Under the pieces are notes generated by a model. The model was not told the DNA's origin. It did not search any database and was given only the letters and a program-made list of their open reading frames with translations. A stretch of DNA of 47,808 nt from Prochlorococcus sp. AG-686-M10 (GTDB lineage: Bacteria > Cyanobacteriota > Cyanobacteriia > PCC-6307 > Cyanobiaceae). Location: positions 1 to 47,808 of the forward strand of contig QCVU01000002.1 in assembly GCA_003210275.1 (NCBI GenBank), read 5' to 3'. Below are positions 1 to 47,808 of this stretch, piece after piece; within the stretch, counting starts at the first letter, position 1; the number at the start of each line of letters is the position of its first letter. A program made the translations under genes and the position numbers.

Positions 1-264
1 ATCATCTGAAGAATCTTCTTCGGTTTTATAATCTTCTTTTTCTCCCATTAAAGCTGAAAGTTCTTCTTCTTCAATTGTGCTTATCTCTTGAGAATCTCCA
101 TCTTTTTCATTTACAAGTCTGCCTGATTCTTCTAGCCAAGATAGTAAATCAGGTTCTTCCCTTAATGGTAATACAGGGGCGGGGTCTTCTCTGTGATAAC
201 AAGTTAAAGCTGGGTTTACTTCAGCAATCTCATTTAATCTAATTTTGAGCTTATTAGAATTCAT
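1..264 (-). CDS. DUF3134 family protein, C-terminal end cut by window edge
   Basis: This gene is not in the ORF track because its stop codon lies beyond position 1. Reading the minus strand from the ATG at 262-264 gives 88 uninterrupted codons. The N-terminal half contains NPALTCYHREDPAPVLPLRE followed by a DLLSWLEESGRL segment, which is the conserved core of the cyanobacterial DUF3134 family (recognised from memory). The C-terminal part is strongly acidic (runs of E and D). Family members are usually under about 100 residues, so only a few residues are probably missing. No biochemical function is known to me. It is divergent from the small membrane protein and argG. Confidence 0.8.
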   Translation of the reverse strand, partial: MNSNKLKIRLNEIAEVNPALTCYHREDPAPVLPLREEPDLLSWLEESGRLVNEKDGDSQEISTIEEEELSALMGEKEDYKTEEDSSDD

Positions 265-319
265 TTAAAATAAATTTCTATTTATATACCATAATACATA
301 AACATGCACTTGAAAAATT

Positions 320-514
320 TTGTTTGGTAAAGAAAATTTAAAATATTTTTTAATTTGGCCAGTTTCAGTTTTAATAGCTATTTTTTTAAAATACTATGGA
401 TTTTTAAAGCCAGATGTTTTATTAATTAATAATTATCTTGTCCTTTTACTAGTTTTTGGTCCAGCACTTGTAGTTACAATACTATTAGTTTTTAATAAAA
501 TTTTGAAAGCTTAA
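320..514 (+). CDS. Small hypothetical membrane protein, TTG start
   Basis: A 64-residue protein that I do not recognise. It is almost entirely hydrophobic and can form two membrane helices, roughly residues 8-25 and 36-58, joined by a short KPDVLLINNY loop, so an inner-membrane or thylakoid location is inferred. The first codon is TTG; an in-frame TGA lies just upstream at 311-313, leaving no ATG option, and the ATG at 304 is out of frame. It sits 42 bp before argG on the same strand and may share its transcript. Compact hydrophobic proteins of this size are common in picocyanobacteria. The coding call rests on composition and the uninterrupted frame, not on a known family. Confidence 0.6.
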   Translation: MFGKENLKYFLIWPVSVLIAIFLKYYGFLKPDVLLINNYLVLLLVFGPALVVTILLVFNKILKA

Positions 515-542
515 AGCAATTAAGATTTCAGATTTCTTCACT

Positions 543-550
543 GGAGGTGA
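543..550 (+). promoter_or_regulatory. Strong Shine-Dalgarno site of argG
   Basis: GGAGGTGA lies 6 nt before the argG ATG at 557. It is nearly the full anti-16S complement and stands out because most genes in this window have weak or no recognisable ribosome binding site. It fixes the argG start. Confidence 0.75.
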
Positions 551-556
551 ATTTTA

Positions 557-1768
557 ATGCAGCAGGTAAAAAAAGTCGTTCTAGCCTATTCTGGAGGGGT
601 TGATACTAGTGTCTGTATTCCATATTTAAAAAATGAATATGGAATCTCAGAAGTTGTAACTTTTGTAGCTGATCTTGGACAAGGAGATGACTTAGAGAGT
701 ATTAGACAAAAAGCCTTAAACTCAGGTGCGACAAAATCTATCATTGGTAATTTATTAAATAATTTTGTAGAAAAGTACGCTTTTCCTGCAATTAGAGCGA
801 ATGCACTTTACGGAGAAAAGTATCCTTTATCAACTGCTTTGGCCAGACCCTTGATAGCTGAGAATCTTGTAAATTTGGCAAGAGAACTAAATGCTGACGC
901 AGTGGCGCACGGTTGTACAGGAAAAGGAAATGATCAAGTAAGGTTTGATTTGGCTATTCATGCTTTAGGACCTGATTTACAGATAATTACACCTGCCAGA
1001 GAATGGAAGATGAGTAGAGAAGAAGCTATTTTGTATGGAGAAAAATTTGGAATTCCTGCTCCTGTTTCTAAGAAGTCACCTTATTCAATTGATGTAAACC
1101 TTCTTGGTCGTAGTATTGAAGCTGGGTTATTGGAAGATCCAATGGAAGAACCAAATGATGATGTTTTTGCTATGACTTCATCTATTAATGAAGCACCAAA
1201 TTTTCCAAAAGATATAGAAATTGTATTTCAAAATGGATTTCCTATTGCAATAGGAAATGAATATTTAAGCCCCGTAGAGATTATTCAAAAGGCTAATTCT
1301 TTAGCAGGAGAGCACGGCTTTGGTAGAATAGATATGATCGAAGATAGAGTTGTGGGTATTAAAAGTAGAGAAATTTATGAGGCGCCTGGCCTTTTACTTC
1401 TTATAAAAGCTCACAAAGAATTAGAAAGCATAACATTAAATCCAGATGTATTAGATTTTAAAAATTTAGTAGAAAAAAAATGGGGTCAATTAGTTTATCA
1501 GGGGTTTTGGTTTGGTCCTCTTAAGCAAGCATTGGATGGCTTTATTGATTCCACTCAAGCGTCTGTTAATGGTAAGGTGAAAATAAGATTACATAAGGGT
1601 AATGCAATAGTAATTGGTCGTTCTTCGGAAACAAATTCTCTCTACAGGCAAGACTTAGCAACTTATAGTAAAGATGATATTTTTAATCACAAACAAGCAG
1701 AAGGATTTATTTATATGTGGGGAATGTCTAATAAAATATGGGCAGAATTAAATTCAAAAAATGAATAA
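557..1768 (+). CDS. argG: Argininosuccinate synthase
   Basis: Condenses citrulline and aspartate, using ATP, to argininosuccinate in the cytosolic arginine pathway. The 403-residue length is typical for the family. The N-terminal ATP-pyrophosphatase loop [10 protein letters not shown] is at about residues 10-19, and the citrulline/aspartate-binding stretches [13 protein letters not shown] (about residue 116) and [17 protein letters not shown] (about 175) are intact. The start at 557 is supported by a strong GGAGGTGA site. The gene converges on rpsF with only 13 bp between stop codons, so there is little room for a terminator. No truncation or odd composition was seen. Confidence 0.97.
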
Positions 1769-1781
1769 TTAAGATTCAAGT

Positions 1782-2243
1782 TTATTGAGGATCTTTAACT
1801 TGAGGAGATGGAGATTCAGAAGTTGCTGACTGTTTAACATTAGTTTCATCTTCTTTAGGTTCTGAATTATTAGTTGAATCGTTATTCTCAACTTCTTTTT
1901 TTTCTGATTGGTTAGATCCTTTACTTGAAGATCTTGGAGTTGGTAAAGGGCCTTCTTGTTTTACTGTCAAATATCTAATAACATCTTCGCTTAAACGCAT
2001 CGCTTTTTCTATTTTGAAAATATGTTGGCCATCACCTTGATGACTTAATTGAACATAAATCCCTTCTCTATGTTTTGCTATTTGATAAGCTAATCTCCTT
2101 TTACCTCTCATTTGACTATCAAGGATTTTACCCCCGAATTCCTCAAGAAGTTTATTATATTTATCTATATGATTTGTTACTTCGTCCTCTGCTATATCAG
2201 GACGAAGGATGTACATTGTTTCGTAATAAATTTGATCAGTCAT
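1782..2243 (-). CDS. rpsF: 30S ribosomal protein S6 with long low-complexity tail
   Basis: Small-subunit protein that binds 16S rRNA together with S18. The S6 fold spans about residues 1-95: [11 protein letters not shown] at the N-terminus, [19 protein letters not shown] in the middle, and a closing [12 protein letters not shown]. The last ~55 residues are a hydrophilic tail rich in S, N, E, K and P that is absent from the minimal fold. The ORF track starts at a TTG (2255); I prefer the ATG at 2243 because it gives the standard short lead before YYETMYIL (153 aa). It is not next to rpsR, ssb or rplI as in many bacteria; rplI lies about 39 kb away in this window. Confidence 0.93.
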
Positions 2244-2351
2244 AATTTCAGACAAGGTCTTTGGCTCATAATTTGCTTAATGAGCGTCTGTTCATTTCTT
2301 ACGATACATTATCAAGGTCAAATTCTTTATAAATATTATTTATTTATTTGA

Positions 2352-3209
2352 TTAAAGATATTTTTTTAATGCATCATGCATAACTTCAAAAGGTACTTCT
2401 AATCCGTTTGTCCAGAATGATAATGATTTTGCTCCTTGAGCAATTAGCATTTTTGTGCCATCTATGGTCATGCATCCTTTTTTATCGCATAATTTCAAGA
2501 ACGGAGTAGGGGAAGGATTGTAAATTAGGTCATAAACAATTGTTTTTGAGTTAATAGAATTCCAAAAACTTTGACCAAATGGTATTACATCATCATTTGT
2601 GGTATTGCTCATTCCTACTGGAGTTGTATTGATTATTAAATCAGTTTCTTGAATTAAATTATCAATTTCGTCATTACTATTCAGCAAACCTTCTATTTCG
2701 ATGTCATTTTTAAAATTGGTAATTAATTCATTTAAAGAATCTTTATTGCGTGAAATAATGGTAACTTTTGATAATTTTAATTCTATTAGACCTTGAATTA
2801 CTGATCTTGCTGATCCTCCAGAGCCTAATATTAATGAACTCTTTTTTACTAAATTAAGGTTTTTTAAAGGATAGATAAATCCATCGATATCGGTATTTGT
2901 TCCAATCCAATCTTGATTGTTGTTCAACTTTAGGGTGTTAATAGCCTTTACTTTTTTTGCAACTGGAGATATTTCACTACAAATATCAAATACTCTTTGT
3001 TTAAAAGGAATCGTAATGTTCAGGCCTTTACAATTCATTTTTTTTAAAGAATTAACAACTATATCTAAGTCTTCATTTTTACAAGGAATAGCCATATAAA
3101 TTAAATCGAGGCCTAAATATTGAATGGCTGCATTCTGCATAATTGGAGATAAAGAATGACTTACTGGGTTTCCAATCAAAGCAAGAAATGATGTTTTACT
3201 TGTAATCAT
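2352..3209 (-). CDS. aroE: Shikimate 5-dehydrogenase
   Basis: NADPH-dependent reduction of 3-dehydroshikimate to shikimate. The substrate-binding motif GNPVSHSLSPIMQNAA is at about residues 13-28, the NITIPFKQ catalytic-lysine strand at about 64-71, and the nucleotide loop ILGSGGSARSV at about 127-137. NTTPVGM and the C-terminal DGTKMLIAQGAKSL are also present. At 285 residues it is a normal AroE. The ATG at 3209 is the obvious start. It is divergent from dnaK across a 117-bp gap and lies upstream of rpsF on the same strand. It works in the same pathway as the DAHP synthase encoded about 8 kb away. Confidence 0.95.
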   Translation of the reverse strand: MITSKTSFLALIGNPVSHSLSPIMQNAAIQYLGLDLIYMAIPCKNEDLDIVVNSLKKMNCKGLNITIPFKQRVFDICSEISPVAKKVKAINTLKLNNNQDWIGTNTDIDGFIYPLKNLNLVKKSSLILGSGGSARSVIQGLIELKLSKVTIISRNKDSLNELITNFKNDIEIEGLLNSNDEIDNLIQETDLIINTTPVGMSNTTNDDVIPFGQSFWNSINSKTIVYDLIYNPSPTPFLKLCDKKGCMTIDGTKMLIAQGAKSLSFWTNGLEVPFEVMHDALKKYL

Positions 3210-3326
3210 TTTTAAGAGAAATTTTGCAGAAAAATTGTGATCTGTTCGGGAACCACACCTCGTTTTAGAGTAACAATAATGTCGTCAATGACCGATTATG
3301 GAGAATATTAAATAGAGTATTAACTC
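3210..3326. promoter_or_regulatory. Divergent aroE/dnaK intergenic region
   Basis: A 117-bp region that must carry promoters for both aroE (minus) and dnaK (plus). I searched it for a CIRCE-type inverted repeat (TTAGCACTC-N9-GAGTGCTAA) and found none, so HrcA control of this dnaK is not supported. No convincing -35/-10 pair could be assigned by eye. Confidence 0.4.
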
Positions 3327-5231
3327 ATGGGGAAGGTTGTTGGAATCGATTTAGGGACAACTAATAGTTGTGTTGCTGTTATGGAAGGTGGTAAACCTAC
3401 TGTAATAGCAAATGCAGAGGGTTTCAGAACAACACCTTCTGTTGTCGCATATACAAAGAATCAAGATCAGCTAGTTGGGCAGATAGCAAAGCGACAAGCT
3501 GTTATGAATCCTGAAAATACTTTTTATTCAGCCAAACGTTTTGTTGGACGAAGAGTGGATGAGGTTAACGATGAATCAAAAGATGTTAGTTATGGTATTG
3601 AAAAGGCTGGTTCAAATGTAAAATTAAAATGTCCAATCTTAGATAAACAATTTTCTCCTGAAGAAGTAAGTGCTCAGGTTTTAAGAAAACTCTCCGATGA
3701 TGCAGGTAAATATTTAGGAGAAAATATCACTCAAGCTGTTATAACTGTTCCTGCTTATTTTAATGATTCTCAAAGACAAGCTACAAAAGATGCAGGTAAG
3801 ATAGCAGGGCTTGAAGTTTTAAGGATAATAAACGAGCCTACAGCTGCTGCATTGGCTTATGGTTTAGATAAAAAAAGTAACGAAAGAATACTAGTTTTTG
3901 ATCTAGGCGGTGGAACTTTTGACGTTTCAGTTTTAGAAGTTGGAGATGGTGTTTTCGAAGTCCTATCAACTTCTGGGGATACTCATTTAGGGGGTGATGA
4001 TTTTGATAGATGTATTGTTGATCATTTAGCAAGTATTTTTAAAAGTAATGAAGGTATTGATTTAAGACAGGACAAACAAGCTTTGCAACGTCTTACAGAA
4101 GCTGCTGAAAAGGCAAAAATTGAACTTTCAAATGCCACTCAAAGCGAAATTAACTTGCCTTTCATAACCGCTACTCCAGAAGGTCCAAAGCATCTTGATT
4201 TAAATCTCACTAGAGCTAATTTTGAGGAACTTGCTTCTAAATTAATTGATAGATGTAGAGTTCCTGTAGAACAAGCTCTTAAGGATGCCAAGCTATCTAC
4301 AGGAGAGATCGATGAAATAGTAATGGTTGGTGGTTCAACTAGAATGCCTGCTGTTCAAGAATTAGTTAAGAGAGTTACTGGTAAAGATCCTAATCAAACT
4401 GTAAATCCAGATGAGGTTGTAGCTGTGGGTGCAGCTATTCAAGGAGGAGTTTTAGCGGGTGAAGTTAAAGATATATTGTTGCTAGACGTTACTCCCTTAT
4501 CTCTTGGTGTAGAGACATTGGGGGGAGTAATGACAAAAATGATTACTCGTAACACAACCGTGCCAACAAAAAAATCTGAGACATATTCAACTGCTGTTGA
4601 TGGTCAAACTAATGTCGAGATTCATGTTTTGCAGGGTGAGAGAGAAATGGCCTCAGATAATAAAAGTTTAGGAACCTTTAGACTTGATGGTATTCCCTCT
4701 GCTCCAAGAGGTGTTCCGCAAATAGAAGTAACATTTGATATTGATGCAAATGGAATTTTAAGCGTTACCGCGAAAGATAAAGGAAGTGGTAAGGAACAAT
4801 CCATTTCCATAACAGGTGCCTCAACTCTTTCGGATAATGAGGTTGATAAAATGGTCAAAGATGCCGAATCAAACGCTTCTGTTGACAAAGAAAAAAGAGA
4901 GAAAATTGATTTAAAGAATCAAGCTGAAACTCTTGTTTATCAAACAGAAAAACAGTTGGGAGAACTTGGTGATAAGGTTGATGCTTCCGCTAAAACTAAG
5001 GTAGAAGAAAAAAGTAAAGCATTAAAAGAAGCAACTTCAAAAGATGATTATGAATCTATGAAGAAATTGTTAGAAGAACTTCAGCAAGAGCTTTACGCAA
5101 TAGGTTCCTCTGTTTATCAACAGCCAGGTAATCAGCCTCCAGCACCAGGTAGCCCCGACTCAAATGAATCTAATGAAAAAGGTAGTGATGATGATGTTAT
5201 TGACGCAGATTTTACAGAGACAAAAGATTAA
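3327..5231 (+). CDS. dnaK: Molecular chaperone DnaK (Hsp70), DnaK2-like
   Basis: ATP-driven chaperone working with DnaJ and GrpE. The ATPase domain begins [17 protein letters not shown] and contains [18 protein letters not shown] (about residues 192-209) and [12 protein letters not shown] (about 333-344). The substrate-binding domain starts after [14 protein letters not shown], and the C-terminal end [13 protein letters not shown] resembles the usual EEVxDADF tail. At 634 residues it is full length. Closeness to the essential DnaK2 group is judged from overall similarity and is not proven. Its stop codon overlaps the stop of the convergent FAD oxidase gene by 4 bp. Confidence 0.96.
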
Positions 5232-6310
5232 AGAAGATGATTTTTAATCTCAGTTGATATCCATTTAGAACAAGCAGGGGCAAGTAATATTCCATTTTTA
5301 TAAAAACCAGTACATAAAATTAACCCTTTTTCTAAACTTTTTAAAATCGGTGATGGTTCACCTTCTGGGCGAGACCTTATACCAAACCATTTATTAGTAA
5401 TATTATTTTTATTCAGCCACTGAGGTTTATTTTCTAGGAAATCTGTAAGTTCTTCAAATGTATTTTCTTTTGGTTCAATGTCATATTCGTCGGTAGATCC
5501 AATAATTAGCTTGTTCTTGTTTGTTCGAAGAAAATTTTTACCATTTATGCTGAAATGTTTAGGGAGAGATAGAAAATTAATCTCTTTTTCATTGATAGAA
5601 ATTTCTATAGCCTGACCTAACACAGGCTTTAACTTTATGTTATGACAATTCAAGTCAATTAATTTAATAGCATCAAGAGAGTTGCATAAAACTATGACAT
5701 CACTTGCAATTTCAAGTTTATTGCGGCACGTTGAAATCCATTGATTATTTAATTTTTTTATTTTTACTATTTCTTCATTAATAAAATTAATCTTTTTATC
5801 TTTTAGGACAATATTTAATGTTTTTAATAATGCAATAGGATCTATCCTGCCGTCTTGATCAGATATGATTCCTGTCAGGTTATTTATGTTGAATATTTTA
5901 TTAATATTTTGAATAATGGTGGAATTTTCTTCTAAAACTCTTAAATAACGCATTGGATGATGAGAAATAAACTTACTTAGTTTTTCAAATTTTTTTTGTT
6001 CTGTTGTTAGTTGGATTAATGGTTTCTCAATGTTTAAAGTTTTATTGTATTTTTGAAGAAATTTTATCCACTTTGGCCATAATTCATTACTTTTTTTTCT
6101 AAGTTCCCAACTTCTGCCTTTACTTTTTTGATACATATTACTTATTAGAAGACCTAATGATGCATTACTAGCATTTTTACTTTTTTGTGGATCTGCAATA
6201 GTTATCTTAAAACCTTGTTTAGATAGCTCCAATGCGTTAAATTTTCCAATAATTCCTGATCCTATAATTAATATGTGAGAATTTTTAAAACTCTTCTTTA
6301 ATACTTTCAT
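5228..6310 (-). CDS. FAD-dependent amine oxidase, ThiO/glycine oxidase-like
   Basis: A DAO-superfamily flavoenzyme. The dinucleotide-binding motif [21 protein letters not shown] is near residues 13-33. The C-terminal [15 protein letters not shown] matches the substrate/FAD-closing motif typical of ThiO and related D-amino-acid oxidases. At 360 residues the length fits. In cyanobacteria ThiO makes iminoglycine for the thiazole half of thiamine, sometimes as a fusion to ThiG; here it is free-standing. Thiamine synthesis is the best guess, while a D-amino-acid or glycine oxidase outside thiamine synthesis remains possible. The gene overlaps the dnaK stop codon tail to tail and is divergent from purU across 48 bp. 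Confidence 0.75.
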
Positions 6311-6358
6311 TGATATATTATAAGTAGTTAATCAAAAGATTAAATAATTTAGATTTTT

Positions 6359-7213
6359 TTGGAAAAACCATCAATCATTTTAAGAACTGTATGTCCTGAT
6401 CGTCCTGGATTAGTTAGTCAATTAACTAGCTGGATATCTAATTATGGTGGCAATATAAAGCATTCAGATCATCATACAGATCAAGATGCAGGATTATTTT
6501 TGAGTAGAATTGAATGGGATAGATGTGATTTATCAATTAACAAATCTGAAATTTATGAGCAATTTGAAAAAATTGCAATAGATATAAATGGCAATTTTAA
6601 TATTAATTATTCAGATGAGATACCAAATGTAGCAATTTTTGTAAGTAAGCAAAACCACTGCTTAATAGATTTGCTTTGGCGAGTAAGAAATAGTGAATTA
6701 AAAATGAATGTACCTTTAATAATTTCTAATCATCCTGATCTAAAAAGTATTGCTAAGGATTTTAATGCTAAATTTTTTTATGTTGATACATCTAATTCTT
6801 CAAAATCTAATGTAGAAAAACAAATTTTAAATTTGTTAAAAGATTTTGATATTGAACTCGTTGTGTTAGCTAAATATATGCAAATTTTAAGTGATTCTTT
6901 TTTGAAAAGTTTTTCTTCAATTATAAATATACATCATTCTTTTTTGCCTGCATTTAAAGGCGCACAACCTTATCATCGAGCATGGAAGAGAGGTGTGAAA
7001 TTAATTGGTGCAACTGCACATTATGTTACTCAAGACTTAGATGAAGGGCCAATAATTGAGCAATGTACTGTAAATGTAAGTCATAGGGATGAGGTTGCTG
7101 ATTTGATTAGAAAAGGACGAGATATTGAGAGGATAGCTCTTGCAAGAGCAGTAAGATTACATTTAAATCATCAGATTTTTGTATACGATTGCAAAACGGC
7201 TGTTTTTGATTAA
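6359..7213 (+). CDS. purU: Formyltetrahydrofolate deformylase
   Basis: Hydrolyses 10-formyl-THF to formate and THF, balancing the one-carbon pool. An ACT domain opens the protein (RTVCPDRPGLVSQLTSWI, about residues 9-26). The formyltransferase-like catalytic domain follows, with NIHHSFLPAFKGAQPYHRA (about 194-212) and ATAHYVTQDLDEGPIIEQ carrying the Asn, His and Asp catalytic set. At 284 residues it is normal. The start is TTG (6359); an in-frame TAG lies three codons upstream (6350-6352), so no ATG is available. The gene cluster for glycine cleavage (gcvT, gcvH, gcvP), which feeds the same folate pool, is also in this window. Confidence 0.93.
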   Translation: MEKPSIILRTVCPDRPGLVSQLTSWISNYGGNIKHSDHHTDQDAGLFLSRIEWDRCDLSINKSEIYEQFEKIAIDINGNFNINYSDEIPNVAIFVSKQNHCLIDLLWRVRNSELKMNVPLIISNHPDLKSIAKDFNAKFFYVDTSNSSKSNVEKQILNLLKDFDIELVVLAKYMQILSDSFLKSFSSIINIHHSFLPAFKGAQPYHRAWKRGVKLIGATAHYVTQDLDEGPIIEQCTVNVSHRDEVADLIRKGRDIERIALARAVRLHLNHQIFVYDCKTAVFD

Positions 7214-7225
7214 AAATCAGTTTTT

Positions 7226-8584
7226 TTACTCTTCTAATTCAATTTGTATTTGTCTCTCATAAATAGATTTTTCATTAAACGCTCTTGCAATTAAAAAACT
7301 TGTAATACAACTAATTAGAACAGGTTTCATTATTAATAAATTTTTTGTTAGTGCAAAAGCTAAGAACATAGCTGTTATAGGTGTTCTGGAACATCCTGCT
7401 ACAAATGCCCCCATCCCAGCAAAGATATATGTACTTGGGGCATGACCTGTGGCAATTTCTACCCAGTTTCCCATTATTAACCCTATAGCTCCACCCAACG
7501 TGAGCATTGGATAGAATAATCCTCCAGGTGCTCCTGAAGCGGCAGCTAAACCAGTTGTTATAAAAAGTATAAATACAGCTAAAAGAGCTATTTCAATACT
7601 GGTATTTTTTTCAGCTATTATGGTTTGTAATTCATCTAAATTGTGAAAAGAGCTAGGTAAAAAAGAATAAATGCTCCCAAGTAAAAGTCCGCAAATGCTC
7701 ATTTTTAAAATAAATTTATTTTTATACCATTTTTTTCCAAGATCTTGCATAAAAAGAACATACTTGCTGTAAAGTTCTGCAAATAATCCAATAATAACTC
7801 CCAGTAATAAAAGATAAATAAAATCTATTGGTAAGAAAAAGACAGATGGATCATATTCTTTTTGGATTAAAAATCCTAGGTTGAAGTCAAAACCTCCTGC
7901 TTTTGGGTCTAAACCCAAGGCTTGAATAATATCTGCAGAAGAATCTGCTATGAATGTTGTTATTACAACTATTAATAAGATTACCGGCTTTGCAGAATTT
8001 AATAATTCTTCAATAGCATAAACAAATCCACCTAAAGGAGCACTAAATACCGCAGCGATCCCTGCACCGCCTCCTGCTGCAACAAGTACTCTTCTAAATG
8101 CCAGAGGTGCTTTAAGCCATCGTGCCATTTGCCAAGCAACTGATCCTCCCATTTGAACTGATGGGCCTTCAGGGCCTAAAGGGAAACCACTACCAATTGC
8201 AATTATTCCAGATATTAATTTAACTAATCCAACTTTTAGATTCATGGGTACTTTTTTATGCCTTAAGAATCCCATGATTTGACTTACACCAGAACCTTTA
8301 GCAGCTGGAGCAATATTTTTAATTAAAAATCCTGCTATTGCTCCACCAACAGCACCAAATGCTGGTAAAACTGCAATGGATGGAAAATGATCTAAAAGTT
8401 CTAATCTCCAATCATTTATAAAATAAATACCAGTTTTAAAAGAAATACTAGTTATTGATGCTCCTAATCCTGTAAATAGAATCGATATTACGACGACAAA
8501 AGATCTTTGTTTAAGTAATTTTTTAATGCTTCGAGAGGAGTTATTACTAGTGTTTTGAATATTTTCTTTTATTTGGTTTTGCAT
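7226..8584 (-). CDS. ClC-family anion/proton antiporter
   Basis: A 452-residue polytopic protein of the ClC family. The three anion-filter motifs are visible: GSGVS (97-101), GSGFPLGPEGPSVQ with the gating glutamate E139, and GGLFYP in the C-terminal half. The IEELL segment at 191-195 carries a glutamate (E193) at the position of the internal proton glutamate of E. coli ClC-ec1. Both glutamates together argue for Cl-/H+ exchange rather than a passive channel; this follows from family knowledge, not a test. There are no C-terminal CBS domains. It lies 9 bp downstream of acnB on the same strand and may be co-transcribed. Confidence 0.9.
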   Translation of the reverse strand: MQNQIKENIQNTSNNSSRSIKKLLKQRSFVVVISILFTGLGASITSISFKTGIYFINDWRLELLDHFPSIAVLPAFGAVGGAIAGFLIKNIAPAAKGSGVSQIMGFLRHKKVPMNLKVGLVKLISGIIAIGSGFPLGPEGPSVQMGGSVAWQMARWLKAPLAFRRVLVAAGGGAGIAAVFSAPLGGFVYAIEELLNSAKPVILLIVVITTFIADSSADIIQALGLDPKAGGFDFNLGFLIQKEYDPSVFFLPIDFIYLLLLGVIIGLFAELYSKYVLFMQDLGKKWYKNKFILKMSICGLLLGSIYSFLPSSFHNLDELQTIIAEKNTSIEIALLAVFILFITTGLAAASGAPGGLFYPMLTLGGAIGLIMGNWVEIATGHAPSTYIFAGMGAFVAGCSRTPITAMFLAFALTKNLLIMKPVLISCITSFLIARAFNEKSIYERQIQIELEE

Positions 8585-8593
8585 AGTTCATTA

Positions 8594-11167
8594 TCATTTT
8601 GACAAATTAAAATTTTCTATTTCATCAAATTGAAGATAACGATAAAGTTCATCAGAGTATGGATATATTTTGTCTTTAGTAATATGTTGATACTCATTTA
8701 CAGTAGGTATTTTCCCTAGCAGAGCACAAACTGCTGCTAATTCAGCACTTCCTAAAAATACCTGGGCATTTTTGCCAAGTCTATTATCAAAATTTCGTGT
8801 GCTGGTTGAGAAGACTACAGAACCTTCATCTACTCTTGCTTGATTTCCCATGCATAATGAACAACCTGGTAACTCTAATTTTGCCCCACATTTTTCAAAT
8901 ATTTCATAGTATCCCTCTGCTTTGAGAGTTTCCTCATCCATTTTTGTTGGAGGGCAAATCCAAAGTTTTGCATTTAATTGTTCTATACCCTCGAGAACCT
9001 TAGCAGCAGCTCTGTAATGTCCGATATTAGTCATGCATGATCCTATAAAGACTTCATCGATCTCAGTATTTTCTACTTTTTGAATTTCTTTGACATTATC
9101 TGGATCATTTGGGCAAGCTACTATTGGTTGTGTAACTTCAGCAAGGTCTATTTCTATTATCTCTTCATAAGAGGCATTTTCATCTGGTTGAATTAATTCA
9201 GGTTGTTTGAGCCAAGTCTTCATATCAATAATTCTTCTTGATATTGATTTTGCATCTTCATAATTACTTTCTATCATTTTCTCTAAGAGGCAAATGTTAC
9301 TTTTTAAATATTCTTCTACAGTTTTATGTGATAAGAGTATTGTGCTCCCAGCGCAGGAGCGTTCAGCTGTGGCATCAGTCAATTCAAAAGCTTGTTCAAG
9401 TTTTAAATCAGGTAAACCTTCTATTTCCATAATTTTCCCGTTGAATATATTTTGCTTATTTTCTTTGGCAACTGTTAATAGACCTTTTTTAATTGCAAAG
9501 AGTGGAATTGCATTGACAAGATCTCGTAGTGTGATTCCTGGTAGTAAACTTCCTCTAAATTTTACTAATACTGATTCTGGCATATTTAATGGCATTGATC
9601 CTATTGCTGCAGCAAAAGCAACAATACCTGAGCCTCCTGGGAAGGAAATTCCAAGAGGGAATCTTGTATGACTATCACCACCTGTTCCCACAGTGTCAGG
9701 AAGAAGCATTCTATTCAGCCAACTATGGATTATGCCGTCTCCAGGTTTAAGGGCTACACCACCTCTTTGTGATATAAAATCAGGCAATTCTTGATGCGTC
9801 ACTAAATCAACTGGTTTAGGATATGCAGCAGTATGACAAAAACTTTGCATTACTAAATCCGCAGTAAAACCTAAACAAGCTAGTTCTTTAAGTTCATCTC
9901 TAGTCATTGGACCAGTTGTATCTTGGCTACCAACAGTTGTCATAATGGGTTCACATGTCGTGCCAGGAAGAACTCCTTCTAATCCACATGCCTTACCTAC
10001 TATTTTTTGTGCTTGAGTAAACCCAGTATTAATCTCTTTTGGACTTTTTGGACGTATAAATATTTCACTGGGCTCTAATTCAAGTTTTTTTCTGATTTTA
10101 TCGGTGAGAGATCTTCCAATCATAAGATTTATTCTTCCACCAGCTTGAATTTCATCTGTAAGTGTTGATGGGTTTAATTTGAAATGACTAATTACTAATT
10201 CAGTATTTGTAATTTTATCTATTTTTTTAATGAGACCTTCATAGGGCAATATTTTTAGTAAATCACCAGTCTTAATGTCAGAGACATCAGTTTCAATTGG
10301 AAGAGCGCCTGAATCTTGGGCGGTATTAAAGAAAATTGGTGCTATTTTGTTTCCTATTATTATCCCACCAGTTTTTTTATTAGGAACAAAGGGAATATTT
10401 TCGCCTATATGCCAAATAACAGAATTAATGGCAGATTTTCTTGAACTTCCAGTGCCAACAACATCTCCAACATAAGCTATTTGTATATTCTGCTTTTTAA
10501 GATCATCAAGAGTTTTAAGTCCATCTTGCCTCTTGAATTCAAGCATGGATAATGAGTGAAGTGGTATATCTGGACGGGTTGTAGCATGAACTGCCGGAGA
10601 TAAGTCATCAGTATTTGTTTCACCATCAATTTTGAATGCTAAACATGTAATTTCTTTTGGAAGAGAAGTTTTAGTTGTAAACCATTCTGCATTCGCCCAA
10701 CTATTTATAACCTCTTTTGCATAAATATTATTTTGAGATAAATCAAAAATATCATTAGCTGCATCGTAAACAAGGATAATATTCTTTAAAACTTGTGCTG
10801 CTTCTTGGGCAAGTAAATTGTTTTTACTTTTGAGTATCTCAATAAGTGAATTAACGTTATATCCTCCGATCATTGTTCCCAGAATTTGTATCGCTTTTTG
10901 GGAATTAATGAATTTGCAATCTTTTTCTTTATTAACAATCGCTGTAAGCCAGCTTGCTTTTATGTATGCTGCTTCATCCACTCCTGGCGGTACTCTATTA
11001 ATAAGTAAATCCAGTAGATATTCACTTTCGGAATTATTTTCTTGTTCTAATAGTTGTGTAACACAATTTATCTGCTCTGCATTGAGAGGTAATGGAGGGA
11101 TGCCTTGAGCAGCTCTTTCAGCTACGTGGTCGGTATAATCTTTGAGCAATGTTTCCAATTTCTTCAT
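8594..11167 (-). CDS. acnB: Bifunctional aconitate hydratase B
   Basis: Converts citrate to isocitrate via cis-aconitate in the TCA branch that supplies 2-oxoglutarate for nitrogen assimilation. The protein (857 aa) begins with the AcnB-specific HEAT-like N-terminal domain (RAAQGIPPLPLNAEQ), followed by the swivel domain and the three catalytic domains. The 4Fe-4S cysteine regions are present: FIGSCMTNIGHYRAAAK and LPGCSLCMGNQARV near the C-terminus. Length and order match AcnB rather than AcnA. The gene is divergent from the DAHP synthase gene across about 100 bp. The three plus-strand track ORFs inside it are shadows. Confidence 0.96.
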   Translation of the reverse strand: MKKLETLLKDYTDHVAERAAQGIPPLPLNAEQINCVTQLLEQENNSESEYLLDLLINRVPPGVDEAAYIKASWLTAIVNKEKDCKFINSQKAIQILGTMIGGYNVNSLIEILKSKNNLLAQEAAQVLKNIILVYDAANDIFDLSQNNIYAKEVINSWANAEWFTTKTSLPKEITCLAFKIDGETNTDDLSPAVHATTRPDIPLHSLSMLEFKRQDGLKTLDDLKKQNIQIAYVGDVVGTGSSRKSAINSVIWHIGENIPFVPNKKTGGIIIGNKIAPIFFNTAQDSGALPIETDVSDIKTGDLLKILPYEGLIKKIDKITNTELVISHFKLNPSTLTDEIQAGGRINLMIGRSLTDKIRKKLELEPSEIFIRPKSPKEINTGFTQAQKIVGKACGLEGVLPGTTCEPIMTTVGSQDTTGPMTRDELKELACLGFTADLVMQSFCHTAAYPKPVDLVTHQELPDFISQRGGVALKPGDGIIHSWLNRMLLPDTVGTGGDSHTRFPLGISFPGGSGIVAFAAAIGSMPLNMPESVLVKFRGSLLPGITLRDLVNAIPLFAIKKGLLTVAKENKQNIFNGKIMEIEGLPDLKLEQAFELTDATAERSCAGSTILLSHKTVEEYLKSNICLLEKMIESNYEDAKSISRRIIDMKTWLKQPELIQPDENASYEEIIEIDLAEVTQPIVACPNDPDNVKEIQKVENTEIDEVFIGSCMTNIGHYRAAAKVLEGIEQLNAKLWICPPTKMDEETLKAEGYYEIFEKCGAKLELPGCSLCMGNQARVDEGSVVFSTSTRNFDNRLGKNAQVFLGSAELAAVCALLGKIPTVNEYQHITKDKIYPYSDELYRYLQFDEIENFNLSK

Positions 11168-11268
11168 TTGTGAGGTTTAATGCCTAATCTATTGTTATTT
11201 TTAATATTGATAAGGAGAGTATTCATCAATGCTTTTTTAAATATTCAAACTCCTTAATTAATTAATTA
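11168..11268. promoter_or_regulatory. Divergent acnB/DAHP synthase intergenic region
   Basis: A 101-bp gap that must hold promoters for acnB (minus) and the DAHP synthase gene (plus). It ends in a (TTAA)4 run directly in front of the plus-strand start. No regulator site could be recognised; I looked for GTA-N8-TAC (NtcA) and found no good match. Confidence 0.35.
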
Positions 11269-11270
11269 AT
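11254..11270. repeat. TTAA tetranucleotide run upstream of DAHP synthase
   Basis: TTAATTAATTAATTAAT is four and a quarter tandem copies of TTAA and is self-complementary. Its last bases overlap the A and T of the ATG at 11269. No Shine-Dalgarno site fits between it and the start codon. Confidence 0.7.
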
Positions 11271-12336
11271 GATGACTTCATCAAATAATCAATCTTTAGA
11301 AAAAACATCTGATTTGCATGTTGTTGAAACACGTCCATTAATACCTCCAATTAAACTTCATAATGATATACCTCTAGATTATACCTCCGCTGATACTGTC
11401 TCAAATACTAGAAGATCGATACAAAATATTTTGCATAATAATGATCCTAGGCTTTTAGTCATAATGGGACCATGCTCAATTCATGATATTGAAGCTGCTA
11501 AAGAATATGCAGAATATATTCAGGAATTTAGAAAAATCTATAATGATAAGTTGGAAATTGTAATGAGAGTATATTTTGAAAAACCAAGAACCACAATTGG
11601 ATGGAAAGGATTGATAAATGATCCACATCTAGATGGTTCATACGATATCAATACAGGTTTACGTAGAGCTAGAAGTTTACTCTCTTATCTCGCAACTCGC
11701 GGTATTCCTTCAGCGACTGAGTTGTTAGATCCAATTGTTCCTCAATATATTGCTGACTTAATCAGCTGGACAGCAATTGGTGCAAGGACTACTGAAAGTC
11801 AAACTCATAGAGAAATGGCTTCAGGATTATCTATGCCTATTGGTTTTAAAAATGGTACAGATGGTTCTTTTAGTACAGCTATTAATGCGATGCAGTCGGC
11901 TTCAAAATCCCATCATTTTTTAGGTGTTAATGATCAAGGTTATGCCTCTATTGTTAATACGACCGGTAATCCAGATGGACATATAGTTTTAAGAGGGGGT
12001 TCAAAAGGAGTTAATTTTGAAAATCAACACGTAAAAAGTATTTCTTCTGAATTAAAAGCAGATAATCTTCCATACAAAGTTATGATTGATTGTAGTCATG
12101 GAAATTCTAATAAAGACTTCAGGAAGCAATCTGCTGTTTTAAAAAACGTAGCAAATCAAATTAAAAATGGGGAAAAAAATATTTTAGGAATCATGCTTGA
12201 AAGTCATCTTAAGGAAGGTAATCAAAAACTTTCAAATTGCAATGATCTTGAGTATGGGAGAAGTATTACTGATGCTTGTATAAATATAAATACGACAAAA
12301 AATTTGCTCGCGAGTTTATATGAGTCAATTTTGTAA
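11269..12336 (+). CDS. 3-deoxy-7-phosphoheptulonate (DAHP) synthase, class I
   Basis: First step of the shikimate pathway: phosphoenolpyruvate plus erythrose 4-phosphate to DAHP. The 355-residue length and motifs match the AroF/AroG/AroH type: LVIMGPCSIHD (about residues 63-73), YFEKPRTTIGWKGLINDPHLDGSYDI, GARTTESQTHREMASGLSMPIGFKNGTDG, and a C-terminal MIDCSHGNSNKD metal-site segment. Which isozyme it corresponds to, and which amino acid inhibits it, cannot be told by eye. Two ATGs are adjacent (11269 and 11272). It is divergent from acnB and converges on the kinase-like gene with a 1-bp gap. Confidence 0.93.
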   Translation: MMTSSNNQSLEKTSDLHVVETRPLIPPIKLHNDIPLDYTSADTVSNTRRSIQNILHNNDPRLLVIMGPCSIHDIEAAKEYAEYIQEFRKIYNDKLEIVMRVYFEKPRTTIGWKGLINDPHLDGSYDINTGLRRARSLLSYLATRGIPSATELLDPIVPQYIADLISWTAIGARTTESQTHREMASGLSMPIGFKNGTDGSFSTAINAMQSASKSHHFLGVNDQGYASIVNTTGNPDGHIVLRGGSKGVNFENQHVKSISSELKADNLPYKVMIDCSHGNSNKDFRKQSAVLKNVANQIKNGEKNILGIMLESHLKEGNQKLSNCNDLEYGRSITDACININTTKNLLASLYESIL

Positions 12337-12337
12337 T

Positions 12338-12982
12338 TTATAAACCTGTAATAAAATAGTTAAAGCAAAATGCTGCTGAAATTGGCACAATTAAATTATC
12401 TATTCCAAAAATACTAAATTGTTCAATAACGGTTGAAATAAATGCAATGGTAAATATATTAATACTCAAAGAATATTTTTGGAAATAACTTAAACCAAAA
12501 ACAACTATCAAGCTTGTAATGAACATAGTCATTGTTCCAAAGAAGGATTTTTTTTGGTTTAAAAAAAACCAACTTTTGGATTGAAAGTTTTTACCTATTA
12601 ATCCCGCAAAGCCATCTCCAAATGTCATTATAAAAAATCCAGCGATCAGTGAAGTAGGATCTTTATTCCAATAAAGGTATATTAAGATAAATAAACTTAG
12701 ACAATAAAATAATGTTCCATAACTTTTTCTATCTACATCTTCAATAGTTGGGAATAATTTAGATTGGTAATTTATGAAGGTTAATAACGAAATAAGCCCT
12801 GTGAAATAAAGAGCAGACATTTGATCTATATCTAAAAATTTAGCGAGAGGAATTAAAGGTCCTATTCCAATATGAATGATTTTTCTAAGTGCTTCTTTAT
12901 TATTTGGATTAAACTTTTTATATATTATTGAAATTAAAAAGATAATAAATATATAAATTAAAATAAAAACAAAATTCAACAA
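12338..12982 (-). CDS. Phytol/dolichol kinase-like membrane protein
   Basis: A 214-residue protein with about six or seven hydrophobic helices. IIHIGIGPLIPLAKF near residues 35-49 and FGDGFAGLIGKNF plus NQKKSFFGTMTMF in the second half match the CTP-using phytol/dolichol kinase family (VTE5, Synechocystis slr1652-like). A role in phytol phosphorylation for tocopherol or chlorophyll salvage is inferred; dolichol/polyprenol kinase or CDP-diacylglycerol synthase relatives are alternatives. The start is TTG (two TTGs in tandem, no early ATG). It follows the sigma factor gene by 5 bp on the same strand, so the two are probably co-transcribed. Confidence 0.7.
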   Translation of the reverse strand: MLNFVFILIYIFIIFLISIIYKKFNPNNKEALRKIIHIGIGPLIPLAKFLDIDQMSALYFTGLISLLTFINYQSKLFPTIEDVDRKSYGTLFYCLSLFILIYLYWNKDPTSLIAGFFIMTFGDGFAGLIGKNFQSKSWFFLNQKKSFFGTMTMFITSLIVVFGLSYFQKYSLSINIFTIAFISTVIEQFSIFGIDNLIVPISAAFCFNYFITGL

Positions 12983-12987
12983 TTTAA

Positions 12988-14007
12988 TTATGCTGCTTTT
13001 TGATGAGTGGTCATTACTCTCAGTTTTAATATTGCCTTTGCTTCTAGTTGCCTAACTCTTTCTCTGGATACATTTATTTGTCTTCCTATTTCAGCAAGTG
13101 TAAGAGGCTCTTCTCCGTCTAAACCGAATCTAAGTTTCATGATTTTTTGTTCTCTTTCATTTAGCTGTGTAAGCCAAGTTCCTAAATGTTCTTTTTGGAT
13201 GGTTCTATCCATTCCTTCCATAGGCTCTTCTCCATTTGGATCAGGAATAAGTTCACCAAGAGTACTACGATCTTCTTCGCCTCTTGCGTGAGCATCAAGA
13301 GATGCGCATGGAGCACTTTGAGAGATTAAGTCTTCTAAATCTTTTTGCTCTATCCCCATTGCTGTTGCCATTTCTAATCTGGTTGGTTGCCTTCCTGACT
13401 TTTGAGACAATTCTCTAGAAACTCTCCTCATTTTGGATAGCTTTTCACTGATATGAATTGGCAATCGGATTGTTCTAGCACTGTTATCAATAGCTCTTGT
13501 CATTCCTTGTCTAATCCACCAATAAGCATAAGTAGAAAATTTATATCCCATCGCAGGATCAAACTTGTCAACAGCTCTTTCTAAGCCTATAGCGCCTTCT
13601 TGTACCAAGTCTAATAATTCTAAACCTTGATTTTGATACTTCTTGGCAACAGACACTACTAACCTTAAATTGGCTGACATCATCCTATCTCTAGATCTTT
13701 TCCCAATTTTAATTAGGCGTAGATTTTTTGATGATCTTTCTATTTCAGGAATTTCTAGCATTTTTTTCATGTTTTGAACATGATGCGCTAACTCTATTTC
13801 CTCTGATGCTGTAAGAAGAGGAACTCTTCCAATACTACTTAAGTAATAACCTATAGAATCTGAAGCTAGTCTTACAGATTTTTTTTGGCTTTTTTTAGCA
13901 GTTAAGCTCGATTTTGTTTTGCGAGTCTTGCCCGCAGTGTTTGGTAATCTAGGTTCTTCAGTTTTCTTTTTTGAAGAACTATTTCCAGATTCCAGAAGGA
14001 TCCCCAT
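12988..14007 (-). CDS. Group 2 RNA polymerase sigma factor (RpoD/SigA family)
   Basis: An alternative sigma-70 factor. Region 1.2 is DSIGYYLSSIGRVPLLTASEE, region 2 is ANLRLVVSVAKKYQNQGLELL through YAYWWIRQGMTRAID, region 3 follows, and region 4.2 is TLAEIGRQINVSRERVRQLE. The long acidic region 1.1 of primary sigma factors is replaced by a short basic lead, and the total is near 340 residues, as in cyanobacterial group 2 factors. The track starts at a TTG (14094, 368 aa). I prefer the ATG at 14007 (339 aa, MGILLESGN...), preceded by AGAGG, because this matches the usual N-terminus of these proteins. Which stress it answers cannot be read from sequence. Confidence 0.9.
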   Translation of the reverse strand: MGILLESGNSSSKKKTEEPRLPNTAGKTRKTKSSLTAKKSQKKSVRLASDSIGYYLSSIGRVPLLTASEEIELAHHVQNMKKMLEIPEIERSSKNLRLIKIGKRSRDRMMSANLRLVVSVAKKYQNQGLELLDLVQEGAIGLERAVDKFDPAMGYKFSTYAYWWIRQGMTRAIDNSARTIRLPIHISEKLSKMRRVSRELSQKSGRQPTRLEMATAMGIEQKDLEDLISQSAPCASLDAHARGEEDRSTLGELIPDPNGEEPMEGMDRTIQKEHLGTWLTQLNEREQKIMKLRFGLDGEEPLTLAEIGRQINVSRERVRQLEAKAILKLRVMTTHQKAA

Positions 14008-14213
14008 CACCCTGGCCTCTTTAAATGGATTTTTTAAAAAGTTAGCACTGAAATCAAAATAAAAACTACTTTTGCGTTGAAACTTTAAAGACAAATAAAT
14101 TAAATTTTATCTTTATTCCCTTAAAACAATTGATATAATTGGTTTTTAATTAAATAAAAATATTTATCAATATTGAGTAATTTTTTAAAATGTTATAAAA
14201 ATTAATTGTTTTT
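14008..14213 (-). promoter_or_regulatory. Leader and promoter region of the sigma factor gene
   Basis: About 206 bp separates the ppk stop from the preferred sigma-factor ATG, one of the longest gaps in the window. It is extremely AT-rich. No convincing promoter pair was found; GATAAAAT on the minus strand near 14103-14110 is one possible -10. Just after ppk, AATTG-A6-CAATT followed by AATTTTT (minus strand) could be a weak hairpin terminator. Confidence 0.35.
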
Positions 14214-16292
14214 TCAATTTTTGATCAAATCAATTTGAGACCGATTTAAGTTTGAGTCTTCCTTCTTTTTTTCGTACACTCCATCTTTATTCATTACCCA
14301 GGAGTAATAGTTATCATCAATATAAATTTGTAAAAGGTTATATAGTTGAGATTTTAATTTTATGTCTTCTATGGGAGTTACTGCTTCTATTCTTCTGTCT
14401 AAATTTCTCCTCATCCAGTCTGCACTGCCAATAAAAACTTCTGGATTATTGTTATTGTGAAACCAAAAAATTCTAGAATGCTCAAGAAAATGCCCAATAA
14501 TACTCGTGACCCTAATATTTTCGCTCAAATTCTTTCTTTGAGGATATAAACAACAAATACCTCTGATAATTAGGTGAATTTTAACTCCTGTTTGTGAAGC
14601 TAAATAAAGTAATTGAATAATTTCTGGGTCTACTAGAGAATTCATTTTTGCAATGATTTCTCCTTTTTCTCCTCTTTTGGCATTATCAATTTCTCTATTT
14701 ATTAGATAGATGAATTTTTTTCTTAATGATGTTGGAGATACTAATAATTTCTGATAAGTTTTTTGTTTTGAGAATCCTGATAAATAATTAAATAGTTCAA
14801 TTAAATCTGAGGAAATATCAGGATCTGTTGAAAGAAGTCCTATATCTGTGTAAAAGCGAGAAGTGTTTGAATTGTAATTTCCAGTTCCAATATGAAAATA
14901 ATTTCTTAGTCTTCCTTTTTCCTTTCTAACCACTAACGCAACTTTTGTATGTGTTTTGAAGCCTAGTATTCCATAAACGACATGAATTCCAGCCTGCTCA
15001 AGCTGTTTTGCCCATTGAACGTTGTTATCTTCATCAAATCTTGCTTTGAGCTCAACAAGAGTCATTACCTCTTTCCCATTCTCAGCGGCTCTCATCAAAG
15101 CTTCAATAATTGGAGAATCTTTTGAAACTCTATAAAGAGTAATTTTAATAGCTAATACAAGGGGGTCATCAGCAGCTTTATTGATAAATTCTTCAACAGA
15201 GGTTTTGAATAAGTCATATGGGTGATGCAGAAGTATATTTTGTTTCCTGAGAATGCTAAAAATAGAGTTAAAATTTTTATCTTTTGGAGCATCTAATGAT
15301 TTTAATAATGGATGAGTGTTTCCAATTAACAAATTTCTTTTTAAATCCTCGCGATTAATTTTTGTAAGATAATTTAAATCATCAAGTCCTAATAAGCTCT
15401 TGCAAAAGTAAATATATTCTTCAGTTATTTCAATACTCTCAATGAGTAACTTTAAAATATTCTCTGGTATATTTTCTTCTACTTCTAATCTAACTACATC
15501 ACCCCCTAATCTTCTTTTTTGCAAGCTTTGTTCTACTGCAAGAAGTAAGTCGTCAGCTTCAAGTTCTTTTAATTCTAAATCCGCGTCTCTTGTTACTCTG
15601 AAAAAAGAATAATTTAAGCATTCCATTCCATTAAATAAGGCATTGATATTGTTTCCAATTAAGTCTTCAACAGTTATAAAAAAATGCTCTCTTTCATCTT
15701 TAGTTTCAATAATTTCATTAGGAATAAGTATAAATCTGCCTATATTTTTTGTCGGGATTTTAATTCTTACAAATTGATTTTTTGATTCTTCGCCATCATT
15801 AATTAGAGCAGCTAAATTAAGACTAAGGTTACTTATAAAGGGGAATGGGTGTGCAGGATCAACAACTAATGGCGTTAATAATGGAAATATTGATGATAGG
15901 AAATAATTATTACACCAATTTTTTTGATTTTCATTTAGTTCCTGATACTTTTTGATGAAAATCCCTTGACTTCTGAGCTCATCATTTAGTTCGTTATTAA
16001 GGTAGTTTTCTTGGAGGTTTGTGAGATTTTTTACTTCTTTGTTTATTTTTTTTAGTTGTTCTTTAGGCATTAGTCCATCAATACTTTTTTTTCTAATTCC
16101 AGCTTCAACTTGAGCTTTTAATGATGCAACCCTAACCATAAAAAATTCATCAAGATTATTACTGAAAATTGAAAAAAATTTAATTTTATCTAATACTTTA
16201 TAATCTTTCTCCATACCAGTAAGAAGAACTCTTTTATTAAATTCAATCCAACTTAATTCCCTATTAATGTAGTTATTTGCTTCGTATTTCAT
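14214..16292 (-). CDS. ppk: Polyphosphate kinase 1
   Basis: Makes inorganic polyphosphate from ATP. It is 692 residues, standard for PPK1. The N-terminal domain opens YINRELSWIEFNKRVL, the head domain has FSNNLDEFFMVRVA, and the catalytic core carries the autophosphorylated histidine in NYFHIGTGNYN (H467). A second HKD-like histidine is in GHFLEHSRIFWF, and ITLYRVSKDSPI and KARFDEDNN are also conserved. It is the gene downstream of the sigma factor leader and upstream of nothing on its strand for about 115 bp. It matters in phosphate storage in an oligotroph. No anomalies were seen. Confidence 0.96.
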   Translation of the reverse strand: MKYEANNYINRELSWIEFNKRVLLTGMEKDYKVLDKIKFFSIFSNNLDEFFMVRVASLKAQVEAGIRKKSIDGLMPKEQLKKINKEVKNLTNLQENYLNNELNDELRSQGIFIKKYQELNENQKNWCNNYFLSSIFPLLTPLVVDPAHPFPFISNLSLNLAALINDGEESKNQFVRIKIPTKNIGRFILIPNEIIETKDEREHFFITVEDLIGNNINALFNGMECLNYSFFRVTRDADLELKELEADDLLLAVEQSLQKRRLGGDVVRLEVEENIPENILKLLIESIEITEEYIYFCKSLLGLDDLNYLTKINREDLKRNLLIGNTHPLLKSLDAPKDKNFNSIFSILRKQNILLHHPYDLFKTSVEEFINKAADDPLVLAIKITLYRVSKDSPIIEALMRAAENGKEVMTLVELKARFDEDNNVQWAKQLEQAGIHVVYGILGFKTHTKVALVVRKEKGRLRNYFHIGTGNYNSNTSRFYTDIGLLSTDPDISSDLIELFNYLSGFSKQKTYQKLLVSPTSLRKKFIYLINREIDNAKRGEKGEIIAKMNSLVDPEIIQLLYLASQTGVKIHLIIRGICCLYPQRKNLSENIRVTSIIGHFLEHSRIFWFHNNNNPEVFIGSADWMRRNLDRRIEAVTPIEDIKLKSQLYNLLQIYIDDNYYSWVMNKDGVYEKKKEDSNLNRSQIDLIKN

Positions 16293-16309
16293 TAGGAAGA
16301 TTTATTTCG

Positions 16310-17560
16310 TTAATTATAGGAAATTTTGTTATCTTTCCCTTCAGCAATAAGGTAGATCATAAAGAGTAAAATAATTGATCCTGCAATAAATGGTGCTTTA
16401 GGACCAAAATCATCATAAACTCTCCCAGCCATCCCAATACCTAAAACTCCGCCAAGACTTTGAAGACCTTGCAAATTACTTAATATAGACCCCTGATTAT
16501 CTCCATCTAATTTTTTTGAAATTAAAGCTCTTAAGGTAGGTGTAATTAACCCTGCACCTACAGCTAAAAATGAAACGGCAGAGTAAATATTTGCTGCCGC
16601 ATTTTCTTTAGGTGTTGTTATCAATAGGAAACATGCTAAAAGAATAAATCCTGAACCAATCAAGGTGAGTTTCATTTCTCCAAATCTTTTTACTAATGGA
16701 CCAATTAGCCCGCCCTGTACAATAATTGCTATTACGCCTACAACTACAAGAGTTCCACTTGATGCCTTAGTAGTCCAATTCAGAGACTCTTGAAGGAAGA
16801 AAATTAAAATATTTGTTAGTCCAGTAAAAGCTATAAAATATATAAAAAAAGCTAAAGATAATTTTCTAATTTTTTCTTCTTTGAATACTTTAAATAATTG
16901 TTTTAAAGGGTTTTTTAAAATTTGGGTTGATTTATTTAATTCTTTTTGAGGCTTAGTTTCTGGCAAATAAAAGAATACTAGTATAAAGTTTATAATTGGA
17001 ATTATTGAAGCTATAATTACTGGGATGATGAAATTATTATCCGCATTCTTAGCAAAAATAACGACAAATATATTACCTAAGAAAAAACTTAACCCAAATG
17101 CAACTCCAATAAGTCCAAAGGTTTTTGCCCTTTTTTCAGGACTAGAAATATCTGCAAGAATAGTAGTCGCTGTTGCTGCAGTTCCACCACTTAGACCATC
17201 AATAAGTCTTGCTATAAACAATAAAAATAAAGGGATAGTAGCCAGTGAAGTTGACCAATCAAATAAAACAGTAAAAGATAATATTGATATCCCGATGATT
17301 GAGCCAGTTATACAAAACAAAGTTACAGGTCTTCTTCCATACCTATCGCTCATAATCCCAATAATAGGAGAAGCTGTAAATTGTGCTAATTGATAAGTAC
17401 AAGAGAGTAGACCATAAGTACTAGCTTTTGAGTCAAAAAGTAAAACAAAAGAAGGCAAAATTGGTAAAAGGATACTTTCGCTTAATCGGTCATTTAGGAG
17501 AGTTACAAAAGCACTGAACAAAGTGAATTTTCTACTTGGCTTGAATAAACTTTTTTTCAC
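16310..17560 (-). CDS. MFS transporter (12-TM, drug/metabolite exporter type)
   Basis: A 416-residue major facilitator with about 12 hydrophobic helices. The loop 2-3 signature GIMSDRYGRRPVTLF is near residues 62-76, and LIDGLSGGTAATATTILADI resembles the antiporter motif C region. The best match in style is the TetA-like drug:H+ antiporter group, but the substrate cannot be inferred. A central hydrophilic loop (ETKPQKELNKSTQ) separates the two halves. The start is GTG. It lies 17 bp upstream of ppk on the same strand and is divergent from cobA across about 45 bp. Confidence 0.88.
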   Translation of the reverse strand: MKKSLFKPSRKFTLFSAFVTLLNDRLSESILLPILPSFVLLFDSKASTYGLLSCTYQLAQFTASPIIGIMSDRYGRRPVTLFCITGSIIGISILSFTVLFDWSTSLATIPLFLLFIARLIDGLSGGTAATATTILADISSPEKRAKTFGLIGVAFGLSFFLGNIFVVIFAKNADNNFIIPVIIASIIPIINFILVFFYLPETKPQKELNKSTQILKNPLKQLFKVFKEEKIRKLSLAFFIYFIAFTGLTNILIFFLQESLNWTTKASSGTLVVVGVIAIIVQGGLIGPLVKRFGEMKLTLIGSGFILLACFLLITTPKENAAANIYSAVSFLAVGAGLITPTLRALISKKLDGDNQGSILSNLQGLQSLGGVLGIGMAGRVYDDFGPKAPFIAGSIILLFMIYLIAEGKDNKISYN

Positions 17561-17605
17561 AATATTTATCTACAATACAATTTTCTTCTACTACCATACT
17601 TGTTA

Positions 17606-18391
17606 ATGGAGATTAATGTGCCCGGTGTAGTTTATTTAGTTGGAGCAGGTCCTGGTGACCCTGAGCTGTTAACTTTAAAAGCTTTACGACTTATCAAAAG
17701 TTGTGATGCTTTGGTCCATGACGCCTTAGTTTCCGCCGAAATCATAAAGGAAACTAACAAGAAAACCGAAATATTTAATGTAGGTAAAAGAGCTGGTTTG
17801 TGTTCTGTTCCTCAGTCTGAAACCAATTCACTTATTTTAAAATTAGCAAAAGAAGGAAAGAATGTTGTAAGGCTTAAAGGAGGAGATCCTTTTGTTTTCT
17901 CACGAGGGGGTGAAGAAGTATCCTTTTTAGAAAAAAATGGGATTTCAGTTGAAATCGTGCCTGGGATAACTTCTGGAATAGCTGCTCCTTCAAATTTCGG
18001 GATTCCATTAACTCATCGACAAGCAGGAAGCTCCATAACTTTTGTCACTGGACATGAAGATATTGATAAAGACAAAAGGACTGTTAATTGGAGAATGTTA
18101 GCTAAATCATCTGACGGTTTAGTAATTTATATGGGTATGAGAAATATAGAATTTATTGTTAAAGAATTACTTTTGGGCGGTTTGGATGAGAATACTAAGT
18201 GTGCTGTTATTCAAGAAGCAACTTTACATAATCAAAAATGTTTAATTTCAGAATTAAAGAATTTAGTAGAGACAATTAGTAATAAAGGTTTTACTTCACC
18301 ATCAATTGTTGTTATTGGAAATATTGTTGATTTTAAAGTTAATAACTATATAAATAATCTATCTGATGCTTCTTTACCAGAGAAAAAATAA
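17606..18391 (+). CDS. cobA: Uroporphyrinogen-III C-methyltransferase
   Basis: SAM-dependent double methylation of uroporphyrinogen III to precorrin-2, the branch point to cobalamin and sirohaem. The motifs are VYLVGAGPGDPELLTLKAL (N-terminus), RLKGGDPFVFSRGGEE (about residue 91), VPGITSGIAAPSNFGIPLTHR and YMGMRNI. At about 261 residues it is the stand-alone form without CysG oxidase/ferrochelatase domains. The track begins at a TTG (17600); the ATG at 17606 is more likely, and a GTG a few codons later is possible. It converges on pabC with a 2-bp gap. Confidence 0.94.
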   Translation: MEINVPGVVYLVGAGPGDPELLTLKALRLIKSCDALVHDALVSAEIIKETNKKTEIFNVGKRAGLCSVPQSETNSLILKLAKEGKNVVRLKGGDPFVFSRGGEEVSFLEKNGISVEIVPGITSGIAAPSNFGIPLTHRQAGSSITFVTGHEDIDKDKRTVNWRMLAKSSDGLVIYMGMRNIEFIVKELLLGGLDENTKCAVIQEATLHNQKCLISELKNLVETISNKGFTSPSIVVIGNIVDFKVNNYINNLSDASLPEKK

Positions 18392-18393
18392 TC

Positions 18394-19221
18394 TTACTTA
18401 TACAACAATTCCCAGAAATACTTTGGATCAAAAGTTGTTATAAATTCTATATCATTAACTCTTTTAATTTGCCTACAAGATAAACTATTAATTGCAATTA
18501 AAATATCATCATTATAAAATTTAGGTAAGATTAATTCTTCTTTTATGATTTTTAATTTTATAGCTTTTTTAACCATAATTCCCTGAAGACATCCACTTTT
18601 TTTTCTTGGTGTTATCCATGTGTTGTTTCTTTTTAGTAATATATTAAAAGTACTGCCACAACACAATTCATTAGCTGTATTTAACATCAAACAATCATCA
18701 AATAATTTTTTATTAGCTTCTATTAGTACTTGTATTGATTGATTATATGAAAAAGTTTTACATTGATTAATTAAACTATATTGATTTCTTTTTTCTGTTT
18801 GACTAATAAATGTACTTATTGGAGAAAAATTAGGTTTTATAAGATAAAATTCAATCCATAAATTACTTTTATTATCCTCCTGTTGATCATGATTAACTCT
18901 AATTGTTCTGCCTTTATTCAAACCTCTGCTGTAATTAATTCTAATTGATCCTAATTGATGGTTTTTAAGAGATAATTTCGCAATACCTAGATTAATAATG
19001 TCTTTTAAATATGATTTATTAATATTCAAATTTATGTTTAAAATCCTACTGCTATTTTCTAGCCTTTGAATATGTTCGTCTATTAATACAGCATTATTAT
19101 TTTTTATTAAAACAGTTTCGAATATTCCATCTCCAAACTTTAGACCTCTATCATTTGCTGAGATATAAATATTTTCAATATCTAGCCATTTATCTTTATA
19201 CCAACCTATACTCAATTTCAT
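18394..19221 (-). CDS. pabC: Aminodeoxychorismate lyase (class IV aminotransferase fold)
   Basis: Predicted PLP enzyme that removes pyruvate from aminodeoxychorismate to give p-aminobenzoate for folate. DRGLKFGDGIFETVLI, with the fold-IV FGDGxFET motif, lies near residues 24-39, and the rest, including TANELCCGSTFNILL, fits fold IV. The track's start is a GTG at 19254; the ATG at 19221 overlaps the pabB TGA as ATGA, a classic coupled start, and removes an unmatched N-terminal extension (275 aa). The role is inferred largely from the neighbouring pabB; a branched-chain or D-amino-acid aminotransferase is the alternative, less likely by context. Confidence 0.8.
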   Translation of the reverse strand: MKLSIGWYKDKWLDIENIYISANDRGLKFGDGIFETVLIKNNNAVLIDEHIQRLENSSRILNINLNINKSYLKDIINLGIAKLSLKNHQLGSIRINYSRGLNKGRTIRVNHDQQEDNKSNLWIEFYLIKPNFSPISTFISQTEKRNQYSLINQCKTFSYNQSIQVLIEANKKLFDDCLMLNTANELCCGSTFNILLKRNNTWITPRKKSGCLQGIMVKKAIKLKIIKEELILPKFYNDDILIAINSLSCRQIKRVNDIEFITTFDPKYFWELLYK

Positions 19222-20537
19222 TTTAATGAATCTATTAAAGGCAAAAGTTTCCACTTTAGTTCTTCTGTTTCATTTCGTGGATCAGAATCACTCACTATTC
19301 CGCAACCAGCAGATATTTTAATTTTTTTATTTTTAACTATAAATGATCTTATCAGTATATTGCTATCAAACTCTCCATTCCAGTCAACTTTTATAAAGGA
19401 TCCACAGTAAGGTCCTCTTTCGCATTTTTCTATTTCAAATAGCCTTTGGCATGAACGTAATTTTGGAGCCCCAGTTATTGAGCCTCCAGGCCAGCAAGCA
19501 ATTAGTAAGTCAACCCAGCTTTTATTCTTTTTTAGTTTTCCTCTAATTACTGATGTAAGATGATGTACTTTTAAGTAACTCTCAAGTTTTAATATTTCTG
19601 GAACCTCAATACTCCCTATTTCGCATACTTTGCTCAAGTCATTTCTTAAGAGGTCCACAATCATAATATTTTCAGCTCTATCTTTTTCATTAGTTATCAA
19701 ATCTATGGCATTTAATGCATCTTGATTTTTATCTTGGTGTCTTGATCTTGTGCCTTTAATAGGTCTGGATTCGACATATCCTTCTTTGTCTATTTTCAAA
19801 AATCTTTCAGGTGAAGTTGATAATACTGCTTCATTGATACCCTTTGAATTATTGATTATTATCCCTCCAAAAGGGGCTTGCAATTTGCTTCTTATTTTTG
19901 AATATATGCTTAAAGAATTATATATTTCTAAAGCTTTTACCTCACATTGTGTTGTTAGATTTGCTTGAAAAATATCCCCTATAGATATTAATTTCTTAAC
20001 CTTTAAAATATTTTTTTGAAATTCGTTAGTTATTTCTTTTAAATTGATTTCCGAAAAATCAAATTTTAGATTACTTTTAATAGAATTATTTTCTGTATCA
20101 GCATTAATATTAAAAATTATCTTTTCAAATTTATTTAATTCAGCAGAACTGGTTCCTTCAAGAATTATTTCGTTAGAAATTAGATTAAATTTAATAATTG
20201 GATCATAAGAGGCAATCCACAAAGTCGATATTTCATTATTTTTCCATGGATTTTTTGGCTCGATGTAAGCACCCGCCTCAAAGTTTAACCATCCAATCCA
20301 AAATCCTTTATCAATGTTTTTTAATTGTAAAAATGGATTATTATCGATATCTAAATCATTAATATCTCTTGAGCAAATAATTTCTTTTGGGTTGACTCCT
20401 AAAATAGACCACTTCCCATTATCTTTCCCGTCACTATCTAACCAAGCCAATCCATGGTCTCCAAATTTTAATGCAAAATGATTAGCTATTAATTCTGGGT
20501 CAAGCCACTTAGATAATTTTTTTGTCTTAATTCTCAT
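19218..20537 (-). CDS. pabB: Aminodeoxychorismate synthase component I
   Basis: Chorismate-utilising enzyme that aminates chorismate together with a glutamine amidotransferase. The C-terminal chorismate-binding domain is clear: FQANLTTQCEV, SRPIKGTRSRHQD (about residues 259-271), DLLRNDLSKVCEIGSIEVP, and CWPGGSITGAPKLRSCQRL. The 439-residue size and coupling to pabC favour PabB over TrpE. It overlaps queC by 11 bp at its 5' end and pabC by 4 bp at its 3' end, so a single transcript with translational coupling is likely. No amidotransferase partner is encoded in this window. Confidence 0.88.
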   Translation of the reverse strand: MRIKTKKLSKWLDPELIANHFALKFGDHGLAWLDSDGKDNGKWSILGVNPKEIICSRDINDLDIDNNPFLQLKNIDKGFWIGWLNFEAGAYIEPKNPWKNNEISTLWIASYDPIIKFNLISNEIILEGTSSAELNKFEKIIFNINADTENNSIKSNLKFDFSEINLKEITNEFQKNILKVKKLISIGDIFQANLTTQCEVKALEIYNSLSIYSKIRSKLQAPFGGIIINNSKGINEAVLSTSPERFLKIDKEGYVESRPIKGTRSRHQDKNQDALNAIDLITNEKDRAENIMIVDLLRNDLSKVCEIGSIEVPEILKLESYLKVHHLTSVIRGKLKKNKSWVDLLIACWPGGSITGAPKLRSCQRLFEIEKCERGPYCGSFIKVDWNGEFDSNILIRSFIVKNKKIKISAGCGIVSDSDPRNETEELKWKLLPLIDSLK

Positions 20538-21201
20538 TCTTTTTTATTTGCCATTTTGTATAGGCTGTTTGTCTAATTCTGCAACTATCACATTTTCCAC
20601 AGGGTTCTAAATTTCCTGAATAACAACTCCATGTCTTATCTAGAGGAACATTAGTATCAAAAGCTAATTGAATAATATCTTCTTTATTTAATTCTAGTAA
20701 AGGTGTCCAAAGTTTAATTGGATTTTCTTCTCTTCCACGTTTGTTAGCAAGATTAGCTAATTCTTGAAACTTTTTAATGTAATCAGGTCTGCAATCAGGA
20801 TAACCGGAATAATCCAATGCATTAACTCCTAAGCCTATTAAATCAGCATTTATTGCCTCAGCATAACTCAACGCAACAGAAATAAAGATTGTATTTCTTC
20901 CAGGTACATAAGTATTGGGAATTGCATTTTGCTTTATACCATCAATAGGTAACTCCTTGGTTATATCTGTAAGAGAAGAACCGCCCCACAAAGATAAATC
21001 AAGCTTTACTATTTTGAATTCTTCTATTTCAAAGTGCTTGGCTATTGTTAATGCGGAATCTAATTCTTTTTTATGTCTTTGTCCGTAATCAAAAGATAAG
21101 CCAAATATTTTTGCTCTGGACGCTTTTGCTAAGCCTGTAACAGTAGAAGAATCCAACCCTCCTGATAATAAAATTACTGCAGATTTATTTTTTAAATCCA
21201 T
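20527..21201 (-). CDS. queC: 7-cyano-7-deazaguanine synthase
   Basis: Converts 7-carboxy-7-deazaguanine to preQ0 with ATP and ammonia, on the way to queuosine. The ATP-pyrophosphatase loop ILLSGGLDSSTVTGLAKA is near residues 10-27. The zinc site CYSGNLEPCGKCDSCRIRQ near the C-terminus shows the expected four cysteines. The 224-residue length is typical. It lies 5 bp downstream of queE and overlaps pabB by 11 bp. Nothing nearby suggests the DNA-modifying (Dpd) use of preQ0, so tRNA queuosine is the default role. Confidence 0.95.
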   Translation of the reverse strand: MDLKNKSAVILLSGGLDSSTVTGLAKASRAKIFGLSFDYGQRHKKELDSALTIAKHFEIEEFKIVKLDLSLWGGSSLTDITKELPIDGIKQNAIPNTYVPGRNTIFISVALSYAEAINADLIGLGVNALDYSGYPDCRPDYIKKFQELANLANKRGREENPIKLWTPLLELNKEDIIQLAFDTNVPLDKTWSCYSGNLEPCGKCDSCRIRQTAYTKWQIKKNEN

Positions 21202-21206
21202 ATAAA

Positions 21207-21878
21207 CTATTTAATTTTTAAGTATTTGTGTGTCTGAAGACTTAAGTTCCATTCAGGATTATTTTTAACAAAATCAATTGTAAGTGACAACCCATTAACG
21301 TTTTCCCATGCGGGTTGTAAAAAATATTTTTTATCTAACTTATAAAAATTGCCATTTGATGATAAGTTCTGATATTTGTTTATTATTTCTTGCTTTATAT
21401 CAATTGCAAAATCAATATCTTTTTGGTCATTGATAATAATTTTTAATTCATTACAATTTTTCAAAAAATAAGTTTTGGGGGGTAAATGTCTTTTTGGAGA
21501 TAAAGTAATCCAATCATAATTGCCTGATATTTTATTTACGCCACTTGTTTCAATATGAATCTTGATTGGGTTTTGATTTTCTTCAGAAGTTTCTTTATTT
21601 ATAGCTTGGCACAAATTATCTAAATTATGATGTAAAGGCTCACCTCCAGTGATAACTAAAAAAGATGCTCCTTTTTGTCGAGCCTTTTTTACTTCATCTA
21701 TTATTTCTTTGATTGGTGTTAGAGGGTATTTTTCTTTATCCCAAGAATGTTTAGTATCACACCATGAACATCCAACATTACAACCAGCTAGTCTTATAAA
21801 AAAAGCACTTTGGCCTGTGTGAAAACCCTCTCCTTGTAATGAATGAAATTTTTCTACTATTGGTAAGAAATTTGTCAT
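21207..21878 (-). CDS. queE: 7-carboxy-7-deazaguanine synthase (radical SAM)
   Basis: Radical-SAM ring contraction of carboxytetrahydropterin to 7-carboxy-7-deazaguanine. The cluster motif CNVGCSWCDTKHSW has the CxxxCxxC spacing, and FHSLQGEGFHTGQSAFFIRLAGC precedes it as in QueE. VITGGEPLHH is the SAM-contact strand. The track begins at a TTG (21890); an in-frame ATG at 21878 gives 223 residues and is preferred. It lies 5 bp before queC and 15 bp after pyrG on the same strand. The upstream pathway enzymes QueD and FolE are not encoded in the window. Confidence 0.94.
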   Translation of the reverse strand: MTNFLPIVEKFHSLQGEGFHTGQSAFFIRLAGCNVGCSWCDTKHSWDKEKYPLTPIKEIIDEVKKARQKGASFLVITGGEPLHHNLDNLCQAINKETSEENQNPIKIHIETSGVNKISGNYDWITLSPKRHLPPKTYFLKNCNELKIIINDQKDIDFAIDIKQEIINKYQNLSSNGNFYKLDKKYFLQPAWENVNGLSLTIDFVKNNPEWNLSLQTHKYLKIK

Positions 21879-21905
21879 TATTTCATTCAAGAAAAATAAA
21901 TAATA

Positions 21906-23516
21906 TTAATTTGATTGTTTTAATTTTTCCTGCGATGCTTTGATCAACCCTTTAAATAATGGATGTGGCTTCCCTGGCCTTGATAAGAATTCAGGATGGT
22001 ATTGGCAAGCTAAAAAATATGGATGATCAACTAATTCAATTAGCTCTACTAATCTTCCATCTGGTGATGTACCACTGATTTTGTATCCAGAATCCAAAAA
22101 ACTTTGTTTGTAGTAATTATTAAATTCATATCTATGTCGATGTCTCTCATAAATTACATCTTCGTTATATAACTCTTTACCAGATGTATTTTTTTGCAGT
22201 CTACAAGGATAAACTCCCAATCTCATAGTGCCTCCAAGATCAACAATATCTTCTTGTTCAGGTAATAAATGTATAACAGGGTTTGGAGAGTCTGGGTTTA
22301 ATTCCGAGCTAGATGCACCCGGTAAGTGGGCTAGATTTCTTGCCCATTCTATTACTGCGCATTGCATACCTAAACATAAACCTAGGAAAGGAATCTTTTT
22401 TTCTCTTGCAAATTTTATTGCTGCAATTTTTCCATTCACTCCTCTATTTCCAAATCCTCCTGGAACGACAATTGCATCAACATCACTTAAATACTCTTCG
22501 GCTGATTTTTTCTCAATCATTTCAGCACTTACCCAATACAAATCTAATAAAGCTTTTTGTTCAATGCAAGCATGTCTTAATGCCTCCACTACTGAAAGAT
22601 ATGCATCACCAAGTTCTATATATTTTCCAACTAAAGCAACTTTTATAGGTTGACCGGGATTTCTAAGATTATGAATTATTTTTTCCCAATTCTCTAAATC
22701 GCATTCTTTATCTTCGAGTTCTAGGCACTTTAAAGTCTCTTTACATAAACCTTCATTCTTTAAAGAAAGCGGAACTGAATAAATACTATCAGCATCTAAT
22801 GCTTCAATTACACAATTAAGATTAACTCCGCAGAAACCACTGAGTTTTCTTTTGAGCCCTTCATTAATTTCTTTATCACTCCTGCATACAAGTAAATCTG
22901 GTTGTATACCGATGGATCTTAACTCCTTAACAGAATGTTGAGTAGGTTTAGTTTTTATTTCACCAGAAGTTTTGATGTAAGGAAGCAAAGTTACGTGGAT
23001 ATAAGCTACATCATTTTTGTTAACATCATTTTTAAATTCTCTTATTGCCTCTAAAAATGGTAATGATTCAATATCTCCGACTGTTCCGCCAATCTCAGTT
23101 ATAACAATATCTGCATTGCTATTATCTGCTACTCTTTGAATCCTGTCTCTTATTTCTCCTGTGATGTGAGGAATAACTTGTACTGTTCCTCCGTTATAAC
23201 TCCCTCTTCTTTCTTTATTAATTACTGCTTGGTAGATAGATCCTGTTGTGACACTATTCAAACGAGTCATTGCAGTGTCAGTAAATCTCTCGTAGTGACC
23301 TAAATCTAAATCCGTTTCAGCTCCATCTTCTGTAACGAAAACTTCGCCATGTTGAAACGGGCTCATTGTTCCTGGATCAACATTTAGATAAGGATCTAGT
23401 TTAAGTATTGAAACGCTATATCCTCTTGATTTTAATAATCTTCCTAAGCTTGCGGCAACAATACCTTTACCAATGCTAGAAACAACTCCTCCAGTAACAA
23501 AAACAAATTTTGACAT
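21906..23516 (-). CDS. pyrG: CTP synthase
   Basis: Aminates UTP to CTP using glutamine and ATP. The synthetase domain starts [22 protein letters not shown] and includes [25 protein letters not shown]-type core motifs. The C-terminal class I amidotransferase domain has the nucleophile Cys in FLGLCLGMQ (about residue 380) and the His/Glu pair in YHPEF (about 516). At 536 residues it is full length. It heads the minus-strand run that continues with queE, queC, pabB and pabC. The plus-strand track ORFs here are shadows of it. Confidence 0.97.
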
Positions 23517-23590
23517 TAAATATTTTTAATTAAACACTACCTCCTTATATTTTATTTAAACAAAAAATTTATTGATCATCCATAAATAGT

Positions 23591-25387
23591 TTATTCATCA
23601 ATTGTTATTTCAATATCTAATTCCTTTAATTGGGATTTGGATACATTTGAAGGTGCATTAGTTAAAAGACATTTTGCTTGTTGATTTTTTGGAAAAGCGA
23701 TTGTTTCTCTAATTGAATCTTCCCCCAAAATAAGCATTGTTATCCGATCTACCCCAAATGCGATTCCCCCATGAGGCGGAGCACCCATTTCGAGAGCTTC
23801 AATTAAAAAACCAAATTTTTCATCAATTTGATTATCAGTTAATCCAACCGTTCTAAGAACTTCTCTTTGCATTTCGGCTTGATGGATACGCAGAGAACCA
23901 CCTCCCAGCTCTAATCCATTTAGCACTAAGTCATAAGCATGTGCTGTAGAGCTCGCTATTTTTTCTTTTATTTCTTTTGAATCTTCAAGCTTAATATTTT
24001 TAGGAGAACAAAAAGGATGGTGTAAAGCTTCAAATCTTTTTTCTTCTTCATTCATTTCAAACATAGGAAAATCTGTGACCCACAAAAAGTTCCATTTATC
24101 TTTCTCTACTAGCTTTAAATCTTTTGCAATATATTGCCTGACTCTATCTAATGATTGATTTACAATTTGCGTATTTCCTGCTCCTAAAAGAATTAAGTCA
24201 CCATCTTTTGCTTCTGTTATTTTTAAAATATTAGAAATATGATCATTATTTAAATTATTTTTTATTGCCCCAATTGTTTCAAGTTCATCTCCTTTAACTC
24301 TTATGAATGCTAAACCTCCAGCTCCTGCATCTTGGGCAACTTTAAAAATATCTCCTCCAGGTTTGATACGAACGTTACTAATGCTCGTGTTTCCATTTTT
24401 AACAGTTATGGATTTTATTGCTCCGCCCATCTGAATTGCTTTGGTGAAAATGTTAAAACCAATATTGCCTAGTATCTCTCCTAAATTCTTAAGCAACATT
24501 CCATATCTTGTATCTGGTCTGTCTGTGCCATATTTGTCCATGGCTTCTTGCCAAGTCATTCTTGGAAACTCCTCATTGAAGTTCATATTTAGTACATTTT
24601 TCCATACATTTTTTATTAGTTTTTCATTAAAAGAAATGATTTCTTCTTCACTTACAAAACTCATTTCAATATCAAGCTGAGTAAATTCTGGTTGTCTATC
24701 AGCTCTTAGGTCTTCATCACGGAAACATTTTGCGATTTGATAGTATTTATCTAACCCTCCTACCATTAAAAGTTGTTTAAATAATTGTGGAGATTGTGGT
24801 AAAGCAAAAAATTCACCGTCTGAAAGCCTAGCTGGAACTAAAAAATCTCTAGCTCCTTCTGGAGTTGATTTCGTCAGTAATGGTGTTTCAACCTCTGTAA
24901 ATCCAGAATTATCAAGATACTCTCTTACTGCTTTAATAATCTTATGTCTTACCTTTAAGTTTTTGAGTAATTTTCCTCTTCTTAAATCTAAATATCTATA
25001 TTTTAGTCTAAGCTCTTCTCTTGTATTTTCATAATCATGTACTGAGACAGGAAATGGTAAATTATTTTTAATTTGATTAAGAATTTGTAGATCTTTAACT
25101 TTTAGTTCTAACTCTCCAGTGACAATATTTTTATTTACTGAATCCTTTGGTCTTTCATTAACAATTCCATTAACCATTATCACAGTTTCATTTCTAAGAA
25201 TCTCAGCCTGTTTAAAAAGAGTCGCACCATCTTCAGGATTAATAGTAATTTGCAAAAATCCACTATGATCACGCAAATCTATAAAAATTACACCCCCATG
25301 ATCTCTTCTTCGATCAACCCATCCACATAAATTAACTACTTTCCCAATATCTGACTTATTGAGTTCTTCACAAATTTTGTTTCGCAT
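23591..25387 (-). CDS. aspS: Aspartyl-tRNA synthetase
   Basis: Class II synthetase of the bacterial type (598 aa). The N-terminal OB-fold anticodon domain includes [26 protein letters not shown]. The core has motif 1/2 regions ([41 protein letters not shown]), the bacterial GAD insert, and motif 3 [13 protein letters not shown]. In cyanobacteria that lack AsnRS or GlnRS, AspRS can be non-discriminating and feed GatCAB, but that cannot be decided by eye here. It lies 74 bp upstream of pyrG on the same strand. Confidence 0.97.
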
Positions 25388-25445
25388 CTAGAAATGACTT
25401 GTTGAGCAATAATTTATAATAATAATTCTTAAAGGGTAAATTTAG

Positions 25446-26558
25446 TTAAATATCTTTTTTATAAAAAGCTCTCTTCGTTAATGTTCCTTTAAATGTTTTC
25501 CCTCTGATTAAAATTTCAACAACATTATTTAAAGTTGCGTGAGAATTTTGAATATAAGCAAAAGCTATTGCCTTTTGCTTCGTCGGTGACCAACTACCGC
25601 TAGTTATAGTTCCAATATTTTTTCCATCTTTAAATACTTCGCATCCTTTTCTTCCAATAGCTCTCCCCTCAATAGTTAGACCTACTAACTTTTTCTTAAT
25701 ACCGAATCTTGATTGTTTTTCAAGAAAATCTCTCCCAAAAAATTCATGATTATTTTCTAAATGTACTAGCCAACCTAATCCTGCTTCATACGGTGTAGTT
25801 GTTTCATCTAAATCTTGTCCATATAAGTGCATTCCCGCTTCAAGTCTTAAGGTATCTCTAGCACCTAATCCACAAGGCTCAATATTTTTTGAAACTAAGA
25901 AATCCCATAAATTAATTGCTGCATTCGCGGATAATAAGATTTCTAAACCGTTTTCACCTGTGTAGCCTGTTTTTGAAAAGAAAATTTTTTCTTCAGTTGA
26001 AATATGTTGAAAAATTTTATATTCACAACCAAAGTAAGGAATATATGAAATCGACGATTCAATCCATTCTTCGAATAATTTAAAGGAATTTTTTCCCTGA
26101 AGTGCAAGGAGAACCTTATCTTTTTTAGCGTTTGATATAGAAATATTGTTGGTATTTAAATTATTTTTAATCCAAGAAAAATCAATTTGGTATCTGCTTG
26201 CATTTACTATTAAAAGAATTTCTGAGATATCACCTTCTTGTTGACCAAGGTCATAAATTATTAGGTCATCTATAATTCCTCCCTTTTCATTTAGCATTAA
26301 TGTATAAAGCCCTTGCCCTTCTGAAAAGGAGTATAAATTAGTAGGAAAAAATTTTTGAATATATTCTTTAGGATTAATACCTTTAAGAGAAATTACACCC
26401 ATGTGGGAAATATCAAAGAATCCTGCTGATTCTCTTACTGCTTCATGTTCATTTATTAATCCCGAAAAGGATATGGGCATTTCCCATCCTGCAAAATTGA
26501 CTAACTTTGCATTTGACTTAATATATTTTGAATAAAGTGGACTTTTAAGCAAATCCAT
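25446..26558 (-). CDS. gcvT: Aminomethyltransferase, glycine cleavage T protein
   Basis: Transfers the methylene group from the H-protein aminomethyl arm to THF, releasing ammonia. The N-terminus ([24 protein letters not shown]) and SHMGVI are family hallmarks, and [21 protein letters not shown] (about residues 232-252) is the folate-site segment. At 370 residues it is normal. The partner genes gcvH and gcvP are about 18 kb away on the plus strand, so the system is split. The gene lies downstream of mazG-speE-speB on the same strand. The 103-bp gap to speB carries a 44-bp duplicate. Confidence 0.95.
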
Positions 26559-26626
26559 GAAATATTTAATGAGTTATTTAGTCTTTTATACTCTAGTTTA
26601 GAAATTTTTTATTGCATATTTTTTAA

Positions 26627-26714
26627 TGACATAATTAAGCTTCTCATTACTTTTGCTGCAACTATACTACTGACATAATTAAGCTTCTCAGTACTTTTGC
26701 TGCAACTACACTAC
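26627..26714. repeat. 44-bp direct tandem duplication at the 3' end of speB
   Basis: Copy 1 (26627-26670) and copy 2 (26671-26714) are adjacent and differ at two positions only: TCATTAC/TCAGTAC and CTATACT/CTACACT. Copy 2 lies entirely in the speB coding frame, while copy 1 spans the speB stop codon and the intergenic DNA. Because 44 is not a multiple of three, translation leaves frame after copy 2 and stops at 26662. Read in the speB frame, copy 1 would encode SSIVAAKVMRSLIMS, equal to the coding copy except for two conservative changes (V to I, L to M). Confidence 0.9.
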
Positions 26715-27537
26715 TGACTCCGCTGTTATCAATTTCTGGAGATAATTCCACAATATCTGAAGCAACAATTCTAAAGTTTTTTAAAGTTTCAAGAATCACT
26801 TCAAAGTCATTCCAAAAAAAACCTCCTGGTTCTGGAGTCCCCGTGCCAGGTAATAAACTTGGATCAAACCAATCCAAATCTATTGTTAAATATATTGGAG
26901 AATTAGAGTAGGGAAGAAGAGCTTTTTTTAATTCTTGGGCATTTTCTCCTGGCAAGAATTTTACTAATTGATTGTGTTGACCCATAAATTTAAACTCTTC
27001 TTTGGTGCCACTTCTTATTCCAACTTGCAAAATCTTTTTTTTAGGTAAGACATCTAAGCATCTTTGCATTGCACAGGCATGACTATGTTCATTTCCCATA
27101 TATGAGTTTCTTAAATCTGCATGAGCATCTAGTTGAATTAAAATAAGATCTGGATATTTATTTACTAACGCCTCAATAGCACCACTAGTAATAGAGTGCT
27201 CACCTCCAAGCATAATGGGAGTAAGGCTTTGACTAATAATAAAATCTGTTGCTGATTTGACTGATTTAATGACAGACTTTGAGTCATTTTTATTTATTTC
27301 TAGTGAACCAAAATCAACATAATTAAAATCTTCTAAATCTTTGCCTAATCTTGGACAAAATGTTTCTAAGCATGTGCTTACTTGCCTGATGGCATTTGGA
27401 CCAAATCTAGTCCCTGACTTATAAGAGCACGTACCATCATAATTGACCCCAAATATTCCAATTGAACAGTCATCAAGATTTCTTTTAGCCCCCATAAAAA
27501 TTGCACTTTCGTTATCAAATAAATTTTTATTGATCAT
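26662..27537 (-). CDS. speB: Agmatinase/ureohydrolase family enzyme
   Basis: Mn-type ureohydrolase, likely agmatine to putrescine plus urea given the adjacent speE. Metal-site motifs are GGEHSIT (about residue 107), QLDAHADLR (about 130) and TIDLDWFDPSLLPGTGTPEPGG (about 215). The track starts at a TTG (27561); the ATG at 27537 overlaps the speE stop by 11 bp and is preferred (291 aa). The 3' end has been altered by a 44-bp tandem duplication, so the protein ends LIMSVV instead of a probable LIMSLKNMQ. Some cyanobacterial ureohydrolases act on guanidine or other substrates, so the exact substrate is inferred from context. Confidence 0.88.
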   Translation of the reverse strand: MINKNLFDNESAIFMGAKRNLDDCSIGIFGVNYDGTCSYKSGTRFGPNAIRQVSTCLETFCPRLGKDLEDFNYVDFGSLEINKNDSKSVIKSVKSATDFIISQSLTPIMLGGEHSITSGAIEALVNKYPDLILIQLDAHADLRNSYMGNEHSHACAMQRCLDVLPKKKILQVGIRSGTKEEFKFMGQHNQLVKFLPGENAQELKKALLPYSNSPIYLTIDLDWFDPSLLPGTGTPEPGGFFWNDFEVILETLKNFRIVASDIVELSPEIDNSGVSSVVAAKVLRSLIMSVV

Positions 27538-28390
27538 TTTTCGAATTGAGTTCTTTTGCAATTTTATTTGGCATCATTTTAAATGCAGCATTTTGAAAAT
27601 TTAAATTCCAAACATCACAACCCTCTTCAATTCTCATGACTTCTTTGTAATTGAGTTTTGATAAATTTAATTCTTCCTCTGAAGCGAATGTCCAACTCCA
27701 AATACCACTTGGATATATGGGCACAAATGAATACATAGTTTCAGATAATTTAAATATTTTATTGAGTGATTTTAAAATATGTATATGAATATTTTTGAAC
27801 GATTCAGGCGATTCACTTTGAGTCGCTAATATCCCCTTTTTAGTAAGTATTCTTTTACATCCTTTATAAAAAGAATCTGTAAATAACAAATTAGAAAATT
27901 CTGATGGATCTGAACAATCTATAAAAATAACATCATAAAAATTATCTTTAGTTTTTTCTACCCATTTAACACCATCATCAATATTTATAGATAATCTTTT
28001 ATCACTCCAAGCTTCACCTCCAATTTCTTGTAAAAATGTTTTCGATACTTGTATGACATCTTCATCAATTTCTACCAAATCAATTTTCGTAACTTGAGAG
28101 TATTTTAAGCATTCTCTTGCAGTTCCACCATCACCCCCTCCAATAATCAGTATATGAGATTTCTTATCAAGACTACTTAACGCTGGATGAACAAGACATT
28201 CATGATAATATTTTTCATCTCTCAATGATGTCATCCAACATCCATCTAACATTAAAGCTTTACCATAAAAATCATTTTCTATAATGAGAATTTCTTGATA
28301 TTTAGATTTTTTTTTAAGTAATACTTTCCCCTTGAGCCCAAATCTTGAGCCTTTATTATACTCATCTATCCAAGTTGGCATATCTTTCAT
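27527..28390 (-). CDS. speE: Spermidine synthase (polyamine aminopropyltransferase)
   Basis: Transfers an aminopropyl group from decarboxylated SAM to putrescine. The cofactor loop ILIIGGGDGGTARECLKY is near residues 80-97, and DVIFIDCSDPSEFSNLLFTDSFY carries the catalytic aspartates. At 287 residues it is normal. It overlaps mazG by 4 bp (ATGA) at its start and speB by 11 bp at its end, pointing to a coupled mazG-speE-speB transcript. Whether the product is spermidine or another polyamine is not decided by sequence alone. Confidence 0.94.
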   Translation of the reverse strand: MKDMPTWIDEYNKGSRFGLKGKVLLKKKSKYQEILIIENDFYGKALMLDGCWMTSLRDEKYYHECLVHPALSSLDKKSHILIIGGGDGGTARECLKYSQVTKIDLVEIDEDVIQVSKTFLQEIGGEAWSDKRLSINIDDGVKWVEKTKDNFYDVIFIDCSDPSEFSNLLFTDSFYKGCKRILTKKGILATQSESPESFKNIHIHILKSLNKIFKLSETMYSFVPIYPSGIWSWTFASEEELNLSKLNYKEVMRIEEGCDVWNLNFQNAAFKMMPNKIAKELNSKNDQ

Positions 28391-29241
28391 TTTTTTTTCA
28401 ATTTTTCTCTTATTAGTGTTTTTTTAGCAATTTCCCAAAGTCGCTGAAAATCTTTTGGGTTTTGTTTTTTAATATTATCTCCTACATGATCTTCAATTAT
28501 TGAAAATCTGTCTAAAAATTTTTTATTAGTTTTTTGAAGAGACGATTCTGGATTTATTTTTAGAAAGTTTGAAAGACTTATTAAAGTAAAGTAAACATCT
28601 CCAAATTCATCTTTTATATCTGATGTCTTTTTACTTTTTATTGCCTCTTTTAATTCACAAATTTCTTCTTCTAATTTATCAAAAATCTTTTTACTACTTT
28701 CCCACTTAAAACCGTATTTTTTGACAGTATTGGTTATCTGGTTTGATCCTATAGCTGCAGGAAAACTTTTTATTTTTGAATTTAATCGTCTACTAATTGA
28801 TGATTCCTTATAGGACGTATTATTTTCTGAATTTTTAATATTTTCCCAAATTTCTTGTGACTTTTTTAGAGATACTTTTTCTTTTTTTTTAAAAATATAA
28901 GGATGTCTATTAACAATTTTGTTATTTAAATTTTCAATAACATCTTTTAATTCAAATTGTTTTTCTTCAAACCCAATCTCCGCATGAAGCATTATTTGTA
29001 ATAAGAGATCTCCTAATTCTTCACACATATTATTCGCGTTTTTTTCATATATTGCATCAATAAATTCACTACTTTCTTCATTTAAAAATGGGATTAAGGA
29101 TTTATGTGACTGTATTTTTTGCCATGGGCAGCCCCAAGTTTTATCTTTTAAATATTTAATATTTGATATTAAAATCTTGAAACTCTCTAAAGTGTTTGGA
29201 TCACTATCTTTTTGATTTTTATATCCATTGTTTAAGTTCAT
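28387..29241 (-). CDS. mazG: Nucleoside triphosphate pyrophosphohydrolase MazG
   Basis: Two tandem MazG domains, each with a metal-binding acidic helix pair: FLNEESSEFIDAIYEK...CEELGDLLLQ in the first half, and LEEEICELKEAI...DEFGDVYFTL in the second. CPWQKIQSHKSLIPFL is the usual N-terminal lead. The 284-residue length is slightly longer than E. coli MazG. It cleaves NTPs to NMP and PPi, probably as house-cleaning or as a modulator of (p)ppGpp. Cyanophages often carry a mazG gene, but this one is the two-domain cellular form. It is first in the run mazG-speE-speB-gcvT. Confidence 0.93.
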   Translation of the reverse strand: MNLNNGYKNQKDSDPNTLESFKILISNIKYLKDKTWGCPWQKIQSHKSLIPFLNEESSEFIDAIYEKNANNMCEELGDLLLQIMLHAEIGFEEKQFELKDVIENLNNKIVNRHPYIFKKKEKVSLKKSQEIWENIKNSENNTSYKESSISRRLNSKIKSFPAAIGSNQITNTVKKYGFKWESSKKIFDKLEEEICELKEAIKSKKTSDIKDEFGDVYFTLISLSNFLKINPESSLQKTNKKFLDRFSIIEDHVGDNIKKQNPKDFQRLWEIAKKTLIREKLKKK

Positions 29242-29322
29242 AAAACTGTATCTTATTTATTCAATTTTGCCTTAATCATGAAATATTTAAATACTTAGTA
29301 TAAAATTTTCAACTTCATCTAC

Positions 29323-29328
29323 TAGAAT
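29323..29328 (+). promoter_or_regulatory. Candidate -10 box of tRNA-Val
   Basis: TAGAAT lies 11 nt before the mature tRNA 5' end, leaving a leader of about 4-6 nt. No good -35 element is visible at 16-18 bp spacing, so the assignment is tentative. Confidence 0.35.
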
Positions 29329-29339
29329 AGATATTTAAA

Positions 29340-29411
<72 letters not shown>

Positions 29412-29426
29412 TTTTCTTTTTTAACA

Positions 29427-29768
29427 ATGACTGAGATCGTTAATCTTTCAATCAGTCAAACTGCAGCATCAGAGCTTTCAAGGCAAGCATCCTTTGGCGG
29501 ATTCCCGGGTGAAATGTCCATTGATTTAATTAAAGATGATATAGGCTCTGAAGGTTGGATACATATTAAATTAAAACCAGGTACATGTAATGGATCTCCA
29601 TTATCCAGGACTGAAGGCATAACTTTATATGCTGACACTAAAAATTTTAACTTGTTAAAAGATTTAAAACTTGATTATTACAGTGATTTAAGTGGTGGAG
29701 GTTTTCTTATCTCAACTCCTAAAAATGCCAAGAGGTGTGCCTGTGGTTCTGGTTTTAAACTCTTGTAG
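29427..29768 (+). CDS. HesB/IscA-like iron-sulfur carrier homologue, divergent
   Basis: A 113-residue protein with the A-type carrier outline: SQTAASELSRQ near the N-terminus, a WIHIKLKPGTCNG strand, GGGFLISTPKN, and a C-terminal CACGSGF. Canonical IscA/SufA proteins have C-x(62-64)-CGC; here the cysteines are C54, C104 and C106, so the first spacing is about 13 residues short and the last motif is CAC. It may bind a cluster differently or may be a structural paralogue. The track start (29382) lies inside the tRNA; the ATG at 29427, 15 bp after the tRNA, is clearly the real start. Confidence 0.82.
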   Translation: MTEIVNLSISQTAASELSRQASFGGFPGEMSIDLIKDDIGSEGWIHIKLKPGTCNGSPLSRTEGITLYADTKNFNLLKDLKLDYYSDLSGGGFLISTPKNAKRCACGSGFKLL

Positions 29769-29861
29769 TTTTACATATATTTGGCAAACTGATATTTTTT
29801 TAAATTATTTGCTTCTGTCAATATAAAATAAGTAAAAAAGCTAATGAAATAACTATTGCAA

Positions 29862-32618
29862 ATGAATGAGTCTAATGATGAACTTATATTAAATAATTAT
29901 TTGCCTTCACAGGTAGAACAAAAGTGGCAAAAACAATGGGATAGTTTAAGAGCATTTAGTCCTAATCCTAGTGATAAAGGGGATCCTTTTTGTATAGTTA
30001 TTCCGCCTCCAAATGTTACAGGGTCTTTGCATATGGGCCATGCCTTCAATACTGCATTAATAGACGTGATTATTCGTTTTCAAAGACTTCTTGGTAAAAA
30101 TGTTTTGTGTTTACCTGGCACTGACCATGCTTCAATAGCCGTTCAAACTATTCTTGAAAAACAATTAAAAACTGAGGGTAAAAATAGCGATGATATAGGA
30201 AGAGAAGAATTTTTAAAAAGAGCCTGGATTTGGAAAGAGCAAAGTGGGGGTAAGATAATATCCCAATTAAAGAGGATTGGGTATTCCGTTGATTGGGAAA
30301 GGGAACGATTTACTTTAGATGAAAAATTAAATGAAGCAGTTGTTGAAGCATTTAATATTTTACATGAGAAAAAACTTATTTATAGAGGTGAATATTTAGT
30401 TAATTGGTGCCCAGCATCCCAATCAGCAGTTAGTGATCTTGAAGTTGAAATGCAGGAGGTTAATGGATACTTATGGCATTTTAAATATCCACTAATTTCT
30501 GATCAGGGTCAAATCTTAGATGAATATTTAGAGGTCGCAACAACTCGACCTGAAACCTTATTGGGAGATACTGCTTTAGCTGTAAATCCAAATGATGAAA
30601 GATATAAAAAATATATTGATAAAAAAGTGAAAGTACCTTTTGTTGATAGAGAAATACCTATTATTTCTGATATACATGTTGATAAGGATTTTGGTACAGG
30701 TTGTGTAAAGGTTACGCCAGCTCATGATCCGAATGATTTTGCTATCGGGAAAAGGAATAATTTAAAGCAAATCAATATAATGAATAAAGATGGAACGCTT
30801 AATATTAATGCAGGCAAGTTTCAGGATTTAGACAGATTTGAAGCTAGAAAACAAATCATAAAGGAATTAGATACTTTAGGTTTATTAACTAAAATAGAAG
30901 ACTATAAAAATACAGTGCCTTTTTCTGATAGAGGAAAAGTGCCAATTGAGCCATTATTGTCAACCCAGTGGTTTTTGAAAATGGACAATATTTCTTCAAG
31001 TTGTCTAAAAGAACTTGATTCTAAGAAGCCTACCTTTATTCCTCAGCGTTGGGAGAAAGTTTATAAAGATTGGTTAGATAATATCAATGATTGGTGTGTT
31101 AGTAGACAATTATGGTGGGGACATCAAATCCCTGCATGGTATGTATTAAAACAATCAGAAGACTCAATAGATCAAAATACTCCATATGTTGTTGCCAGAA
31201 ATGAGGAAGAAGCATTAAGCAAAGCTTCTAAGGAATTTGGGTCTAATTTTCGACTTATTCGTGATAAAGATGTTTTAGATACTTGGTTTTCAAGTGGTTT
31301 ATGGCCTTTTTCTACATTGGGATGGCCTAATACCAATGATGCAGATTTTAAAAAATGGTATCCAAATAGTGTTTTAGTTACCGGTTTCGATATTATTTTC
31401 TTTTGGGTAGCCAGAATGACAATGATGGGGAAAACTTTTACGAATAATATTCCATTCAAAGATGTTTATATTCATGGTTTAGTTCGAGATGAAAATAATA
31501 AAAAAATGAGTAAAAGTTCAGGTAACGGAATTGATCCTTTGTTGTTGATTGATAAATATGGTTCTGATGCTTTGCGATTTGCTTTACTTCGTGAAGTCGC
31601 TGGTGCTGGGCAGGATATAAGGCTTGATTTTGATAGGAAAGAAAATACTTCTTCAACGGTTGAAGCATCAAGGAATTTTGCAAATAAACTTTGGAATGCT
31701 ACTAAATTTGTTTTAATAAATAAAACTTCTTCTGTAAATAATTCTTTAAGTGAAAGTGATGAAAAATATTTAGAATTATCTGATCAGTGGATTTTATCAA
31801 AATTAAATCAGTTGAATACAAAAGTATCTAATCTTTTACTTGAATATAAATTAGGGGAATCTGCAAAATTATTATATGAATTTGCATGGAATGACTTTTG
31901 TGATTGGTATGTTGAATTTGCAAAACAAAAATTTAATAATAAAGAATCCCACAACAGACAAATATCTGAAAAAATATTAATCAAAGTACTTACTGATGTG
32001 TTGGTTATGATGCATCCCTTTATGCCACATATCACTGAAGAGCTTTGGCATAAATTGCAAATAAAACCTGACCAAATTTTATTATCTCTGCAGAAATGGC
32101 CTTTATTAGAAAAAAAATATATAAATTCTCAAATAGATAAATCCTTTCAAGAGCTCTTTGAAATCATTAGATTGATTAGAAATATTAGAGTTGAGTTAGG
32201 ACTTAAGCCGTCTCAACTGGTTCCTGTATACTTAATTTCAGATAATGTTGAATTAACTAACTTTTTGAAAACTTTAATGGTTGATATTAAAACTTTTACT
32301 AAATCATCTGAAGTTTTTATTTGTAAATCTAGGGATATCGATAAAAATAATTTTGCTAAGTCTTTTTCTGGAATTATTGGTGATCTAGAAGTCTATTTAC
32401 CTTTTAATGATTTTGTAAATCTAGAAGCTTTAAAGGATAGACTTACTAGGGACCTGCAAAAAGTTAATTCTGATCTAGAAACGTTAAATAAGAGAATATC
32501 CAACAAAAACTTTATAGACAAAGCTCCTAAAGATATTGTTGAGGAATGTTTTGCCAAGTTGAAAGAAGGAAATTTGCAATCGGAAAGAATAAATAAAAAG
32601 CTTAAATTATTAAAATGA
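29862..32618 (+). CDS. valS: Valyl-tRNA synthetase
   Basis: Class I synthetase, about 918 residues. The HIGH-type motif is PPPNVTGSLHMGHAF near residues 48-62, and the KMSKS motif is ENNKKMSKSSGNGIDP near 546. The editing domain shows TTRPETLLGDTALAVNP. A C-terminal coiled-coil arm (LEALKDRLTRDLQKVNSDLETLNKRI) is present, as in bacterial ValRS. The track starts at a TTG (29856); the ATG two codons later is preferred. Its substrate tRNA-Val(UAC) is encoded just upstream, which is suggestive but not needed for function. Confidence 0.97.
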   Translation: MNESNDELILNNYLPSQVEQKWQKQWDSLRAFSPNPSDKGDPFCIVIPPPNVTGSLHMGHAFNTALIDVIIRFQRLLGKNVLCLPGTDHASIAVQTILEKQLKTEGKNSDDIGREEFLKRAWIWKEQSGGKIISQLKRIGYSVDWERERFTLDEKLNEAVVEAFNILHEKKLIYRGEYLVNWCPASQSAVSDLEVEMQEVNGYLWHFKYPLISDQGQILDEYLEVATTRPETLLGDTALAVNPNDERYKKYIDKKVKVPFVDREIPIISDIHVDKDFGTGCVKVTPAHDPNDFAIGKRNNLKQINIMNKDGTLNINAGKFQDLDRFEARKQIIKELDTLGLLTKIEDYKNTVPFSDRGKVPIEPLLSTQWFLKMDNISSSCLKELDSKKPTFIPQRWEKVYKDWLDNINDWCVSRQLWWGHQIPAWYVLKQSEDSIDQNTPYVVARNEEEALSKASKEFGSNFRLIRDKDVLDTWFSSGLWPFSTLGWPNTNDADFKKWYPNSVLVTGFDIIFFWVARMTMMGKTFTNNIPFKDVYIHGLVRDENNKKMSKSSGNGIDPLLLIDKYGSDALRFALLREVAGAGQDIRLDFDRKENTSSTVEASRNFANKLWNATKFVLINKTSSVNNSLSESDEKYLELSDQWILSKLNQLNTKVSNLLLEYKLGESAKLLYEFAWNDFCDWYVEFAKQKFNNKESHNRQISEKILIKVLTDVLVMMHPFMPHITEELWHKLQIKPDQILLSLQKWPLLEKKYINSQIDKSFQELFEIIRLIRNIRVELGLKPSQLVPVYLISDNVELTNFLKTLMVDIKTFTKSSEVFICKSRDIDKNNFAKSFSGIIGDLEVYLPFNDFVNLEALKDRLTRDLQKVNSDLETLNKRISNKNFIDKAPKDIVEECFAKLKEGNLQSERINKKLKLLK

Positions 32619-32619
32619 T

Positions 32620-33231
32620 ATGACTTCTTTTTTTGAAAATATCTATGAATTAGCCTTTTTTTTTAATACAAACATTGGGATTTTAGCTTTTATCCTTTTA
32701 TATATCTTAATTGTTTTATTAATTCTTCCTGCTTCTTGGTTATCTTTACTAGCTGGTTTTTTATATGGTTCTTATCTCGGTTCAATAATAGTTTTTTTTG
32801 CGGCAGCTATTGGAGCTTCAGTAGCATTTTTTATTTCAAAAAGTTTTTTATCAATAAAGCTTAAAAAAGTTATTAATCGTTTCCCAAGATTAAGTCTTAT
32901 GGAACAAGTTGTGCAGAAAGGTGGTCTCAAATTAATTCTTTTAGCACGACTATCTCCTATCTTTCCTTTTAGTATTCTTAATTATTTTTATGGGTTAAAT
33001 AATATTAAATTTAGAAATTTTGCTCTTGGTCTTTTAGGAATCATTCCTGGAACATTTCTGTATTGTTCTATAGGCAGCTTGGCAAAAAGTTTGCAGGACT
33101 TAAAAAATTTACAGCCAACAAATAATTTATTTATAACAATTATTAGTGTGGTTTCAACTTTGATGGTTGTTTATTTTTCAGCAAAGTACGCTAAAGAATA
33201 TATTAATGAATCAAAAGAAATTAATCTCTGA
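32620..33231 (+). CDS. DedA/TVP38 (VTT-domain) membrane protein
   Basis: A 203-residue protein with about five or six membrane helices. The central LPASWLSLLAGFLYGSYLGSIIVFFAAAIGASVAFFI stretch and the later LILLARLSPIFPFSILNYFYGL motif are the signature of the SNARE-associated/VTT domain found in TVP38, TMEM64 and DedA proteins, which are linked to lipid scrambling or small-molecule movement. The ATG is 1 bp past the valS stop codon, so it is almost certainly co-transcribed with valS. Its substrate is unknown. Its 3' end overlaps an unlisted minus-strand ORF by 11 bp. Confidence 0.85.
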   Translation: MTSFFENIYELAFFFNTNIGILAFILLYILIVLLILPASWLSLLAGFLYGSYLGSIIVFFAAAIGASVAFFISKSFLSIKLKKVINRFPRLSLMEQVVQKGGLKLILLARLSPIFPFSILNYFYGLNNIKFRNFALGLLGIIPGTFLYCSIGSLAKSLQDLKNLQPTNNLFITIISVVSTLMVVYFSAKYAKEYINESKEINL

Positions 33232-33373
33232 TATTCCAATCTCTTATAGAAGCAATAATTACAAACCAAAAAAGTCTTAATTTTCCAAGCAAACTTTTAT
33301 TAGATTGTAATTCTATATATTTTGATTGACCGCATGGGGTTTTAATATATTTGAAAAGATTTTTGTTATCCAT
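33221..33373 (-). CDS. Hypothetical 50-aa protein (below ORF-track length)
   Basis: Reading the minus strand from the ATG at 33371-33373 gives 50 codons ending at TAA (33221-33223), with the beginning MDNKNLFKYIKTPCGQ and the end SIRDWNIRD. It has a single hydrophobic segment (LFWFVIIASI) flanked by basic residues, so a small membrane-associated protein is plausible. It fills an otherwise empty gap and overlaps the VTT protein gene by 11 bp tail to tail. I do not recognise the family. Support is only the open frame, the composition and the gap it fills. Confidence 0.45.
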   Translation of the reverse strand: MDNKNLFKYIKTPCGQSKYIELQSNKSLLGKLRLFWFVIIASIRDWNIRD

Positions 33374-33500
33374 AAAAACCAATATCTTTAGGTGGTAATT
33401 TATTAATCATTAATAGTTTATTTCATTATCTACTTTTTTAGTTTTTCATGATTTATTGCTAGCTTAAATACTGACTTCGAAGAAACTAATTATCTCAAAA
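33374..33500. other. Non-coding gap downstream of the DNA ligase
   Basis: 127 bp of AT-rich DNA with no ORF of note. TATTAAT-C-ATTAATA at 33401-33415 is a perfect 7-bp inverted repeat, possibly chance in such AT-rich sequence. It would form the 3' untranslated region of the ligase gene and the upstream region of the 50-aa ORF. No terminator with a GC stem is visible. Confidence 0.4.
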
Positions 33501-34832
33501 TTAGATTTTTTCACCTAGTTCGAAACCTCTAAAGCATTTGAATCTTGGGAACCTAAGGCTGAATGTTTCAGCATCTTGAGATTGAGTTCTTGCATCAGCT
33601 CTGATTTCTACCAATTGCCCGATTAGTTTATCTCTTCCTCTCCAATATTCTTCACGTTGAGAATCACTGAATCCACTACCGCAATTAAGACGATAATTAT
33701 ATTGATCATCTTTACCTTCAACCAAGATTGCTCCAAGTCTGCCTTCGTTTCGGCCTGTCCCTTCTTCTATTGCTACAACTTTTAAGGTGACTTCTACGAA
33801 TGGTTTTGCTTTTAACCAATTATGTGTTCTTTTGCATTCATACCAACCATGAGGATTTTTAATCATCACGCCTTCATATCCCCCCTCGACGGCTGATTTG
33901 TTAAGTTCTACAAATCTACTTTGTCCTTCAGGAGTATCTAAATCTACATTTTCCCAGTCAAGTGTTTGAACATGTTTTAAACGAGTTGCATTTTTTGCTA
34001 CCCAATCTTTTACCAACATACTTCTAGTAGTTTGATCTTTTTCCCATAAACCCTTCTTGAAATCTTTAATTGGACAAATATCAAATAAGTGTAAAACTGC
34101 ATCTTTGGATTGTTTGCCATCTTTTCTATGTACTTGCTTCATTAGGTCTTGAAAATTAGCACTCATTACTTCACCATCTAAGACTAAATCGTAGGGGGTA
34201 GGATGTTTCTCTAATACTTTTTCTATTTCTGTAATGATATGACCAAAGTTATTAAACTGTTTACCGTTTCGAGAAAACATTTCTACTTTATTTTTTCTAA
34301 TAATTGTTAATACTCTGACTCCGTCTAATTTAATCTCAATTTGTTTTTTGCCTATCATTTTCTTTTCATGGTTTGCACTGTCATGTGCAAGGGGACATGA
34401 GAAGATAGGTATCGTATATTTTGGAAATTTTTTTGCAACTTTGTTTATTGTTTTTTCAGAAACACCACAACGAAGATCTTTAATCAATACGCGTCTATAA
34501 AATCCGTTCCATTGTTCTTTAGTTGCAGATTTCATAACTAAATTGATCGCATCTCTAGCAGCATGCCCAGTAAGTTCTCTTTTGATTAATTGATTTGTTA
34601 ATTCTTTAAAAATACTCCATTTACATCCTTGACTAGATGTCTCTTCTTCTTTTTCAGGTACCTGCTTTACTCCAAAAGTTACTAAAGGATCTAAGGCCAT
34701 ACTTATTCCCTCAAAAAAATGATCAAACCCTTGTTCCATTGCTTCAAAAATGATTTTTTCTTTATCTAATCTGCTTGGGTGTAATTCTAATTTTTTTATT
34801 ATTTCTTCTTTCCGAAGTTCTTCATGTTTCAC
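33501..34832 (-). CDS. ATP-dependent DNA ligase, T4-like
   Basis: A 443-residue nucleotidyltransferase ligase. Motif I is EIKLDG with the adenylated lysine K168, motif III is LDGEV (218-222), motif IV is EGVMIK (320-325) and motif V is WLKAK (339-343). A C-terminal OB-fold domain follows. An N-terminal helical DNA-binding domain of about 150 residues (HAARDAINLVM; FYRRVLIKDLRCGVSEKTINK) is present, as in T4 gp30 and larger ATP ligases. Bacteria normally replicate with NAD-dependent LigA, so this is an additional ligase, probably for repair. The start is GTG. It follows the membrane-anchored protein gene by 16 bp on the same strand. Phage descent is inferred from similarity, not shown. Confidence 0.92.
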   Translation of the reverse strand: MKHEELRKEEIIKKLELHPSRLDKEKIIFEAMEQGFDHFFEGISMALDPLVTFGVKQVPEKEEETSSQGCKWSIFKELTNQLIKRELTGHAARDAINLVMKSATKEQWNGFYRRVLIKDLRCGVSEKTINKVAKKFPKYTIPIFSCPLAHDSANHEKKMIGKKQIEIKLDGVRVLTIIRKNKVEMFSRNGKQFNNFGHIITEIEKVLEKHPTPYDLVLDGEVMSANFQDLMKQVHRKDGKQSKDAVLHLFDICPIKDFKKGLWEKDQTTRSMLVKDWVAKNATRLKHVQTLDWENVDLDTPEGQSRFVELNKSAVEGGYEGVMIKNPHGWYECKRTHNWLKAKPFVEVTLKVVAIEEGTGRNEGRLGAILVEGKDDQYNYRLNCGSGFSDSQREEYWRGRDKLIGQLVEIRADARTQSQDAETFSLRFPRFKCFRGFELGEKI

Positions 34833-34848
34833 AAATTTTGAACCTTTA

Positions 34849-35268
34849 CTAATTTACTTTAGCTATTCTGTCTATCTTCCAATCTTTATCACTTTTTGAA
34901 AAAGTAAAATCTAGGGGAAGTTCATCTTTCTTATCTTCAGATTTTAAATTTAAAGTAATTATGATTTGATCTTCTTGAACTCTTGGTCTTCCTGACTTTA
35001 AATTTCTATACTTATTTAAATTTAAGCCAGCTAAAAATTTTAGAAAGTCCTGACGTTTTACATGTGTTTTGTAAGTTTTAGTAGTTAGTCCATATGCAGC
35101 ATCAATTCTGCCCGCTGCTACTTGATCAAAAAATTTCCGTACCAACGGATTAATTCCTCTAGCGCTTATAACAAGTTTAACAGCATTGAAGGTCCAAAAA
35201 GAAACAAGCACTGCTCCACCAACCAATAAAGCTTTAACCCCAATATCTTTTACTAGTAATGCATCCAT
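34849..35268 (-). CDS. Membrane-anchored small protein, possibly NTF2-like
   Basis: A 139-residue protein of unknown function. One hydrophobic helix (about residues 11-33, VKALLVGGAVLVSFWTFNAVKLV) is followed by a soluble domain beginning PLVRKFFDQVAAGRIDAAYGLTT, with alternating strands up to DKDWKIDRIAKVN. That pattern, a helix pair then a beta sheet ending in a W-K-I-x-R strand, resembles small NTF2-like or DUF4864-like domains; this is shape matching by eye only. It is the first gene of a two-gene minus-strand unit with the ATP ligase and is divergent from the SprT-like gene across 85 bp. Confidence 0.7.
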   Translation of the reverse strand: MDALLVKDIGVKALLVGGAVLVSFWTFNAVKLVISARGINPLVRKFFDQVAAGRIDAAYGLTTKTYKTHVKRQDFLKFLAGLNLNKYRNLKSGRPRVQEDQIIITLNLKSEDKKDELPLDFTFSKSDKDWKIDRIAKVN

Positions 35269-35353
35269 TTTGTAATTAGTTTCTTTTAATTTTAAGAAAA
35301 TAAATCGTTTTTGATGACTTTTTTTGTCAAAATAATACTAAATTTAATCGATA
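35269..35353. promoter_or_regulatory. Divergent promoter region, ligase unit / SprT-like gene
   Basis: 85 bp that must serve both the anchored-protein/ligase unit (minus) and the SprT-like gene (plus). It contains TGAC-T7-GTCA (35315-35329), a short inverted repeat around a T run. No LexA-type or NtcA-type box was recognised. No confident -35/-10 pair was assigned. Confidence 0.35.
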
Positions 35354-35884
35354 ATGTCTTTAATTCCTCTTTTACCAGTATTTCATAAGTTTAATAGGCA
35401 ATTTTTTGATCAATCTTTAACAACTACTAATAGAGAACCTTTAGTAAAGGTTAGATGGAGCGATAATAGATTAAAGACAACTGCAGGTTTTTATAAGCGC
35501 AAACAACTTAAAGGAGTAATTGATTCAGAAATAATTTTGTCAAAGCCAATTTTAACTAAATTATCTTGTAACGAAATTTATAGTACCTTATGTCATGAAA
35601 TGATTCATGCATGGGTAGATAGGATTCTGAATATTAATGAGATACATGGGCCAAATTTTTTGAGTAAAATGAATGAAATTAATAAAGAAGAGAATAATTT
35701 TCAGATAAGTATTAGACATAATTTTCCGGTTGAAAGAAAGGCATTAAAATATATCGGTAAATGTTTAAATTGCGGGGAGAAATATATGTATAGAAAAAGA
35801 ATTAGAAATATTGCTTGTAAAAAATGTTGTAATTTGTTCTTTAATGGATCCTGGAATAAAAAATGTTTAATTTTGTTTGATTGA
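35354..35884 (+). CDS. SprT-like zinc metalloprotease domain protein
   Basis: A 176-residue protein. The catalytic zinc site HEMIHAW (residues 81-87, HExxH) is followed by H98 as a likely third ligand (EIHGPNF). The C-terminal zinc ribbon is CLNC-x14-CKKC (C137, C140, C155, C158). This is the SprT/Spartan layout; eukaryotic Spartan cuts DNA-protein crosslinks, while bacterial SprT-like proteins are little studied. The early residues FNRQFFDQSLTTTNREPLVKVRWS fit the family N-terminus. It is divergent from an ATP-dependent DNA ligase unit, which makes a DNA-repair role attractive but unproven. Confidence 0.85.
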   Translation: MSLIPLLPVFHKFNRQFFDQSLTTTNREPLVKVRWSDNRLKTTAGFYKRKQLKGVIDSEIILSKPILTKLSCNEIYSTLCHEMIHAWVDRILNINEIHGPNFLSKMNEINKEENNFQISIRHNFPVERKALKYIGKCLNCGEKYMYRKRIRNIACKKCCNLFFNGSWNKKCLILFD

Positions 35885-35968
35885 TAATTTAAAAATGTGA
35901 CTTTGTTTCTTTATTTAGAATTTTCTATTATGTTGTTGTAACTTGATATTTAAAAGCAAAGATAATTT

Positions 35969-36535
35969 ATGGATTCTCGTAGACCTAGAAACTTTAGAAA
36001 TAATTTTGACAGAACAGTACTTGATAAACAAGTTGACAAAATTTTTGAAACAGGTAGACAATTTGTTGATGGTGTATCAGGTTCTAGACCCGGAAAAAAA
36101 AGAAATACTGATTTTCAAGGAATATCTCGCAGGAATGTTAAAAATGTCGGAAGATGGGTCTCAGATAAAATGGATATGTTTTTTGAAGAAGAAGATGATT
36201 GGTCTGATCAGGAAAATAGTAATGAATCGATACAAGATATGAAATCTTTTTCAAGAGAATCTAAATTTATTGATGAAGAGAAACCATCATCTAAGCGTCC
36301 TTTAGAGGCATTATCTTTAAGGCAACCTAAAAGTCTCCACATAGATGAACAAAAGAAGTTACCTTATGGAACATCAAACTCTTTTGATGAATGGCCGGAT
36401 GATTCAGATTTAAAAGTTGATAGATGGCAAAGATCTTATGAAAGAGGTAATGAGGTTAATGTAAATCAAGATAATCCAAAAAGCGTTTCAAATAGTGGAA
36501 GAAGTATTCCAAGGTCAAGAAGAAGAAGAATATAG
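35969..36535 (+). CDS. Hypothetical low-complexity protein
   Basis: A 188-residue protein that I cannot assign to a family. It begins with a basic R/N-rich stretch (SRRPRNFRNNFDRTVLDKQ), has one more ordered-looking part (QVDKIFETGRQFVDGVSGSRPGKKR, then KNVGRWVSDKMDMFF), turns acidic (EEEDDWSDQEN), and ends in RSRRRRI. Most of it looks disordered. Nucleic-acid or ribosome binding is conceivable from the basic ends but is not supported otherwise. Its last 21 bp overlap the 3' end of the convergent chorismate lyase gene. The overlapping 35943-36242 track ORF in another frame is a shadow. Confidence 0.65.
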   Translation: MDSRRPRNFRNNFDRTVLDKQVDKIFETGRQFVDGVSGSRPGKKRNTDFQGISRRNVKNVGRWVSDKMDMFFEEEDDWSDQENSNESIQDMKSFSRESKFIDEEKPSSKRPLEALSLRQPKSLHIDEQKKLPYGTSNSFDEWPDDSDLKVDRWQRSYERGNEVNVNQDNPKSVSNSGRSIPRSRRRRI

Positions 36536-37120
36536 ATTAGAAAAACTTTGAATTCCTGATGGACCTAACCAAGTTTCTAATAAAGGATTGAAGACTTCGC
36601 GAATAATAGTTAGAGGTTTTTTATTACGAAAAAATCTGTAATTTCTTGACCAAAAAGGTCCTTTTACGCAAAATTCCTCCTCTAACCAATTTGAATTAAC
36701 TATTGAAATGCTATCCACTTCTCTAAATAATTCTGATCTATCTTGAGTTAAGTTTTTCCATATTGGTTCTTCTTTTGCTTTTAAATTTTGACTGACTTGT
36801 TCTGAATTCCACCAACTTTCAGCCCAGGCAAGATTTTTGTTTTGATTTCTAATCCAAACTTGTCTTCTAATTAAAGGTTCTTTTAATTGATTGATTTCTC
36901 TTGGGCCTTCTTTATTAAATAAAGGATCTATCTGCATAGTTATTAATTTGATTTTTGTTTCGTGATTAGTTAAAAGCTGTAAATGTCTTGTTGGACTACC
37001 ATCTCCTAGTAACATTAATTTCCATGCTCCAGATATTTTAGGTAAAGAATTTGCAAGTAAAAAAGCAGTGGCTTTCTCTTCCCATAAAATTCTTGGTGAG
37101 TTGAAGAGTTTATTATTCAG
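36515..37120 (-). CDS. Chorismate lyase (DUF98/Ycf21 family), start codon uncertain
   Basis: Splits chorismate into 4-hydroxybenzoate and pyruvate, the entry to plastoquinone in cyanobacteria. The hallmark MLLGDGSPTRHLQLLT and the C-terminal REVFNPLLETWLG are clear. The track starts at the ATG 37015, but that ATG sits inside the conserved strand. The same frame runs 38 more codons upstream to a TAG at 37130-37132, encoding ILWEEKATAFLLANSLPKIS, a sensible N-terminus for the family. There is no ATG, GTG or TTG in that stretch; a CTG at 37118-37120, preceded by AGG about 8 nt away, is my best guess (201 aa). It begins about 18 bp after mnmG. Confidence 0.75.
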   Translation of the reverse strand: MNNKLFNSPRILWEEKATAFLLANSLPKISGAWKLMLLGDGSPTRHLQLLTNHETKIKLITMQIDPLFNKEGPREINQLKEPLIRRQVWIRNQNKNLAWAESWWNSEQVSQNLKAKEEPIWKNLTQDRSELFREVDSISIVNSNWLEEEFCVKGPFWSRNYRFFRNKKPLTIIREVFNPLLETWLGPSGIQSFSNLYSSSS

Positions 37121-37138
37121 TGCTGTTACCTATATCTT

Positions 37139-39103
37139 TTAAGATGATAACTTTTTTTCAACAAAACTATTTGTCTTTTCTTTTTTTAGTTCCTTTATTT
37201 TGAGCCAAACTAGTAATGCTGTTAAATCAGCTTTGCTGACACCAGGTATTTTAGATGCATCACCAAAATTAGTAGGTTTTATTTTATTTAAATTTTCGCG
37301 GGCCTCCAAAGATAAAGTATCTATTTGGTCATAATTAATTTCTGTTGGAAGTGATTTGAGACTTTGACGATTTATCTGATCAATGTTATTTTTTTGTCTT
37401 TTAAGGTAGCCTTCGTATTTAATATCTATTTCAACTCCTTCAATTACTGCTATTGGTAGAGTTTTGTCTACTAAATCATATTTTATAAAATCAGAATAGT
37501 GAAGATTTGGTCTTTTTAAAAGTTCTTTTAATGTCGTCGATCCTTTAATTTTTGATCCACTATCTAACTCTATTTTTTTAGCGATTTCATCAGTACATTT
37601 TAAACGTGTATTTTCTAATCTTGAATTTTCTTCTTTAAGTGATTTCATTTTTTTCTTATGAGCCAACCATCTTCTTTCATCTATTAAGCCTATTTCAAAA
37701 CCTAAAGGAGTTAATCTCCTGTCCGCATTATCTCCTCGTAAGGTAAGTCTATATTCACTTCTACTTGTAAGAACTCTATATGGTTCTTTTAGATCTCTTG
37801 TTATTAAGTCGTTTATCATAGTGCCTATATAGCTGCTTTCTCTTGAAAAGATTATTGGATCTTTCATACTTAGTTTTCTAGTTGCATTAATTCCTGCAAC
37901 TAATCCCTGCGCAGCAGCTTCTTCGTAGCCAGTGGTTCCATTAATTTGTCCAGCACTAAATAAATTTCCTATCTCAATTGTTTCCAATGACGATTTAAGT
38001 TGTGTCGCAGGGATGTATTCATATTCAACAGCATAAGCAGGCCTGAGCATTTTACATTTATTTAATCCGGGTAATGTTCTTAAAAGTTCTAATTGAATAT
38101 TTTCAGGTAATCCAGTAGAGAATCCTTGTACATATATTTCTGGCGTATTTATCCCTTCAGGTTCTAGGAAAATTTGATGTGAATTTTTATCTGCAAATTT
38201 TACAATCTTGTCTTCGATAGAAGGGCAATATCTAGGACCTTTACTATCTATAAATCCTCCATAGATTGGAGTTAAATGCAAATTATTACGAATTAATTCA
38301 TGAGTTTTTAAAGTTGTTCTTGTTATATGACAACTAACTTGTGGCATATTGTTTTTGATTTTGGGATCAAACGAAAAATATTTATCTGCAGCTGTACTTG
38401 GTTGAATATCTAATTCATCAAAGAAAATACTCTTTTTATCTACTCTTGCAGGAGTTCCAGTTTTTAATCGCTCAGTGTTTATTCCAAGATTATGTAAGCT
38501 TTGCGTTAATCCTTGTGCTGCTTGCTCTCCAGATCTCCCTGCAGACATTGATTTATTACCTATCCAGATTCTTCCTTCTAAAAAAGTTCCTGCAGTAATT
38601 ATTATTGATTTTGCAGAATAGTAGGTACCAAAAAAAGTTTTTACACCTTTGATTTGCTTTGTCGTATTCTTTGAGTTATTGGTAAAAGTTTCTACTTCTT
38701 TTATTACTAATTCAGTAATCATAGCCTCCTTTAACGAGAGATTATCTGTGTTTTGGAGTATTTCTATCATTCGTCTTGAGTATTCTCTTTTGTCTGTTTG
38801 AGCCCTTAATGCCCAAACGGCTGGCCCTCTGCTCGCATTTAAAATTCTTTTTTGTATTGCAGTTTCATCAGCTAATTGTCCAATGATTCCACCTAAAGCA
38901 TCAACCTCATGGACTAATTGACTTTTTGCTGGCCCACCAACAGCAGGATTACATGGTTGCCAAGCAATTCTATCTAAATTTATTGTAAACAACGCAGTGG
39001 AAAATCCTAATTTTGCTGTCGTAATTGCAGCTTCACAACCTGCATGTCCTGCCCCAATAACAATAATGTCAAAAGACTCATTTGGGGATTGTGGATCTTT
39101 CAT
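37139..39103 (-). CDS. mnmG: tRNA uridine-5-carboxymethylaminomethyl synthesis enzyme MnmG
   Basis: FAD protein (also called GidA) that, with MnmE, modifies the wobble U34 of several tRNAs. It has the N-terminal FAD loop [65 protein letters not shown] and a C-terminal helical MnmE-binding domain. At 654 residues it is normal. It lies 11 bp downstream of dnaB and about 18 bp upstream of the chorismate lyase frame, all on the minus strand. Confidence 0.97.
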
Positions 39104-39114
39104 TATCGTGATTA

Positions 39115-40497
39115 TTAATTAGCTAAGTTTCTAAATCTTGTAAATTGGGGTTCAAATAATAATTTAACAGTTCCAACCGGTCCATTTCTATGTTTCGTGA
39201 CAATAATTTCAGTTATGCCTCTATCTTCAGTTTCTGGATTGTAATACTCATCTCTATAAATCATTAATACTAAGTCTGCATCTTGTTCTATAGATCCAGA
39301 TTCTCTAAGGTCACTTAACATAGGTCTTTTATTTGTTCTTGATTCCACTCCTCTACTTAATTGAGATAAAGCTACTACTGGTACTTTTAACTCTCTTGCC
39401 ATACTTTTGAGACCTCTAGTAATACGAGATAGCTCTTGAACTCTGTTATCAGGTGTTGTACCCTCCATTAGTTGTAAATAGTCAATAACTATTAATCCAA
39501 GTTCTTTTTTCTGCTCAGCTATTAATCTTCTGCAAAGGGACCTCATTTCTAAAACACTTAAATTAGGTTTATCATCGATAAAAATTGGAAGTTGACCTAA
39601 TGAGTTAATTCCTTCTCCAAGTAAAGGCCATTCTTCTTGTTGTAGTCTTCCGGTTCTTAATCTTCCACTTTCTATACCCACTTCCATTGAAAGCAATCTA
39701 TAGGTAAGTTGTTCTTTGCTCATCTCAAGGCTAAATACACAAACAGGAAGATCCTGAGATTGAGCTACATTCTTTGCTAGGTTTAAAACCATTGAAGTTT
39801 TCCCCATTGAGGGTCTTCCGGCCACAATTATTAAATCACTTCTTTGAAAGCCTTGAGTCATTGCGTCAAGGTCATAAAAATTTACTGGAATACCAGCTAC
39901 AGATGTTCCTAATGATCTGGACTCTATTTCATTAAAAGTACTTGTAAGAATTTCTGCAGCTTGGGTAAGACCTTTTGTCGGTTTTTCTTGACTAATTTCA
40001 AAAATTTTCTGTTCTGCCTTATCTAAAACTTCATTAGTTTCTTGCGTTTGATCAAATCCTAGTTGAACAACTTCATTTCCAGATCGGATAAGTTGTCTCC
40101 TTATAAATTTATCACTTATTAAATTCGCAACTTGTTCTATTGAGGCTGTGGAAGAAACATTTTCTACAAGTTCTACTAATTTAGTATTGCCTCCAATTTT
40201 TTCAAGTGATCCATTGTCAGCAAGCCATGCACTCATTGAAGTTAGATCTGTAGGTTTGCCTTGTGTATGTAACATTAAGGCTGTTTTATATATCTCTTGA
40301 TGAGCGTTTATATAAAAGGCTTCTGGTTTAATCAAGTCTGCAATTCTTCCTATCGCATCAGGATCTAGTAAGATTCCTCCCAAAACAACTTCTTCTGCTT
40401 GAATATTTTGGGGAGGAACTAAACCTGCGTTTTCATTATTAAAGTCTTTTTTAAAATTTTTATTAGACCCATTATTTGAAAAAGGAACTGAAACCAT
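39115..40497 (-). CDS. dnaB: Replicative DNA helicase DnaB
   Basis: Hexameric 5'-3' fork helicase. The N-terminal primase-interacting domain ([22 protein letters not shown]) is followed by the RecA-like motor with Walker [18 protein letters not shown] (about residue 227), Walker [13 protein letters not shown], and [25 protein letters not shown]. The 460-residue length is typical, and no intein interrupts the motor domain (some cyanobacterial dnaB genes carry one). It lies between rplI and mnmG, a common bacterial order. Confidence 0.97.
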
Positions 40498-40555
40498 ATA
40501 CTTGTAGACTTAGATATATACTCTGACTACTTTTCTAAATAATGCAACAAAGTTA

Positions 40556-41011
40556 TTAACTTGTTACTTCAATGTTTACTTCCGCACTTACTTCTTGATG
40601 TAGTTTGATCTTCGCAACGAAAGAACCTAAATTATGAATATCAGGGACTGTTATATCTCTTCTATCAATATCTTTTTTCGTAGCTGCCTCTATAGCTTCA
40701 GCAACATCGCCATTGGTAACAGTTCCAAAAAGGACTCCGTCTTCACCAACTTGTTTCCTGATAGTAAATCTACCAATAGTTGCTAGTGCAGTTTTAAAGT
40801 CAATAGCTTCTTGTTTTACTTTCTCTGCAGCAATTTTTTCTTTGGCTCTTTTTCGTTCAATTTGTTTCAGAATTGAGGGTGTTACATTAGCTGCTTTACC
40901 AAATGGCAATAAGAAATTCCTTGCATAACCAGGTGCTACTTCTACTACATCACCTTCTCTACCAAGAGTTGTGATTGATTCTGTTAAAACGACTTTTACT
41001 CTTTTAGCCAT
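40556..41011 (-). CDS. rplI: 50S ribosomal protein L9
   Basis: Binds 23S rRNA near the L1 stalk. The N-terminal domain has [35 protein letters not shown], a long connecting helix follows ([20 protein letters not shown]), and then the C-terminal domain ([21 protein letters not shown]). At 151 residues it is standard. It is upstream of dnaB by 58 bp on the same strand and follows the desaturase gene by 20 bp. Confidence 0.97.
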
Positions 41012-41031
41012 GAAAATATTTATTTATATAT

Positions 41032-41970
41032 TTAATAATAAGTCCTAGAGGGTAATTTTACTTTTTTAGCAAATCCTAATTTGGCAAGAATCTTAATATG
41101 TTCCCAAGTTAAATCAATTTGACCTCTAAATAATCCTTGCTTAGCAGAATTAGGAAATGCATGATGATTGTTATGCCATCCTTCTCCAAATGTTAAAGCT
41201 GCAACCCAAACATTATTCTTTGATCCGTCACCACTATCAAAAGGAGCTTTACCCCAACAATGGGTAGCTGAGTTTACTAACCAAGTTATGTGATAAACCA
41301 CTACAAGTCTTAGAGGTATTCCCCATAATACTAATGCCCATCCTCCAACGCCTAATTTTTGCCCTATCGCAAACAAACACAAGCCAATAGGAATTTGTAA
41401 AAAGAGGAAATACTTATTAAGAAATCTATAATATGGATCTTTAATTAAATCTGCACTTAGTTTGGGTACAGCTTTTAATGCCTCAACATCTTTAAACATC
41501 CAACCCATGTGGCTCCACCAAAATCCTCTTTTACTATTGTGATGATCTACTTCTGTATCTGAAAATGAATGATGATGTCTATGCAAGCCAACCCAATCTA
41601 TTGGACCATGCTGGGCACTAATAGCTCCACAAGTAGCAAAAAATCTCTCTAACCATTTTGGAACAACAAACGATCTATGAGAAAGCAAACGATGATAACC
41701 CAAAGTGACTCCAAGACAAGCAGTTAACCAGTAAAAGAAGAATAATGCAGTTACTGCAGGCATGCTCCAAAACTGAGGTTGTAATGCTACTAAAGATAAT
41801 AAATGTATGGCAATCATAAAAAATATGGTTCCCCATGTTTTGTGTAATCTAGGAGGATATCTTTTAGAGTGACTAGATGGTTCAAGTAATTTATCCGAAA
41901 GTTCTATAACTTTTTCTGCGGGTACAGGTTTTTTTAATTTGGCTGTTTCTTGGAAGATAACTGATTTCAT
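41032..41970 (-). CDS. Acyl-lipid fatty acid desaturase (delta-9 type)
   Basis: Membrane di-iron desaturase. The three histidine boxes are HRLLSH, HRHHH and HNNHH, in the order and spacing of the delta-9 acyl-CoA/acyl-lipid group. Four membrane helices flank them. The track starts at the ATG 42018, but TATGATAAT, a good -10-like sequence, spans that ATG; I prefer the ATG at 41970 (MKSVIFQETAKL, 312 aa). The activity probably adjusts membrane fluidity at low temperature. The regiospecificity is inferred from the histidine-box pattern and is not certain. It is divergent from the HTH-like gene. Confidence 0.87.
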   Translation of the reverse strand: MKSVIFQETAKLKKPVPAEKVIELSDKLLEPSSHSKRYPPRLHKTWGTIFFMIAIHLLSLVALQPQFWSMPAVTALFFFYWLTACLGVTLGYHRLLSHRSFVVPKWLERFFATCGAISAQHGPIDWVGLHRHHHSFSDTEVDHHNSKRGFWWSHMGWMFKDVEALKAVPKLSADLIKDPYYRFLNKYFLFLQIPIGLCLFAIGQKLGVGGWALVLWGIPLRLVVVYHITWLVNSATHCWGKAPFDSGDGSKNNVWVAALTFGEGWHNNHHAFPNSAKQGLFRGQIDLTWEHIKILAKLGFAKKVKLPSRTYY

Positions 41971-42009
41971 AATATTGGAAAAACTATTTTCAAAAAGGCC
42001 GATATGTAA

Positions 42010-42025
42010 TATTATCATACTATAC
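42010..42025 (-). promoter_or_regulatory. Candidate -10 region of the desaturase gene
   Basis: On the minus strand TAGTATAGTATGATAATATT contains TATGATAAT, about 45 nt before the preferred desaturase ATG at 41970. No clear -35 is visible. If correct, it rules out the longer track start at 42018, because transcription would begin inside that reading frame. Confidence 0.35.
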
Positions 42026-42046
42026 TATTGATTATTTTAATTATCC

Positions 42047-42769
42047 GTGAGCTTAGGATATCGCGATAAATTATTGAAGGGACGAAGAGCAATGGCTCAT
42101 CTGATTCATCTTTGGCATGAGAGAAATGGTTGGTCTCACAGAGTTCTGCCTTTACTTTCAGAAATACTTGATTTAGGAAAAGTACATAATTCTCAGATTT
42201 CAAATCTAAGGAATGGAAAGTTATCATCTCCTGGCCCCGAGGTTTTTCTTGCATTGGCACAAGTCAATACGATTCTTGATCAAGGAATAGAATTGATAAG
42301 GGATCAATTAGAGAAGAGTCATCCAGAATTATGGAGATCATTACAAGATTCTGCTCTTCCATTAAAAAATGATGCTGGTAATCCATTGTCAGCAGGAGAA
42401 TTATTTGAAATTTTTTCTGGATTGAAACCTCTCCCGTCATCATTTGATTGGTATATAGAGGATTTTGAAGCGTCTACCTTAAGTGATGCTCTTTCTGATC
42501 ATTTTTGTCAAAATAGGCCTTGGAGATCTTGTAAAATTATCATTATGAATGCGTATACAGTTTCTAAATCTTCAAGAAGAGATCGTTTTGCAGAAGTGAT
42601 AGCTGGAATAAAAGATTTTACAGCAGAAGAATTAGATGGTGAATTATTAGATCTTTATGAGACCTCCAAAAAACTTTCTTATTTCAATGAAGGAGGACCG
42701 AATGCTTTTCTTACTCATTTAAGAGATATAGCTTCAGAAAAAAAGAAAGTTTTAAAGAATGAAAAATAA
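42047..42769 (+). CDS. Hypothetical protein with HTH-like N-terminal part
   Basis: A protein of about 240 residues that I do not recognise. An N-terminal part (HLWHERNGWSHRVLPLLSEI, then NSQISNLRNGKLSSPGPEVF) resembles an XRE-type helix-turn-helix with its SQISNLRNGK recognition-helix pattern. The C-terminal part is alpha-helical and acidic (FTAEELDGELLDLYETSKKL). The track start is GTG (42047); the ATG at 42092 is an alternative. It overlaps the next gene (PLP enzyme) by 11 bp, so translation of the two is probably coupled. A regulator of the adjacent gene is possible, but DNA binding is only a guess from the motif. Confidence 0.7.
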   Translation: MSLGYRDKLLKGRRAMAHLIHLWHERNGWSHRVLPLLSEILDLGKVHNSQISNLRNGKLSSPGPEVFLALAQVNTILDQGIELIRDQLEKSHPELWRSLQDSALPLKNDAGNPLSAGELFEIFSGLKPLPSSFDWYIEDFEASTLSDALSDHFCQNRPWRSCKIIIMNAYTVSKSSRRDRFAEVIAGIKDFTAEELDGELLDLYETSKKLSYFNEGGPNAFLTHLRDIASEKKKVLKNEK

Positions 42770-44048
42770 AAATTATAATTTTAACCTAGCTGAAGAAATG
42801 GTTATATCTGTTGAGGAAGGTTTAAAGGATATTTTTCATGAAAGATCAAATCAAATTTATTATAAATTAGATAATATCTTGAAAATTTTTAAAGAAGAAA
42901 AAGTCTCAACTTGTCACTTCAATCAATCTACAGGTAGTGGACATGATGATATATCTAGACAAAAGATCGATGAGGTCTTCGCTAAATTTTTCCTCGCAGA
43001 AAAATCAGCTGTAAGGATGCAATTTGTAAGTGGGACCCATGCTATAAGCTCCGTTCTTTTTGGTATTTTGCGGCCAGGGGATTTAATGTTATCTGTAACT
43101 GGAACTCCTTACGATACATTGGAGGAGGTGATAGGTATAAGAGGAAAGGATAAAGGCTCTTTATTAGATTTAGGAGTTGAATATCGTCAAATTAGTATTG
43201 ATGAAGAAACCAATTCCTACGAAGATAAACTTGTAGATTTTTTTAAACAAAATAAATGTAAATTAGTATTTATCCAGAAAAGTTGTGGTTATAGTTGGAG
43301 AAAATCTTTAACCAATAATCAAATAAAACAAATCTGCACCCTTGTTCATTCACTTAATCCTGAGTGTATTTGTTTTGTGGATAATTGTTATGGAGAACTC
43401 GTAGAAGATAGTGAACCAATTATTAATGGTGCAAATATAATTGCTGGATCGCTAATTAAAAATTTGGGAGGAACTATTGTTCCAACTGGTGGATATATTG
43501 CAGGTGATTCTGAATTAGTTGAAATGGCATGTTGTAGATTAACTGCACCAGGAATTGGTGCCGATGCAGGAATTAACTTTGGTTTCGGAAGACTAATTCT
43601 CCAGGGATTATTTTTAGCACCTCAAATGGTGCATGAATCTCTAAAAGGTGCTGATTTGGTCGCTGCAGTATTTAAAAAACTAGGTTTTATGGTTTTACCA
43701 GAGCCTAAGTCGCACAGATCAGACATAATTCAAGCAGTTAGATTAAATAATCCATACTTGATACAAAAAGTATGTCAGTCCTTTCAAAATTCTTCACCGA
43801 TAGATTCTTTTTTAAATGTTATTCCTTTTCCAATGAGTGGTTATGATTCAAATTTATTAATGTCAGGAGGTACGTTTATTGAAGGAAGTACAAGCGAATT
43901 TTCAGCTGATGCCCCTCTAAGAGATCCATATAATATTTTTGTTCAAGGTGGTTCTCACATGGCTCACATCAAAATTGCTTTAATTCAATTAGTATTTGAA
44001 CTATTGGAAGAAAATCTAATTGAAAAGGAATCTCTCATTTTTTCATAA
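42759..44048 (+). CDS. PLP enzyme of the methionine gamma-lyase/aluminium-resistance family
   Basis: A fold-type I PLP enzyme (429 aa) of the Met_gamma_lyase (PF06838) group, often annotated as aluminium resistance protein. Markers are STGSGHDDISRQKID (about residues 57-71), RMQFVSGTHAISSVLFGIL, and GSLIKNLGGTIVPTGGYIAG with the probable Schiff-base lysine. The C-terminal GGTFIEGSTSEFSADAPLR is also typical. Its true substrate is unknown to me; a cysteine or methionine C-S lyase is the usual guess. It overlaps the upstream HTH-like gene and is followed after 8 bp by gcvH, so transcription with the glycine cleavage genes is likely. Confidence 0.88.
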   Translation: MKNKNYNFNLAEEMVISVEEGLKDIFHERSNQIYYKLDNILKIFKEEKVSTCHFNQSTGSGHDDISRQKIDEVFAKFFLAEKSAVRMQFVSGTHAISSVLFGILRPGDLMLSVTGTPYDTLEEVIGIRGKDKGSLLDLGVEYRQISIDEETNSYEDKLVDFFKQNKCKLVFIQKSCGYSWRKSLTNNQIKQICTLVHSLNPECICFVDNCYGELVEDSEPIINGANIIAGSLIKNLGGTIVPTGGYIAGDSELVEMACCRLTAPGIGADAGINFGFGRLILQGLFLAPQMVHESLKGADLVAAVFKKLGFMVLPEPKSHRSDIIQAVRLNNPYLIQKVCQSFQNSSPIDSFLNVIPFPMSGYDSNLLMSGGTFIEGSTSEFSADAPLRDPYNIFVQGGSHMAHIKIALIQLVFELLEENLIEKESLIFS

Positions 44049-44056
44049 ATTTTATT

Positions 44057-44446
44057 ATGTCCTATAAATTTCCAAATTATTTAAAATATGCCGATACACA
44101 TGAATATGTAAAGGAAGAAAATGGGTTGTTAAAAATTGGTGTTAGTGAATTTGCAATTGATCAATTAGGAGATATTGTTTTTGTTGAATTAGTTGAGAAA
44201 GGAACTAGCTTACAAAAAGGGGAAACTTTTGGAACAATTGAGTCTGTCAAGGCTGTTGAAGAAGTATATCTTCCTTTTGCAGGAGAAGTGATTTCTGTAA
44301 ATGACAGTGTCATTGATAATCCAGAAATTCTGCAAAATGATCCAATTGGTGATGGATGGTTGCTAATTATTAAATCAGAATCAAATGTTGTATTAGACGA
44401 ATTAATGAATTCAGATGAATATAAATCAAAGGTTGTTCCGAATTAA
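44057..44446 (+). CDS. gcvH: Glycine cleavage system H protein
   Basis: Lipoyl carrier of the glycine decarboxylase complex. It has a YADTHEYVKEENGLLKIGVSEFA opening, the lipoylation site GTIESVKAVEEVYLP with K65, and a closing NPEILQNDPIGDGWLL. At 129 residues it is normal. It lies between the PLP-family enzyme and gcvP, with 46 bp to gcvP. It shuttles the aminomethyl group between GcvP (next gene) and GcvT (about 18 kb away in this window). Confidence 0.96.
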   Translation: MSYKFPNYLKYADTHEYVKEENGLLKIGVSEFAIDQLGDIVFVELVEKGTSLQKGETFGTIESVKAVEEVYLPFAGEVISVNDSVIDNPEILQNDPIGDGWLLIIKSESNVVLDELMNSDEYKSKVVPN

Positions 44447-44492
44447 AGCAAATTTCTAAAAACCGGCTATTTTAAAGAAAAATAAATTAAAT

Positions 44493-47402
44493 ATGAATCC
44501 CACAAGTAACTCGGATTTATTTATTGAAAGACATCTTGGATTGAAGGACAATGATGAAAAAAAAATGCTTCAAAAACTTGGTTTTAATAATATAGATGAA
44601 TTTATTAATCAAGTCATCCCAGAAGATATTCAGTTTAAAGAAAAATATTCAGATGTCCTGCCAAAAGGATGTTCTGAAATTGAGGCGTTGAATGAATTAG
44701 AGGAGATATCTAATAAAAATAAGAAATTTAGATCCTTAATTGGACTTGGATATTACGGGACACATACGCCTAAAGTTGTCCAAAGGCATGTATTAGAAAA
44801 TCCTAGGTGGTATACAGCTTACACGCCTTATCAAGCAGAAATTGCCCAAGGCAGATTAGAAGCTTTATTTAATTTTCAAACTTTAATTTGTGAATTAACA
44901 GGGTTCTCAATAGCTAATGCATCGCTTTTAGATGAGGGAACAGCTGCTGCAGAAGCAATGACAATGAGTTTTTCTTCAAGGAAAAATAAGTCCTCAAATA
45001 TTTTTTTAGTAGATGAAAATGTTTTTGATCATACATTTAATGTTTTGTTGACGAGAGCTAAACCATTAGGAATTAATTTAAAACGTTTTAATCAAAAGTA
45101 TCCGAAAAATCACGATGATGTTTTTGGCCTTTTAATTCAGCTTCCTGGTAAAAATGGAGACTTATTCGATCCAACATTTTTAATTTCTCAAGCTCATAAA
45201 GCAGAAGTAGTCGTAACATCAATTATTGATCCTCTTGCTCAAGTTTTAATAAAACCAATAGCCCAATTTGGAGTTGATATAGCTGTTGGAAGTTTGCAAA
45301 GATTTGGGGTCCCAATGGGCTTTGGTGGTCCTCATGCAGCATTCTTTGCATGTAGTGAAAAATATAAAAGACTTATACCTGGAAGGATTGTAGGACAAAC
45401 TCTATCTAGAAATGGAGAACAATCACTGAGATTGGCATTGCAAACAAGAGAACAACATATAAGGAGAGAAAAAGCGACTAGTAATATTTGTACAGCTCAA
45501 TCCTTGTTAGCCATAATATCTTCTTTTTATGCCATATATCATGGGTCTTCTGGATTAACAAAAATGGCTAAGAGGTTAGTTGTGTTAAGACGATATCTAG
45601 AATCTTTTCTTTCTGAGTTAGGTTTAAAAATTCCTCATGGGAGTAGGTTTGATAGTTTTGATATTTACTGTGAGGAATCTGAAAAGATTCATAACGAAGC
45701 TTTAAAAAACGGTTTTAACTTTAGAATTTTACCTTTGGGTTCAACGATTGAGGATTCTACAGGATTTGGAATTTCCCTAGATGAGCTTACTGATAAAAAT
45801 GAAATCCATAAGATAGTAACTTTCATAGCAAATGGGCTAGGGAAAAAAGAAGATTTAAAGCATATTACACCTAATAACTTTTTTCAGTTTGAGGGTATTC
45901 CTCTAAGAAATAAAGAATGGATGCAACAAAATATATTTGAAAATTATCAAAGTGAGACAGATTTGATGAGGTATATTTTTAAACTTGCTGAGAAAGATTT
46001 TTCACTGGTTGATGGGATGATTCCACTAGGAAGTTGCACTATGAAATTAAATTCTGCAGCAGAGCTTAGTCCAATTTCATGGGCTAATTTATCTTCAATT
46101 CATCCTTTCGCTCCAGTTAATCAAACTAAGGGGTATTCAAAAATAATAAGCGATCTTGAGAAATGGATTAGTGACCTTATTGGTTTGAAGGCAGTTTCAT
46201 TTCAACCAAATGCTGGCTCTCAAGGTGAGTTTGCGGGTTTATTGGCAATCAATTCTTATTTCGCTTCAAAAGGTGATTTATCAAGAAAAAAATGCCTCAT
46301 TCCACAAAGTGCTCATGGAACAAATCCTGCAAGCGCGGTTATGGCAGGGTTTGATGTTGTAACTATAAAATGTGATTCTGAGGGTAATATTTCTTTTGAG
46401 GATTTATTAATTAAGGTCCAGGAATTTGATAATAAAATTGGTGCACTAATGTTAACTTATCCCTCTACTCATGGAGTTTTTGAATTAAAAATACGAGAAA
46501 TCTGTGACTTAATTCATTCAGTTGGTGCATTTGTTTATTTGGATGGAGCAAATCTTAATGCTCAGGTTGGATTGTGCAAGCCTGGAGATTATGGCGTGGA
46601 TGTTTGCCATTTAAATTTACACAAAACATTTTGTATCCCTCATGGAGGCGGTGGTCCTGGAGTTGGTCCAGTTGCCACATCCGAAACTTTAAGTCCTTTC
46701 CTTCCTTCTCATTCTTTGAAAGATAACATTTCAAGTCAATTCGGTTATTCTGTATCTTCTTCACAGCACGGAAGTGCAAGTATTCTTCCAATAAGCTGGA
46801 TGTATATAAGGATGGCTGGTCAAAGTGGTTTAAGAAAGGCGAGTAGTCATGCAATATTGTCAGCAAATTTTATTGCTAATACATTAAAAAATAAATTCAA
46901 GATTTTATATAAAGGACAAAATAATTTTGTCGCACATGAATGCATCCTTGATTTTAGAGATTTGAAGTCAAAAACAGGTTTAAGTGTCAATGATATAGCT
47001 AAGAGATTAATAGATTATAGCTTTCACGCTCCCACAATAAGTTGGCCAGTTCCTGAAACTATAATGATAGAGCCTACTGAAAGTGAAAGTTTGACAGAGT
47101 TAAATAGATTTTGTGAAGCTATGCTCTTAATCAGCGAAGAAATTGAAGAAATTGAAAATAATATTGATCTCAGAAATAATAATTTGATTAGTAATGCTCC
47201 CCATACTATAAATGAGTTAATTTCAGATAATTGGAATTATCCTTATTCAAAAGAAAAGGCTGCATATCCGTATAAAGGTAAATTTGAACACAAATTTTGG
47301 TCTTCTGTATCAAGAATTAATAATGCTTATGGAGATAGGAATTTAATTTGTTCTTGTAATGTCAACGATCAAGATTTATTAGATGACAAAAAATGTGCAT
47401 AA
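44493..47402 (+). CDS. gcvP: Glycine dehydrogenase (decarboxylating), P protein
   Basis: PLP enzyme that decarboxylates glycine and loads the H protein. The single-chain form of 969 residues contains both halves. The N-terminal half has RSLIGLGYYGTHTPKVVQRHVLENP and LLDEGTAAAEAM. The C-terminal half has the PLP lysine in NLHKTFCIPHGGGGPG (K711) and MIPLGSCTMKLN. In photosynthetic cells it handles photorespiratory glycine. Its final segment ends RINNAYGDRNLICSC..., as in other GcvP proteins. It is downstream of gcvH on the same strand. Minus-strand track ORF 46555-46866 is a shadow. Confidence 0.97.
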   Translation: MNPTSNSDLFIERHLGLKDNDEKKMLQKLGFNNIDEFINQVIPEDIQFKEKYSDVLPKGCSEIEALNELEEISNKNKKFRSLIGLGYYGTHTPKVVQRHVLENPRWYTAYTPYQAEIAQGRLEALFNFQTLICELTGFSIANASLLDEGTAAAEAMTMSFSSRKNKSSNIFLVDENVFDHTFNVLLTRAKPLGINLKRFNQKYPKNHDDVFGLLIQLPGKNGDLFDPTFLISQAHKAEVVVTSIIDPLAQVLIKPIAQFGVDIAVGSLQRFGVPMGFGGPHAAFFACSEKYKRLIPGRIVGQTLSRNGEQSLRLALQTREQHIRREKATSNICTAQSLLAIISSFYAIYHGSSGLTKMAKRLVVLRRYLESFLSELGLKIPHGSRFDSFDIYCEESEKIHNEALKNGFNFRILPLGSTIEDSTGFGISLDELTDKNEIHKIVTFIANGLGKKEDLKHITPNNFFQFEGIPLRNKEWMQQNIFENYQSETDLMRYIFKLAEKDFSLVDGMIPLGSCTMKLNSAAELSPISWANLSSIHPFAPVNQTKGYSKIISDLEKWISDLIGLKAVSFQPNAGSQGEFAGLLAINSYFASKGDLSRKKCLIPQSAHGTNPASAVMAGFDVVTIKCDSEGNISFEDLLIKVQEFDNKIGALMLTYPSTHGVFELKIREICDLIHSVGAFVYLDGANLNAQVGLCKPGDYGVDVCHLNLHKTFCIPHGGGGPGVGPVATSETLSPFLPSHSLKDNISSQFGYSVSSSQHGSASILPISWMYIRMAGQSGLRKASSHAILSANFIANTLKNKFKILYKGQNNFVAHECILDFRDLKSKTGLSVNDIAKRLIDYSFHAPTISWPVPETIMIEPTESESLTELNRFCEAMLLISEEIEEIENNIDLRNNNLISNAPHTINELISDNWNYPYSKEKAAYPYKGKFEHKFWSSVSRINNAYGDRNLICSCNVNDQDLLDDKKCA

Positions 47403-47532
47403 AGACTAGCACTCTTCTGGTTTTTTAGTTATCGTCAGTTTGAATTAAAAATTTAATATTTTCTTATAGAATTTTTTTAGATTTTTTGATTACTATTATC
47501 AAGCATCAAATTTATTTGGGGTATTTGAAGCT

Positions 47533-47784
47533 ATGAGCAAAGATTTTAAATCTGGTAAGGTTAAACACTTGCCAATTAACAACTTGGATCTACCAAGCTT
47601 TGTTAATAATTCTTTTGGGAATAATTCAAAGGTGAATTCCGTTGAGGGTACTAATGTTATAAGAGTGCCATTTGGCAAAAGATTTCCTAAAAAACAAAGG
47701 CCAGATAAGAATCAAAATATAGCTACTTTAATACTTCCAATCAATACATTTATGAATCCAACGCCACCACCATATGTTGCTTAA
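47533..47784 (+). CDS. Hypothetical 83-aa protein
   Basis: A short basic protein (begins MSKDFKSGKVKHLPINNLDL) that I do not recognise. It is rich in K, N and P, and lacks any hydrophobic helix. The middle stretch TNVIRVPFGKRFPKKQRPD and the C-terminal LPINTFMNPTPPPYVA look like short conserved-type motifs rather than random sequence. It has its own 130-bp upstream gap after gcvP and an ATG start. Function unknown. Confidence 0.55.
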   Translation: MSKDFKSGKVKHLPINNLDLPSFVNNSFGNNSKVNSVEGTNVIRVPFGKRFPKKQRPDKNQNIATLILPINTFMNPTPPPYVA

Positions 47785-47808
47785 GTTATAGAAATTTAGG
47801 AGATGTTT

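Follow-up and report, generated by a model that had tools for sequence, protein, structure and literature searches.

Tandem duplication by replication slippage at microhomologies copies tens of bases head to tail between short boundary repeats, and its effect on a reading frame is set by the length of the unit. The duplication described here, at the 3′ end of speB in Prochlorococcus sp. AG-686-M10, has the same form, with GTCA as its boundary repeat, and does not differ in kind from that class. Relative to most slippage tandem duplications it is older, being common to three lineages, and its ancestral 4 bp repeat is presumed. The gene affected belongs to the agmatinase SpeB family (TIGR01230; PF00491). 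Genomes that carry the duplication share with the rest of the genus a full catalytic domain, the metal-ligand motifs and the gene order speE–speB–gcvT, whereas their SpeB ends in SVV and that of the other members in S-L/V-K/Q/E-N-M-Q. Which substrate marine cyanobacterial ureohydrolases use has been described as hard to assign by sequence (PMC2242806). Among the results listed in paper searches, none dealt with this duplication or with the tails of speB in Prochlorococcus.

A 44 bp tandem duplication replaces the C terminus of SpeB

The window, by which we mean the whole 47,808 nt stretch of DNA analyzed, contains four tandem arrays, the highest-scoring of which spans positions 26,627 to 26,718 (Tandem Repeats Finder: period 44, 2.1 copies, 95% match, score 170). 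A reading made from the sequence alone (hereafter the sequence-only reading) had described two adjacent 44 bp copies with two differing sites, and repeat detection and alignment of the copies confirmed this. The copies, at 26,627 to 26,670 and 26,671 to 26,714, directly abut and are identical at 42 of 44 bases, which for neighboring units is not chance. The array reaches 26,718 because the coding copy is flanked at its upstream boundary (26,715–26,718, minus strand) by one more TGAC, the third GTCA as read on the coding strand; with the GTCAs at the unit ends it makes up the proposed 4 bp mediating repeat. The coding-strand arrangement is GTCA-[40]-GTCA-[40]-GTCA. Across related long loci totaling ~268 kb, tandem arrays with a period of at least 15 and a match of at least 90% were limited to this same array in the two other carriers.

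speB (26,662–27,537) lies on the minus strand, between speE upstream (28,390–27,527, minus) and gcvT downstream (25,446–26,558, minus; assigned by profile matches). It starts at an ATG at 27,537, stops at a TAG at 26,662 to 26,664 and encodes a 291 aa agmatinase-family ureohydrolase ending in LRSLIMSVV. The ORF called mechanically for speB begins at TTG 27,561; the alignment of relatives favors ATG 27,537, a start that gives an 11-base overlap with the end of speE (window 27,527–27,561).

The final SpeB codons (...SSVVAAKVLRSLIMS) lie in the coding copy (26,671–26,714, minus), whose sequence is identical in all three carriers. From there the frame runs, shifted, into the stranded second copy (26,627–26,670, minus), which supplies the two V codons at which SpeB now ends, followed by the TAG stop, and is otherwise noncoding. 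As 44 is not divisible by three, the end SVV replaces SLKNMQ, so that the last five amino acids of SpeB are exchanged for two. Read without one 44 bp unit, the frame gives LIMSLKNMQ and a TAA at 26,609 to 26,611. Translation thus upheld the proposed frame shift to LIMSVV, and the proposed reading of the locus minus one copy agrees with several single-copy relatives, which encode LIMSLKNMQ. The retired LKNMQ codons, the old TAA and the first ~15 bases of a conserved block (26,594–26,626, minus) are noncoding here, and the speB–gcvT gap (26,559–26,661, minus) measures 103 nt in carriers versus about 50 nt, and 49 to 51 nt in nearly all cases, at single-copy loci.

Three genomes share the duplication

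The genus set comprised 266 genomes, 239 of which were matched in a SpeB search. The 40-base junction between the copies is present exactly, with zero mismatches, in three of the 266: the window genome (G000), G052 and G066. It was found in no other genome of the set with up to three mismatches allowed, nor in viral contigs. G052 is Prochlorococcus sp. AG-686-P16, a single-cell genome from plate AG-686 (biosample SWC-31; North Pacific, 36.57 N, 158 W, 65 m; PMC6122165). Comparison of the 3′ end of speB and the speB–gcvT gap among relatives, as the sequence-only reading had recommended, gave the same junction in the three carriers and a single copy at the other loci inspected. The ending ...MQ is kept at 139 of 139 inspected single-copy loci, some of which are the same genome repeated. 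The duplication is therefore neither strain specific nor common to the whole group.

Over 14.1 kb around the array, G000 differs from G052 by 1.5% and from G066 by 4.0%; the closest single-copy genome compared, G065, is 4.6% from G000. Since it is common to three lineages 1.5 to 4.0% apart, the duplication is not fresh. Divergence between G000 and G066 is uneven, mostly ~1% from 27 kb to the window end and 5 to 8% at 19 to 26 kb. Between 20 and 26 kb, G066 (loci L115 and L172) is only 1.3 to 2.1% from the MED4-like genome G033. Because of this low divergence, set against the 5 to 8% from G000, G066 appears to hold imported DNA and looks mosaic. The last stretch of this DNA, at ~25.75 to 26.6 kb, resembles no genome examined and ends adjoining the array, which places a recombination breakpoint in G066 within tens of bases of the duplication. 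The array itself lies at the margin of the closely related part, and descent from a common ancestor of that part explains its sharing best. The two sites of the stranded copy that are private to G066 could have come with the import. We take G033 to be strain MED4, which would put the carrier group near HLI. At window positions 5,000 to 11,000, divergence from G033 is 10 to 25%, versus 4 to 10% in most of the remaining window.

The two copies probably derive from one allele

Relative to the coding copy, the stranded copy has two changed sites in G000, three in G066 and one in G052. Unit position 6 (the V/I site) is changed from G to A in all three carriers; position 24 is C-to-A in G000 and C-to-G in G066; and position 38 is T-to-C in G066 alone. 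The L/M difference, previously taken as a sign of diverged alleles, is absent from G052 and shows another base in G066, and so it postdates the duplication. A difference at one site is all that the copies need have had at the split of the three lineages, and a single postduplication mutation would explain that site (V/I, G/A), the sole difference common to all carriers. Between carriers, the stranded copy differs at 1 to 2 of 44 sites (2.3–4.5%), near the speB dS of 2.3 to 4.0%, although such small counts do not support a test.

Both copies contain GTTGCAGCAAAA, which is found in no close (HLI-like) single-copy relative. Within the carriers each copy reads GCA-GCA, whereas the first Ala codon of close single-copy relatives is GCC, GCT or GCG; GCA-GCA does occur in a few more distant genomes (~80% protein identity). 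This shared signature argues for one source allele, from which both copies most likely derive. Had two alleles been joined, each copy should lie nearer to a different single-copy allele; what we found is a private signature common to both and a one-site difference in G052.

Unequal homologous recombination that joined two diverged speB alleles end to end, the origin favored by the sequence-only reading, is consistent with a genuine polymorphism among relatives at the V/I site, which is G in the coding copy and A in the stranded copy. Homologous recombination is also active here, given that the import in G066 ends beside the array and that the C-to-G and T-to-C sites could be donor derived. Against this stand the single-site difference between the copies of G052, a signature that both copies carry and that is unseen in close single-copy alleles, and an L/M site already accounted for by later change. 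On these alignments, joined alleles appear mostly refuted and are an unlikely origin. Of the earlier contrast between diverged alleles and fresh slippage, the judgment that the event is not fresh thus stood, and the allelic part did not.

The adjacent 44 bp units, 43 of 44 bases identical in G052, have the form of head-to-tail copies made in place. In carriers GTCA stands at all three unit boundaries. Nearly all close single-copy relatives have GTCA at the downstream boundary; at the upstream boundary single-copy relatives read GT[T/G/A]A, so the C of the upstream GTC, unseen among them, probably preceded the event, although it may instead have changed since, and a 4 bp GTCA repeat is assumed in the ancestor. 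We favor, at a probability of about 0.88, a single in-place duplication of one allele across this GTCA repeat, followed by drift, with a nil or slight effect on the enzyme. In the ancestor of three HLI-like Prochlorococcus lineages, the 44 bp unit at the 3′ end of speB would have been duplicated once, with a single allele copied through replication slippage or unequal exchange between GTCA repeats 44 bp apart. The second copy and the old tail would thereby have dropped into the speB–gcvT gap, where the copy would then have drifted. We infer both the slippage mechanism and the single origin.

Nucleotide conservation at the speB–gcvT border

Consensus match is 0.889 over the 16 nt past the speB stop, relative to 0.765 at four-fold speB sites and 0.760 in the next 29 nt of the gap. 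These figures come from 71 distinct single-copy tails, a count used in place of one demanding exact ATGCAATAA, which is biased. The difference between 0.889 and the two reference values therefore probably reflects nucleotide-level constraint at the border. Such constraint may help explain the conserved NMQ codons and suggests a control element for gcvT at window positions 26,593 to 26,611. The segment from 26,594 to 26,626, which runs from the old tail codons through the old stop into the first bases of the block, is unchanged in the three carriers, but 33 bases have little power at this divergence. It is a possible, if doubtful, interpretation that the NMQ tail is conserved mainly as DNA of a border element, perhaps a gcvT promoter or leader, and not for the protein. 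If so, the duplication would be a natural experiment in which the coding role was removed and the element kept. Rfam searches of the array region returned only unrelated families, far below gathering scores; promoter and terminator scans gave no excess over shuffles; and the array has an unremarkable predicted RNA fold (z = −1.3).

The catalytic core of SpeB is intact and under purifying selection

SpeB scores 245.5 bits against the agmatinase model TIGR01230 (cutoff 174.3), aligned to residue 288, and 244.7 against Pfam PF00491 Arginase (cutoff 22), aligned to residue 287. With a model score above the curated cutoff, it is a predicted agmatinase-type ureohydrolase. Six positions that we take, from knowledge of the family, to be the metal ligands (H114, D137, H139, D141, D220 and D222), together with the motifs GGEHS, DAHAD and DLD, are present and invariant across 22 aligned sequences. 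The domain models and the closest solved chains reach only residue 287 to 288 of 291; therefore only the extreme tail of SpeB is altered. The predicted structure, which is weak (mean pLDDT 61, shallow alignment), has its last helix ending at residue 290. Values of dN/dS for speB between carriers are 0.155, 0.183 and 0.261, and thus SpeB is still kept by purifying selection. Because the catalytic domain ends before the altered tail and speB remains under this selection, the consequence for the enzyme is probably nil or slight, and we infer that the duplication is near neutral. Past its last conserved residues, the SpeB tail differs in length and sequence among related genera; its near-invariance within the genus hints that the tail may matter.

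Retention in three lineages, the doubling of a gap otherwise held at 49 to 51 nt, and the loss of a near-invariant tail would fit an adaptive duplication, which either changed SpeB function or uncoupled gcvT from speB through the wider gap. Adaptation is a very unlikely account, however: the array showed no excess of promoters or terminators, matched no RNA family and has no unusual fold, related genera have variable tails, and only 3 of 266 genomes carry the duplication. That assembly or amplification of single-cell DNA produced an artefact is conceivable for a window assembly of 97 contigs and 66% completeness and for G052, a single-amplified genome (MDA or WGA-X), but has a negligible probability, since the same exact junction occurs in three assemblies made separately, of which one is 99% complete, with different private substitutions inside the repeat.

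The tandem duplication at this locus is real and lineage restricted, most likely arose once, and has a small effect on the C terminus; it is an ordinary mutation of little importance alone. It can be used to mark HLI-like Prochlorococcus lineages of common descent, and it provides a natural test of whether the protein or the DNA of the conserved speB end is what is needed. In many genomes of the genus SpeB is matched twice, and in a few the only match is at ~1e-26; these hits suggest that part of the genus has a second ureohydrolase.

Follow-up and report, generated by a model that had tools for sequence, protein, structure and literature searches.

Why does an ATP-dependent DNA ligase stand beside a SprT-like metalloprotease in Prochlorococcus? 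According to a 2016 review, genes for NAD+-dependent ligases occur in all bacteria and are essential, and the ATP-dependent ligases of bacteria appear to be non-replicative (PMC5052709). In the window analysed here, the whole stretch of 47,808 nucleotides from contig C2 of the Prochlorococcus genome G000 (66% complete), the protease gene is divergent from a two-gene unit in which a gene that we call MID is followed, after 16 bp, by the ligase gene (Table 1). An earlier note on this DNA had read this arrangement as a possible, undescribed repair unit. In the flank, the convergent genes for ORF188 and chorismate lyase overlap at their 3′ ends (36515-36535).

Table 1. Features of the ligase locus, with positions in the window
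Feature	Position	Strand	Details
Valyl-tRNA synthetase (ValS), conserved flank	29856..32618	+	
VTT-domain membrane protein, conserved to the right of the slot	32620..33231	+	
Convergent gap between ligase and VTT stop codons	33232..33500	.	269 bp
ATP-dependent DNA ligase, Pmar-Lig ortholog	33501..34832	-	443 aa, GTG start; PF01068/PF14743, PDB 6rau/6ras/6rar
MID, first gene of the two-gene unit	34849..35268	-	139 aa; N-terminal membrane helix and small alpha/beta domain, possibly of NTF2/MecA_N-like shape
Divergent intergenic region between SprT and MID	35269..35353	.	exactly 85 bp
SprT-like (Spartan-family) zinc metalloprotease, C-terminal zinc ribbon	35354..35884	+	176 aa
ORF188, family-wide conserved SprT neighbour, no known domain	35969..36535	+	
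Chorismate lyase, conserved flank	36515..37015	-	

The proteins of the locus

The ligase matches PF01068 (2e-21) and PF14743 (4e-11) in profile searches, contains the motif I lysine (IKLDG, within QIEIKLDGVRV) and matches Pmar-Lig over its full length (802 bits, E 1e-240). Its residues 3-443 align to PDB 6rau/6ras/6rar with all three domains covered, and it is the ortholog of the crystallised Pmar-Lig (PDB 6RAU/6RAS/6RAR). A new enzyme was thus ruled out, as the protein has already been crystallised, and so was Lig E, the minimal bacterial ATP-dependent ligase that has no N-terminal DNA-binding domain, given a length of 443 aa and an aligned Pmar-Lig N-terminal domain. The likeness to the published enzyme (PDB 6RAR/6RAS/6RAU/6RCE; NAR 2019, PMC6698739) extends over the T4-like DNA-binding, adenylation and OB domains. 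Pmar-Lig was reported to seal nicks in vitro at a level comparable to T4 ligase and to join double-strand breaks poorly; it has a T4 phage-type DNA-binding domain at its N-terminus and lacks a T4-type sliding-clamp loop (PMC6698739). The equivalent in MED4 is annotated as 'ligB' (PMM1679), for which a search for expression data returned a sole entry, as a predicted sRNA target of Yfr28.

The earlier note had described the divergent gene as encoding a Spartan-type metalloprotease with a HEMIH motif and a zinc ribbon, and this held up. The protein matches the SprT-like family PF10263 (1.4e-23) and human Spartan (E 1e-8), and its zinc site (H81, E82 and H85 of HEMIH and a third histidine, H98) and ribbon cysteines (C137, C140, C155 and C158) are invariant in 11 sequences. 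With the Spartan/SprT metalloproteases (human SPRTN, PDB 6MDW/6MDX) it has in common an HExxH...H zinc site and the region of the SprT fold. Spartan proteins elsewhere remove DNA-protein crosslinks, and such a function is putative for the cyanobacterial protein. The two-gene unit with an ATP-dependent ligase, the 85-bp divergent gap and the membrane anchor of the middle protein, formed by an N-terminal helix of MID (residues 3-35), were likewise recognized correctly. The remainder of MID may resemble NTF2-like/MecA_N domains, at low confidence: the match to PF05223 reaches 17.3 bits, below the cutoff of 22, and Foldseek gives an E of about 1e-3 to NTF2/MecA_N-type domains on a model of pLDDT 67. 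MID is ~94% identical between the two HL sub-clades described below, and SprT diverges faster (~77%).

An ATP-dependent ligase in the position of ligA

Comparison of 20 loci (17 from genomes of other genera and three from genomes of the same genus) revealed a conserved Cyanobiaceae block of MnmG, chorismate lyase, ORF188, the divergent pair SprT and MID, a gene X, VTT and ValS. In the other genera, X is a ~2.1-kb gene for a full NAD+-dependent LigA, for example one of 688 aa at L096:5051-7117 that scores 839 bits against the NF005932 cutoff of 369. LigA also occupies X in a sister lineage within the genus Prochlorococcus, and in HLI/HLII-type Prochlorococcus X is Pmar-Lig. In all 92 genomes with both features listed, LigA lies directly behind MID on the same strand, with 965-1141 bp between MID and the LigA OB domain. 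The order SprT-MID-LigA is intact in 17/17 other-genus loci, also in those of which VTT, ValS or chorismate lyase is no longer a neighbour. MID and the ligase are adjacent in the named Prochlorococcus loci that were compared, and SprT is divergent beside MID wherever the contig extends that far; the arrangement of the three genes is far beyond chance. A conserved stretch around TTTATTTTGACA...AACGATTTATTTTCTTAAA lies in the 85-bp divergent region of genomes with either ligase. Outside the Cyanobiaceae, MID-like genes do not adjoin SprT or ligA.

Among 251 Cyanobiaceae genomes from 59 genera, MID is present in 233 (55 genera) and SprT in 232 (54 genera), whereas Pmar-Lig is present in 16/16 genomes of the same genus and in 0/235 of other genera. 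Because MID and SprT are family-wide and the ligase is confined to its own genus, the SprT and MID pair is ancient across the Cyanobiaceae and the ligase a newcomer. Pmar-Lig shares with the replicative LigA (TIGR00575) the chromosomal slot, the upstream gene, the unit and presumably the nick-sealing role, but it differs in cofactor, domain set and origin and is a non-orthologous protein.

The LigA OB domain (PF03120) was absent from all 16 genomes of the genus in this family sample, single-contig ones included, and present in 151/152 genomes of other genera that are at least 90% complete. In 244 genomes of Cyanobacteriota it was missing from 10, all of the same genus. A full-length LigA query against seven single-contig genomes and MIT 9201 retrieved only fragments of 249-263 aa with at most 34 bits, compared with 711-1509 bits for the controls. 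A LigA elsewhere in the genome was considered and was not found by PF01653, PF03120 or full-length LigA searches, and no LigA remnant was detected in the 269-bp gap behind the ligase or elsewhere in the window.

Within 151 genomes of the genus, Pmar-Lig is present in 119, including 48 of the 51 that are at least 90% complete; six others have a full LigA in the same slot without Pmar-Lig, and none has both. A third state, with neither ligase, was considered and set aside for 16 of the genomes concerned, which also lack MID, placing the locus in an assembly gap. In a species tree built from ValS, MnmG and DnaB, the Pmar-Lig genomes form one clade (support 100/100) that excludes the LigA-bearing Prochlorococcus lineage (clade support 88/85). 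The two Pmar-Lig sub-clades we take to be HLI and HLII, from their named members and general knowledge. Because of the full support for the Pmar-Lig clade and the position of the LigA-bearing lineage outside it, a single swap in the line leading to the HLI/HLII-type ancestor suffices to explain the distribution. With a G+C content of 33.9%, the ligase gene resembles other conserved genes of this stretch, which suggests that the swap was not recent. The same slot, the mutual exclusion and the ancestral state in the sister lineage are those of an in-place non-orthologous displacement.

Pmar-Lig has been described as coexisting with, and additional to, a replicative NAD-dependent enzyme (PMC6698739), whereas here it stands in the ligA slot of genomes without LigA; the published statement could be true of the species as named, but it is not true of the genomes tested here. 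A comparable displacement, in which a phage- or bacterial-type ATP-dependent ligase took the place of a non-orthologous NAD-dependent one, is known from nucleo-cytoplasmic large DNA viruses (PMC2806865). Those are eukaryotic viruses, whereas the present case concerns a free-living bacterium, an exchange in place and a gene reported to be universal and essential (PMC5052709). In the literature searched, with subscription papers outside the search, we found no report of a loss of LigA in HL Prochlorococcus, and the novelty of its loss and replacement is therefore provisional. The ligase itself is already known; the novelty appears to lie in what its position reveals.

Phage relatives and direction of transfer

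The nearest relatives of Pmar-Lig outside the genus are ligases of marine phages. No close ligase was found in phage isolates among 50,697 phage records, the best isolate match being 37%. A scan of IMG/VR yielded 434 encoding matches, of which the best 80 are 68-77% identical to Pmar-Lig. These ligase genes are flanked by genes for a head maturation protease, tail fibres and other phage functions, and the idea that the contigs are mis-binned host DNA was rejected, as Prochlorococcus neighbours occur in 0 of the best 80. A recurring neighbour gene is 64-67% identical to a gene of the Prochlorococcus phages P-SSM2, P-SSM5 and P-SSM7; the other neighbour genes examined gave no clear host. The phages that encode such ligases (IMG/VR contigs L310, L337, L342, L344 and L356) also have genes for a UvdE-type UV endonuclease, a redoxin, a Cu/Zn superoxide dismutase, hemE and QueC/QueD-like proteins.

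The best ligase tree, for which the outgroups were too distant for rooting, nests the HL clade among the phage ligases (96/86 with L125), but a sister relationship to monophyletic phage ligases is also compatible with an AU test (p 0.44). A transfer from phage to host is therefore likely rather than proven. The opposite reading concerns the origin only: phages would have taken the ligase from Prochlorococcus, and the cell would have obtained it from another, unsampled source. The AU result leaves room for such a capture, which we nevertheless consider rather unlikely, given that the phage ligases are diverse and numerous, that the HL clade is nested among them in the best tree, that the enzyme has a T4 phage-type DNA-binding domain at its N-terminus (PMC6698739) and that it occurs in no other genus of the Cyanobiaceae.

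Role of the ligase and alternative explanations

Replication requires a nick-sealing ligase. Pmar-Lig is present in all 19 near-complete HL genomes, 17 of which also encode a 546-aa ATP-dependent ligase of the cisplatin-response type; the remaining two (G017 and G220, each with a completeness rating of 100%) yielded no complete DNA ligase other than Pmar-Lig. The need for such an enzyme makes Pmar-Lig the strongest candidate for the replicative ligase, and its T4-like nick sealing, poor joining of double-strand breaks and missing clamp loop (PMC6698739) fit the proposed role. In the low-light genera sampled, no PF01068 proteins were found, and LigA is the only ligase.

The most coherent account of these data, and in our judgement very probably the correct one, is that ligA was replaced in place by a phage-type ATP-dependent ligase that took over nick sealing. 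The common ancestor of the HLI/HLII-type strains would have carried ligA as the gene after MID, in a small unit transcribed divergently from sprT. This ligA would then have been exchanged for an ATP-dependent ligase of the type now found in marine phages, presumably by homologous exchange in the flanks, in a swap that left the surrounding genes, the place in the operon and the promoter region between the divergent genes intact. Pmar-Lig would have taken over nick sealing, including the joining of Okazaki fragments, and LigA-free replication is probable. The fuller statement, that a free-living, globally dominant lineage without LigA replicates its chromosome with a phage-derived ATP-dependent ligase after one swap into the ligA slot, we regard as somewhat favoured by the evidence. 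If it is true, HLI/HLII Prochlorococcus would be a natural and abundant exception to the universality of LigA, the cofactor of the replicative ligase would shift from NAD+ to ATP, and resistance to LigA inhibitors would be predicted for HL but not LL cells. It would also provide a phylogenetically placed case in which a phage-type enzyme took over the very slot of a core replication enzyme. The position in the slot suggests, moreover, what Pmar-Lig is for.

Two other proteins bear on this account, since the 546-aa ligase could share the work and ~250-aa LigA-type proteins might retain some activity. In one alternative, the 546-aa enzyme, which is also encoded in the genome studied here (L124:618-2255, G000:C6), would be the HL replicative ligase, with Pmar-Lig a repair enzyme standing in the ligA slot by chance. 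Its wide occurrence speaks for this idea, but it was not found in G017 and G220, Pmar-Lig is the ligase present throughout, and relatives of the 546-aa family are named as damage-response ligases; we consider this highly improbable. It is even harder to credit that the ~250-aa proteins, together with a partner, perform the replicative NAD+-dependent sealing as a reduced LigA. Their adenylation motifs, including the motif I KIDG, look intact and most HL genomes have one or more copies, but they score 73-83 bits against the LigA equivalog cutoff of 444, they contain no OB, zinc, HhH or BRCT parts, and searches of these genomes detect no OB domain. A fragment is also present in the LigA-bearing genome G324, so the fragments are not the replacement of LigA.

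A dedicated repair module along the lines of the earlier note, in which DNA-protein crosslinks would be degraded by SprT, with MID as an anchor for the complex, before the ligase seals the DNA, is improbable. Across the family, no part of the neighbourhood is more stable than SprT-MID-ligase, and conservation extends to the divergent region, but all other genera have the housekeeping LigA in this place, Pmar-Lig is limited to one genus, and MID-like genes outside the family have neither neighbour. The expectation that the three genes stay together was correct for SprT, MID and a DNA ligase behind MID; the ATP-dependent ligase, in turn, is not an orthologous fixed partner. The neighbourhood is therefore stable, but its ligase, already crystallised, is better explained otherwise: because it occurs only in its own genus and in the slot of the missing replicative LigA, its presence is best explained as the replacement of the housekeeping replicative ligase. 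Since the genes stay neighbours and the divergent region was conserved through the ligase swap, SprT and MID may have some connection with ligation, though with low probability.

Earlier listings of Prochlorococcus ligases can be compared with these data. 'Several DNA ligases' have been mentioned for MED4 (PMC2921402), and an ATP-dependent ligase has been listed as lost early in Prochlorococcus (PMC3940434); the 546-aa ligase in HL genomes may have been retained or regained. Ligases similar to the 546-aa type were seen in some other genera (G246 and G112).

The ~250-aa proteins are easily mistaken for LigA in annotation and gene-list surveys. A PF01653 search of the 151 genus genomes gave many matches, only six of which are full LigA (690-698 aa, ~305-317 bits). 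The others, where read, are ~250-aa stand-alone adenylation-domain proteins, for example L113:553-1308 (G000), L115:729-1478 (G245), L116:714-1463 (G152) and L117:854-1609 (G270), and PF01653 matches were accordingly rejected as proof of LigA. Judging from their lengths, the two short 'DNA ligase' genes listed in NATL2A (PMC6102989) are probably such fragments. The two strands of L114 (G000:C25) carry a truncated LigA-type fragment and a GyrB-like reading frame, respectively, possibly as the result of a chimeric single-cell assembly.
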